Source of the DNA: Bacteroidales bacterium
GTDB lineage: Bacteria; Bacteroidota; Bacteroidia; Bacteroidales; UBA932
Reading direction: 5' to 3'
Length of the DNA stretch: 42,727 nucleotides
Assembly (NCBI GenBank): GCA_028707695.1
Contig: JAQWAL010000006.1
Coordinates: 1 to 42,727, forward strand
The notes under the pieces are model-generated. The model was not told the origin of the DNA, made no database searches, and saw nothing but the letters and a program-made list of their open reading frames with translations. The translations under genes were made by a program, and so were the position numbers. Shown here piece by piece: positions 1 to 42,727 of the stretch. Numbering within the stretch: position 1 is the stretch's first letter; every line of letters begins with the position of its first letter.

Positions 1-2
1 GG

Positions 3-269
3 ACAAAAGAGCGGAACGCTGTTCTGATTTACATTGCATGGAAATCCCATAAATTTGCCATTATCGGTGATTCCGGAATAAATGAAAAGGTGCCGGAAAA
101 CTTTTGGGAACAAGAAAAAGAGATTCTCCTGGATTTCCTCAAACAAGGAAAGGCTGCCGAAGGATTGGTCCGGGTTATCGACATGGCAGGGACTAACCTC
201 AAAAAATATTTCGCATACCAGACAAACGACATAAATGAACAAAGCAATGACATATCATTTGGCAATTAG
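3..269 (+). CDS. TPM-domain protein, C-terminal part (cut by window edge)
   Basis: The gene is open from the window edge in frame 3 and stops at the TAG at 267-269, giving the last 88 residues. The visible part contains AVLIYIAWKSHKFAIIGDSG and a following NFWEQ segment, which resemble the second half of a TPM domain (TPM_phosphatase family, PF04536). In Bacteroidota such a gene usually sits in a lemA-TPM-TPM group, so a LemA-like gene is expected just outside the window; that is inference. The biochemical role of these bacterial TPM proteins is poorly defined. The 3' end overlaps the start of the next TPM gene by up to 35 nt, which suggests translational coupling. Confidence 0.75.
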   Translation, partial: TKERNAVLIYIAWKSHKFAIIGDSGINEKVPENFWEQEKEILLDFLKQGKAAEGLVRVIDMAGTNLKKYFAYQTNDINEQSNDISFGN

Positions 270-1071
270 AAAACTATCATTAAGTCTTTTACTGGCACTC
301 ACCCTCTCCTTTGCATTTGCACAGGTACCAAACAAACCCACCCCGCCTAGGCTTGTAAATGACTTCACATCCACACTTGAAAGCAGCCAAATTGACCAGC
401 TGGAAAACAGACTGGTCCGTTTCTCCGACTCCACATCCAACCAAATTTTGGTTGTCATTCTTGGTGAACTCAATAATGCAATATCATCCACTGCATATGA
501 GATCGGACAAAAATGGGGTGTTGGCGACTCCCGGTTCAATAACGGGATAGTGATACTTATAAAACCAAAAACAGAAAATCAAAAAGGAGAGGCATTCATT
601 GCAACCGGCTACGGACTAGAGGGAGCCCTTCCAGATGCGGTTTGCAAAAGGGTTGTTGAATACGAGATGATTCCATATTTCAAACAAGATGACTATGTCG
701 GGGGTATAAACGCCGGTCTGGATGTCATACTTCCCATAGCTGCCGGTGAATACAGCCACGAACAATACACCAAAGGCAGTGGAGATGGCTTCTTTGGGGC
801 CATGTTGGTTCTATTCCTTGTCGTATTCTTTGTTATAGTAATGGCTCTCAAGCAAGTTGGCAACACCACCAACATATCGGGTAAAGGCAAAAGGGGGCCA
901 AGTGCTCTTGACCTGCTGATCCTTGGTTCTATGTTGTCCGGAGGCAGAGGCCGTTCATCAGGAGGCTTCGGCAGTGGGAGCTTCGGTAGCGGAGGCGGAT
1001 TTGGTGGTGGTGGATTCGGCGGATTTGGTGGAGGGAGTTTTGGCGGAGGAGGAGCCGGAGGCAGCTGGTAA
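235..1071 (+). CDS. TPM-domain membrane protein with glycine-rich tail
   Basis: This 278-residue protein has an N-terminal signal peptide (basic IRKL, hydrophobic core, cleavage likely after AFA near residue 29). A TPM domain follows at about residues 38-175, one transmembrane helix lies near 185-205, and a Gly/Ser/Phe-rich tail runs from about 235 to the C-terminal GGSW. This is the usual architecture of YgcG-like TPM proteins. The domain should face the periplasm. ATG at 247 is an equally possible start, with the signal peptide intact either way. The gene overlaps the preceding TPM gene and probably forms an operon with it. The tail is low complexity, so matches to other Gly-rich proteins there carry no information. 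Enzymatic function is not established for this subgroup. Confidence 0.85.
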   Translation: MNKAMTYHLAIRKLSLSLLLALTLSFAFAQVPNKPTPPRLVNDFTSTLESSQIDQLENRLVRFSDSTSNQILVVILGELNNAISSTAYEIGQKWGVGDSRFNNGIVILIKPKTENQKGEAFIATGYGLEGALPDAVCKRVVEYEMIPYFKQDDYVGGINAGLDVILPIAAGEYSHEQYTKGSGDGFFGAMLVLFLVVFFVIVMALKQVGNTTNISGKGKRGPSALDLLILGSMLSGGRGRSSGGFGSGSFGSGGGFGGGGFGGFGGGSFGGGGAGGSW

Positions 1072-1082
1072 CAATTGCCTCC
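1057..1082. other. Inverted repeat at end of TPM gene
   Basis: A perfect 7-bp inverted repeat, GGAGGCA (1057-1063) and TGCCTCC (1076-1082), spans the TPM stop codon and lies between convergent genes. No T-run follows, so it is at best a weak transcription end signal or an RNA 3'-end stabiliser. Confidence 0.3.
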
Positions 1083-1104
1083 TGACTAACCTTATTCCGG
1101 AAAC

Positions 1105-2367
1105 CTACTCAATGTTCCAAACCCCTACAGCGCTCTCCAACGTAACCAGTGCCTGGGATTTGTCATAAATGGCAGAATAGAATGATGCCAAAACTTCGTC
1201 ATAACTTCTTTGTGCATCCAATACTTCAATCAAATGAATCTCTCTGTTGTAGTATTGTGCTTTCTTTTGTTCCAATGCATCTTTGGCATTTTTAACCAAA
1301 CCCGATTTGAACAAATTAAGTTTATTGGAGGTGTGCATATAGGTCTTGTGAGCTGTAACAACCTCTTCCTTAACCTGGTTTTCTGCCTGCAAATACCTGT
1401 GTTCCGCTTGTTTAAGCTGGCTTTGAGCCGACATGATTTCGCCTTTGTTCCTATTGAACAATGGTATGGGGAAAGAGATGCCCACTTCGAATCCATTGAA
1501 CTTTGGAGCTGGCGCCAGTTCATTCCTTACCTCTGCATTTATGCCGTATCCAAGGAAAATATCAAATTCAGGAATCCTTTCGGTTTTGGCAGCCTTTAGC
1601 ATATATTTGGAAACATCGGTCTCTTTCCTTGCAGCCAAAATATCTGCCCGGTTGGCAATTGCCTTTGCGAGTAACTCCTGTAAATCAAAATGTTTCTCAT
1701 TAAAAATATTTCTCCTTTGAGGCACAATCATTGAATCTGCAACGGATATACCACTCATATTAGTTAGTTGGATGCAAATATCAAACATCTCCTTGTCCAT
1801 ATCTGCGAGTTCAGCAAATAATTTACCTGTTTCAACCCTGTTTTGCAGTATATCAAGGTCCCTGTTGAATTCAATTCCCCTTCTCAGGCTATCCGACTCC
1901 ATCAATTTTATCTGGTCGTCATAACTATCTTTCTTGATTTGAATGAGCTGCCTTAACTTCACTGCATCCAGCCACAAGTTTACCGCCTCTTCCCTCAGTT
2001 TCCTGAAATAATCTGTCAATAAAGCAGCTGCCAGCTCCTTTTCGGACTTTGCAACATCAATGGCGGCAGACCTCCTTCCGGGTGAAATCGTTTGCGAAAG
2101 CTCTGCAAAAGCACCATGTCCCATTTGCATACTTTTCAATTCATTATTATAGTATGACAGCCCTATGGACGGGTTGTTGAAAACAGAGGCAGAGATAATT
2201 GATGCTTCTGCAATTTCCATGTTAAGGCGTTCAGCCAAATACTCAATGTTTGCATTTTGGATCTTGTAAAGGAACTCATCCAAAGTAATCTCTACTTTGA
2301 CCTGTGACCTGACAGGCAAAGAAAGCAAGATTAAAAAAAAGGTGATTGACAGTTGTAACTTTTTCAT
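1105..2367 (-). CDS. TolC-family outer membrane efflux protein (CzcC/CusC-like)
   Basis: The ATG at 2367 is preferred because it places a signal peptide (MKKLQLSITFFLILLSLPVRS) at the N-terminus; the upstream in-frame ATG at 2421 would add 18 residues ahead of it. The 420-residue product has the two long helical, coiled-coil-prone halves of the outer-membrane efflux family. The conserved mid-segment GFEVGISFPIPLFNRNKGE is the typical short beta-region motif of CzcC-like proteins. It would form a trimeric outer-membrane channel used by inner-membrane pumps. No RND pump or adaptor gene adjoins it, so it must work with a pump encoded elsewhere. A CDF metal exporter lies 1.3 kb away on the other strand, which makes metal efflux a weak contextual guess. 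It converges with the TPM gene. Confidence 0.85.
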   Translation of the reverse strand: MKKLQLSITFFLILLSLPVRSQVKVEITLDEFLYKIQNANIEYLAERLNMEIAEASIISASVFNNPSIGLSYYNNELKSMQMGHGAFAELSQTISPGRRSAAIDVAKSEKELAAALLTDYFRKLREEAVNLWLDAVKLRQLIQIKKDSYDDQIKLMESDSLRRGIEFNRDLDILQNRVETGKLFAELADMDKEMFDICIQLTNMSGISVADSMIVPQRRNIFNEKHFDLQELLAKAIANRADILAARKETDVSKYMLKAAKTERIPEFDIFLGYGINAEVRNELAPAPKFNGFEVGISFPIPLFNRNKGEIMSAQSQLKQAEHRYLQAENQVKEEVVTAHKTYMHTSNKLNLFKSGLVKNAKDALEQKKAQYYNREIHLIEVLDAQRSYDEVLASFYSAIYDKSQALVTLESAVGVWNIE

Positions 2368-2456
2368 AGCAGGAAAAAATATGTGTGTTGTTAATTTTTT
2401 ACTATTTGTTTTGTTAGACATATATTAACCACTTTTCCTACTATTTGGTTCTGCAA

Positions 2457-3587
2457 TCAAGAATTTTTCAACTTAATCACTACAATTTCAGATTCTGTAC
2501 CAATCCTGAATTTTGGGCCCCACAAACCCACTCCGGATGTTACATAATAGTGAGTATCCCCTTTTTTACCATAACCATACCCAATTTCATACATCATCTT
2601 TACAATCAAATTACCTGGCCAAAACTGGCCATTGTGGGTATGCCCGGAAAGTTGCAAATCCACCCCGTTGTTTTGAGCCTCTTCCAGTCCAAAAGGTTGA
2701 TGGTCCATCAAAATAACTGGATAATCATGGTTAATCCCTTTCATCAAATCAGAAAGGGTACTACGGTTCCTGTTGGTCCTGTCTTCCCTTCCGACTATTT
2801 GGATCCCTCCTGCTACAGTTACAACAGAATCTAGCAACATTTCAATACCCGAGCTCCTCAAGTAAGAATAAATCTCTTCCCTCTCTCCACCATAAAATTC
2901 ATGATTGCCACTAATTGCAAAAACACCATATCTGGAATCTATCTTTTTGAAAATCGCAGAGATATTCCATTCCTTCAAAGGCTTCAGACTCCTGTCAGCA
3001 ATATCCCCGGCAATCAGCACAATATCTGGTTTCTCCCCATTTATCATCTCTACATACTTTTCAAGGTGGGTGCCATTTATATATGAACTCAAATGAATAT
3101 CACTTACAAGCACAAGCCTTATTCCTCCATCGGGGAGTTGTTTGTTCACCTCAAGGCAGATTTCCCGGACAACCGGATTATTGAACTTATGGTTTCCGTA
3201 TGCCAACAAGCCTGTAACCACAAACAAAACAACAATAGCAGTGCTCCTTGCCGCTACAGTCATGTTCTCAGAAACCACAGAAGGGAAAAACCCTGTAAAA
3301 TGGTTGGCCAACCTCAACATATCAATCCCAAGTGAAATAATTGCAAAATAAATTATTGCAGTGAGCCATGTAAATCCAACCTCCGACAAAGCCATTGAAA
3401 CAGAGGGTGAAAAAGCATCACCTTTGTACATACGGACAAAAAATGTTGCTGTCAACCCCCAGAATAATATTGAATACAAAATCTTTGGCAACAAAAAGGG
3501 TGGCAAAACCTGCCATCCTCTTATAAAAACATAACCATTCAAAGCTATGGTTACAACCAGGACTATTAAAAAAAACATATACTTCAT
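2457..3587 (-). CDS. Membrane-anchored metallophosphoesterase (YkuE-like)
   Basis: The 376-residue protein starts with about four transmembrane helices (residues about 1-135). A calcineurin-type phosphoesterase domain follows, whose metal-binding blocks can be read in order: VLVSDIHLSS, IAGDIADR, ISGNHEFYGG, ILMDHQP and LSGHTHNGQFWPG. These are the D-x-H, GD, GNH and GHTH motifs of the family, so the dimetal site looks complete. Close relatives are annotated as YkuE-like phosphoesterases, some acting on lipid or envelope substrates; the substrate here cannot be read from sequence. It is transcribed toward the TolC gene, 90 nt away, and diverges from the CDF exporter. Confidence 0.9.
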   Translation of the reverse strand: MKYMFFLIVLVVTIALNGYVFIRGWQVLPPFLLPKILYSILFWGLTATFFVRMYKGDAFSPSVSMALSEVGFTWLTAIIYFAIISLGIDMLRLANHFTGFFPSVVSENMTVAARSTAIVVLFVVTGLLAYGNHKFNNPVVREICLEVNKQLPDGGIRLVLVSDIHLSSYINGTHLEKYVEMINGEKPDIVLIAGDIADRSLKPLKEWNISAIFKKIDSRYGVFAISGNHEFYGGEREEIYSYLRSSGIEMLLDSVVTVAGGIQIVGREDRTNRNRSTLSDLMKGINHDYPVILMDHQPFGLEEAQNNGVDLQLSGHTHNGQFWPGNLIVKMMYEIGYGYGKKGDTHYYVTSGVGLWGPKFRIGTESEIVVIKLKNS

Positions 3588-3646
3588 TCAAATCAAAAGG
3601 ATAAAACACTTATCTTTACTCTTTGTTTACTTGCCAAAAAGAACAA

Positions 3647-4531
3647 ATGGAACAAAGATCAAAGATAGCCAAAAAGGTAACTTTTTACGGGTTTATTGTA
3701 AATGTCGCGCTCTCTGGTGCCAAGTTGATAGCCGGGATACTGGGCCAAAGCTCTGCAATGATAGCAGATGCAGTTCACTCAATATCAGATTTTGCCACCG
3801 ATATCGTAGTGATTGCATTTGTGAACATTTCCGGCAAAGAGAGCGATGAATCACACAAATACGGTCACGGCAAATTCGAAACCTTTGCAACTTTAATTAT
3901 TTCCCTTGTTCTTATTGGCGTTGCCGCAGGTATTCTCCTGAACGGGGTAAAAAACATAATGGCCTCATTAAGGGGTAATCTGCTTCCACAACCAGGTATT
4001 ATCGCTTTTTGGGCTGCCTTGGTATCTGTGATTGTAAAAGAACTCCTCTACAGGTACACGATCAAAGAGGGGAAAAAAATTAAAAGCAATGCCCTTATTG
4101 CAAACGGATGGCACCACAGGTCCGATGCATTCTCATCATTAGGCACAGCGCTGGGAATTGCCGGGGCAATCTTCCTGGGGGAAAACTGGAGGGTCCTTGA
4201 CCCTATTGCAGGGGTCATTGTAAGCCTTTTTATTTTCAAAGTAGCCTATGATCTTGCAATGCCCAGCATAAAAGAGTTATTGGATGCCTCTTTGCCGGCT
4301 GATGTTGTGGAACAGATAGAGGATATTTTGACCAATCACCCGGAGATCCAGCTTTACCACCATTTGAGGACCAGAAAGATTGGAAGTGTATATGCAATAG
4401 ATGTCCATATAAAATTAGACAAAACCATAACCTTCGTAAGGTCCCATGATATTGCCACAGAAATAGAAATAGAGCTCAGGAACCATTTTGGGAAGGAAAC
4501 CCAAATAATAATCCACACCGAGCCCTATTGA
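3647..4531 (+). CDS. Cation diffusion facilitator (CDF) metal exporter
   Basis: The chosen ATG at 3647 gives 294 residues beginning MEQRSKIAKKV; an in-frame ATG at 3623 is possible but adds a poor N-terminus. Six transmembrane helices are expected. The TM2 motif HSISD and TM5 motif HHRSD both have the H-x3-D arrangement typical of zinc-transporting CDF proteins. The loop HKYGHGKFET and the cytoplasmic C-terminal domain ending IIIHTEPY are also characteristic. The protein would expel Zn2+ (or Co2+/Fe2+) from the cytoplasm in exchange for protons. It stands alone, diverging from the phosphoesterase gene and converging with the fumarase gene, 19 nt away. Metal specificity is inferred from motifs only. 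Confidence 0.92.
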   Translation: MEQRSKIAKKVTFYGFIVNVALSGAKLIAGILGQSSAMIADAVHSISDFATDIVVIAFVNISGKESDESHKYGHGKFETFATLIISLVLIGVAAGILLNGVKNIMASLRGNLLPQPGIIAFWAALVSVIVKELLYRYTIKEGKKIKSNALIANGWHHRSDAFSSLGTALGIAGAIFLGENWRVLDPIAGVIVSLFIFKVAYDLAMPSIKELLDASLPADVVEQIEDILTNHPEIQLYHHLRTRKIGSVYAIDVHIKLDKTITFVRSHDIATEIEIELRNHFGKETQIIIHTEPY

Positions 4532-4550
4532 TCTGATTCCTGATTACCTT

Positions 4551-6167
4551 CTACAATAAGCCAGAGAAGAAATCGTTGCCCTTGTCATCCACCAAAATGA
4601 AAGCAGGGAAATTTTCCACATCTATTTTCCATATAGCTTCCATTCCCAGCTCTGGATACTCAAGCAATTCAACTTTTTTGATGTTTTCCTGAGCAAGTAT
4701 TGCAGCAGGTCCGCCAATGCTTCCAAGGTAAAAACCACCATATTGTTTGCAGGAATCGGTCACCTGTTTGCTCCTGTTGCCTTTTGCAATCATTATCATG
4801 CTGCCTCCATGGCTTTGGAGCAAATTAACGTAAGAGTCCATCCTGCCTGCAGTAGTTGGCCCAAAAGAGCCACTTGCATAACCCACCGGGGTCTTTGCCG
4901 GACCGGCATAATATATCGGGTGGTCTTTTACATATTGAGGCAAACCTTCTCCCGATTCTATCCTCTCTTTCAACTTTGCATGAGCAATATCCCTTGCAAC
5001 TATTATTGTCCCGCTTAAAAGCAGGAATGTAGAAACAGGATGTTTGGAAAGCTCTGCAAGTACCTCTTTCATTGGACGATTCAAATCTATTTTAACTCCT
5101 CCTTTGTGAGTGGCATTGGCATCCCTGAATTTTTCCGGAATCAGCCTTGCCGGATTGGAATCCAAAGTCTCTATCCAAATCCCGTCCCTGTTTATTTTTG
5201 CTTTGACATTCCTGTCGGCACTGCAGGAGACACCCATTCCCACAGGACAAGAAGCTCCGTGCCTTGGCAATCTGATAACCCTGATATCATGAGCATAGTA
5301 CTTACCTCCAAACTGAGCTCCTATACCCAGTGAATTTGCCGCCTTCAGCAACTTTGCCTCCATCTCCAGATCCCTGAAGGCATGACCTGCCTCACTTCCT
5401 TTCTTTGGCAATTCGTCAAGGTATTTTGCAGAGGCAAGCTTGACTGTTTTCATACATTGTTCTGCAGACGTTCCTCCAATTACGAATGCAATATGGTAAG
5501 GAGGACAAGCAGAGGTACCCAGCAACTTCATTTTCTCCACCAGGTACTTCTCCAGTGTGTCGGGATTTAGCAATGCTTTGGTCTCCTGAAACAAGAAACT
5601 TTTGTTAGCACTTCCTCCACCTTTGGCAACAAACAAAAATTTGTATTCATTCCCCTCTGTAGCGTAAATATCTATTTGCGCCGGAAGGTTGTTTCCCGAA
5701 TTCTTTTCGTTGTACATATCCAATGGAATTGTTTGGGAATACCTCAGGTTATCATTGGTATAAGTATCAAAAACCCCATGGCTGAGAGCTTCCTGGTCAT
5801 TTGCCCCGGTCCACACCTGTTCTCCTTTTTTGGCAACTATTGTGGCAGTACCGGTATCCTGGCAAAAAGGAAGTACTCCCTTGGAAGATATGTTGGCATT
5901 CAACAACATTGTTATTGCAACAGCCCTGTCGTTCACACTTGCCTCCGGATCGTTCAGGATTTTTGCCACCATATCGTTATGTTCCGGCCTAAGCATAAAT
6001 GCAATATCATGCATAGCTTGTTTTGCAAGCAACCTAAGTCCCTCCGGTGCCACTTTCAGAATCTCTTTCCCTTCAAATTCAGTAATAGATACGTGATCTT
6101 TTGTCAACAGATGATACTCTGTTTTCTCTTTCCCCAACGGGAACATCTCTTGAAATTTAAACTCCAT
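4551..6167 (-). CDS. fumA: Fumarate hydratase, class I ([4Fe-4S])
   Basis: This 538-residue protein has the alpha and beta parts of class I fumarase in one chain. The three cluster cysteines are recognisable at C102 (in PFCQDTGT), C221 (in SACPPYH) and C315 (in [11 protein letters not shown]). Their spacing of 119 and 94 residues equals that of the E. coli FumA ligands. It interconverts fumarate and malate in the cytoplasm. The class I enzyme is oxygen-labile, which suits an anaerobe using the reductive (succinate-forming) branch of the TCA cycle. It is the last gene of the rlmN-recX-prfB-fum run, starting 20 nt after prfB ends, so read-through transcription is likely. No second fumarase or other TCA gene is present in the window. 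Confidence 0.96.
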
Positions 6168-6187
6168 CTCTCTCTTTTTTTATTATT

Positions 6188-7283
6188 CTATTTTGATGCC
6201 GAAGCATTGTTCAGTAAAAACTCTTTCATGAAATCATTCAAACCTCCATCCAGGACCTCCTGGGTATCCGTTGTCTCGAATCCTGTCCTCAAATCCTTTA
6301 CCATCTTATATGGATGCAAGACATAGCTCCTGATTTGGGAGCCCCACTCTATCTTCATTTTCTGACCTTCCAGCACCGCCTCTCTCTCTCTCCTTTTCCT
6401 GAGCTCTATCTCATACAAATGGGATTTCAATATCCTTAGTGCATTCTGCCTGTTATCCATTTGGGAACGGGTCTCGGTATTCTCTACAACAATTCCCGAT
6501 GGCAGATGTTTAACACGCACTCCTGTTTCTACCTTGTTCACATTCTGCCCCCCCGCTCCACTGGACCTGAATGTGTCCCACTCCAGATCACCAGGATTGA
6601 TATCAATTGTGATAGTATCATCCACAGCAGGATACACAAACACAGAAGAGAAAGTGGTTTGCCTTTTGCCTTGCGAATTGAATGGCGAAATACGTACCAA
6701 CCTGTGCACACCGTTTTCTGTTTTGAGATAGCCATAGGCGTACTCCCCTTCAAACTCTATTGTGACAGATTTTATACCTGCTTCATCCCCTTCTATCAAA
6801 TCATAGATATGAACCTTGTATCCGTTCCTTTCACCCCACCTTACATACATCCGCATCAACATAGATGACCAGTCGTTGCTCTCGGTTCCTCCGGCCCCGG
6901 AGTTTATCTTAAGGATAGCACCCAGGTTATCCCCCTCTGCACCCAACATGCTCCTGACCTCCAAATCCTCTACCTTTTTCAACAAACCAATGTAATGGGA
7001 TTCCACCTCTTTTTCAAGTGAAGGGTCTTCCTTGAAAAAGTCTGAAAGAACCTGCAAATCATCCAACATGGTTTCCAGCTTCGAATAACTTTTAACCCAC
7101 GACTTCACAGATGACAGTCCTTTCAAGAAAAGCTCTGCTTCCGACGGATTATTCCAAAAATCTGCAGAGAGACTCTTTTGTTCTCCCTCTTCCAACTCTT
7201 CTCTTTTGGCAGCAATGTCAAAGAGACCTCCCCAGCGCCAAAATCCGCTGACGGATCTCTCTATTAAGATCCAATGAATACAT
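6188..7283 (-). CDS. prfB: Peptide chain release factor 2 with programmed +1 frameshift
   Basis: RF2 is encoded in two frames. The first starts at the ATG at 7283-7281 and reads MYSLDLNREIRQRILALGRSL, ending at an in-frame TGA (7220-7218). A +1 slip on CTT makes translation continue at GAC (7219-7217) with DIAAKREELEE, giving about 364 residues. The codon string is AGG TCT CTT TGA C, with GGGGAGG just upstream acting as an internal Shine-Dalgarno, as at the E. coli site. Downstream are the SPF tripeptide that reads UGA/UAA (in RISPFNSQGKR) and the GGQ hydrolysis motif (SSGAGGQNVNK). When RF2 is scarce the frameshift rises, so the gene regulates itself. A simple ORF call from 7321 has a false N-terminus. 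TAACTTTG at 7326-7319, inside the recX 3' end, could be an internal promoter. Confidence 0.96.
7217..7232 (-). promoter_or_regulatory. prfB +1 ribosomal frameshift site
   Basis: On the minus strand the sequence reads GGGGAGG, TCT, CTT, TGA, C. The slippery CTT is followed by a TGA stop, and an SD-like purine run sits 3 nt upstream, matching the arrangement known from E. coli prfB. The RF2 N-terminus precedes it in frame and the RF2 body follows in the +1 frame. Confidence 0.93.
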
Positions 7284-7301
7284 ATAATAAAAATTTTAAA
7301 A

Positions 7302-7796
7302 TCATTCGTTTTCTTGTGCAAAGTTAGACAATAATTTGTTTACCACAGATAATGAGATATCAAGGGAAAAACCCCTTGACAAAGCAAACCTGACCATTTT
7401 ATTGTTCAATTGTTTTGCATTGTCCGTTTTCCTGTAACTTTTAAGTTTGTTTTTTAATATCGCTTCCAGCCTCACAGGCTCTTCACTTAAAGTAATTTCC
7501 TTAATGGCCTCATCTATGACAAGCTTGTCTATACCCTTGTTTTTCAAAGCCCATATTATCTTTTTTACACCCCAACCACTCAACAGCACCTTATCCCTGA
7601 CAAATGCCTTTGCATATCTTGACTCATCTACAAAACCATCTTTCAAAAGAGATTCAACAACCCAGGAGAGATCATCCTGAGAAATGGAATATTTGCGCAA
7701 ACGCCTTAAAACATCAGTAACACACAACTCCCTGCCAGAGCAAACCCTTTGCATAGCACCAAGAGCCATCTCCTTATTCAAATCATCGTGTACCAT
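7302..7796 (-). CDS. recX: Regulatory protein RecX
   Basis: The 164-residue product has the three-helix repeat pattern of RecX. CSGRELCVTDVLRRLRKYSI and the following VVESLLKDGFVDESRYAKAF are the most recognisable part, followed by KIIWALKNKGI and the C-terminal repeat around VRFALSRGFSLD. RecX binds RecA filaments and modulates recombination. Its ATG shares one base with the rlmN stop codon (TAATG), indicating translational coupling. Although recA is only about 1 kb away, it is on the opposite strand, so RecX here is co-expressed with rlmN and prfB rather than with recA. Confidence 0.9.
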   Translation of the reverse strand: MVHDDLNKEMALGAMQRVCSGRELCVTDVLRRLRKYSISQDDLSWVVESLLKDGFVDESRYAKAFVRDKVLLSGWGVKKIIWALKNKGIDKLVIDEAIKEITLSEEPVRLEAILKNKLKSYRKTDNAKQLNNKMVRFALSRGFSLDISLSVVNKLLSNFAQENE

Positions 7797-8809
7797 TACT
7801 CTTTTTTACTACTAAGCATCCCACACGCAGCCAATATGTCTTCCCCCCTTGAAGCCCTTATGGTAGTAGTTATCCCTGAATTGTTCAGCCTCTCTTTGAA
7901 CATCTCAATGACAGCATCCGGAGAACTTTTCAACGGGAAATCAGGAATCTGGTGAAACCTTATCAAATTTACCCTGCACTCCAATCCTTTCAACATTCTG
8001 GTAAGAGCATCTGCATGTCTTTTGGAATCATTCCAACCAGAGAACATTATATACTCAAAACTGACCCTGCGTTGTCCGGTAAAATCATACTGTTTTATCA
8101 AATCAATGGTTTGGGAAACCGGCCATGCCTTTTGGGTTGGCATCATATCTGCCCTCTCCTTGTCAAAAGGGTTGTGCAAAGAGATTGCCAAATGACACTT
8201 CGAATTGTCCAGAAAGTCTTTCAAGTGGGTATGGACTCCTATTGAAGATATGGTTATCCGCTTTGGACTCCAACCAAACCCCCATGAGCTAGTCAATATT
8301 TCCGTGCTCTTCAAAACCTGAGGGTAATTATCAAGTGGCTCTCCCATACCCATGTAAACAACATTAGTAATGGAGTCCCTCTCTGCAACATTTATAATTT
8401 GCGAAATAATCTCACCAGCACTAAGGTTGCCACTGAAACCCATCCTGCCCGTCATGCAAAACTTGCATCCCATCTTGCATCCTGCCTGTGAAGAGATACA
8501 TAAAGTTGCCCTCTCTTTGTCCGGAATCATGACCGCCTCAATATCTGTTCCGCAAACCGAAGGGAACAGGTATTTTACTGTGCCGTCGGCAGAGACTATC
8601 CTTGTTTTAGGCACATAACCCCCTACCTGGTACTCTTGTGAAAGCAACTCCCTGGCCTGTTTTGACAGGTTGCTCATTTGCTCAATTTCCGACACTTTCT
8701 TAACATACAGCCAATGAGCTATTTGCTTTGCAGTAAAAGAGGGAAGGGACAAACTTTTTGTCGTTTCCAGTAATTCTTCGGGAGTAAGTCCCAGTAACCA
8801 TTTTTTCAT
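7796..8809 (-). CDS. rlmN: Dual-specificity RNA methyltransferase RlmN
   Basis: This 337-residue radical SAM enzyme has the C-x3-C-x2-C cluster motif CKMGCKFC (C111, C115, C118). A GMGEPL SAM-binding segment follows, and near the C-terminus is the conserved catalytic cysteine in AACGM (about C329) that carries the transient methyl group. RlmN methylates C2 of A2503 in 23S rRNA and A37 of some tRNAs. It is the first gene of the minus-strand run with recX, prfB and fumarase. A TAACTTTG box lies only 5 nt upstream of the ATG, so the transcript may have almost no leader. It diverges from recA. Confidence 0.96.
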   Translation of the reverse strand: MKKWLLGLTPEELLETTKSLSLPSFTAKQIAHWLYVKKVSEIEQMSNLSKQARELLSQEYQVGGYVPKTRIVSADGTVKYLFPSVCGTDIEAVMIPDKERATLCISSQAGCKMGCKFCMTGRMGFSGNLSAGEIISQIINVAERDSITNVVYMGMGEPLDNYPQVLKSTEILTSSWGFGWSPKRITISSIGVHTHLKDFLDNSKCHLAISLHNPFDKERADMMPTQKAWPVSQTIDLIKQYDFTGQRRVSFEYIMFSGWNDSKRHADALTRMLKGLECRVNLIRFHQIPDFPLKSSPDAVIEMFKERLNNSGITTTIRASRGEDILAACGMLSSKKE

Positions 8810-8813
8810 ACGG

Positions 8814-8821
8814 CAAAGTTA
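8814..8821 (-). promoter_or_regulatory. Candidate -7 box for rlmN
   Basis: On the minus strand, TAACTTTG matches the Bacteroidota TAnnTTTG consensus immediately before the rlmN ATG. No clear -33 TTTG element is seen. If used, the mRNA would be leaderless or nearly so. Confidence 0.4.
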
Positions 8822-8842
8822 GAGAAAATAAAAATCATTTGT

Positions 8843-8850
8843 TATTTTTG
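8843..8850 (+). promoter_or_regulatory. Candidate -7 box for recA
   Basis: TATTTTTG matches TAnnTTTG and lies 23 nt before the recA ATG. No obvious LexA-type palindrome is visible in the 64-bp rlmN-recA gap. Confidence 0.5.
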
Positions 8851-8873
8851 CATGAATTTAAAACTTTAATATT

Positions 8874-9908
8874 ATGGCAAAGGAGAGTGAAGAAGTAAAA
8901 CAAAGTGCCGGAATAAGCCCTGAAAAGCTAAAAGCGCTTCAGGCAACGCTGGACAAAATCGAAAAAGATTACGGCAAAGGCACTGTGATGAAGTTGGGAG
9001 AGCAGCCAAAATGGGAAGTATCTACAATTCCTTCGGGGTCAATCACATTGGATTATGCCTTAGGCATAGGAGGTTACCCAAGAGGTCGTGTTGTAGAAAT
9101 CTATGGACCGGAATCAAGTGGTAAGACCACACTTGCGATACATGCAGTGGCAGAGGCCCAAAAAAAGGGAGGCGTAGCAGCAATAATCGATGCAGAGCAC
9201 GCTTTTGACAGGACATATGCAAAGAACCTGGGAGTGGATGTAGATACCCTTTTGATATCCCAGCCGGACAACGGAGAGCAAGCCCTTGAAATCACAGATG
9301 CCCTAATCAGGAGTGGAGCAATAGATGTAATAGTAATAGACTCTGTTGCAGCGCTTACCCCAAAAGCTGAAATTGAGGGAGAGATGGGTGATTCCAAAAT
9401 GGGGCTGCAGGCAAGGCTAATGAGCCAAGCATTAAGGAAACTTACCGCAAACATCAGCCGCACAAACACATGCTGCATCTTTATAAACCAGCTCAGGGAC
9501 AAAATCGGCATCATGTTTGGCAACCCCGAGACCACAACCGGGGGTAACGCGCTAAAATTCTATTCCAGTGTAAGGGTAGATGTCCGCCGCATAACCCAAA
9601 TAAAAGACGGAGAAGATGCCACCGGCAACAGGGTTAGGGCTAAGATTGTGAAAAACAAACTCGCCCCTCCTTTCCGAAAAGCCGAATTTGACATTGTATT
9701 CGGGCAGGGTATATCCAAAATTGGTGAGATCCTTGACCTTGGCGTAGAGTTCAATATTATCAGGAAAAGTGGTTCCTGGTTTAGCTATGGCGACGACAAA
9801 TTGGGTCAGGGGAGAGAAGCTGTCAAACAGATTCTTCTTGACAATCCATCCTTGATGGAAGAGATTGAAACCAAAATTCGCCAGCAACTACTTGAAAACA
9901 AAGATTAA
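8874..9908 (+). CDS. recA: Recombinase RecA
   Basis: The 344-residue protein is a complete RecA. The Walker A motif is GPESSGKT (residues 78-85). Further landmarks are the EHAFD segment, the DNA-binding loop regions around [14 protein letters not shown] and [17 protein letters not shown], and the [20 protein letters not shown] core. It forms ATP-dependent filaments on single-stranded DNA for homologous recombination and SOS signalling. The C-terminal acidic tail is short (LLENKD). It leads the run recA-trpS-dnaG, with trpS starting 16 nt downstream. Confidence 0.98.
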
Positions 9909-9924
9909 CCACAGTTAATTAAAA

Positions 9925-10932
9925 ATGGAAATTGTATTAAGCGGGATCCGGTCAACCGGACACCTGCATTTGGGAAATTACTACGGAGCATTACGCAACT
10001 ACATAAAGATGCAGGACAAGTACAACTGCTATTTTTTCATAGCAGACCTGCACTCCCTCACCACACACCCTCACCCGGATGATTTTCATGCAGGGGTAAG
10101 GACCATACTTGCAGAATACCTTGCTTCCGGGCTTGATCCGGAAAAGTCTGCAATTTTTGTCCAAAGTGATGTGCCTGAAATCACAGAATTGTACGTTCTG
10201 TTGAACATGATTGCATACAAAGGGGAACTTGAACGCACCACCTCCTTCAAAGACAAAGTGAGGCAAAACCCAGAAAATGTAAATGCCGGCCTTCTTACAT
10301 ATCCGGTACTGATGGCAGCAGATATTTTGATACACAGGGCAAACCTTGTCCCTGTGGGCAAAGACCAGGAACAACATCTGGAAGTTGCACGCCTGTTGGC
10401 AAGAAGGTTCAACACACTATACAATGCAGAGGTTTTCCCAGAGCCACAGGCATTCAATTTTGGCAGTGACCTCATAAAAGTCCCGGGGCTGGATGGCAGT
10501 GGTAAAATGGGAAAAAGCGAAGGCAACGGAGTCTATCTTTTTGATGACGAAAAAACGATCCGGAAAAAAGTCATGAAAGCTGTGACTGACAGCGGCCCAA
10601 CAGAACCAGGCAGTCCTATGTCGGAATCAGTGCAAAACCTGTTCACTCTGCTCAAGATTGTATCTGATACTGCTACAGTAGATCACTTTACCAAAAGTTA
10701 CAACGACTGTTCAATCAGGTATGGAGATCTTAAAAAACAGTTGGCAGAAGATATCTGCAAGCAAACACTACCTATAAAAGCAAGGATAGAAGAGATTTAC
10801 AAAGACGAGGCATATCTGCAAACAGTCGTTAAAAGAGGCACGGAAATGGCTCGCGAAAGTGCACAAGCAACCATGAAGGAGGTAAAGAAAGCAGTTGGCT
10901 TCAAAAGCTTCCTCAAATCAGATGATCAGTAA
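9925..10932 (+). CDS. trpS: Tryptophanyl-tRNA synthetase
   Basis: This 335-residue class I aminoacyl-tRNA synthetase has the N-terminal SGIRSTGHLHLGNYYGAL block containing the HIGH-type signature (HLGN). The KMSKS-type loop appears as GSGKMGKSEGN near residue 195. It charges tRNA-Trp in the cytoplasm. The length is normal for bacterial TrpRS. Its last 11 nt overlap the dnaG start, so the two are probably translated from one message. The recA-trpS spacing of 16 nt suggests one operon, although the functional link is not obvious. Confidence 0.96.
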   Translation: MEIVLSGIRSTGHLHLGNYYGALRNYIKMQDKYNCYFFIADLHSLTTHPHPDDFHAGVRTILAEYLASGLDPEKSAIFVQSDVPEITELYVLLNMIAYKGELERTTSFKDKVRQNPENVNAGLLTYPVLMAADILIHRANLVPVGKDQEQHLEVARLLARRFNTLYNAEVFPEPQAFNFGSDLIKVPGLDGSGKMGKSEGNGVYLFDDEKTIRKKVMKAVTDSGPTEPGSPMSESVQNLFTLLKIVSDTATVDHFTKSYNDCSIRYGDLKKQLAEDICKQTLPIKARIEEIYKDEAYLQTVVKRGTEMARESAQATMKEVKKAVGFKSFLKSDDQ

Positions 10933-12901
10933 GGATACTATAGAACGCATTGTGGATGCTGCCGAAATCGTAGATGTGATCAGCGACTTCGTAGCTTTGA
11001 AAAGAAGGGGAGCAAACTACACGGCTTGCTGCCCTTTTCATCATGAAAAAACCCCATCTTTTTCGGTATCCCCATCCAAAGGAATATTCAAGTGCTTTGG
11101 CTGCGGGAAAGCTGGTAACGCGGTTAACTTCGTGATGGAGCATGAACACATGGGTTATGTGGAGGCCCTTAAATACTTGGGAAGGAAATATGGAATAGAA
11201 GTCCAGGACAAGGACGAGACAGAAGAGGATGCCCGCAACAGGCTCAAATCTGAGTCCATTATGGCTGTCACCCAATTTGCCAGCGAATTCTACCAAAAAT
11301 CCCTATGGGAAACCGATCAGGGGATATCAATAGGACTTGGCTATTTCAAAGGAAGAGGTTTCGACAACGAAATCATAAAGAAATTCTCCCTTGGATGGGC
11401 TCCTTCCGGAAGAGATACCTTAAGCAACGCAGCACTCAAGGCCGGATACAAAAAGGAGTATCTTGTATCTTCCGGGCTATCTGTAGAGAGGGATAGTGGC
11501 AAAGATGTAGCAGACCGTTTTTACGAAAGGGTAATGTTTCCAATACACTCCATTTCCGGAAGGGTAATTGCCTTTGGCGGACGAACTTTAAGGACAGATA
11601 AGGCCATTGCAAAATACATAAATTCTCCCGAAACGGAAATTTATATCAAAAGCAAATCCCTTTACGGCATATTCCAGGCAAAATCATCCATTGCCAAACT
11701 TCAGAAATGCTATTTGGTAGAGGGTTACACAGATGTTATCTCTTTTCACAAAGCCGGCGTAGAAAATGTTGTGGCCTCAAGCGGCACATCCCTTACTACG
11801 GAGCAGATTAGACTAATCAAAAGGTTTGCCCCCGAAGTATCTGTTTTGTACGATGGTGACCCTGCAGGTATAAAAGCTTCCCTCAGAGGTATAGACATGC
11901 TTTTGGAAGAGGGTCTAAGGGTTAAGGTTGTCCTTTTTCCCGAAGGTGAAGATCCGGACTCATTTGCCAACAAAAAAGGTTCGGAGGAATTGAAAAGGTT
12001 CCTGCAAGAATCAGAGGAAGATTTCATTGCCTTCAAAACACGTCTGCTTTCAGGCGAAACAAAAAAAGACCCTCTCAAGAGAGCCCAACTTATTAGTGAG
12101 GTTGTTTCCAGCATTGCTGTTATACCAGATGCCATAAGCAGGGCTGTTTATATAGAAGAGTGCTCCCTCAGGCTGAATATTTCAGAAGAAATCCTGACAG
12201 ATGAAGTCAAGAAAATAAGGAAAAAAAAACAATATGGTGCATACGGGCAACTAGTCGCAGACAAGCCGGAACCTGGTATGCCTCAGTACTTCCCCCCGCT
12301 TGAGACAGGTGAAAAGCTTCCCGGATTTATAACCGAAACATATTGCGAACCCGCCGAAAAAGAACTTTTGTACTACCTTCTTAAATTTGGAGAGTACAAA
12401 TTGTACGGGACCGATAATAGTGACCAAACTGAAGATAACCACGAAAAAATCACGATTTCTGTTTCACAGTTTATATTGAATGAACTGCAAAATGACGAAC
12501 TGGAACTGCATAACCTCATCTACAAAAAAATCTTTGACGAATACTACAAGGTAAGGGAATACGGGCAGGAACACATACAAAAACACTTCATTAACCATAC
12601 TGACCCCGAAATAGTTAATGTTGTCCTTGACCTGCTACATCAAGAACACTCTTTGACTATCAAAATTTTTGTTGAATCAGTGACTCCCGAAGAACAAATG
12701 CTCTCTGTTGTGGTTCCAAAATCCATACTTATCTACAAAGCCAAAATCACCGCAATTGCATACCAAGAAGTTTGCTCTCGTCTGGCAGAAGCAGAAACTG
12801 CAAAAGACTCACAACTGCAAAGTCAACTTTTAGAACAAGTACAAGTATTGATGCATATCCGCAACTCATTTTCAAAAGAGCTCAAAAGGTTGACCATTTA
12901 A
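10922..12901 (+). CDS. dnaG: DNA primase DnaG
   Basis: The start is set at the ATG at 10922, because MISKDTIERIVDAAEIVDVI is the standard DnaG N-terminus; an upstream in-frame ATG (10895) lies inside trpS. The 659-residue product has the CHC2 zinc ribbon (C37, H40, C58, C61), the RNA polymerase core with IAFGGRTL, and the TOPRIM fold (YLVEGYTDVISF, then LYDGDPAGIKA). A C-terminal region likely contacts the DnaB helicase. It makes RNA primers at the replication fork. The gene overlaps trpS by 11 nt. Between dnaG and metG there is a promoter-like sequence. Confidence 0.96.
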   Translation: MISKDTIERIVDAAEIVDVISDFVALKRRGANYTACCPFHHEKTPSFSVSPSKGIFKCFGCGKAGNAVNFVMEHEHMGYVEALKYLGRKYGIEVQDKDETEEDARNRLKSESIMAVTQFASEFYQKSLWETDQGISIGLGYFKGRGFDNEIIKKFSLGWAPSGRDTLSNAALKAGYKKEYLVSSGLSVERDSGKDVADRFYERVMFPIHSISGRVIAFGGRTLRTDKAIAKYINSPETEIYIKSKSLYGIFQAKSSIAKLQKCYLVEGYTDVISFHKAGVENVVASSGTSLTTEQIRLIKRFAPEVSVLYDGDPAGIKASLRGIDMLLEEGLRVKVVLFPEGEDPDSFANKKGSEELKRFLQESEEDFIAFKTRLLSGETKKDPLKRAQLISEVVSSIAVIPDAISRAVYIEECSLRLNISEEILTDEVKKIRKKKQYGAYGQLVADKPEPGMPQYFPPLETGEKLPGFITETYCEPAEKELLYYLLKFGEYKLYGTDNSDQTEDNHEKITISVSQFILNELQNDELELHNLIYKKIFDEYYKVREYGQEHIQKHFINHTDPEIVNVVLDLLHQEHSLTIKIFVESVTPEEQMLSVVVPKSILIYKAKITAIAYQEVCSRLAEAETAKDSQLQSQLLEQVQVLMHIRNSFSKELKRLTI

Positions 12902-12918
12902 CATTTTTTGTAACTTTG
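12889..12918 (+). promoter_or_regulatory. Candidate metG promoter
   Basis: A -7 box TAACTTTG (12911-12918) lies 18 nt after GTTG (12889-12892), close to the Bacteroidota TTTG-N19-TAnnTTTG layout. The metG ATG follows about 43 nt later. The -33 part overlaps the end of dnaG. Confidence 0.5.
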
Positions 12919-12961
12919 TCGCCTATTTGGAAAATCATCTTTATACATAACTCAAATTTTT

Positions 12962-15040
12962 ATGGACAGCAAATTCAAAAGACACCTGGTTACAGCAGCC
13001 CTGCCTTACGCAAACGGCGCAGTACATATTGGACACTTGGCAGGAGTATATGTGCCTGCAGATATCTATTGCCGTTACCTTAGGATGCGGGGCCAGGATG
13101 TCCGTTTTATTTGCGGGTCCGACGAACACGGAGTGCCAATCACCATTAAAGCCAGGCAAAACAACTGCACTCCCCAGGAGATTGTAGATAAATACCACTA
13201 CATCATCAAAGACTCTTTTGAAAGGTTGGGAATAAGCTTTGATATCTACTCCAGGACTAGTTCAAAAATACATCACAAAACTGCATCTGAATTTTTCAAA
13301 AGATTATACGATCAAGGCAATTTCATTGAAAAAGAGAGCGAACAATATTACGACCAGGAAACAGGCCAATTCCTTGCCGACAGATATATAACCGGAACCT
13401 GCCCAAAATGTTCTGCAGAAAATGCATATGGGGACCAATGCGAAAAGTGCGGAAGCACGCTATCTCCAACTGAACTAATAAATCCAAAATCTACCCTAAG
13501 TGGCAACACCCCTGTGATGAAAAAGACTTCTCACTGGTATCTTCCTCTGGATCAATACGAACCATGGCTCAAAAAGTGGATTTTAGAGCAACACAAAGAG
13601 TGGAAGGTAAATGTATATGGCCAATGCAAATCCTGGCTGGACGGGGGCTTGCAACCAAGGGCTGTAAGCCGTGATTTGGATTGGGGAGTACCTGTTCCTG
13701 TTGATGGTGCTCAGGGCAAGGTTTTGTACGTGTGGTTTGATGCCCCAATCGGATACATCTCCAACACTATTGAACTAATGCCAGAAGGTTGGGAAAAATG
13801 GTGGAAAAGTGAAGATACAAAACTAGTCCACTTCATTGGCAAAGACAATATAGTTTTCCACTGTATAGTATTCCCGTCTATGCTCAAAGCTTATGGTGAC
13901 GGATTTATACTGCCCGAGAATGTACCGGCAAATGAATTCCTGAACCTGGAAGGAAATAAAATTTCCACATCCCGCAACTGGGCAGTGTGGCTGCATGAAT
14001 ATCTGGATGAATTTCCCGGAAAAGAAGATGTCCTAAGGTATGTGCTCTGTGCAAATGCTCCGGAAACCAAAGACAACGATTTTACCTGGAAAGATTTCCA
14101 AACCCGCAACAATAGTGAATTGGTAGGTATTTTCGGGAATTTTGTAAACAGGGCCGTAGTGCTTACCCACAAATATTTTGGAGGGGTTGTGCCCGCAACC
14201 AACCAAACGGAAGAAACAGACAACGAAATTCTCAATGCAATTCCATCCATACGCAAAAACATAGAAAACAACCTGGAAACATACCACTTCAGGGAAGCCC
14301 TAAAAGAGGCAATGAATCTGGCAAGGCTTGGCAACAAATACCTTACCGAAACCGAACCATGGAAACTTGCCAAAACAGACATGGACAGGGTTGCCACAAT
14401 CCTGAATGTCTCCCTGCAGATTTGTGCAAACCTGGCGATTGCATTCGAACCATTCCTTCCACACACAACTTCCAAATTAAAGGAGATTCTCAATTTGGAT
14501 ACAACCCGGTGGGAAGAATTTGGCAAAAAAAGCATACTTGAATCTGGACACAAATTGAATGAGGCTAAACTACTGTTCGAAAAAATCGAGGATAGCCAAA
14601 TAGAGTTCCAAATAAACAAATTGAACGCGACCAAGGAGAGCAACGATGCAGCCGGACATGCAGCAAACAAGACTGGAGATTCTGGTGCACCTGCAACTCT
14701 GGCGCCACAAAAAGAGGAGTGCACATTTGACCAATTCATGAATATGGACATCAGGACAGCCACTGTTTTGGAAGCAGAACGAGTACCAAAAACAGACAAG
14801 CTCTTGAAACTAACAATAGATACAGGATTGGACATTCGTACGATTGTTTCTGGGATTGCAGAATACTACTCTGCACAGGAGATGGTTGGCAAACAAATTT
14901 GCATCCTGGCAAACCTGGCCCCAAGGAAAATCAAAGGGATTGAATCCAAAGGTATGATACTAATGGCATCTGAGCAAAATGGCAAGATGAAAATAGTAAC
15001 CCCCGAAGAGAGGCTACAAAACGGAGCATCAATCGGTTGA
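12962..15040 (+). CDS. metG: Methionyl-tRNA synthetase with C-terminal tRNA-binding domain
   Basis: The 692-residue class I synthetase has the HIGH motif in [10 protein letters not shown] near residue 20. A zinc knuckle has four cysteines (C147, C150, C160, C163). The KMSKS-type loop reads KISTSR near residue 333. An anticodon-binding helical domain follows, and after a low-complexity Ala/Gly linker near residue 560 there is a C-terminal Trbp111/EMAP-like domain ([20 protein letters not shown]). That domain binds tRNA and supports dimerisation. It charges initiator and elongator tRNA-Met. The first-position variation in KMSKS is common for MetRS. It converges with the HU-type gene, with only 13 nt between stops. 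Confidence 0.97.
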
Positions 15041-15053
15041 ATTTAATATTATC

Positions 15054-16022
15054 CTACTGCAACTGGTGTAATAATTCCCTCTCCTCTTTTGAGTAGAGCA
15101 GCCACTCCCACATAGGTTTAAGGTCATCCCTGAAAAGATACAAAACAACAATGGCCAAAATAATCAAGAAAATTACTGAAAGTGTAATAACAAAACTTCT
15201 TACGAACTTACTGTTTGCTTTAGTCTCCAGCCTGTCTGTGTCAGCCGGTTTTTTATGGTCAAAGACCTGTTGTTGAGAAACCTCTGGCGCCTGCAATTGC
15301 TCCTGCTCTTGCAAAGGCTCCTGTTCTGGTAAAGGCTCCTGTTCAGGTGAAAAGTCCGCTTCCGGCAATTTGTTGTCCTGATCTTGAGAAGGCCCCTGAC
15401 TGGAAATTTTCCCGTCTTTCACTTCAATCTCCAATTCTTCTTGCTCCTGCTCTTCTGCTTTATTTTGCTCTGTTGCAATAGTTTTAACATCCTTGTTTTG
15501 AGCCTCTTCAGTTTTACCAGCGATATTTTTCACATTATCCCTTTTGAAAAAATTTGATACAGGTTTACCAGTCAACTCCTCAACAATGCCCCTTTTTGGC
15601 ATAATTTTCACACTTACAGGATCAAGCCCAAAGGTTTCCAAATAATTGAACAAATCTTTATCTGCCACAAAAAAATAATTGTTTTGTTCGGTGGCCCTCA
15701 TTGTCCCAAAATCGGGGATACGAATGCTTTTCGATATATTTAGCTCTGCCTTGAGTTTCTTCACAAAGTCCGATATTTCTTCTTTAGCCGCCTCATGACT
15801 CAACCCTTTTACCTTTGCATACTCTTTTTCCAATAATTGATCATTCCAAATTTCACTTGGCCTAAAAAGTATTCTCCTGAAAGGTGGATGAATAACCCTG
15901 GCCCTGTCACTAAACATAGAGGGTGCCATCTCTGCATTGAAACTTCCCATACCAGGTAACGAAACCCTATCGTTCTGCAGAATCAAGGTTTTAAGTATTG
16001 TTGAAATTAGCTCTAAATCCAT
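15054..16022 (-). CDS. HU-CCDC81-like protein with C-terminal membrane anchor
   Basis: ATG at 16022 is preferred over a GTG at 16040, because MDLELISTILKTLILQNDRV fits the family and the upstream TAACTTTG box leaves room for a short leader. The roughly 322-residue protein has two HU-like domains of the Bacteroidota HU-CCDC81 type (about residues 1-60 and 60-140; note LPGMGSFNAE and IRIPDFGTM). A Glu/Gln/Pro-rich linker with short tandem repeats follows, then one transmembrane helix near residues 270-295 and a short basic/acidic tail. Related proteins often carry a C-terminal SPOR peptidoglycan-binding domain; here only about 27 residues follow the membrane helix and no SPOR domain is visible. 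With its N-terminal bulk probably cytoplasmic, it may link the nucleoid or division machinery to the envelope, but that is inference. Confidence 0.75.
   Translation of the reverse strand: MDLELISTILKTLILQNDRVSLPGMGSFNAEMAPSMFSDRARVIHPPFRRILFRPSEIWNDQLLEKEYAKVKGLSHEAAKEEISDFVKKLKAELNISKSIRIPDFGTMRATEQNNYFFVADKDLFNYLETFGLDPVSVKIMPKRGIVEELTGKPVSNFFKRDNVKNIAGKTEEAQNKDVKTIATEQNKAEEQEQEELEIEVKDGKISSQGPSQDQDNKLPEADFSPEQEPLPEQEPLQEQEQLQAPEVSQQQVFDHKKPADTDRLETKANSKFVRSFVITLSVIFLIILAIVVLYLFRDDLKPMWEWLLYSKEERELLHQLQ
15313..15348. repeat. Tandem 18-bp repeat in linker of HU-CCDC81-like gene
   Basis: Two adjacent 18-bp units (15313-15330 and 15331-15348), differing at one base, encode the repeated EPLPEQ/EPEQEP stretch of the linker. 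The number of units may vary between strains through replication slippage. Confidence 0.7.
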
Positions 16023-16041
16023 ATTTTTCTTTGCAATCACA

Positions 16042-16049
16042 CAAAGTTA
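16042..16049 (-). promoter_or_regulatory. Candidate -7 box for the HU-CCDC81-like gene
   Basis: TAACTTTG on the minus strand lies 19 nt upstream of the ATG at 16022. It supports that start over the GTG at 16040, which would sit almost at the transcription start. Confidence 0.5.
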
Positions 16050-16069
16050 AAAAAATTACCATTAAAAGA

Positions 16070-16100
16070 TTTGTAAATTTGATTTTTCGCCTTATATTTG
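16070..16100 (+). promoter_or_regulatory. Promoter of tRNA-Asn
   Basis: TTTG (16070-16073), a 19-nt spacer, and TATATTTG (16093-16100) match the Bacteroidota sigma-70-type consensus exactly in both elements and spacing. The tRNA begins 24 nt after the -7 box. Confidence 0.75.
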
Positions 16101-16123
16101 CAGTCCCAAAACGGAAATAACAC

Positions 16124-16197
16124 TCCTCGTTAGCTCAGTTGGTTAGAGCACCTGACTGTTAATCAGGGGGTCCTAGGTTCAAGTCCTAGACGGGGAG
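16124..16197 (+). tRNA. tRNA-Asn (anticodon GTT)
   Basis: A 74-nt cloverleaf can be folded by eye. The acceptor stem TCCTCGT pairs with ACGGGGA (one G-T pair). The D-arm is GCTC/GAGC and the anticodon stem is CCTGA/TCAGG around loop CTGTTAA, giving anticodon GTT. The T-arm CTAGG/CCTAG closes the loop TTCAAGT, and the discriminator base is G. CCA is not encoded (GCA follows), so it is added after transcription. The gene is monocistronic, with its own promoter and terminator. Confidence 0.97.
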
Positions 16198-16198
16198 C

Positions 16199-16236
16199 AA
16201 AAGAGTTACAGATTTAAACCCTGTAACTCTTTTTTA
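16199..16236 (+). terminator. Rho-independent terminator of tRNA-Asn
   Basis: The arms AAAAGAGTTACAG (16199-16211) and CTGTAACTCTTTT (16221-16233) form a 13-bp stem with a 9-nt loop and a T-run, directly after the tRNA. Confidence 0.88.
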
Positions 16237-16289
16237 TTTGCCATTGGAATGTGCCATTGAACTATGGAGCTTACTGAGTAAATGCAAAG

Positions 16290-16568
16290 CTATTCGTTTT
16301 TTAATTTCACTCGTATCAACACTAGATTGTCTGTATCTTTTAAGCCCGCTGCTATCTTTTTGAATTTCTCAGATACCTTGTGGGCTTTGGCATATTCAAT
16401 GAATGTGAATGCATCAATATGGTTTACCATATAACCGTCTTGGCTAATATATAATAAATTATTCTCGTAGATGTTGCCTTCCAGATCGATAACCCTTAAA
16501 TCATTGATTTCAATCTCTTGTTCACAAGAAATTAAAATCAACGTTAAAATAATAATTAATATCTTCAT
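16290..16568 (-). CDS. Small putative lipoprotein
   Basis: I do not recognise a family. Starting at the ATG at 16568 (others at 16571 and 16580), the protein has 92 residues. It begins with a lipoprotein signal: MKILIIILTLILISC, with a lipobox-like LISC and a cysteine at residue 15. The rest is a small charged domain without known motifs. It would be lipidated and attached to the inner or outer membrane. It lies alone after the tRNA-Asn terminator. The next upstream reading frame on the same strand (16522-16788) overlaps its start. Confidence 0.55.
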   Translation of the reverse strand: MKILIIILTLILISCEQEIEINDLRVIDLEGNIYENNLLYISQDGYMVNHIDAFTFIEYAKAHKVSEKFKKIAAGLKDTDNLVLIRVKLKNE

Positions 16569-16788
16569 CATCACATTCAAAAATTAATCTATGAGATATA
16601 ATTCCAGGGCCCGGTACAAAATAGTGAAATAAGCCAGAAGTTGTACACCCATTTTGGTAAAAGTATGAATCTGGCAAGAATAAAGTTCTTTGGATTGATG
16701 ATATGTTCTCTCTGTAAAGTGCAGACAGTTCTTCCTCCTTGCGTAGGATACAACGTTTCATGGCTGAATATGTGCTTGATTTAGACAT
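16522..16788 (-). CDS. Possible small hypothetical ORF
   Basis: An 88-codon ORF starts MSKSSTYSAMKRCILRKEEE and ends DINYYFNVDFNFL. No family, signal peptide or promoter is recognised. Its last 59 nt overlap the start of the better-supported lipoprotein gene in another frame. It is listed because nothing else occupies 16581-16788, but it may be chance. Confidence 0.25.
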   Translation of the reverse strand: MSKSSTYSAMKRCILRKEEELSALYRENISSIQRTLFLPDSYFYQNGCTTSGLFHYFVPGPGIISHRLIFECDDEDINYYFNVDFNFL

Positions 16789-16998
16789 AATAGCAAGGTT
16801 TGTTGTTGGCGTGCTGTGAGCTTGTTTAAATATGGCCTTGACCTTGTATCTGACTACCTTTTAAACCATTACTCTAACCGTAAAATTGATATATTTAATT
16901 TTTTGTCATGTACTTAGACGCATTCCAAAAAATTCACAACAAATTCGACTAAAAGTTGTTTTTATAATTGATAACCAACAACACCAAATCAAAAAAAC
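16789..16998. other. Non-coding AT-rich gap before aldo/keto reductase
   Basis: No ORF, exact TAnnTTTG box or strong terminator is seen here. A weak hairpin (ACAAC ... GTTGT followed by T-rich sequence, near 16936-16964) is present. The reductase promoter cannot be placed with confidence. Confidence 0.4.
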
Positions 16999-17820
16999 AT
17001 GTCAATTTTAAAAGAAACATATAAGCTGAACAATGGAGTAGAAATTCCAAAGATCGGTTTCGGAACATGGCAAATTCCAAACAAAGACGCATTTGATGCT
17101 GTGACAATGGCCATTGAAAGTGGGTACAGGCACATAGACACTGCTCTCGCATACCAAAATGAAGAAGGGGTAGGAAAAGCAATCAGGGAATCCGGTATCA
17201 AAAGAGAAGAGTTGTTTGTGACAAGCAAGATTCCTGCACAAATCAAAGGATACAAAGAGGCAATGGGAGCTTTTGACCAAACCATCAACAATTTAAAAAC
17301 AGATTATCTGGATTTGTACCTGATACATGCACCATGGCCTTGGGACCACCAGGGCGGCGATTACACAAAACAAAACATTGAAACATGGAAAGCAATGGAA
17401 TATCTTTACAAACAAAAAAAAGTGAGAGCTATTGGTGTATCAAACTTTGCTCCGGGCCACATAAATTCCATTTTAGATAACGGAGAGATAATTCCGGCTG
17501 CCAACCAAATAGCTTTCTATGCAGGCAGAACCCAGGAAAGTATCGTTGCCTACTGCAAGGACAAAGGAATACTTATAGAAGCTTACTCCCCGCTTGCTAC
17601 AGGAAGAGCCCTTCTGGATCCTTTGTTGAATGACTTGGCGGATAAATACAATGTAACGGTAGCACAACTGTTAATCAGATTCACCTTACAAAGAGGCACT
17701 CTGCCATTGCCCAAGACAATGTCAAAAGCAAGAATGACAGAGAATGCAAATGTAAATCATTTTGTAATTTCAGAAAGCGATATGGCTACAATGAACAGTA
17801 TTAAAAACGAGTACAGGTAA
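16999..17820 (+). CDS. Aldo/keto reductase
   Basis: The 273-residue protein matches the single-domain (beta/alpha)8 aldo/keto reductase family, in the bacterial 2,5-diketo-gluconate reductase-like group. The catalytic tetrad is readable: D47 (in HIDTA), Y52, K77 (in VTSKI) and H110 (in YLIHAPWPW). The phosphate-binding C-terminal segment LPKTMSKARMTENA suggests NADPH use. It reduces aldehydes or ketones in the cytoplasm; the substrate is unknown. The gene is monocistronic and ends at a strong hairpin terminator shared with the convergent hydrogenase operon. Confidence 0.93.
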   Translation: MSILKETYKLNNGVEIPKIGFGTWQIPNKDAFDAVTMAIESGYRHIDTALAYQNEEGVGKAIRESGIKREELFVTSKIPAQIKGYKEAMGAFDQTINNLKTDYLDLYLIHAPWPWDHQGGDYTKQNIETWKAMEYLYKQKKVRAIGVSNFAPGHINSILDNGEIIPAANQIAFYAGRTQESIVAYCKDKGILIEAYSPLATGRALLDPLLNDLADKYNVTVAQLLIRFTLQRGTLPLPKTMSKARMTENANVNHFVISESDMATMNSIKNEYR

Positions 17821-17839
17821 TATAACGGGCATCAATAAC

Positions 17840-17870
17840 AAAAGGCCGGGTAAATTTTATCCGGCCTTTT
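17840..17870. terminator. Bidirectional terminator between aldo/keto reductase and hydA
   Basis: AAAAGGCCGG (17840-17849) pairs with CCGGCCTTTT (17861-17870) across an 11-nt loop. A-rich and T-rich flanks on both sides allow termination of both convergent transcripts. Confidence 0.85.
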
Positions 17871-17898
17871 ACATTGGAAATATCAATCAAACCTGGAG

Positions 17899-19671
17899 CT
17901 AAAAGATACCTCTCTCTACATAACCGGTATGTAATAATTCATGTGACTTATGACCTAACGGTTCTACAAGAAATTCTTCATAAATGGCTTTAATTGCAGG
18001 ATTCTCATGAGACTTGCGAATTGCGTGCAACTTATCCTCTTTATAAATGGAGTCTGCCCTTTTTTGTCTTATTGCCCATGTGGTAGGAATAGGTTGCCCA
18101 CCACCTCCAAGGCAGCCTCCCGGACAAGTCATTACCTCTATGAAAGCATACGGTGATTTGCCTTCTTCTATCTGCTCCAAAAGGGTTCTTGCGTTCTTCA
18201 GGGTATGGGCAACAGCAACTTTCACTTTGGTTCCGGCAATGTCAAGCTCTGCCTCCCTTATCCCCTCAAAACCCCTCACAGCAGTCAAATCAATTTTCTC
18301 CAGAGGTTTCCCTGTCAACACCTCATAGGCTGTCCTCACGGCAGCTTCCATCACACCTCCGGTAGCACCAAAGATAACGCCCGCTCCTGTAGATATCCCA
18401 AGAGGCTTGTCAAACTCTTCCTCTTTCAAATGTTCAAAATCTATTCCTTTACGCTTGAACATTTTAGCCAACTCACGTGTGGTCAAAACATAATCCACAT
18501 CAAAAAATGATTCATGTTCTGCAAGTCCGATTTTCTCTTTCCAATAATGGAAAGCAGATTGCATTTCTGGTCTTTTGCATTCGAATTTCTTTGCAGTACA
18601 AGGCATTATCGATACAACAACCAATTTACGCGGGTCAATGTTCATCTTTTCTGCATAATATGTCTTGGCAACTGCACCAAACATTTGCTGGGGCGATTTG
18701 CAGGTAGAGAGATGATCCAAAGACTTGGGAAAGAAGTGCTCTATAAATTTAATCCACCCAGGTGAACAAGAAGTTACCATTGGAAGTGTACCCCCTGTCT
18801 TGATCCTGTTTATCAGCTCATAACCCTCTTCCATTATTGTAAGGTCCGCAGTAAACTGAGTATCGAACACTTTATCAAAACCAAGCTTCCTGAGCGCCGC
18901 AACCATCTGGCCGGTCACCAATGCACCTTCGTCCATACCCATAGCTTCACCAACACCAACCCTGATTGCAGGTGCTGTCTGTACAACAACTATTTTGTCA
19001 TTGTCATAAAGGTCGCAGAACACCTCATTGGTTTCGTCCCTTTCTACTATTGCTGCTGTGGGGCAAACAAGTGCACATTGCCCACAACTGGTACAGGCAA
19101 CATTTCCCAACCCTTTATCCTGGAATGTTCCAATCCTGCTCCTTAGGCCGCGGCCAGTGAAATCAATTGCATAAACTGTCTGCATCTCTGCACAAACAGC
19201 AACGCATCTGCCACACAATATACATTTGTCCGGATTCCGGAACAAAGCCAGGGATGTGTCGTCCGGCAACATATGTGGTTTTGTCCTTGGAAAAGCATCT
19301 TCCTTTATCCCTAGTTGTGCCGACAAGTCCTGGAGCTCGCAATTACCATTCCTTTCACAAACCAGACAATCTTTAGGGTGGTTTGCCAATATAAGTTCCA
19401 GGTTGGTTTTCCGTGCCTGGTCTATTTGCGGAGAATGGGTCACAATTTCCATACCCTCCCTCATTCCTGTAACACAAGAGCGAACCAATGTTTTTGCCCC
19501 TTTTACTTCCACCACGCAAATGCCACAAGAGGCATTTTGGGAAACATCTTTCAGGTAACACAAATTAGGGATCATGACTCCTGTTTCATTGCATGCTTCA
19601 AGGATCGTTTTTCCCGAACCGACTTCGTATGGATGACCATCAATAGTTACTTTTATTTTTTTCTTTTCCAT
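17899..19671 (-). CDS. hydA: [FeFe] hydrogenase catalytic subunit, group A
   Basis: This is a 590-residue modular hydrogenase. The N-terminus is a [2Fe-2S] ferredoxin domain (C38, C49, C52, C66). A His-ligated [4Fe-4S] site follows (H98, C102, C105, C111), then two [4Fe-4S] clusters (C150/153/156/160 and C193/196/199/203). The H-cluster domain has motifs TSCSPGW (300-306), MPCTAKKFE (C358) and TCPGGCLGGGG (C516, C520). It interconverts protons and H2 in the cytoplasm. TSCSPGW has serine where many enzymes have a second cysteine (TSCCPGW). The gene starts 2 nt after hydB ends and is last in a hydC-hydB-hydA operon. The accessory domains and partners fit the NAD(P)-linked, multi-subunit hydrogenases. 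No hydE, hydF or hydG maturase lies in the window. Confidence 0.96.
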   Translation of the reverse strand: MEKKKIKVTIDGHPYEVGSGKTILEACNETGVMIPNLCYLKDVSQNASCGICVVEVKGAKTLVRSCVTGMREGMEIVTHSPQIDQARKTNLELILANHPKDCLVCERNGNCELQDLSAQLGIKEDAFPRTKPHMLPDDTSLALFRNPDKCILCGRCVAVCAEMQTVYAIDFTGRGLRSRIGTFQDKGLGNVACTSCGQCALVCPTAAIVERDETNEVFCDLYDNDKIVVVQTAPAIRVGVGEAMGMDEGALVTGQMVAALRKLGFDKVFDTQFTADLTIMEEGYELINRIKTGGTLPMVTSCSPGWIKFIEHFFPKSLDHLSTCKSPQQMFGAVAKTYYAEKMNIDPRKLVVVSIMPCTAKKFECKRPEMQSAFHYWKEKIGLAEHESFFDVDYVLTTRELAKMFKRKGIDFEHLKEEEFDKPLGISTGAGVIFGATGGVMEAAVRTAYEVLTGKPLEKIDLTAVRGFEGIREAELDIAGTKVKVAVAHTLKNARTLLEQIEEGKSPYAFIEVMTCPGGCLGGGGQPIPTTWAIRQKRADSIYKEDKLHAIRKSHENPAIKAIYEEFLVEPLGHKSHELLHTGYVERGIF

Positions 19672-19673
19672 GT

Positions 19674-22600
19674 TTATTCCTCCTCATTGTTAACTGTTAC
19701 CCTAACATCGCAACGGAGACATCTGGCAACCTCTTCGTATGCCTGCTCTTTGGTGTAGCCAAGGTTGATCTCTTTAAAATTACCAAGCCTCTCTTCAAGA
19801 GGTCTTTTGACAGAATAGTGACGATTCCCGCCCTCGGGTTTTAATGGTACTTTGTCACTATATTCAAAAGCTCTGAACAACTTATGGAACCTCCTCTTGT
19901 TTGTCAACTCATGGTCAATTATCTCGGCAGCTTTTTTGGCCAATCCCATTGCCTCTGCAGCAGTGGAAGGACCAGTGACTGCATCTCCGATAGCATAGAT
20001 TTTCGGATGGTTGGTTTTGAATGAGAAATGATCTGCAAATACATTTCCGTTGGAAGAGGTCTTTATTCCGAACTCCTTAAGGAAAGGAGCTTCCACTTCT
20101 TCGCCAACGGCCATTATAACTGTATCGCATCCCACAATAAACGACTCCCCGGTTGGAACCGGCTTCCTTCTGTTGGACAAATCAATATCGCCACACTCCA
20201 TTTTGGCCAATTCAATACCTCTTACCCTATCATTCACATCGGCAAGAATTTCTGTTGGATTACTCAAAAACAAGAAATTAACTCCTTCAATTTCTGCCTC
20301 TTTTATCTCATCCTTGTTGGCAGGCATATCTGCTTTGACCCTTCTGTACACCACAGTAACCTCAGCTCCGAATCTTTGGGCAGTACGTGCTGCATCAATT
20401 GCAACATTTCCTGCACCAATCACAACCACATTCTTGCCTATGTCAGGTTGTACCCCCTTGGCAACATCCTTAAGGAAATCCATTCCAGAGACAACACCCT
20501 TGAGATTGTTTCCTTTGACATTAAGCATAACATCTTTATGAGCTCCTACGGCAATAATGATTTTAGAGAAGTCATGTTCGAGCTCCTGCATGGTTACATC
20601 TTTGCCAACAGTCGTGTTGTACCTGAAATTAACACCGAGGTTCTTTATGAATTCAACCTCCCTGTCCAGAACTTCAAGCGGCAACCTGTACTTAGGTATG
20701 CCCCATCTGAGGATACCGCCGGCAGCAGAGTCAGATTCAAACACAGTCACATCATGCCCCAACCTTACCAAATAAAAGGCAGCAGTCAAACCGGCTGGAC
20801 CAGCCCCAATGATAGCAATTTTTTTGTAAGTAGGAGCCAATTTCTCTTTTATCAACCTGTTGTAAATCTTTTGTGTTTTACCTTCCAAATGGACGGTATC
20901 CGCAATATACCTGTGTATATCGCCCTGTGAAACAGGAGCATCTATTGTCTCCCTCAAACATTTCATTTGACAATGGAAGTGACAAATACGACCTATAGAA
21001 GATGGCAATGGATTGTCCCTCAGTGTAGATTCAAAAGCATCTTCCAGTTTGTCCTCTTTGAGAAGCTGCAGGTACCTAGGAATATTCATATGCAATGGGC
21101 AACTGTTTATACACAAAGCAGTGAACAAATCGTGACAAATTCCCGGCTCACATTTTTTCTCAATCATATGATGGTCGTACTCATCCCTAAAGTAACGCAA
21201 AGTTGTCAGGACAGGATTGGGAGCTGTTTGACCCAAACCGCACAATGCAGTACTCTTGATTGTATTGCCCAGTTTAATCAATGTTTCAATGTCCTTCTCT
21301 TCTCCTTTCCCCTGTGTTATTTTATTCAGGATATGCAGAGTTTGCGCAAGCCCCTCACGACAAGGAGTGCATTTACCACATGACTCCCCGTTGGAAAATT
21401 CCGTAAAATACCTGGCAACGTCAACCATGCAATTATCTTCGTCCATGACAACCATCCCACCGGACCCCATTATTGTTCCCAAAGAGTTCAAGGATTCGTA
21501 GTCTACAGGTGTGCTCAAATACTCAACAGGGATACAACCTCCGGACGGACCGCCAGTCTGGACAGCCTTTACCCTTTTGTGGGATCCGGTTCCTTCTCCG
21601 ATTTTGAAAACAATCGTTTCCAAAGTAGAGCCCAACGGAAGTTCTACCAACCCTGTATTCTTTACTTTACCTACCAGCGAGAAAACTTTGGTCCCGGAAC
21701 TCTTTTCAGTTCCTGTTCCTGTGAGCCACTCCCCTCCTTTGGATATTATGACTGGCACATTGCACCAAGTTTCAACATTGTTTATGTTGGTTGGTTTTCC
21801 GTAAAGACCTTTCTCGGCCGGATACGGAGGTCTTGGGGTTGGTCTTCCGGCTCTCCCTTCTATACTGTGTATCAGAGCAGTTTCTTCTCCGCAAACAAAC
21901 GCACCGGCTCCCTCAACAATATCTATGTCAAAGGAGAAACCCGAATCCAGTATGTTTTCTCCCAACAACCCATGTTCCTTTGCCTGTCTGATTGCTCCTT
22001 TAAGCCTCTGGACTGCAAGTGGGTATTCTGCCCTTATATAGACCACGCCTTTTGATGCACCCATTGCGTATGCACCAATTGTCATACCCTCAAGCAACAT
22101 GAACGGATCACTTTCAATCTCATTCCGGTTCATGAATGCTCCGGGGTCGCCTTCATCTGCATTGCAAATAACATATTTTTGATCTGCTTCTACCTTGGCC
22201 ATAAGGTCCCATTTTACTCCTGTCGGGAATCCTGCACCCCCTCTTCCCCTGAGTTTGGAAGATTTGACTTCTGAAATTACCGACTCTGGGGTCATCTCCT
22301 TAAGAGTTTTGTAAAGTGGGAAATAACCCCCTACTCCAATATACTCTTCAATATCGTCAGGAACAATCAACCCACAATTTCGCAATACAATTTTCTTTTG
22401 CCATTTGAAAAAGGGCACATCATTCCAAAGGGGGTACTCTTCCAACCCCTTACCGTAATTGAATTCTCCAGTAATATAATCCCATGATTCTATCCTGCAC
22501 ATTACATTCCTGTATGGCATTATACCTCTTTCTATTCCCAATAAAATTGGTACCACATCATTTTCAGTGACCCTGTGCATTATTATCAGCGGCTTGCCAG

Positions 22601-22838
22601 GGATATAGATGTTCACTAGAGGCTCCTCTGCACAAAACCCGAAACATCCTGTTTTTTTTAGAATTATATCCAGGTTCTTCTCTTTTATGCTTCTTTCCAA
22701 ACTGTCAAACAACACCTCTGCACCTCTTCCTATACCGCATGTTCCCATACCTACGGCAACATATGGCTTGTTTGGGAGGATCTTCTTTTCGCCATTCTTT
22801 TTGATTTTGGCCAAATCACCGTAATCTGATATTCTCAT
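19674..22838 (-). CDS. hydB: HydB-type NuoF-like subunit fused to GltD/NfnB-like flavoprotein
   Basis: The 1054-residue protein joins two enzymes. Residues about 25-95 are a thioredoxin-like ferredoxin domain with three visible cysteines (C34, C65, C69). Residues about 145-550 are a NuoF module: the FMN/NADH site RGRGGAGFPTG (197-207), an SLBB region, and the [4Fe-4S] motif ESCGKCTPCREG with C533. From about 560 to the end is a glutamate-synthase-small-subunit-like module, with cysteine-rich iron-sulfur segments (C563-C580 and C619-C627), an FAD fold (GAGPAG, 678-683), an NAD(P) fold (GAGNVA, 808-813) and the GDAVTGPSTAAEAMGLAK segment. A final CLRC (1040-1043) ends the chain. NuoF-type HydB normally ends in a ferredoxin domain; here the GltD module takes that place. 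Likely role: passing electrons between NAD(P)(H), ferredoxin and HydA. It overlaps hydC by 23 nt. Confidence 0.94.
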   Translation of the reverse strand: MRISDYGDLAKIKKNGEKKILPNKPYVAVGMGTCGIGRGAEVLFDSLERSIKEKNLDIILKKTGCFGFCAEEPLVNIYIPGKPLIIMHRVTENDVVPILLGIERGIMPYRNVMCRIESWDYITGEFNYGKGLEEYPLWNDVPFFKWQKKIVLRNCGLIVPDDIEEYIGVGGYFPLYKTLKEMTPESVISEVKSSKLRGRGGAGFPTGVKWDLMAKVEADQKYVICNADEGDPGAFMNRNEIESDPFMLLEGMTIGAYAMGASKGVVYIRAEYPLAVQRLKGAIRQAKEHGLLGENILDSGFSFDIDIVEGAGAFVCGEETALIHSIEGRAGRPTPRPPYPAEKGLYGKPTNINNVETWCNVPVIISKGGEWLTGTGTEKSSGTKVFSLVGKVKNTGLVELPLGSTLETIVFKIGEGTGSHKRVKAVQTGGPSGGCIPVEYLSTPVDYESLNSLGTIMGSGGMVVMDEDNCMVDVARYFTEFSNGESCGKCTPCREGLAQTLHILNKITQGKGEEKDIETLIKLGNTIKSTALCGLGQTAPNPVLTTLRYFRDEYDHHMIEKKCEPGICHDLFTALCINSCPLHMNIPRYLQLLKEDKLEDAFESTLRDNPLPSSIGRICHFHCQMKCLRETIDAPVSQGDIHRYIADTVHLEGKTQKIYNRLIKEKLAPTYKKIAIIGAGPAGLTAAFYLVRLGHDVTVFESDSAAGGILRWGIPKYRLPLEVLDREVEFIKNLGVNFRYNTTVGKDVTMQELEHDFSKIIIAVGAHKDVMLNVKGNNLKGVVSGMDFLKDVAKGVQPDIGKNVVVIGAGNVAIDAARTAQRFGAEVTVVYRRVKADMPANKDEIKEAEIEGVNFLFLSNPTEILADVNDRVRGIELAKMECGDIDLSNRRKPVPTGESFIVGCDTVIMAVGEEVEAPFLKEFGIKTSSNGNVFADHFSFKTNHPKIYAIGDAVTGPSTAAEAMGLAKKAAEIIDHELTNKRRFHKLFRAFEYSDKVPLKPEGGNRHYSVKRPLEERLGNFKEINLGYTKEQAYEEVARCLRCDVRVTVNNEEE

Positions 22839-23352
22839 CTTTGTTTCCCTCCTGTAAGTTTTTAAGGATTTTTTTGATTTGTTCTGAGGTTACATTGCTA
22901 TAAATCACACCATCAACAGCAACAACCGGTGCCAGGGCACATTGGCCGAAACATGCAACCGTTTTAACTGTCAGAAGCCTGTCTTCTGTTGTGAAACTGT
23001 TTTCTCCTGCATCAAGGGCTTCCTTGCAACCTGGCAATGAAGACATATCATCGAGCAGAACCTTAGAACCTTTTGTGTGGCAAGCAGTTCCCCTGCATAC
23101 AATAATTGTATGCTTTCCTTGTGGTTTCAGGTTAAAAAAGGAATAAAAGGTTGCTACACTGTAAATTTGAGAGAGTGGCGTTTTGGTCTGGGCAGACAGA
23201 TACGACATTGCGTCAGAGTCAAGAAACTTGTACTCGTTAGTTTCCTGCATCTCTTCCATCATTGTTAGCAGAGAGCCCGGTTTTCCATTGTGCCTGGAGA
23301 TTATCTCGTCAATAGCTACCCTATCGGCAAGATTATCGTCGCTGGTATTCAT
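22816..23352 (-). CDS. hydC: HydC: NuoE-like [2Fe-2S] subunit
   Basis: The 178-residue protein is a NuoE/24-kDa-type thioredoxin-like ferredoxin. An N-terminal helical bundle (with MSYLSAQTKTPLSQIYSVAT, typical of NuoE) is followed by a [2Fe-2S] site formed by C86, C91, C134 and C138 (motifs VCRGTACHTKG and ACFGQCALAP). It relays electrons between the NuoF-like FMN site and the hydrogenase subunit. It is first in the operon; its 3' end overlaps hydB by 23 nt. The probable promoter lies about 140 nt upstream, leaving a long untranslated leader. Confidence 0.94.
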   Translation of the reverse strand: MNTSDDNLADRVAIDEIISRHNGKPGSLLTMMEEMQETNEYKFLDSDAMSYLSAQTKTPLSQIYSVATFYSFFNLKPQGKHTIIVCRGTACHTKGSKVLLDDMSSLPGCKEALDAGENSFTTEDRLLTVKTVACFGQCALAPVVAVDGVIYSNVTSEQIKKILKNLQEGNKDENIRLR

Positions 23353-23489
23353 AGGCTTTAATTTTTTATGGTTAATATGTGGTAATTAGTAAGCTTCCAC
23401 TTATATTGGTAACATCAGTCCAATCTTAACCTTGGCCATCCCTGCTATCATCCGGGCTAAAACATGATAAAAAAAAACTTTTTACCGTT
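23353..23489 (-). other. Leader region of the hydrogenase operon
   Basis: About 130 nt separate the predicted transcription start from hydC. The leader contains a possible 16-codon ORF (23451-23401, reading MIAGMAKVKIGLMLPI) and a small hairpin (ATTGG ... CCAAT) near its end. No known riboswitch is recognised. The rest of the 318-bp hydC-araC gap holds only the two divergent promoters. Confidence 0.35.
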
Positions 23490-23522
23490 CAAATATAACT
23501 ATTTTAATAACATTATAACAAA
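23490..23522 (-). promoter_or_regulatory. Promoter of the hydrogenase operon
   Basis: On the minus strand, TTTG (23522-23519), a 21-nt spacer and TATATTTG (23497-23490) match the Bacteroidota consensus in both elements. Confidence 0.6.
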
Positions 23523-23636
23523 AAAGTATAACTTTAAACTATTGGTTACTAATCGATTGAATACAACTATAGATTAAAAGTATAAAGTAATGAGTCATAA
23601 CCAAACGCTTTACAAATGCAATTTGAGAATAATTTG

Positions 23637-23644
23637 TAAATTTG
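23637..23644 (+). promoter_or_regulatory. Candidate -7 box for the AraC-type regulator
   Basis: TAAATTTG matches TAnnTTTG and ends 26 nt before the ATG at 23671. A TTTG lies upstream but only 11 nt away, so the -33 element is unclear. Confidence 0.45.
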
Positions 23645-23670
23645 TAATGTCCAATGTAAGTTAGAGATAT

Positions 23671-24819
23671 ATGATTAAAGATATAATTATCACACTCCCT
23701 CTTTTTGTTTGTCTCTTTTGGGCTGTCACATTATATATGGGCTTCCGGAATCTTAACACATCAAAAAAAATATTGGCCCTTTTTATGGCGGTTTCTACTC
23801 TCCTGTATACCGGTCATGCCATCTATTTTTCCATGAACTACATGGCTTACACAGTATTGGACCCATTATATACTTTTGCTAACCTTTCTGTCTTCCCAAT
23901 TTTTCTCATATACATAAGGTCGCTTACAAAAACCGGTAAAATTGAAAGGAGGTTATACTGGTTATTCATTCCTGCACTCCTTTTCAGCTTGACATCTGCA
24001 ATGGTATACCTGCTGTTGCCTAAACCAGAGCTTCTGGCATACATAAAAGAGAACATTTACAAAGAGAGCACACAATACACCTTCTCTTCACTTGCTGTCA
24101 TCCAGTCATATTCCCATATAATAAGCAGGATATCTTTTGCTGTCTTGCTAATTCCGTCCGTATATCTAAGTTGGAAATATATTATCATTTACGAATCAAA
24201 AATCAAGGAATTTTATTCCGATACAGAGAGCAAATCATTGAAATGGGCTGCACAAATGTTGACAGCTACGGTATTGTCAGCAATATTCGCCATTACACTC
24301 AATATACTTGGAAAATCTTACTTTATCCATGATTTCACAAGAATAATAGTACCATCCCTGCTCTTCTCCTCGTTATTGTATGTAATAGGCTATTTGGGAT
24401 ATAACCAATCATTTGCAATAAAAGAATATGAAATTGACCTTGCCAAAGAAAAGAAAACCAATAATATCAACAACACAAGGTCCAAGCTACACTCAGATCT
24501 CATAAACCTGCTGGAAAACGAACAATTATTCAGGAACCCGGACTTGAGAATAACTGACATCTCATCCAGGCTCAACACAAACAGGACTTATATATCCGGA
24601 ATTGTAAACACAGAGTTCAATACAACTTTTTGCGATTTGATAAATCATTACAGGGTAGAGTTTTCCAAAAAGCTCCTTTTGGACCAGAATTTGTATATCC
24701 TCCATTATGTTGCAGAAGAATCGGGATTTGCATCGGTAAACTCATATATGAGGGCATTTAAAAAGTCCACAGGAATGACTCCTGGCCAATTCCGCAAAAA
24801 AGCAGCAGAAAACAATTAA
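23671..24819 (+). CDS. Membrane-bound AraC-family transcriptional regulator
   Basis: This 382-residue protein has about seven N-terminal transmembrane helices (residues about 5-250), a basic/polar linker and a C-terminal AraC-type double helix-turn-helix. The first helix pair includes ITDISSRLNTNRTYISGIVN; the second includes YILHYVAEESGFASVNSYMR and ends MTPGQFRKK. This layout is common in Bacteroidota and suggests that a membrane or extracellular signal controls DNA binding. It diverges from the hydrogenase operon and is followed 11 nt later by the SIMPL gene. The signal and the targets are unknown; regulation of the divergent hyd operon is only a possibility from position. Confidence 0.88.
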   Translation: MIKDIIITLPLFVCLFWAVTLYMGFRNLNTSKKILALFMAVSTLLYTGHAIYFSMNYMAYTVLDPLYTFANLSVFPIFLIYIRSLTKTGKIERRLYWLFIPALLFSLTSAMVYLLLPKPELLAYIKENIYKESTQYTFSSLAVIQSYSHIISRISFAVLLIPSVYLSWKYIIIYESKIKEFYSDTESKSLKWAAQMLTATVLSAIFAITLNILGKSYFIHDFTRIIVPSLLFSSLLYVIGYLGYNQSFAIKEYEIDLAKEKKTNNINNTRSKLHSDLINLLENEQLFRNPDLRITDISSRLNTNRTYISGIVNTEFNTTFCDLINHYRVEFSKKLLLDQNLYILHYVAEESGFASVNSYMRAFKKSTGMTPGQFRKKAAENN

Positions 24820-24830
24820 ATTACATACTC

Positions 24831-25532
24831 ATGAAAAAACATTTGACAATTGCATTAGCTTTCATGCTGGTGTCCCTGGCCTTGTTTGCCCAGGACAACA
24901 ACAACACAGACTACACCTACATAGAGGTAAATGGTAAGGCAGAAAAAGAGTTTACTCCAGACGAAATATTCGTCAAGCTGGTTTTGACAGAAGAGGAAAG
25001 CAGGGGCAAAAAATCCCTGGAAAGAATGGAAAGGACATTGTTTGAAAACCTGGAGTCAATTGGAATTGACATAAAAGAAGATATCACTATCTCTGATATG
25101 CAATCTACTTTGGAAAAATTCTTTTTGAAAAAGGAGAACATTGCATCAAGCAGGGAGTACTCAATCAAAACAAAAAACTCTGCACAACTAGCACAACTTT
25201 TTGAAGTAGTAAAGAAAAATGAAATTTCCGATGTTACAATTACCCACGCCAGATTATCTGACCCCGAAGCTGCAGGCAGGGAATTGATTGCCCTGGCAGC
25301 AGCAAATGCTCGAAAAAATGCAGAGGCTTTGGCAAAAGGTTTGGGACAAACACTTGGGAAAGCAATATACGCTCAAAGTTACAGTGGATTCCAGGGACAG
25401 CTGTATATGAATCAAAGTGCAAGAGGAATCAAAGTGCAGGAAGCTGCAATGGAAGACCAATCATACGATATCCCAGATTTCAGGAAAATCAAGCTGACTC
25501 ACAATGTAACCGTAAGGTTCGAATTGGAATAA
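24831..25532 (+). CDS. SIMPL-domain periplasmic protein (DUF541)
   Basis: The 233-residue product has a signal peptide (MKKHLTIALAFMLVSLALFA, cleavage near AQD). A SIMPL domain of the DUF541/YggE type follows; recognisable parts are IEVNGKAEKEFTPDEIFVKL, the YSIKTKNSAQL strand, and LAAANARKNAEALAKGLGQT near the C-terminus. It should be periplasmic or membrane-attached. The molecular role of this family is not settled, although YggE has been linked to oxidative stress tolerance. It is probably co-transcribed with the upstream AraC-type regulator, 11 nt away. Confidence 0.85.
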   Translation: MKKHLTIALAFMLVSLALFAQDNNNTDYTYIEVNGKAEKEFTPDEIFVKLVLTEEESRGKKSLERMERTLFENLESIGIDIKEDITISDMQSTLEKFFLKKENIASSREYSIKTKNSAQLAQLFEVVKKNEISDVTITHARLSDPEAAGRELIALAAANARKNAEALAKGLGQTLGKAIYAQSYSGFQGQLYMNQSARGIKVQEAAMEDQSYDIPDFRKIKLTHNVTVRFELE

Positions 25533-25573
25533 TAAAAAGGCCCTGGCAAACTAACCCCCCTTGCCAAGGCCTT
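25531..25573 (-). terminator. Strong hairpin with T-run on the minus strand
   Basis: The arms at 25537-25549 and 25561-25573 pair over 13 positions (one G-T pair) around an 11-nt loop. On the minus strand the hairpin is followed by a T-run (25538 down to 25530). On the plus strand no T-run follows, so it is oriented to end a minus-strand transcript, although no minus-strand gene lies upstream. Confidence 0.65.
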
Positions 25574-25602
25574 GATGTGCATTTGGTGCAACTACTTTAT
25601 GT
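25531..25602 (-). ncRNA. Candidate small RNA
   Basis: A TATATTTG -7 box on the minus strand (25614-25607) lies about 35 nt before the hairpin terminator at 25573-25531. Transcription from it would yield an RNA of about 70 nt with no ORF worth noting, ending in a GC-rich stem and T-run. A -33 TTTG is not evident. It does not match an RNA family I recognise. The alternative is a bidirectional terminator for the SIMPL gene and a chance promoter match. Confidence 0.4.
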
Positions 25603-25606
25603 GCTA

Positions 25607-25614
25607 CAAATATA
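25607..25614 (-). promoter_or_regulatory. Candidate -7 box of the small RNA
   Basis: TATATTTG on the minus strand is identical to the boxes before tRNA-Asn, the hydrogenase operon and the TrmH-family gene, but there is no minus-strand protein gene for it to serve. Confidence 0.4.
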
Positions 25615-25710
25615 ATCAAAAATATTTACATTCCACTCTTTTTGATTATTTTTATTTACAGATTATTATATTATATTAGAAATTGTTTCATTTATTAACC
25701 AAACTGAGAA

Positions 25711-27084
25711 TTGTCACTTCTCCCGAAAACCTACTATAATAAGAATATCCGGGTGGCTTTACCCGTTATTTTTTCATTTGCAGGACAAGCTTTGGTCCAG
25801 ATAGCAGATAGTGTAATGACTGGCCAACTTGGGGCAACACCCCTTGCTGCAGTATCCCTGTCGGGGGCAGTTGTAATGAACTTCCTGGTATTGGGAATAG
25901 GTCTTTCGGTGGGTCTGACACCTATCGCGGGCAATTTTTGGGCAACAGGAGACTTCAGACGTGTCTCTGCATATTTCCAAAACTCACTTTTGGTAAATTT
26001 TTTAGCATCCATAATAATAACCATAGCCCTTTTATCCATCCTGCCATTTTTGGGAAACATAGGACAACCTCAAGAGGTGGTTGGAATTATGGGAAGTTAC
26101 TATATACTCATCACTGCTTCCATAATCCCATTCATGTTATTCCAGGCGTTCAAACAATTCATGGAGGGTGCTGGCAACACACGTATTGCAATGAACATAA
26201 CACTCATTGCAAACGCTATCAATATCCTGCTCAACTATTTGCTCATCTTTGGAAAGTTTGGGTTTCCCCAAATGGGAATAGCTGGAGCAGGATTGGCAAC
26301 ACTGGTTTCCCGAATATTCATGCCTATAGCTTTTTGGTTGAGTATCAAGAAAAATTTCAGTTTTTCCAGGTATTTCAAATTTTTCTCCAATATCAATTTT
26401 TCACGGTTCAAGCAAAAAGAGCTTATCAAAATGGGACTCCCAATCTCCGGACAAATGTCAATAGAGTTCCTCTCTTTGAGCCTGATTACAATCATGATGG
26501 GATGGATCAGCACTGAGTCCCTTGCTGCCAATCAAATAGTATTGACAATGATAAACCTCACATTCATGGTCTCCAATGGAATATCTGCAGCAACCACAAT
26601 ACATGTCAGTCATTCGTTCGGGAAAAAGGACATTTACGGAATCAAGAAAAACGGATATGCAGGAATTCATTTGTCTGCTTTGATAATGACAATAGCAGCC
26701 ATCATCTTCTTGTTTTTAGGAGAAGAGATTGCTTCCATATTTACAAACTCCCAAGAAGTGATAGAAATATCAGGAAAGATTTTCATTGTTGTTGCATTTT
26801 TCGAAATCCTGGATGGATTGCAGGTAACAGCGTTGGGTGCACTCAGAGGAATCATGGATGTAAGGGCAGCCATGAAATATGCAATTGTCTCATACCTTTT
26901 TGTTTCTATCCCTTTTGCATATTTTGCAGGGTTTGTCCTTGGTTTTGCAGAGGTTGGTCTAATGTCGGGTTTTGCTGTTGGACTGCTTGTAGCATCAATC
27001 CTTTTCATTACCCGATTCAACTCAAAAACTTCCAATTCTCATACTCTTTTCCTAAATTTGGGGTATGAAAAAGAAAAGCTCTAA
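25711..27084 (+). CDS. MATE-family efflux transporter
   Basis: The 457-residue membrane protein has twelve expected helices in two MatE halves; ALVQIADSVMTGQLGATPLA is the typical helix-1/loop signature. It would export drugs or metabolites using a Na+ or H+ gradient. The start appears to be TTG at 25711. A stop codon lies just upstream (25705), no ATG occurs before the first helix, and the sequence from TTG (MSLLPKTYYNKNIRVALPVI) matches the normal length of a MATE N-terminus. The 3' end overlaps the next gene by 20 nt, so the two are probably co-translated. Substrate unknown. Confidence 0.93.
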   Translation: MSLLPKTYYNKNIRVALPVIFSFAGQALVQIADSVMTGQLGATPLAAVSLSGAVVMNFLVLGIGLSVGLTPIAGNFWATGDFRRVSAYFQNSLLVNFLASIIITIALLSILPFLGNIGQPQEVVGIMGSYYILITASIIPFMLFQAFKQFMEGAGNTRIAMNITLIANAINILLNYLLIFGKFGFPQMGIAGAGLATLVSRIFMPIAFWLSIKKNFSFSRYFKFFSNINFSRFKQKELIKMGLPISGQMSIEFLSLSLITIMMGWISTESLAANQIVLTMINLTFMVSNGISAATTIHVSHSFGKKDIYGIKKNGYAGIHLSALIMTIAAIIFLFLGEEIASIFTNSQEVIEISGKIFIVVAFFEILDGLQVTALGALRGIMDVRAAMKYAIVSYLFVSIPFAYFAGFVLGFAEVGLMSGFAVGLLVASILFITRFNSKTSNSHTLFLNLGYEKEKL

Positions 27085-28396
27085 GAAATTCCTGGCAAAA
27101 CACCTTGTCATTTTCACAATAGCAATAATCCCCTTGGTCATTTACGGGTTTTCAAGGAACGACTCCCAAGAAGATACAACCGAAGATATTACAGAAGATA
27201 TAGCACCTGAAGCACTAAATCATCTATTGTCCAACTCACTTTCAGACACTACCACGACAGAAAACCTGGACAAGCAGATAGGGAAATTCATAAGGCAATG
27301 GGAAATAAAAGGTGCATCCCTTGCCGTGATGAAAGATGAAAAACTGATCTATGCAAAAGGATATGGTTGGGCAGACCAGGAAAACAACGAAAAAACTGAA
27401 GTCAAACATATTTTCAGGATAGCCTCGTTGTCAAAGCTGATTACAGCCGTAACCATCATGAAATTGAAAGAAGATGGACTCTTGAACCTGAACGACAAAG
27501 TGTTTGGGATTGGAGGGCACCTCAATTATCCCCAATTTTCCGAATTCAAAGATAAGAGACTCACCAAAATTACAATTGAACATTTGCTAAGGCACAAAGG
27601 TGGCTTCACAACAAGGGCTGGAGACCCATTATTCTCACTATCACTGGTAAGCAGAAGGCTAGGACTGGAAAGAGCAGTGGAGAGGGAAGAACTGATAAAA
27701 TATGTGATTTCCAGAAGACTTGGTTTTACTCCGGGAACAGGGACAAGCTATTCCAACATTGGATACTTGCTTCTATCCATGATTGTCGAAGAGGTGACCG
27801 GTGTTGAATATGAACAGTATATCAAAACCAATATCCTGTTTCCCAATGGAATCTATGACATGCATATTGCCCATAACTTCTATCACGAAAAATATCCAAA
27901 CGAAGTTAGATATTACGAACCCTCCAACGAACAACCAATTACCCCTTATGATCTTTCAGATACATTATTGCCAAGATGTTACGGGGGAAACAACATAAGG
28001 TTGCTATCTGGTGCAGGAGCTTGGGTTGCATCCCCTGTAGAACTGCTTAAATTTGTATCCATGATTGACGGGAGGGACAATGTACCCGATATATTATCCA
28101 AGGAAAGTATCTCCATTATGACCAAATCGGCCCCATCCACCCTTCCGATTGGATGGGCAAAATGCCTCTCTTCGGGTGATTGGACCCGTACAGGCACTCT
28201 GTCCGGTTCCAGCGCACTAATCAAATACAACTCCAACGGTTACTCATGGGTCTTCATTACAAATACAAGTTCATGGAAAGGCTCCACATTCCCAAGGAAC
28301 ATAGAACGGTTTTTCAGAGGAGCCATGCAAAAGGTATCTGAATGGCCCCAAAAAGACCTGTTCGATTTTAGAACTCAAACGTCAACCCAATCGTAG
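27065..28396 (+). CDS. Serine hydrolase, beta-lactamase class C family
   Basis: This 443-residue protein has an N-terminal membrane anchor or signal (about residues 9-30) and an acidic linker. A beta-lactamase/penicillin-binding fold follows, with catalytic SLSK (S121, K124) and YSN (Y229-N231). The third motif region near GTLSGSSALIKY fits the KTG-equivalent strand poorly. It acts outside the cytoplasm, probably as an esterase, peptidase or envelope hydrolase; antibiotic hydrolysis cannot be inferred. It starts inside the 3' end of the MATE gene, and its own end overlaps the convergent TonB-receptor gene by 29 nt. Confidence 0.9.
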   Translation: MKKKSSKKFLAKHLVIFTIAIIPLVIYGFSRNDSQEDTTEDITEDIAPEALNHLLSNSLSDTTTTENLDKQIGKFIRQWEIKGASLAVMKDEKLIYAKGYGWADQENNEKTEVKHIFRIASLSKLITAVTIMKLKEDGLLNLNDKVFGIGGHLNYPQFSEFKDKRLTKITIEHLLRHKGGFTTRAGDPLFSLSLVSRRLGLERAVEREELIKYVISRRLGFTPGTGTSYSNIGYLLLSMIVEEVTGVEYEQYIKTNILFPNGIYDMHIAHNFYHEKYPNEVRYYEPSNEQPITPYDLSDTLLPRCYGGNNIRLLSGAGAWVASPVELLKFVSMIDGRDNVPDILSKESISIMTKSAPSTLPIGWAKCLSSGDWTRTGTLSGSSALIKYNSNGYSWVFITNTSSWKGSTFPRNIERFFRGAMQKVSEWPQKDLFDFRTQTSTQS

Positions 28397-30785
28397 GAAG
28401 TACCGTTCCGCCTACTATCTCCAAACGTTTCATTTCGTACCTCTGCTCGTTGTAAGGGGCCTCTGGATTAACTACATTCCCTGTACTTAAAAGGACATCA
28501 GAATCCTTGTACTGTTTGTTGAGAATGTTCTGTATGTCTATGTATATTTTCATAGCAAACCTGTCAAAGTAAAACTCTTTGTCTGCCCTTATGTCAAGCT
28601 GATTGAATTGTTTCAGGTATACAGAATTATACCGGGAATAATCCAGGTATGCCCTTCCCGAAGCATCCCAGGCAGCAACCAAGGAACTTCTCTCTACATC
28701 CAAAGGAGTATAAGGAGCTCCTCCCGAATATCTGAATTTTGCCCCCAGCACATAATTTTTAGGGAAACGGTAACTACCGGACAGAGTCATCAAACGTCTA
28801 TTGTCCCATGCAGTAGGTTTATAAATTCCATCCTTATCTTTAAACTCACTTTTGAACAATGTTATGGAACTTATCAAGTTCAATTTATCAGAGACAAACC
28901 ATCTGAATGAAAACTCTGCACCATATGACCGGCCTTTCACGTCAGATGTTATGGCTTCATTCCCCACGACTCCGTAATTGGTGCCTTTGCCCTCTACAGG
29001 TATGGAGTCCTGTACGGAATACATCCCGTTAAAATTCCATTTGTAAAAAAGTTCCATCCCAAACTGCAACCCTTCACTGCTTCGATAATCAAATCCGGCA
29101 GCAACCTGGTCGGAACCAAGGTATTTCATATCCTTATTGACCCTGTTACCATTGTTATCTGCAAAGCCCATTGCAGTGAAAGGGGGAAGTTGGAAATATC
29201 TCCCGGCAGAAGCATTCAAATAAAAGTTCCGTCCCACTTCGTAAGAAAGCGATGCCCTTGGAGAAAACTGGTTAAAAGGATTAGCCATGTAAGAAGAGTA
29301 AGAGTTTCCATCTGCACGTACACCAGCATTCGCTGTGAATTTTTGGTTTGCAGAAGTGTAATTCAAATTGGCAAAAACTGCATATTTAAAAAAAGACAAA
29401 TCTGTATTGTAGTTTACAACAACAGGATTATTGTAAAAAATTTTCTGGTAAGTCTCATTGGTATAGAAAGGTAAATCAGACCCAAAACCAGCTGTCAGCC
29501 GAAACTGTTCCATCCTGGTCACATTTTCCAACCTGAATTTTGTCTCCTGTTCAACGGAACGATACCTTAAAGTGAGGTTCTCCTGGGAACTTTCGTCATT
29601 ATTCCTGTATTTAGTATTCCTATTGTTCAAATAACTGTGACTCAAATACAGGTTAAGAGTATTCCTGCCATAAAAATAGCTGTAGGCAGCTCCAATTGTA
29701 AAAACCTCTTGCTGTATTACAGGCAAATAAGATAAAATATATTCGTTTGATTCTTCTCCACCGGTATCATCGTTCAAAGTCATGTTATCTATCCCCACAA
29801 TACCCAGCAAAGTCAATTCATGCTTGTTGTCAAAACGTTTTTCTACCTTAAACTGGGCATCGGAAAATGATGGTAAAAAAGGAAGGCCTATGGCTTTGAA
29901 CAAAAGTTGTAAATAAGAAGTCCTTGCAGAGAAGAGATAATTAGTGTTTTTGCTCAAATGGCCATTGGAACTTACTCCTGCCTCAGATGCACCAACTGTG
30001 AACTTGAAATTGTTTTTCACAGGGTCTCCATCCTTCAGCTTCAAATCCAAAACAGAGCTTAAAGCCCCACTCCTTGCAACAGGAAAATTACCTGCATAAA
30101 AATCCACTTCCCTGATAAAGTCAGCATCAATTATCCCGACAGGTCCTCCGGAAGCTCCTTGTGTACTGAAATGGTTTATTGTGGGTATCTCAATCCCATC
30201 ATAAAAATACCTGTTTTCTGCAGGTCCGCCGCCACGGACAAGCAAATCATTCCGGTACCCTCCGGTAACAACCGAGGCTACACCAGGCAGAGACCCCACA
30301 ACACGTGAAATATCCCTGTTAGAACCCGGGTTCTTTTCTATCTCCTGGACTCCAATGCTTTTCTGGGAAAGAGGACTTTCCGGCAATCTCCTGAATGGAT
30401 CTGCCTTAGGCTTGACAGTTACAGAATTCAGCAAGACACTCTCCTCTTCCAGTTCAATCCTAAGGTAATTACCCATTGCAGATACCATGAATTGCTCAGA
30501 TATATACTGGTTGTAACCTAACAAATCTACCTGCACACGGTAAGTACCCGGGGCAACACCATCAATCTCGAACTTTCCGGAATTATCTGTAATTGCATAA
30601 AGAGTTCCCCTCCAAATAGAGACCGTAGCAAACGGTACAGGTTCCCTTGTGATTTTATCTACCACCTCTCCCCTTACCTTGTAATTGACCTGTTCAGAGC
30701 CAAACAGGACTCTTGGCCCCGATATCAATAAAAGGGTCACCAAAACCATGTCAAAACCCTTTAAAACAAATATATTCTTATTCAT
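28368..30785 (-). CDS. TonB-dependent outer membrane receptor
   Basis: This 805-residue receptor has a signal peptide (about residues 1-30) and a CarboxypepD_reg-like beta-sandwich (about 35-115; GEVVDKITREPVPFATVSI). A plug domain (about 140-245; LPGVASVVTGGYRNDLLVRG) and a 22-strand-type barrel ending in an aromatic C-terminus (GLTFEF) follow. It imports a ligand across the outer membrane using TonB energy. No SusD-like partner is adjacent, so it is not a standard glycan-utilisation pair. The ligand is unknown; siderophore, metal or small molecule are possible. It lies 66 nt downstream of the RND-TolC operon on the same strand. The start codon is in an inverted repeat. Confidence 0.93.
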   Translation of the reverse strand: MNKNIFVLKGFDMVLVTLLLISGPRVLFGSEQVNYKVRGEVVDKITREPVPFATVSIWRGTLYAITDNSGKFEIDGVAPGTYRVQVDLLGYNQYISEQFMVSAMGNYLRIELEEESVLLNSVTVKPKADPFRRLPESPLSQKSIGVQEIEKNPGSNRDISRVVGSLPGVASVVTGGYRNDLLVRGGGPAENRYFYDGIEIPTINHFSTQGASGGPVGIIDADFIREVDFYAGNFPVARSGALSSVLDLKLKDGDPVKNNFKFTVGASEAGVSSNGHLSKNTNYLFSARTSYLQLLFKAIGLPFLPSFSDAQFKVEKRFDNKHELTLLGIVGIDNMTLNDDTGGEESNEYILSYLPVIQQEVFTIGAAYSYFYGRNTLNLYLSHSYLNNRNTKYRNNDESSQENLTLRYRSVEQETKFRLENVTRMEQFRLTAGFGSDLPFYTNETYQKIFYNNPVVVNYNTDLSFFKYAVFANLNYTSANQKFTANAGVRADGNSYSSYMANPFNQFSPRASLSYEVGRNFYLNASAGRYFQLPPFTAMGFADNNGNRVNKDMKYLGSDQVAAGFDYRSSEGLQFGMELFYKWNFNGMYSVQDSIPVEGKGTNYGVVGNEAITSDVKGRSYGAEFSFRWFVSDKLNLISSITLFKSEFKDKDGIYKPTAWDNRRLMTLSGSYRFPKNYVLGAKFRYSGGAPYTPLDVERSSLVAAWDASGRAYLDYSRYNSVYLKQFNQLDIRADKEFYFDRFAMKIYIDIQNILNKQYKDSDVLLSTGNVVNPEAPYNEQRYEMKRLEIVGGTVLPTIGLTFEF

Positions 30786-30817
30786 ACATCAAAATTGCAT
30801 TTTATGTAATGTATGAA
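30781..30817 (-). promoter_or_regulatory. Inverted repeat enclosing the TonB-receptor start codon
   Basis: TTCATACAT (30781-30789) and ATGTATGAA (30809-30817) are perfect 9-bp complements separated by 19 nt. In the mRNA the 3' arm contains the AUG of the receptor gene (30785-30783), so folding would hide the start codon. As DNA it could instead be an operator. Confidence 0.4.
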
Positions 30818-30851
30818 CAACAGAAATTAAAAAATGTTTCAACAAACTATC

Positions 30852-32171
30852 TTACAATGTGAAAAGCTGTCCCGCCATCAACCTGAGCCTTATTTCCGAA
30901 AGTTTGGTCTCGTACAAAGCTTTGAGTTTCCTGTCCGAAGCAGACATGTAAGATAGCTGGTAATCCCTGAATTCTATCCCGGAAAGCGATCCCAGCCTGT
31001 ATTTCTCCATAGCTGCTTCCAGATTCAATATGGCCGACTCCCTGCTCTCCTCTTCAAAATTAATTGACCTTAAATTATTGGTATACAAATTATACAACTG
31101 GCGGATTTCACTCTCCAGTTCCTGAGTAGCCCTCATCAAGGAAATTTTTGCATTATCCTTGACTATTTGGGCATTACGCACCCTTCTGTTAGTCTCTCCT
31201 CCATTGAAAATTGGCACAGACAAAGTCATCCCCCAATTGAACCCTTCCGAATCGTTAAACCTGGATGGAATGATTTGGCTCCTGTTGAAATTCACATTAT
31301 AACCTGCAGAGAGATCCAAAGATGGGAACCTTAGAGAACGGGCAATCTTAAGGTCAATTGCTGCAATGTTCTCTCCGGAACGCATAGCATTTAGCTCTGT
31401 ATTGTTCTGGTATGCAGATTCCAATAAAAAATCCAATTTGAGTTGAGTCTCGGGAATAATTGTATCATTAATGGAATACTCCGAATCCAGCGGAATATTC
31501 ATCAATTTAAACAACTCTATGTATGCATTTTTAAGGTTCTCTTTTTGAAGCATTAAACTAGAAGAATCACTATTAAGGTAAATTTTGGCCTGTTTGTACT
31601 CCAACCCGGAATCGCTGCCTATATTGTACCTGGTTATTGCCTGGTTGTACCTTGTCTGCGAAATGGAAACCAACTCAGTCAAAAGCTGTACCTGGTTTTG
31701 GAGGCTTATGATACTAAAATATTGTGATGAGATGGCCATAATAAGGTTCTCCACAACAGACCTGAAATTGTACTCTCCTTCACGTAATAACTCCTCTTGC
31801 CTTTCCCTTGTGGCAAACATATTCAACCCGTCAAACAAGCGCCAGTTGGCACTCAATCCATTTATAACAGATGTACTATGGTTGCCGGCACTCTCCCTGG
31901 AACCATCCGAGGTATAACTTCTTTGGTCCAACCTGCTATCGCTTAAACGGGAAGATGCACTCAAAACCGGCAGAAAAGGCTCCAGGGTAACATTATTCTT
32001 TGCAATCTCCAGGGTGTTTTCCGATATCACAACAGAATAGTTAGATTCAAGAGCCCTGGCAATACACTCTTCCAGGGTCAGGAAACCATGCTTAGGATTG
32101 TTCCTGGCAACAGACTCTAAAGGAAAAACCAGCGAGAGCAGCACAAAAAAAATTGAAAATTGCTTAATCAT
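30852..32171 (-). CDS. TolC-family outer membrane channel of the RND system
   Basis: The ATG at 32171 is preferred. It forms an ATGATTAA overlap with the pump gene stop and starts directly with a signal peptide (MIKQFSIFFVLLSLVFPLES). The 439-residue product has the two TolC-like helical halves, with the conserved mid-segment NWGMTLSVPIFNGGETNRRV. It forms the outer-membrane duct for the adaptor and RND pump encoded just upstream. Translational coupling to the pump gene is expected from the 8-nt overlap. Confidence 0.94.
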   Translation of the reverse strand: MIKQFSIFFVLLSLVFPLESVARNNPKHGFLTLEECIARALESNYSVVISENTLEIAKNNVTLEPFLPVLSASSRLSDSRLDQRSYTSDGSRESAGNHSTSVINGLSANWRLFDGLNMFATRERQEELLREGEYNFRSVVENLIMAISSQYFSIISLQNQVQLLTELVSISQTRYNQAITRYNIGSDSGLEYKQAKIYLNSDSSSLMLQKENLKNAYIELFKLMNIPLDSEYSINDTIIPETQLKLDFLLESAYQNNTELNAMRSGENIAAIDLKIARSLRFPSLDLSAGYNVNFNRSQIIPSRFNDSEGFNWGMTLSVPIFNGGETNRRVRNAQIVKDNAKISLMRATQELESEIRQLYNLYTNNLRSINFEEESRESAILNLEAAMEKYRLGSLSGIEFRDYQLSYMSASDRKLKALYETKLSEIRLRLMAGQLFTL

Positions 32172-35100
32172 TCTCATTACTCTTATCAAAATTAGCATTG
32201 GACGATGAAATATAGGAATACATTGCAGGAATAATGTACAAGGTAAAGAAGGTAGAGAAAATCAAACCTCCGGCCACTGCAACTCCCATTGAAACACGGC
32301 TCTCTGCCCCGGCTCCGGTGGCAAAAACCATAGGAGCAATTCCCAGTATTGTAGAGAGGCTGGTCATTAATATTGGCCTGAACCTGGAAGCTGCAGACTC
32401 CAATATTGCATCCATCTTGTCCAAACCCAGTAGTTTCTTTTGGTTTGCAAACTCCACCATCAAAATACCATTTTTAGACACCAGTCCAATCAACATTATC
32501 AGACCTATCTGACTGAAAATATTCAATGTCTGACCATATGCCTTTATGGAGACAAGGGCTCCAAAAACAGCCAACGGAACTGTAAACATAATTATCAGCG
32601 GATCCCTGAAACTCTCAAACTGTGCCGATAGCACAAGGTAAATCAAAATCAGGGCAAGGATAAATGCAAACAACAAACTGGAAGTGCTCTCTACAAAATC
32701 CTTTGACTGACCAGTAAGTGAAGTTGAATAGCTGTTTGGATCCAGCACCTCACCCGTTATACGGTCCATCTCTTCCAGACCCTGTCCCAATGTGTATCCC
32801 TTGGACAAAGATGCAGAGACAGTAGCAGAGACAAAACGGTTGTAACGGTATCTTTGAGGGGGAGTGCTACTCTCTTCCATCTTGATCAGGTTATCCAACT
32901 GGACCAAGGCCCCCTTATCATTCCTTACATATATGTTTGCCAAATCTACAGGCTTGTTCCGCATGCTTTGGTCTATCTGGCTCATAATCTGATATTGCTT
33001 CCCATTCCTTATGAAATATCCTATACGTTGTTCGCTCATGGACAATTGGAGGGTTTGGGCAATATTCTGCACGGAGACCCCTAACATAGAAGCTTTGTCC
33101 CTGTCAATACTCACGCTCAATTCTGGTTTTGTAAATTTCAGGTTCACATCTGAATTGGCAAAAACGTCACTTTGAGCAACCTCTGACATGAACAACGGTA
33201 TTATCCTCTTGAGTGAATCAATATGGTTTGCCTGAATAACATATTGAACAGGCATACCACCCCTTCTTCCGCCAAAGGTTTGTTGTTGGTTGACAAAACT
33301 CCTTGCCCCGGTCAGCATTGATACCTTGGGAGACAATGCGTCTGCAATCTCTTGTTGGGAACGCGTCCTTTGCAGAGGATCTTTCAATGCTATCTGGAAG
33401 TTGGCCCTGTTGTTGCCCCACATCCCAATCATCTGCAAACCTCTGTCTTTCTCTGGCACCTCCTGCTCTATCAACGCAAACATCTCGTCTGAATATTTAA
33501 GCATATAGCCGTAAGTTGCACCCTCCTGTGCGGTACTGGACACTGTCAACATAGAACGGTCTTCCATTGGAGCCATTTCAGAAGGGATTGTCAGCCACAA
33601 ATAAATGATCACTCCAAAAGAGAAAACCAGGAACACCAAGGCCAACCACCTGGCTTTAATAAACATCCTCAATGAATTATTGTAAATCTTGTTGAGGGAT
33701 ACAAAAAAAGGCTCGGTAAACTTGTAAAAACCGCCTTTGTTGGCCCCTTTCTTAAGGAGCTTGCTGGATATCATGGGCGTGAAAGTGAGGGCAACAAAGC
33801 TGGAAATCATCACAGCCCCTGCAATCACAATTGAAAACTCCCGGAACAACCTCCCGGTCACTCCCTGTAGAAAAACAATAGGGAAAAAGACAGCTACCAA
33901 TGTTATTGTGGTTGCAATAACCGCAAAGAATATCTCCTTGGATCCCTCTATTGCAGCCTCCTTAGGGTTCATACCCCTCTCGATTTTGGTAAAGATATTT
34001 TCCATCACCACAATCGCATCGTCAACAACCAGGCCTATTGCCAATACCAAAGCCAGCAAAGTCAATATATTTATGGAAAACCCTGCCAGGTACATGACAA
34101 AAAAGGAGCCCACAAGTGAAATTGGAATTGCTATTATAGGAATAAGTGTGGTCCTCCAGTTTCTCAGGAACAGGAAAATTATCAATACCACCAAAAAGAA
34201 AGCCTGGTAAATTGTGGTCTGAACCTCCTTTATCGAATCCCTGATAAAAATTGTGTTGTCAAAACCAACGCCAACCTCAATGTCATCGGGCAAATTACTT
34301 TCCAACTCTTCTATAGCCTTTTTTGCATCATCCACAATATTGATGTAATTTGCACCAGGTTGTGGAATCAGGATACATGCAACCATAGGAACCCCGTCCC
34401 GTTTGAGTATAGACCTGGTATTCTCTGCATCAACCTCTGCAACACCAACATCAGAGAACCTCACAATCCGTTCTCCACTCCGGGATATTATCAGGTTGTT
34501 GAAATCTTCAATCGTTTGCAAACGACCCAATGTCCTTACGGTAAGTTCCATTGTTGACCCCTCTATCATTCCCGACGGCAATTCAACATTTTCCCTGGAG
34601 ACAGCCTGCCTTATATCCAAAGGAGTTATCTTGTATGCTGCAAGCAACAGCGGATCCATCCTTAGCCTCACAGAGAACCTTTTGGACCCCCATATCCCTA
34701 CATTGCTCACACCACTTATGGTTTGCAGCCTCTCTTTGAAGTTGACCTCTGCATATTCACTCAAATCAATTATATCCCTGGTGGGACTGGACAAAGTCAC
34801 CGAAAAAATTGGCTGTGCATCGGCATCAGATTTGGAAACAACAGGAGGGTCTACCTCTTGAGGCAACCTTCTTTGGGCTCCCGAAACCTTGTCCCTCACA
34901 TCATTTGCAGCAGTTTCCATATCGACTTCCAGGTTGAATTCGATATTTATAGAGCTTGACCCATCTCGACTGCTACTGGAGATTGACCTGATTCCCGGTA
35001 TCCCGTTTACAGCAGCTTCCAAAGGTTCTGTAATTTGAGTCTCAATAACATCTGCATTGGCTCCCGGGAAGGAGCACCTGACAGAGATCACCGGATTGTC

Positions 35101-35220
35101 AACACTTGGATAGTCCCTCACACCAAGGGAGATGTATCCGATGGCCCCGAATATCAATATCAACAGGCTCAGTACCGTTGCCATCACAGGCCTGTTTATT
35201 GTTACAGTAGATAAACTCAT
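32164..35220 (-). CDS. RND multidrug efflux pump, HAE1/AcrB-like
   Basis: The 1018-residue inner-membrane transporter has the expected two-fold repeat. Each half has a first helix (TVINRPVMATVLSLLILIFG), a large periplasmic porter domain and five further helices. The proton-relay aspartates are in GLVVDDAIVVMENI (TM4). The second-half signature GLVSKNGILMVEFAN is also present. It is a proton-driven exporter of hydrophobic compounds working as a trimer with the adaptor and TolC proteins of this operon. Gaps are 11 nt to the adaptor gene and an 8-nt overlap to TolC. Nothing in the sequence suggests heavy-metal specificity. Confidence 0.96.
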   Translation of the reverse strand: MSLSTVTINRPVMATVLSLLILIFGAIGYISLGVRDYPSVDNPVISVRCSFPGANADVIETQITEPLEAAVNGIPGIRSISSSSRDGSSSINIEFNLEVDMETAANDVRDKVSGAQRRLPQEVDPPVVSKSDADAQPIFSVTLSSPTRDIIDLSEYAEVNFKERLQTISGVSNVGIWGSKRFSVRLRMDPLLLAAYKITPLDIRQAVSRENVELPSGMIEGSTMELTVRTLGRLQTIEDFNNLIISRSGERIVRFSDVGVAEVDAENTRSILKRDGVPMVACILIPQPGANYINIVDDAKKAIEELESNLPDDIEVGVGFDNTIFIRDSIKEVQTTIYQAFFLVVLIIFLFLRNWRTTLIPIIAIPISLVGSFFVMYLAGFSINILTLLALVLAIGLVVDDAIVVMENIFTKIERGMNPKEAAIEGSKEIFFAVIATTITLVAVFFPIVFLQGVTGRLFREFSIVIAGAVMISSFVALTFTPMISSKLLKKGANKGGFYKFTEPFFVSLNKIYNNSLRMFIKARWLALVFLVFSFGVIIYLWLTIPSEMAPMEDRSMLTVSSTAQEGATYGYMLKYSDEMFALIEQEVPEKDRGLQMIGMWGNNRANFQIALKDPLQRTRSQQEIADALSPKVSMLTGARSFVNQQQTFGGRRGGMPVQYVIQANHIDSLKRIIPLFMSEVAQSDVFANSDVNLKFTKPELSVSIDRDKASMLGVSVQNIAQTLQLSMSEQRIGYFIRNGKQYQIMSQIDQSMRNKPVDLANIYVRNDKGALVQLDNLIKMEESSTPPQRYRYNRFVSATVSASLSKGYTLGQGLEEMDRITGEVLDPNSYSTSLTGQSKDFVESTSSLLFAFILALILIYLVLSAQFESFRDPLIIMFTVPLAVFGALVSIKAYGQTLNIFSQIGLIMLIGLVSKNGILMVEFANQKKLLGLDKMDAILESAASRFRPILMTSLSTILGIAPMVFATGAGAESRVSMGVAVAGGLIFSTFFTLYIIPAMYSYISSSNANFDKSNEND

Positions 35221-35231
35221 AAAGTTGCTAT

Positions 35232-36332
35232 TTAAAACATTTGGTGAACAGAAGGTATAACATCTATTCCCTCCCTCAATTGCATCAATCCGGTAGTTAT
35301 GACAGTATCTCCCTTCGCTATCCCGGAAAGAACCTCAAGCATATCCGCCGTCCTGTTCCCTGTTTGCACAGGAACAAGTTTTGCCTTGCCATTCTCAACT
35401 ACCCATACCGACCTTCCCGAAACATCGGGAACAACGGATTGATTTGGAACATATACATTAAGTTCACCCTCTCCGGTACTGAGCATTACCTTTGCAGACA
35501 TCCCCGGTCTCAACCTGTAATTGGTATTCCTGTGCCTTGCCCTTATCATTATTGTCCGGGTATTCACATCAATTTGAGGATCTATTGCATACACCTGTGC
35601 CTTGAAATTGTCTATCATGCCTTCTACATTGAAAGTCAATGCAGAGCCATTCAATTTATCTCCCACATATTTTTCCGGTATTGCCACCTCTACAATCAAA
35701 CTGGCAATATCTACCAAGGTTGTGATTTTTGCATTTGGCTGCAGAAATGCACCCAGACTAATATCCCTGAAACCAACAACTCCGTCAAACGGAGCCCTCA
35801 CCAACATTTTTTCTATCCTTATTTTCAAATGCTCGATATCTTGCTTCAAAACATTGAACTCAGTCAATACCTGGTCGTAATCTTCGCGGCTGACAGCATC
35901 TTTCTCCAACAATATCCTCTGCCTTTCCAACCTCTCTTCCAACAAAGCCAGCTGGAATTCTGCCCTTGTCAATTGAACCTGTAGTTCATCATCGTTCAAC
36001 TTGACCAAAACATCCCCTTTTTTAACAAATTGACCCTCTTTGAAATTGATGGATATAACCCTACCCGATTGTTCGCTCACAATATCTACCCTTTCATTAG
36101 CCACAAGGTTTCCCACTCTAAGGAAACCCTCTTCCCTGGACATCATTTGCGCAATATGGACAGATACGGGCAGGGCCCTCGAACCCCTCCCTTTTTGTCC
36201 GGTTTCTTGCTTTTGTGAAGTTTCTGGAATCTTTGCGCTTTCACTTTTGAACAATGTATTGTATGCAAGCATAGCCAATACAAATACTACAGGAATGCTT
36301 GAATAAAGCAATATTTTTTGAGTTTTTTTCAT
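35232..36332 (-). CDS. RND efflux periplasmic adaptor (HlyD/MFP family)
   Basis: The 366-residue protein has an N-terminal membrane anchor (YSSIPVVFVLAMLAYNTLF). The two halves of a lipoyl-like domain (SGRVISINFKEGQFVKKGDVL and VRAPFDGVVGFRDISLGAF) flank a helical hairpin (about residues 115-170), and beta-barrel and membrane-proximal domains follow. It links the pump to the TolC channel across the periplasm. It is first in the operon adaptor > pump > TolC and diverges from the TrmH-family gene. No TetR or MarR regulator lies next to it. Confidence 0.95.
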   Translation of the reverse strand: MKKTQKILLYSSIPVVFVLAMLAYNTLFKSESAKIPETSQKQETGQKGRGSRALPVSVHIAQMMSREEGFLRVGNLVANERVDIVSEQSGRVISINFKEGQFVKKGDVLVKLNDDELQVQLTRAEFQLALLEERLERQRILLEKDAVSREDYDQVLTEFNVLKQDIEHLKIRIEKMLVRAPFDGVVGFRDISLGAFLQPNAKITTLVDIASLIVEVAIPEKYVGDKLNGSALTFNVEGMIDNFKAQVYAIDPQIDVNTRTIMIRARHRNTNYRLRPGMSAKVMLSTGEGELNVYVPNQSVVPDVSGRSVWVVENGKAKLVPVQTGNRTADMLEVLSGIAKGDTVITTGLMQLREGIDVIPSVHQMF

Positions 36333-36402
36333 TTGTAGGTATATTATCCCTCTTTTGACAACAATATCGTTAAAAGGTTTAAAACTTGGTACGTAAATTC
36401 CC

Positions 36403-36410
36403 TATATTTG
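36403..36410 (+). promoter_or_regulatory. Candidate -7 box for the TrmH-moa operon
   Basis: TATATTTG ends 7 nt before the ATG at 36418. Using this box the transcript would start within a few bases of the start codon, making it almost leaderless. No well-spaced -33 TTTG is seen. Confidence 0.5.
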
Positions 36411-36417
36411 CATTGTC

Positions 36418-36972
36418 ATGGAAAGGAAAGCTCACAGGAAATTATTAAATAACGAATTGAACCGGGTCTCCTTAGAGGAGTTCAGGACAATTGAAAAAAT
36501 ACCACTTATAATTGTACTGGACAATATAAGAAGCCAACACAACATTGGCGCAGCATTCAGAAGCGCAGACTCATTCGCAGCACAGGCAATTTACCTTTGC
36601 GGGATTACTGCTACCCCCCCCTCTGCAGAAATCAGGAAAAGCGCATTAGGTGCAGAAGAGAGTGTCCCTTGGGAATACTTCAAAGAGACCCTGCAGGCCA
36701 TCTCCAGGTTAAAGGAGAAGGGCTATACTGTATTGTCCATGGAACAGACAGAAAACTCTATTTCCCTGGAAAAATTCACTCCCAACGCAAACGAAAAATA
36801 CGCCATTGTTTTTGGAAACGAAGTAAAAGGAGTATCCCAAATGGTTATCGACCAATCTGACGGCACCCTGGAAATACCTCAATTCGGCACAAAACACTCA
36901 CTCAATGTCTCTGTATCCATTGGTGTGGCACTATGGGATTTCACAATCAAATCAAAAATCACAATCAAATGA
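36418..36972 (+). CDS. TrmH/SpoU-family RNA 2'-O-methyltransferase
   Basis: The 184-residue SPOUT methyltransferase has the three family motifs: VLDNIRSQHNIGAAFRSAD near residue 35, AIVFGNEVKGVSQ near 130, and IPQFGTKHSLNVSVSIGVAL near 155. Together they form the knotted SAM site. It methylates ribose 2'-OH in tRNA or rRNA; the exact nucleotide cannot be read. The N-terminal substrate-binding extension of larger family members is nearly absent. Its TGA overlaps the moaA ATG (ATGA), so it is co-translated with the pyranopterin genes, a pairing with no clear functional reason. Confidence 0.92.
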   Translation: MERKAHRKLLNNELNRVSLEEFRTIEKIPLIIVLDNIRSQHNIGAAFRSADSFAAQAIYLCGITATPPSAEIRKSALGAEESVPWEYFKETLQAISRLKEKGYTVLSMEQTENSISLEKFTPNANEKYAIVFGNEVKGVSQMVIDQSDGTLEIPQFGTKHSLNVSVSIGVALWDFTIKSKITIK

Positions 36973-37769
36973 TTGACCATACAGGCAGGACCATAAACTA
37001 TTTGAGGATATCCGTAACCGACAGATGTAATTTAAGATGTACATACTGCATGCCTGCACAAGGGATCAAACTAATGGACCATGCCAACATACTTACCTAC
37101 CAAGAAATAACAGAGTTCACAAAAATTGCTGTTTCAAAAGGCGTTGATAAAGTCAGGATAACAGGCGGGGAACCTCTTGTCAGAAAAGAAATAACAACCT
37201 TGATTGCCATGCTGTCAAAGATAGATGGTATAAAAGACCTCTCAATGACTACAAACGGGATTCTGCTGGAAGAGCTTGCACTACCACTCAAAAATGCCGG
37301 ACTGATGAGGGTGAATGTTAGCCTGGACACTTTGGATAAAGATAAATACAAGGAATTGACCCGTGGTGGGGATTTGGGAAAAGTTATTCGAGGGCTGGAA
37401 AAAGCAAGTCAAGTTGGCCTGCAGCCAATCAAGATAAATTGTGTGGTAGAAACAAACCGATACGAACCCGAAGCCATGGAAGTAACATCTTTTGCAAACA
37501 AAATGGGTTACAAAATACGTTTTATCCAAAAAATGGATTTAGTGAAAGGCACATTCGGAATTGTAGACGGTGGTAGCGGGGGAGATTGTGCCAAATGCAA
37601 CAGGCTCCGGCTTACTCCCGACGGGAAATTAAAACCATGCCTGTTCAGTGACATTGGCATTGATATCAAGACAACCGGATACAAAGAGGCAATAGAAAAG
37701 GCACTTGAGATAAAACCAACAAAAGGACAATGCAACCATACAGGAGCATTTTACAATATTGGTGGATAA
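36969..37769 (+). CDS. moaA: GTP 3',8-cyclase MoaA, short form
   Basis: The start is the ATG at 36969, overlapping the previous stop as ATGA. The 266-residue radical SAM enzyme has the SAM cluster CNLRCTYC (C20, C24, C27), then GGEPL and SLDTL. A second cluster motif CAKCNRLRL has C224 as third ligand (C207, C210, C224), and the chain ends in the catalytic GG tail (NIGG). It makes cyclic pyranopterin precursor from GTP with MoaC. Typical MoaA has about 325-340 residues. Here the segment between the IRFIQKM strand and the second cluster is only about 14 residues instead of about 60, so part of the barrel-closing region is missing. All catalytic motifs remain. The length difference needs comparison with homologues to exclude sequence error. 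Confidence 0.92.
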   Translation: MIDHTGRTINYLRISVTDRCNLRCTYCMPAQGIKLMDHANILTYQEITEFTKIAVSKGVDKVRITGGEPLVRKEITTLIAMLSKIDGIKDLSMTTNGILLEELALPLKNAGLMRVNVSLDTLDKDKYKELTRGGDLGKVIRGLEKASQVGLQPIKINCVVETNRYEPEAMEVTSFANKMGYKIRFIQKMDLVKGTFGIVDGGSGGDCAKCNRLRLTPDGKLKPCLFSDIGIDIKTTGYKEAIEKALEIKPTKGQCNHTGAFYNIGG

Positions 37770-37782
37770 CACATTCATAACA

Positions 37783-38241
37783 ATGGAAAATAACACACTC
37801 ACACATTTGAACGAAAAAGGGGAGGTCAATATGGTAGATGTTGGCAATAAAGGAATCTCTGCACGCATGGCTAGTGCAAGTGGCTTTATATCCCTGGAAG
37901 CAGAGACCATTTCCCTTATTTTGGAAAACAAAATCAAAAAAGGCTCCGTATTGTCCATAGCAAAAATTGCAGGAGTAATGGCTGCAAAAAAAACTTCAGA
38001 ACTGATTCCACTTTGCCATCCCCTGCTGCTTGATTACATTGATGTGGAAATGACAACAGAAGATAACGGGATAAAAGCAGTTTCCACCGTCTCATGCAAA
38101 GGCAACACCGGAGTAGAGATGGAGGCACTGAATGCTGTGAGCGCATCCCTTCTTACAATATATGACATGTGTAAAGCTGTCGACAAAAAAATGGTAATAT
38201 CAAACATACAACTCTTGTCAAAAGAGAAAAAAGAGTTATAA
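37783..38241 (+). CDS. moaC: Cyclic pyranopterin monophosphate synthase MoaC
   Basis: The ATG at 37783 gives MENNTLTHLNEKGEVNMVDV, the expected N-terminus; a GTG at 37759 is less likely. The 152-residue product has the family motifs KTSELIPLCHPL and GVEMEALNAVSASLLTIYDM, followed by CKAVDKKM with the catalytic Asp/Lys. It rearranges the MoaA product to cyclic pyranopterin monophosphate. It follows moaA by 13 nt and precedes the MOSC-Mog gene by 7 nt, so the operon is tight. Confidence 0.95.
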   Translation: MENNTLTHLNEKGEVNMVDVGNKGISARMASASGFISLEAETISLILENKIKKGSVLSIAKIAGVMAAKKTSELIPLCHPLLLDYIDVEMTTEDNGIKAVSTVSCKGNTGVEMEALNAVSASLLTIYDMCKAVDKKMVISNIQLLSKEKKEL

Positions 38242-38248
38242 CAGCATC

Positions 38249-39184
38249 ATGGAAAAGATACTTAAGATCCTGTCAGTAAACACATCAGAAGAAAAGGGCA
38301 CAGTCAAGAAGCCTGTAGATTCAATCAACCTAAACCAATATGGCATAGAGACTGATGCTCACTCCGGTGACTGGCACAGGCAAATAAGTCTGCTGTCAAA
38401 AGAGAGTATAGACCGTTTTTCCAAAGATACCAATAGAGGGTATTTGCCGGGAGAATTTGCAGAGAACATTACCCTCAGTGGAATGATTCTCAACCAAGCC
38501 TTCCCAGGCGATAAAATTTGTGGAAAAGAGGTTGAAATGGTCGTTACCCAAATTGGGAAAAAATGCCACGGAGGGGATTGTGCAGTTTTCAGGGATACCG
38601 GTGCATGTGTCATGCCCAAAGAGGGAATCTTTACCAAAGTTATCAAAGGTGGCACACTAACCAAAGGAGACCTGCTCACCTACACTCCAAGAGTTATTAC
38701 TACAGCCATAATAACATTAAGCACAAGAGCTTACAATAACACATATTCAGATTTGAGTGGTCCGGCAATAAAGGAAGCAACAGAAACATTTTTCAAATCA
38801 AGAAAAAGGGAGTTCAGCACAGAATACCACTTGATTCCGGATAACCCTGTCATGTTTTCGAATTTGCTTCGGAGTCTTATAAGTAAGGATGTCGACTTGA
38901 TTTTCACATCTGGAGGAACTGGTGTCGGCCCAAACGACATCACTCCCGAAACAGCCAGGGCGTTCATAGATAAAGAGATTCCAGGCATAATGGAGCATAT
39001 CCGCACAAAATACGGGAAAGTAAAACCCAACGCACTTTTAAGCAGAGGTATTGCCGGACTTTCGGGTAACTCTTTTATTTTCACTTTGCCGGGAAGCATA
39101 AATGGAGCAAAGGAATATATGTCAGAAATACTCCCATTGACAGAACATCTTATCTATATGAGGCTGGGACTGGACACACATTGA
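38249..39184 (+). CDS. MOSC domain-MogA fusion, molybdopterin cofactor protein
   Basis: Two domains make up this 311-residue protein. Residues about 1-145 are a MOSC domain, with the conserved cysteine region IGKKCHGGDCAVFRDTG followed by ACVMPKEGIF. Residues about 148-311 are a MogA/MoaB-like domain with the molybdopterin-binding motif SGGTGVGPNDITPE and LPGS. MogA adenylates molybdopterin before metal insertion; MOSC domains handle sulfur transfer or cofactor binding. The fusion suggests both steps act together, which is inference. It is last in the TrmH-moaA-moaC operon and converges with the NapH-like gene, 9 nt away. Confidence 0.93.
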   Translation: MEKILKILSVNTSEEKGTVKKPVDSINLNQYGIETDAHSGDWHRQISLLSKESIDRFSKDTNRGYLPGEFAENITLSGMILNQAFPGDKICGKEVEMVVTQIGKKCHGGDCAVFRDTGACVMPKEGIFTKVIKGGTLTKGDLLTYTPRVITTAIITLSTRAYNNTYSDLSGPAIKEATETFFKSRKREFSTEYHLIPDNPVMFSNLLRSLISKDVDLIFTSGGTGVGPNDITPETARAFIDKEIPGIMEHIRTKYGKVKPNALLSRGIAGLSGNSFIFTLPGSINGAKEYMSEILPLTEHLIYMRLGLDTH

Positions 39185-39193
39185 AAAAGCAAC

Positions 39194-40201
39194 TCATATC
39201 CTGGCCACAGCAAGGAAAACAGAGTGCATGATTACAGTCATTACAATCCATAAACGCTCTGCATTTTTAGGATCCATTTTAAAAAACCTATACTCAAAAG
39301 CATTGTGTTTGCATGCAGACATGCAGTCCCCGCAATATGTACATGTTTTTCCCGGTTCTTTGGAAATTATGGTTTGTTCAGTCAAGGCCATATAATTGCA
39401 TTTAACTATGCATGCCTTGCAATTAGTGCAATTATCATTTATTACAAACCTGAATGGAGATATTTTCTTGATGTTGTTTACAACTGTCCCTATCGGGCAA
39501 TACAATGTACAATTGGTCATTATTCCTGTTTTGGCAGATACCAAAACAACCAGCAACAAACCAAGAACACCTGCAAACAAACCCAACAATGTAGCAACTC
39601 CGGAAACAGTTCCTGCCACTCTCAATACAATAGCAATGCCTACCATCAAAAGCAACGCAGCAAGTTTGATTATATTCCTGTGTTTGTACCAATTCCCATT
39701 CAAAAAGCCGATCCTCTTTTTCTTGGAAGCTATGGAAGAGGCCAGGGCATCCATCGAACCAAAATAACACAACTGGCTGCACCATGCAGGTCCTGTCAAT
39801 AAAACAGTGGAAAAGAACAGTATAATCATGAACAAAGAGCTGAACCTGTAAAAAGGAGCAACTACAATCATAGATGGAATTGGCAAATGCAATTTTCCTG
39901 TCAATAAAAAGACGGAATCTACAGCCATACCTAAAACCAACTGGAAATAGAAAACAAAACAGAAGAGGGTCCAGGCAAAAAGCCTCCACCCTCTTCTTGT
40001 TTTCCTGTCCATCATTTTGGTGGATAACACCCCACTATACACAGATATTGCCAGGATTTGGATCCATCCTCCCCACCCGGGAAAAAGCCTTTCTGCTACC
40101 AGCAACGGTTTGTCAGGAACTACATTTACTATTAAAAGAATAGCAGCGGTTACAAGAAATGCAACCGCCGCAATCCTGGGATATTTAAATTTGGTCAACA
40201 C
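39194..40201 (-). CDS. NapH-like membrane 4Fe-4S protein
   Basis: The 335-residue protein has about six transmembrane helices and two loop motifs typical of NapH/NosR-type ferredoxin membrane proteins (WCSQLCYFG near residue 140; NCTLYCPIG near 235). A C-terminal 2x[4Fe-4S] domain follows (CTNCKACIVKC and CTYCGDCMSACKHNAFEYRF). A last hydrophobic segment (LWIVMTVIMHSVFLAVARI) ends it. It probably carries electrons between the quinone pool and a soluble partner. The partner is not obvious: no nitrate or nitrous-oxide reductase is nearby. Its start overlaps the metalloprotease end by 17 nt. It converges with the molybdopterin operon. Confidence 0.87.
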   Translation of the reverse strand: MLTKFKYPRIAAVAFLVTAAILLIVNVVPDKPLLVAERLFPGWGGWIQILAISVYSGVLSTKMMDRKTRRGWRLFAWTLFCFVFYFQLVLGMAVDSVFLLTGKLHLPIPSMIVVAPFYRFSSLFMIILFFSTVLLTGPAWCSQLCYFGSMDALASSIASKKKRIGFLNGNWYKHRNIIKLAALLLMVGIAIVLRVAGTVSGVATLLGLFAGVLGLLLVVLVSAKTGIMTNCTLYCPIGTVVNNIKKISPFRFVINDNCTNCKACIVKCNYMALTEQTIISKEPGKTCTYCGDCMSACKHNAFEYRFFKMDPKNAERLWIVMTVIMHSVFLAVARI

Positions 40202-42683
40202 TTAATGTTTTCTCAATATATCTTTTAAGATAATCATTATGTGCCCTGGTTACGAAATCATTCACAGAAACCCTGTTCAGTTTGTTTAGCAAATCAATCA
40301 TTTGCGTATATGCAATAGCAGAACACTCTGTCACATCTTTAGGATTAGGTGTAGGTTTTGAAGCCATCCTCCCGGAAGATGCAGCACCTGTATACAAATC
40401 GCATAATGCTATAACATAAACTTTTTGCAAAACACGCTTGTATGTATCAGTTGGTCTGCCCAACCCCCTCCAAACAGAACGATTGAGATGGTCAAACATA
40501 TCCTCTACAGTATAGGCCTCATTGCCCATTGCTGTCTCTGCAGAAATCAGGTTCATTATCACCCTCCTGCTCAATAGGGAAGAGATTGCTGCTGAGTAGC
40601 TCCTCTCCATATAAGACTCTGCCCTGCTTGGGAATTTATTCAAATATTCATCCGGAATCAACCACATTGGTGTATTCACAAAAAGGTGCCTGTCAAGGAA
40701 AGCCATAGCCTCTTTTTGCATGTCTTTCTCTACATACCTGTAAACATCACCAGGCATCTCCACAGTCTTGGGATCTTGGTAAACTCCACCAACCCATTTA
40801 ACAACATGCCCGATGTAACGGCGGAACTGGTTGTTTACCTCACCATGCATTGTCCTTAGGTTTGCGTAATCTTCGTTAGGGGTTTTGGTCCACTCACCCA
40901 AGTTGTCCATGACAAACTTAAGGTTTTTTATACCCAGTTCGTTCGCCTCCATTTGGTTGTTTGCAAGGTCTTCTGACTGCATTCTTGGATCATTTGCACT
41001 GCTTTCCGTGCCAAACCAATAGCGACTATCCTTGGTCTTTTCAATAATCCAATTATTTACTTTTGTCAGCTCCTTAACAGGATCGTTGATATCCGGGAAT
41101 CTCCTGTATCCCCACTCTATAGCCCAATTATCGTAATGGCTTATCCTTGGGAAAAGCAACTCCCTTGGAACATTATCTTCTGGTTGTACCACAAAGTTGA
41201 AACGGGAATAATCCATTATGGATGTTGTATGACCGTTTTCCCTAAGGAACTCAGGGTCCCTCAACTGTTTTGTGGTGTATATGGCAGTGCCTCCAAAATT
41301 GTGTCTCAGTCCAAGGGTGTGACCTACTTCGTGAGAAGAGACAAATCTTACCAACTGACCCATCAACTCAGTGTCAAACAACATTTTCCTTGCATCAGGA
41401 TCGGATGGGGCACACTGTATGAAATACCAGTTCCTCACCAATGACATTACATTATGGTACCAATTGATATGGCTCTCCAAAATCTCACCCGAACGAGGAT
41501 CATTTACATGAGGGCCGCTGGCATTTGGTATGTCAGATGGTTTGTAAACGATTGCAGAATAACGAGCATCTTCCAATGACCACTCCGGATCTTCTTGGGC
41601 TGTAGGAGCCCTTTTACCAACTATTGCATTTTTGAATCCGGCCTTTTCAAATACTGGTTGCCAGTCATTGACACCTTGTATCAAATATGGCACCCACTCC
41701 TCGGGAGTAGCAGGATCAATGTAAAACACAATAGGTTTTGCCGGCTCCACCAATTCCCCTCTTTTATATTTCTCAACATCCTCTGGTTTAGGTTCAAGCC
41801 TCCATCTGGTAATCATCCTTATATCCTTGACTCCTTGAGGGTTCTGGTCAAAATCTGTATACCCGGTAGTGAAATAGCCAACCCTTTCGTCTGCATAACG
41901 AGGAACCATAGGCTCCTCAGGAAGCAATACAAATGAATTGTTCAACTCATAGGTAGCTGTCTCCCCCCTGTCAGACCTCATATATGTCTTTACGGTTTTC
42001 ACCTCTGTATTTATAGGGTAGGTTGTTATATCCGAAACATAACTACTCTCCCTTTGCAATGCTCCAAGCTTGAATGAAGATTTTGCACTTTTTCTAAAAA
42101 ACAATGATTCAGAATCTGTTCCAAAAAAATCTGTAACATCAATCAAGTTATCTTTTTTATCCTCCGATTGTGCTTTGATTTCGAAAGTTGCAGCTATGGC
42201 AGCCAAGTTTGATCTCAAAACGGCTTCGTACATAGACTGGGTGCTGTCTTTTGAGCGCTCCCTGTGATAAGTTTTCCTTAAAAAGATTTTGTTCTCGGGA
42301 CCTCTCTCAAACCTGAATACACCGGAATTGAGCTGGTCACCTGCATAACCATCAAACCGGGAACGGATACCCTCTGCAGATTTGGAAATACGGGTTACCA
42401 TTATTATATCACGACCAAACAAAGAGTCGTTGACATTTATGTAAAACCTCCCTTTTTGCTTGTATACGGTTGTCATACCAACCATTGGAGTTACATCTTT
42501 GTCAATGAAAGTTTCAATTGACTTTAATTCGTTTTTATCTGATTTTTTTGTTGAATCAGAAGTCTCGGCTTGCTCTGTGTTTTGACGTGCCATAATGGCT
42601 GCCCTTCGATTCTGAGCAAAGGAGTGTCCTGCCACTGTAAGAATCAAAAGCGACAGTAAAAGAAGTTTGTTTAAGCTTTGCAT
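40185..42683 (-). CDS. Secreted zinc metalloprotease (Met-zincin, DUF5117/DUF5118 type)
   Basis: The 832-residue exported protein has a signal peptide (MQSLNKLLLLSLLILTVAGH, cleavage after SFA). An N-terminal DUF5118/DUF5117-type region (about residues 50-330) follows, then a metzincin catalytic domain with the zinc site HEVGHTLGLRHN near residue 450 and a Met-turn MDYSRF near 490. It would cleave protein substrates in the periplasm or outside. This family is common in Bacteroidota; physiological targets are not known. A -7 box TATCTTTG lies 26 nt upstream. The gene overlaps the following NapH-like gene, so both may be made from one message. Confidence 0.93.
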   Translation of the reverse strand: MQSLNKLLLLSLLILTVAGHSFAQNRRAAIMARQNTEQAETSDSTKKSDKNELKSIETFIDKDVTPMVGMTTVYKQKGRFYINVNDSLFGRDIIMVTRISKSAEGIRSRFDGYAGDQLNSGVFRFERGPENKIFLRKTYHRERSKDSTQSMYEAVLRSNLAAIAATFEIKAQSEDKKDNLIDVTDFFGTDSESLFFRKSAKSSFKLGALQRESSYVSDITTYPINTEVKTVKTYMRSDRGETATYELNNSFVLLPEEPMVPRYADERVGYFTTGYTDFDQNPQGVKDIRMITRWRLEPKPEDVEKYKRGELVEPAKPIVFYIDPATPEEWVPYLIQGVNDWQPVFEKAGFKNAIVGKRAPTAQEDPEWSLEDARYSAIVYKPSDIPNASGPHVNDPRSGEILESHINWYHNVMSLVRNWYFIQCAPSDPDARKMLFDTELMGQLVRFVSSHEVGHTLGLRHNFGGTAIYTTKQLRDPEFLRENGHTTSIMDYSRFNFVVQPEDNVPRELLFPRISHYDNWAIEWGYRRFPDINDPVKELTKVNNWIIEKTKDSRYWFGTESSANDPRMQSEDLANNQMEANELGIKNLKFVMDNLGEWTKTPNEDYANLRTMHGEVNNQFRRYIGHVVKWVGGVYQDPKTVEMPGDVYRYVEKDMQKEAMAFLDRHLFVNTPMWLIPDEYLNKFPSRAESYMERSYSAAISSLLSRRVIMNLISAETAMGNEAYTVEDMFDHLNRSVWRGLGRPTDTYKRVLQKVYVIALCDLYTGAASSGRMASKPTPNPKDVTECSAIAYTQMIDLLNKLNRVSVNDFVTRAHNDYLKRYIEKTLSVDQI

Positions 42684-42708
42684 AAAAGTAAAATTACATT
42701 GTAAAAAG

Positions 42709-42716
42709 CAAAGATA
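42709..42716 (-). promoter_or_regulatory. Candidate -7 box for the metalloprotease gene
   Basis: On the minus strand, TATCTTTG matches TAnnTTTG and lies 26 nt before the ATG at 42683. The window ends just upstream, so the -33 region cannot be seen. Confidence 0.45.
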
Positions 42717-42727
42717 TAAAAAATGTC

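Follow-up and report, generated by a model that had tools for sequence, protein, structure and literature searches.

Within the [FeFe]-hydrogenase operon of a Bacteroidales bacterium, we found a HydB (NuoF-like) subunit that runs on into a GltD/NfnB-type flavoprotein in a single open reading frame (ORF), placed between hydC and hydA. The sequence suggests that a direct link of hydrogen to NADH as well as NADPH is possible: with somewhat better than even probability, the operon encodes an [FeFe]-hydrogenase of the HydABC type in which the ferredoxin branch has been redirected to NADP(H), and this H2/NADH/NADPH enzyme may bifurcate without ferredoxin.

Results

The window, that is, the whole 42,727-nucleotide stretch of DNA analysed, carries the operon in the order hydC-hydB-hydA (Table 1). 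The fusion ORF starts with ATG, and an AGGAGG-like site was recognized by eye just upstream; hydC overlaps the ORF by 23 nt, and the identical overlap occurs in most loci of the same genus. A single-chain fusion of HydB to GltD/NfnB inside a hydrogenase operon had been proposed in a sequence-only reading, and the uninterrupted 1054-codon frame bore this out, as did a Pfam search of the translated chain (E <= 0.001), in which the NuoF domains Complex1_51K (PF01512; residues 191-362, 7.6e-46) and NADH_4Fe-4S (PF10589; 473-557, 4.8e-33) were followed by Fer4_20 (568-650, 1.9e-22) and Pyr_redox_2 (673-964, 1.7e-37). The motif positions given in that reading for the FMN/NADH, [4Fe-4S], FAD (678-683) and NAD(P) (808-813) sites were correct, the FMN/NADH site being LRGRGGAGFPTG at residues 196-207. 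The ferredoxin domain of a classical HydB had been described as missing, and no 2x[4Fe-4S] ferredoxin family was indeed present among the 19 Pfam families listed; likewise, for the 4Fe-4S ferredoxin-type domain (IPR017896; B3/B4), searched with Pfam rather than InterPro, the fusion gave no Fer4-type match except Fer4_20. The FMN and NADH_4Fe-4S domains were found by Pfam in 28/28 aligned fusions, and SLBB (IPR019554; PF10531) reached E 0.001 in six of these 28, the window's fusion not among them.

Table 1 Features of the hydrogenase operon and of the HydB-GltD chain, with positions in the window
Feature	Position	Strand	Basis
hydA, [FeFe]-hydrogenase catalytic subunit (590 aa)	17899..19671	-	PF02906, 2.5e-100; starts 2 nt after fusion stop
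HydB-GltD fusion (1054 aa)	19674..22838	-	Uninterrupted ORF; Pfam; conserved in other genomes
hydC, NuoE-like subunit (178 aa), thioredoxin-like [2Fe-2S]	22816..23352	-	PF01257, 6.3e-39
N-terminal thioredoxin-like domain, residues ~26-105, with Cys34, Cys65, Cys69	22524..22763	-	Alignment to 8oh5_B, 9n5u_B
NuoF FMN/NAD(H) domain, residues 191-362	21753..22268	-	Pfam Complex1_51K
NuoF [4Fe-4S] domain, cluster B1: Cys487, 490, 493, 533	21168..21422	-	Pfam NADH_4Fe-4S
Hinge metal site His557-Cys563-Cys568 (plus Cys470 at 21429-21431): Zn2+ or [2Fe-2S] B2 site of HydABC	21135..21170	-	Alignment to 7t2r_B H525/C531/C536
GltD N-terminal iron-sulfur region, residues 576-650: Cys576, 580, 619, 623, 627, His642	20889..21113	-	Pfam Fer4_20; conservation
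FAD-binding GAGPAG, residues 678-683	20790..20807	-	Sequence; Pyr_redox_2
NAD(P)-binding GAGNVA (808-813) and YRR (831-833)	20340..20417	-	Sequence; YRR in 57/57 and 30/30
C-terminal CLRC (1040-1043)	19710..19721	-	Two-segment alignment to 5jca_L

A fold search matched the first half of the chain to HydB/StnB chains and the second half to NfnB (5jca_L) and StnC. Conservation was assessed in 87 fusions, 57 of which (the window's clade) have His at the presumed ligand beside FAD, residue 642, whereas all 30 other fusions have Lys. Cluster B1 was conserved in 57/57 His642-type and 30/30 Lys642-type rows; the GltD cluster cysteines 576-627, Arg718 and YRR were conserved in 87/87, and each CLRC cysteine was present in 84 of 87. 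Two Lys642-type rows seemed to lack Cys576 and/or Cys580, but these gaps probably arose from trimming by the window's numbering, and the cysteines are present in 30/30. The N-terminal domain has three cysteines, as in StnB-type chains; Cys34 was retained in 55 of 57 His642-type rows (the other two being gaps) and in only 9/30 of the Lys642-type rows. These motifs support two separate flavin/nicotinamide sites in the fusion chain, as the sequence-only reading had supposed.

The hinge of HydB is retained. Alignment places in the fusion equivalents of all four residues C438, H525, C531 and C536 of A. mobile, whose ligand roles are described in PMC9304861 and PMC8880783, and shows that the C/T476 position holds the Thr of [FeFe] HydB. 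The hinge Cys/His residues were conserved in 57/57 His642-type and 29-30 of 30 Lys642-type rows (missing cells read X). Position 508 is not strictly of ligand type, with T 52, S 2, C 2 and A 1 in the 57 His642-type rows and T 15, C 8, S 3, K 3 and A 1 in the 30 Lys642-type rows. Seven residues separate the hinge from the first GltD cluster cysteine in every one of the 87 fusions, and among 55 distinct unfused HydBs the gap to the ferredoxin arm is 11-12 residues in 54, read by pattern, and 11 in the last, read by eye. The five HydB/StnB alignments listed stop at fusion residues 572-577. GltD occupies the exact place of HydB's mobile ferredoxin arm. The predicted structure was of moderate quality (pTM 0.56) and was weak at the HydB-GltD junction, with pLDDT < 50 at residues 560-578.

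The catalytic subunit has the Fe_hyd_lg_C and SSU domains of group A [FeFe]-hydrogenases and scored 867.6 bits against NF040763, the NADH-dependent group A6 model (cut-off 765). Its L1 motif, TSCSPGW, is identical in A. woodii HydA1 and occurs in 79 of 87 distinct HydA-like proteins (90/100 rows), and we rejected the idea that it marks a lost catalytic motif. The L2 and L3 motifs are also present, as judged by eye against the consensus. A HydF maturase is encoded in the genome. A NuoF-type protein adjoins hydA on its upstream side; the HydDB rule for the bifurcating group A3 looks for this domain in the protein that follows the catalytic subunit downstream. The gene beyond hydA encodes an aldo-keto reductase on the opposite strand. 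Elsewhere the genome carries a separate classical HydABC (on C49) and, side by side on C6, a pair of NfnA/NfnB-like genes; a 769-aa frame in this genome was rejected as a single gene and corresponds to two, NfnA-like and NfnB-like. No NfnA gene was found in the operon of the fusion.

These findings bear on whether the enzyme could be an ordinary bifurcating HydABC acting on H2, NADH and ferredoxin, with the GltD clusters as the docking site for ferredoxin and the FAD/NADP half as an accessory or a third outlet. This would be the four-partner enzyme of the sequence-only reading. Such docking could occur as in NfnB, which has the same fold and in which ferredoxin is reduced through two [4Fe-4S] clusters (PMC10482914), and the fusions keep the hinge residues of bifurcating HydB. 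However, the fusion lacks the B3/B4 domain, the putative ferredoxin site in Stn and HydABC; the examined FAD/NADP residues have not decayed in 87 fusions; the Glu of NfnB beside FAD is His; and the genome already holds both a classical HydABC and an NfnA/NfnB-like pair. We regard this explanation as clearly unlikely.

Among 25 genomes of the same genus, the window's own included, 23 carry the fusion, 20 as one ORF and three as two parts on separate contigs, and two are without it; it was also found in 11/395 sampled Bacteroidota and in 45/297 sampled Acidobacteriota genomes (the centre genome of the latter having been picked because it bears the fusion). This recurrence within the genus and in other phyla rules out a sequencing or assembly join, which the sequence-only reading had named as grounds for abandoning its claim. 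The host is an uncultured bacterium, and the arrangement is common to many distant bacteria. An apparent 1837-aa HydB-StnC fusion in a same-genus genome proved to be a stop-to-stop reading across separate genes. In a plasmid collection, 17 records matched at E <= 1e-100, none covering 80% of the query. Each half was placed in a phylogeny, as had been proposed. In the NuoF half, with 39 fusions and 16 unfused chains, a single origin of all fusions was rejected (AU p 0.0017), but the grouping tested had been suggested by an earlier tree on overlapping data, and loss with regain of the ferredoxin arm would look alike. In the GltD half, a single origin of the fusions is possible.

The fusion belongs to a widespread family whose members adjoin [FeFe]-hydrogenase, [NiFe]-hydrogenase or glutamate-synthase-domain genes, and the His642-type clade also lies beside [NiFe] genes in Acidobacteriota and Pseudomonadota. 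Loci with any hydrogenase match were assigned to the hydrogenase class first; on this basis, a glutamate-synthase-domain gene (Pfam Glu_synthase in the one tested) defined 6/30 Lys642-type loci and 0/57 His642-type loci, window included, many with short flanks. The former count would suit a glutamate-linked hydrogenase that supplies reductant to glutamate synthase or is tied to the oxidation or assimilation of glutamate; such a link is what the authors on Vallitalea guaymasensis speculate for their GltD-bearing HydB (PMC6163223). The latter count argues against it, as does the HydDB rule for group A2, whose putative role is to supply reductant to glutamate synthase: this rule takes a neighbouring protein with GltD-type but not NuoF domains, whereas the fusion has both in one chain. 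A glutamate link is very improbable for the window's enzyme.

Discussion

The second branch of HydABC is thought to start at FMN, pass through the HydC [2Fe-2S] cluster and reach ferredoxin by way of a mobile arm with a metal hinge. In the fusion, HydA would make or split H2 and its clusters would connect through B1 to the FMN of HydB, where NAD(H) would bind; because the GltD module sits on the same hinge as the arm, the second branch would run through the two [4Fe-4S] clusters of GltD to FAD and NADP(H). The likely reaction would be 2 H2 + NAD+ + NADP+ <-> NADH + NADPH + 2 H+, with its direction set by H2 pressure. We infer the electron route through GltD from sequence, and likewise that the FAD site uses NADP and not NAD; YRR is present in every GltD-type row examined and so does not discriminate between the two nucleotides. 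The Stn enzyme offers a parallel, in that its FAD-bearing GltD domain sends electrons via its clusters to the FMN of a HydBC-like core (PMC10482914). According to the same source, the B3/B4 domain is the putative ferredoxin site in HydABC and Stn; since this is the part replaced, the simpler interpretation is that H2, NADH and NADPH are coupled and ferredoxin takes no part. The sequence-only reading had coupled H2, ferredoxin, NADH and NADPH: the two-site motifs speak for its nicotinamide part, whereas the ferredoxin part is weakened.

The GltD module is far bigger than the ferredoxin arm and, for this reason, may not move like it. Gating, meaning true bifurcation rather than simple wiring, has a chance approaching even but below it. 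Were there no gating, the enzyme would be a non-bifurcating H2:NAD(P) oxidoreductase and transhydrogenase with both nicotinamide sites simply wired to HydA; this explanation shares the arm replacement with the one we prefer and differs only in gating. The NAD- and NADP-linked potentials are close, so that no low-potential acceptor is forced, and the [NiFe] neighbours of the His642-type clade fit simple wiring too. However, the hinge His, reported missing in non-bifurcating homologues (PMC9304861), is kept in every readable row, and we consider ungated wiring rather unlikely.

Should the fusion bifurcate, the mechanism does not depend on ferredoxin; otherwise, it may depend on the ferredoxin arm. 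To our knowledge, how one electron reaches a low-potential acceptor with a single FMN in HydABC is unsettled, as is the nature of the hinge metal. In the fusion, the core and hinge are preserved, and what has changed is probably the end-of-arm acceptor, now one suited to absorbance assays. Given the fusions in 45 of the 297 sampled Acidobacteriota, H2 metabolism predicted solely from NuoF-type annotations would overlook a direct link to NADPH that may exist. More tentatively, at distinctly under an even chance, we propose a ferredoxin-free HydABC-like bifurcating class that has an NADPH dehydrogenase module on the HydB hinge, interconverts H2 with NADH and NADPH together and, in the window's clade, has a [4Fe-4S] cluster next to FAD with His as a ligand; the wider family, spread over several phyla, would work with [FeFe], [NiFe] and glutamate-synthase-like partners.

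Compared with the bifurcating HydABC of T. maritima, A. woodii and T. kivui, the window's system shares HydA and HydC homologues, the NuoF core with FMN, B1 and the hinge metal ligands, but the C-terminal 2x[4Fe-4S] arm is exchanged for GltD with FAD and NADP motifs. The [NiFe]-Bfu HydABCSL of A. mobile shares the core and hinge ligands; it keeps the arm and has Cys at 476, where the fusion has Thr and no arm. Relative to the Bfu (BfuABC) family (Schut et al. 2022), the fusion has the FMN and NADH_4Fe-4S domains and the His525 and Cys/Thr set of the B2/Zn site, whereas the 4Fe-4S ferredoxin-type domain of BfuB is not in it.

The Stn/Nfn-Bfu transhydrogenases (S. ovata StnABC, T. sibiricus NfnABC, C. 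saccharolyticus Nfn-ABC) also combine a HydBC-like core with a GltD domain, rank among the top matches to both fusion halves by sequence and by fold, and share the C-terminal CxxC arrangement. In Stn, however, GltD is fused to a NuoG-like subunit without an H-cluster, StnB has the ferredoxin arm and StnC K170 is Lys, whereas in the window GltD is on HydB, HydA is intact and residue 642, probably a cluster ligand by alignment to K170, is His. NfnAB (P. furiosus NfnI) shares the GltD/NfnB fold, Arg718 (= R201) and the cluster cysteines; it differs in its NfnA partner, in its N-terminal segment, which sits at the fusion's C terminus (CLRC), and in the Glu of NfnB-type proteins at the cluster next to FAD, in the position of His642.

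By its description, the trimeric [FeFe]-hydrogenase of the Firmicute V. guaymasensis L81 (peg.3894-3896), a species with a cultured strain, has the same architecture, with GltD after the FMN/NADH domain of HydB in place of the two-[4Fe-4S] domain, and its authors suggested a second NAD(P)H site from annotation (PMC6163223, 2018). In its available parts, that report is confined to annotation, without residue, hinge, distribution or mechanism analysis. Among open-licence PubMed Central papers, the architecture was printed once before, in 2018 and for one organism, and further reports may exist; our analysis adds that the replacement is exact at the hinge, that residue 642 gives a three-way His/Lys/Glu signature, and how far such fusions have spread and exchanged partners.

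Single-chain fusion of HydB and a GltD module

The sequence-only reading had described a HydB subunit fused to a GltD-like flavoprotein in one chain, and its coordinates proved exact, the frame being open throughout; the tight operon runs hydC, fusion, hydA (table). The domain search that it had suggested, carried out on the translated chain with Pfam, found NuoF-type domains (an FMN domain, then the NuoF [4Fe-4S] domain) followed by Fer4_20 and Pyr_redox_2, and no ferredoxin-type 2x[4Fe-4S] family. The ferredoxin domain of classical HydB is thus absent, as had been claimed. The hydA product is a complete [FeFe]-hydrogenase subunit of group A (Pfam, NCBIfam). Its L1 motif is TSCSPGW, Ser occupying the second Cys position; 79 of the 87 distinct HydA-like proteins compared have this form, as does A. 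woodii HydA1.

Features of the fusion operon, of the same genome (G000) and of compared loci (L-numbers)
Feature	Location	Coordinates	Remarks
hydC	window	22816-23352	23-nt overlap with fusion ORF; same tight operon
Fusion ORF	window	19674-22838	minus strand; 1054 aa
hydA	window	17899-19671	starts 2 nt past fusion stop; same tight operon
Two Fe_hyd_lg_C domain genes (L003, L004)	G000, contig C93	15471-17158	tandem, at contig end
Fe_hyd_lg_C domain gene (L005)	G000, contig C49	11232-11873	upstream of classical HydABC
Extra hydrogenase cluster	L036	5689-9161	
Extra hydrogenase cluster	L041	3893-7365	
Extra hydrogenase cluster	L043	11012-14484	
Extra hydrogenase cluster	L141	2714-6185	
HydC-HydB fusion	L135	3144-5558	804 aa
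Lys642-type operon	L137	2660-8999	
Lys642-type operon	L183	4190-10530	
Lys642-type operon	L185	2173-8526	

The extra hydrogenase cluster adjoins the fusion operon in several same-genus or near records and encodes HydA (~596 aa), HydC (~162 aa) and a short HydB (394 aa) that matches the NuoF core only, without thioredoxin domain or C-terminal arm; in the window, an aldo-keto reductase lies beside hydA in its place. The same genome also holds the HydF maturase (contig C86), an adjoining NfnA/NfnB-like gene pair (C6) and a second, classical HydABC (C49), whose HydB ends, as read directly, with the usual ferredoxin-type cysteine motifs. The further Fe_hyd_lg_C genes on C93 and C49 are possibly sensory; kinase-like and PHP-type genes were seen by eye near the latter.

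Replacement of the ferredoxin arm at the hinge

The five alignments shown to HydB and StnB chains of known structure began at residue 26-31 and stopped at 572-577. In A. mobile HydB, a site formed by C438, C476, H525, C531 and C536 was modelled as [2Fe-2S] B2, and the same paper mentions assignment of a Zn ion at the equivalent T. maritima site (PMC8880783). The T. maritima site comprises three Cys and one His, was assigned to Zn2+ and is proposed to act as the hinge on which the mobile C-terminal arm turns (PMC9499530). The fusion aligns C470, T508, H557, C563 and C568 to these positions, Thr at the C476 position being the usual [FeFe] variant (PMC9304861). Conservation was assessed in 87 distinct fusions (99 rows before removal of identical trimmed sequences; also distinct over residues 400-900), comprising 57 of the window's His642 type and 30 of the Lys642 type, named after a presumed cluster ligand beside FAD. 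The hinge Cys/His set is kept in 57/57 and 29-30/30, respectively, the missing cells being X, and position 508 is T 52, S 2, C 2 and A 1 in the former and T 15, C 8, S 3, K 3 and A 1 in the latter. Exactly 7 residues separate C568 from the cysteine that comes next and opens the GltD clusters in all 87 fusions, whereas a pattern search found 11 or 12 residues to the first ferredoxin-arm cysteine in 54 of 55 distinct unfused HydBs; the sole failure, L135, has 11 by eye. The start of this L135 chain matches HydC and the remainder HydB. The fusion is shown at the level of sequence, and the retained hinge and fixed spacing show that the ferredoxin arm is replaced at the hinge itself.

An AlphaFold2 model (28 sequences; mean pLDDT 80.5, pTM 0.56) fell below pLDDT 50 at residues 560-578, and the relative placement of its halves, being untrustworthy, was left unused. 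In fold searches the first half matched HydB/StnB chains (target TM 0.77-0.88 in the first 12 rows) and the second NfnB (5jca_L, target TM 0.81).

Within the GltD module, Cys576, 580, 619, 623 and 627, Arg718 (NfnB R201, StnC R239) and Y831-R832-R833 occur in 87/87 fusions, and Cys1040 and Cys1043 each in 84/87, the remainder being gaps or one Tyr. The C-terminal CLRC segment aligns to the N terminus of P. furiosus NfnB, indicating that it has moved in the fusion, as in Stn-type chains. StnC K170 seems to ligate the FAD-adjacent cluster, where NfnB has Glu (PMC10482914). At this position, residue 642, His is found in 57/57 proteins of the window's clade and Lys in 30/30 other fusions; 15 unfused GltD rows had Lys (10) or Glu (5 rows, 4 distinct NfnB-type proteins) and never His. 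His642 is a putative cluster ligand.

Distribution, partners and kinship

A sequencing or assembly artefact joining two genes was ruled out by the recurrence of the same fusion in genus mates and other phyla. Among 25 genomes of the genus, including its own, 20 carry it in one ORF, 3 have it divided in two between contigs and 2 are without it; one other genome of the order (41 searched in total) carries residues 134-1053. At E <= 1e-230, which may miss contig-split copies, it was found in 11/395 Bacteroidota genomes, its own included, and in 45/297 genomes of the phylum sample around an Acidobacteriaceae record, that genome included. Among named records, Bacteroidales MAGs are the nearest; others include Lentisphaerae, Omnitrophota, Akkermansiaceae, Kiritimatiellae (partial), Acidobacteria, Chloroflexi (partial) and Ancalomicrobiaceae.

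Short flanks and score limits affect the partner counts, in which each locus was assigned to the first class matched: for the His642 type, [FeFe] HydA 32, [NiFe] large subunit 14, HoxU-like gene only 10 and none 1; for the Lys642 type, [FeFe] 9, glutamate-synthase domain 6, HoxU-like only 8 and none 7. The L029 HydA belongs to a neighbouring cluster, since the contig ends just past the fusion. When longer stretches were inspected in 8 genomes, His642 loci L152 and L154 were reassigned to [NiFe] and L155 confirmed as such, glutamate synthase was confirmed at two Lys642 loci and [FeFe] at one, and at L189 the HoxU-like gene remained the sole partner. A [NiFe]-large-subunit-like fragment lies further downstream at L182 (Lys642), and the L185 glutamate-synthase region has a [NiFe]-large-subunit fragment upstream. 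Pfam named a [NiFe] subunit at 4/4 His642-type loci tested; the best NCBIfam models for these (2 loci tested) were group-3-type, below cut-offs. At L044, L055, L057, L058, L186 and L188 the His642-type fusion adjoins genes for a HoxU-like protein and a [NiFe] large subunit; these loci come from Acidobacteria, Thermoanaerobaculia, Proteobacteria and Ancalomicrobiaceae records and two Acidobacteriota-sample genomes. The Lys642-type operons L137, L183 and L185, which also encode a HoxU-like protein and one with a glutamate-synthase domain, possibly represent a glutamate synthase fed via a HydBC-like core.

In the NuoF-half tree, the His642 fusions formed one group (17/17 rows used, support 100/100) and the 22 Lys642 rows used scattered over several places; a single clade of all fusions was rejected for this half (p-AU 0.0017). 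An initial tree that sampled fewer Lys642 rows required two changes in either half; on the GltD half the fusions may have one origin.

Comparison with known enzymes

In the HydABC and Stn core, electrons are thought to leave FMN both for NAD+ and for ferredoxin, the latter by way of HydC/StnA and then the C-terminal arm (PMC10482914). In the fusion enzyme the arm ends in FAD with an NADP-type site, and we infer its electron route, specificity and bifurcation. With published potentials (NAD -280, NADP -380, ferredoxin -500 physiological, H2 -414 mV standard; PMC9304861), we calculate that H2 balances NAD plus NADP at about -330 mV (roughly 1.5e-3 atm H2), NAD plus ferredoxin at about -390 mV (0.15 atm) and NAD alone at 3e-5 atm. 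For an H2/NADH/NADPH enzyme the working H2 pressure would thus fall between that for NAD plus ferredoxin and that for NAD alone, which is a consistency argument and not evidence.

The Bfu survey made a ferredoxin-type domain part of its definition of BfuB and stated that every member conserves the core cofactors (PMC9304861); a HydB without that domain would probably have escaped it. HydDB sorts GltD-neighboured enzymes to A2 solely if NuoF is absent (PMC5037454). The domain swap itself is already in print in one genome paper, on Vallitalea guaymasensis L81, in which the HydB of one trimeric [FeFe]-hydrogenase is enlarged and carries GltD where the two-[4Fe-4S] domain would be (PMC6163223). 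Its authors suggested a second NAD(P)H site and speculated on a glutamate link, the text available describing no assay. We conclude that the fusion is real, conserved and well defined, and represents a variant of HydABC.
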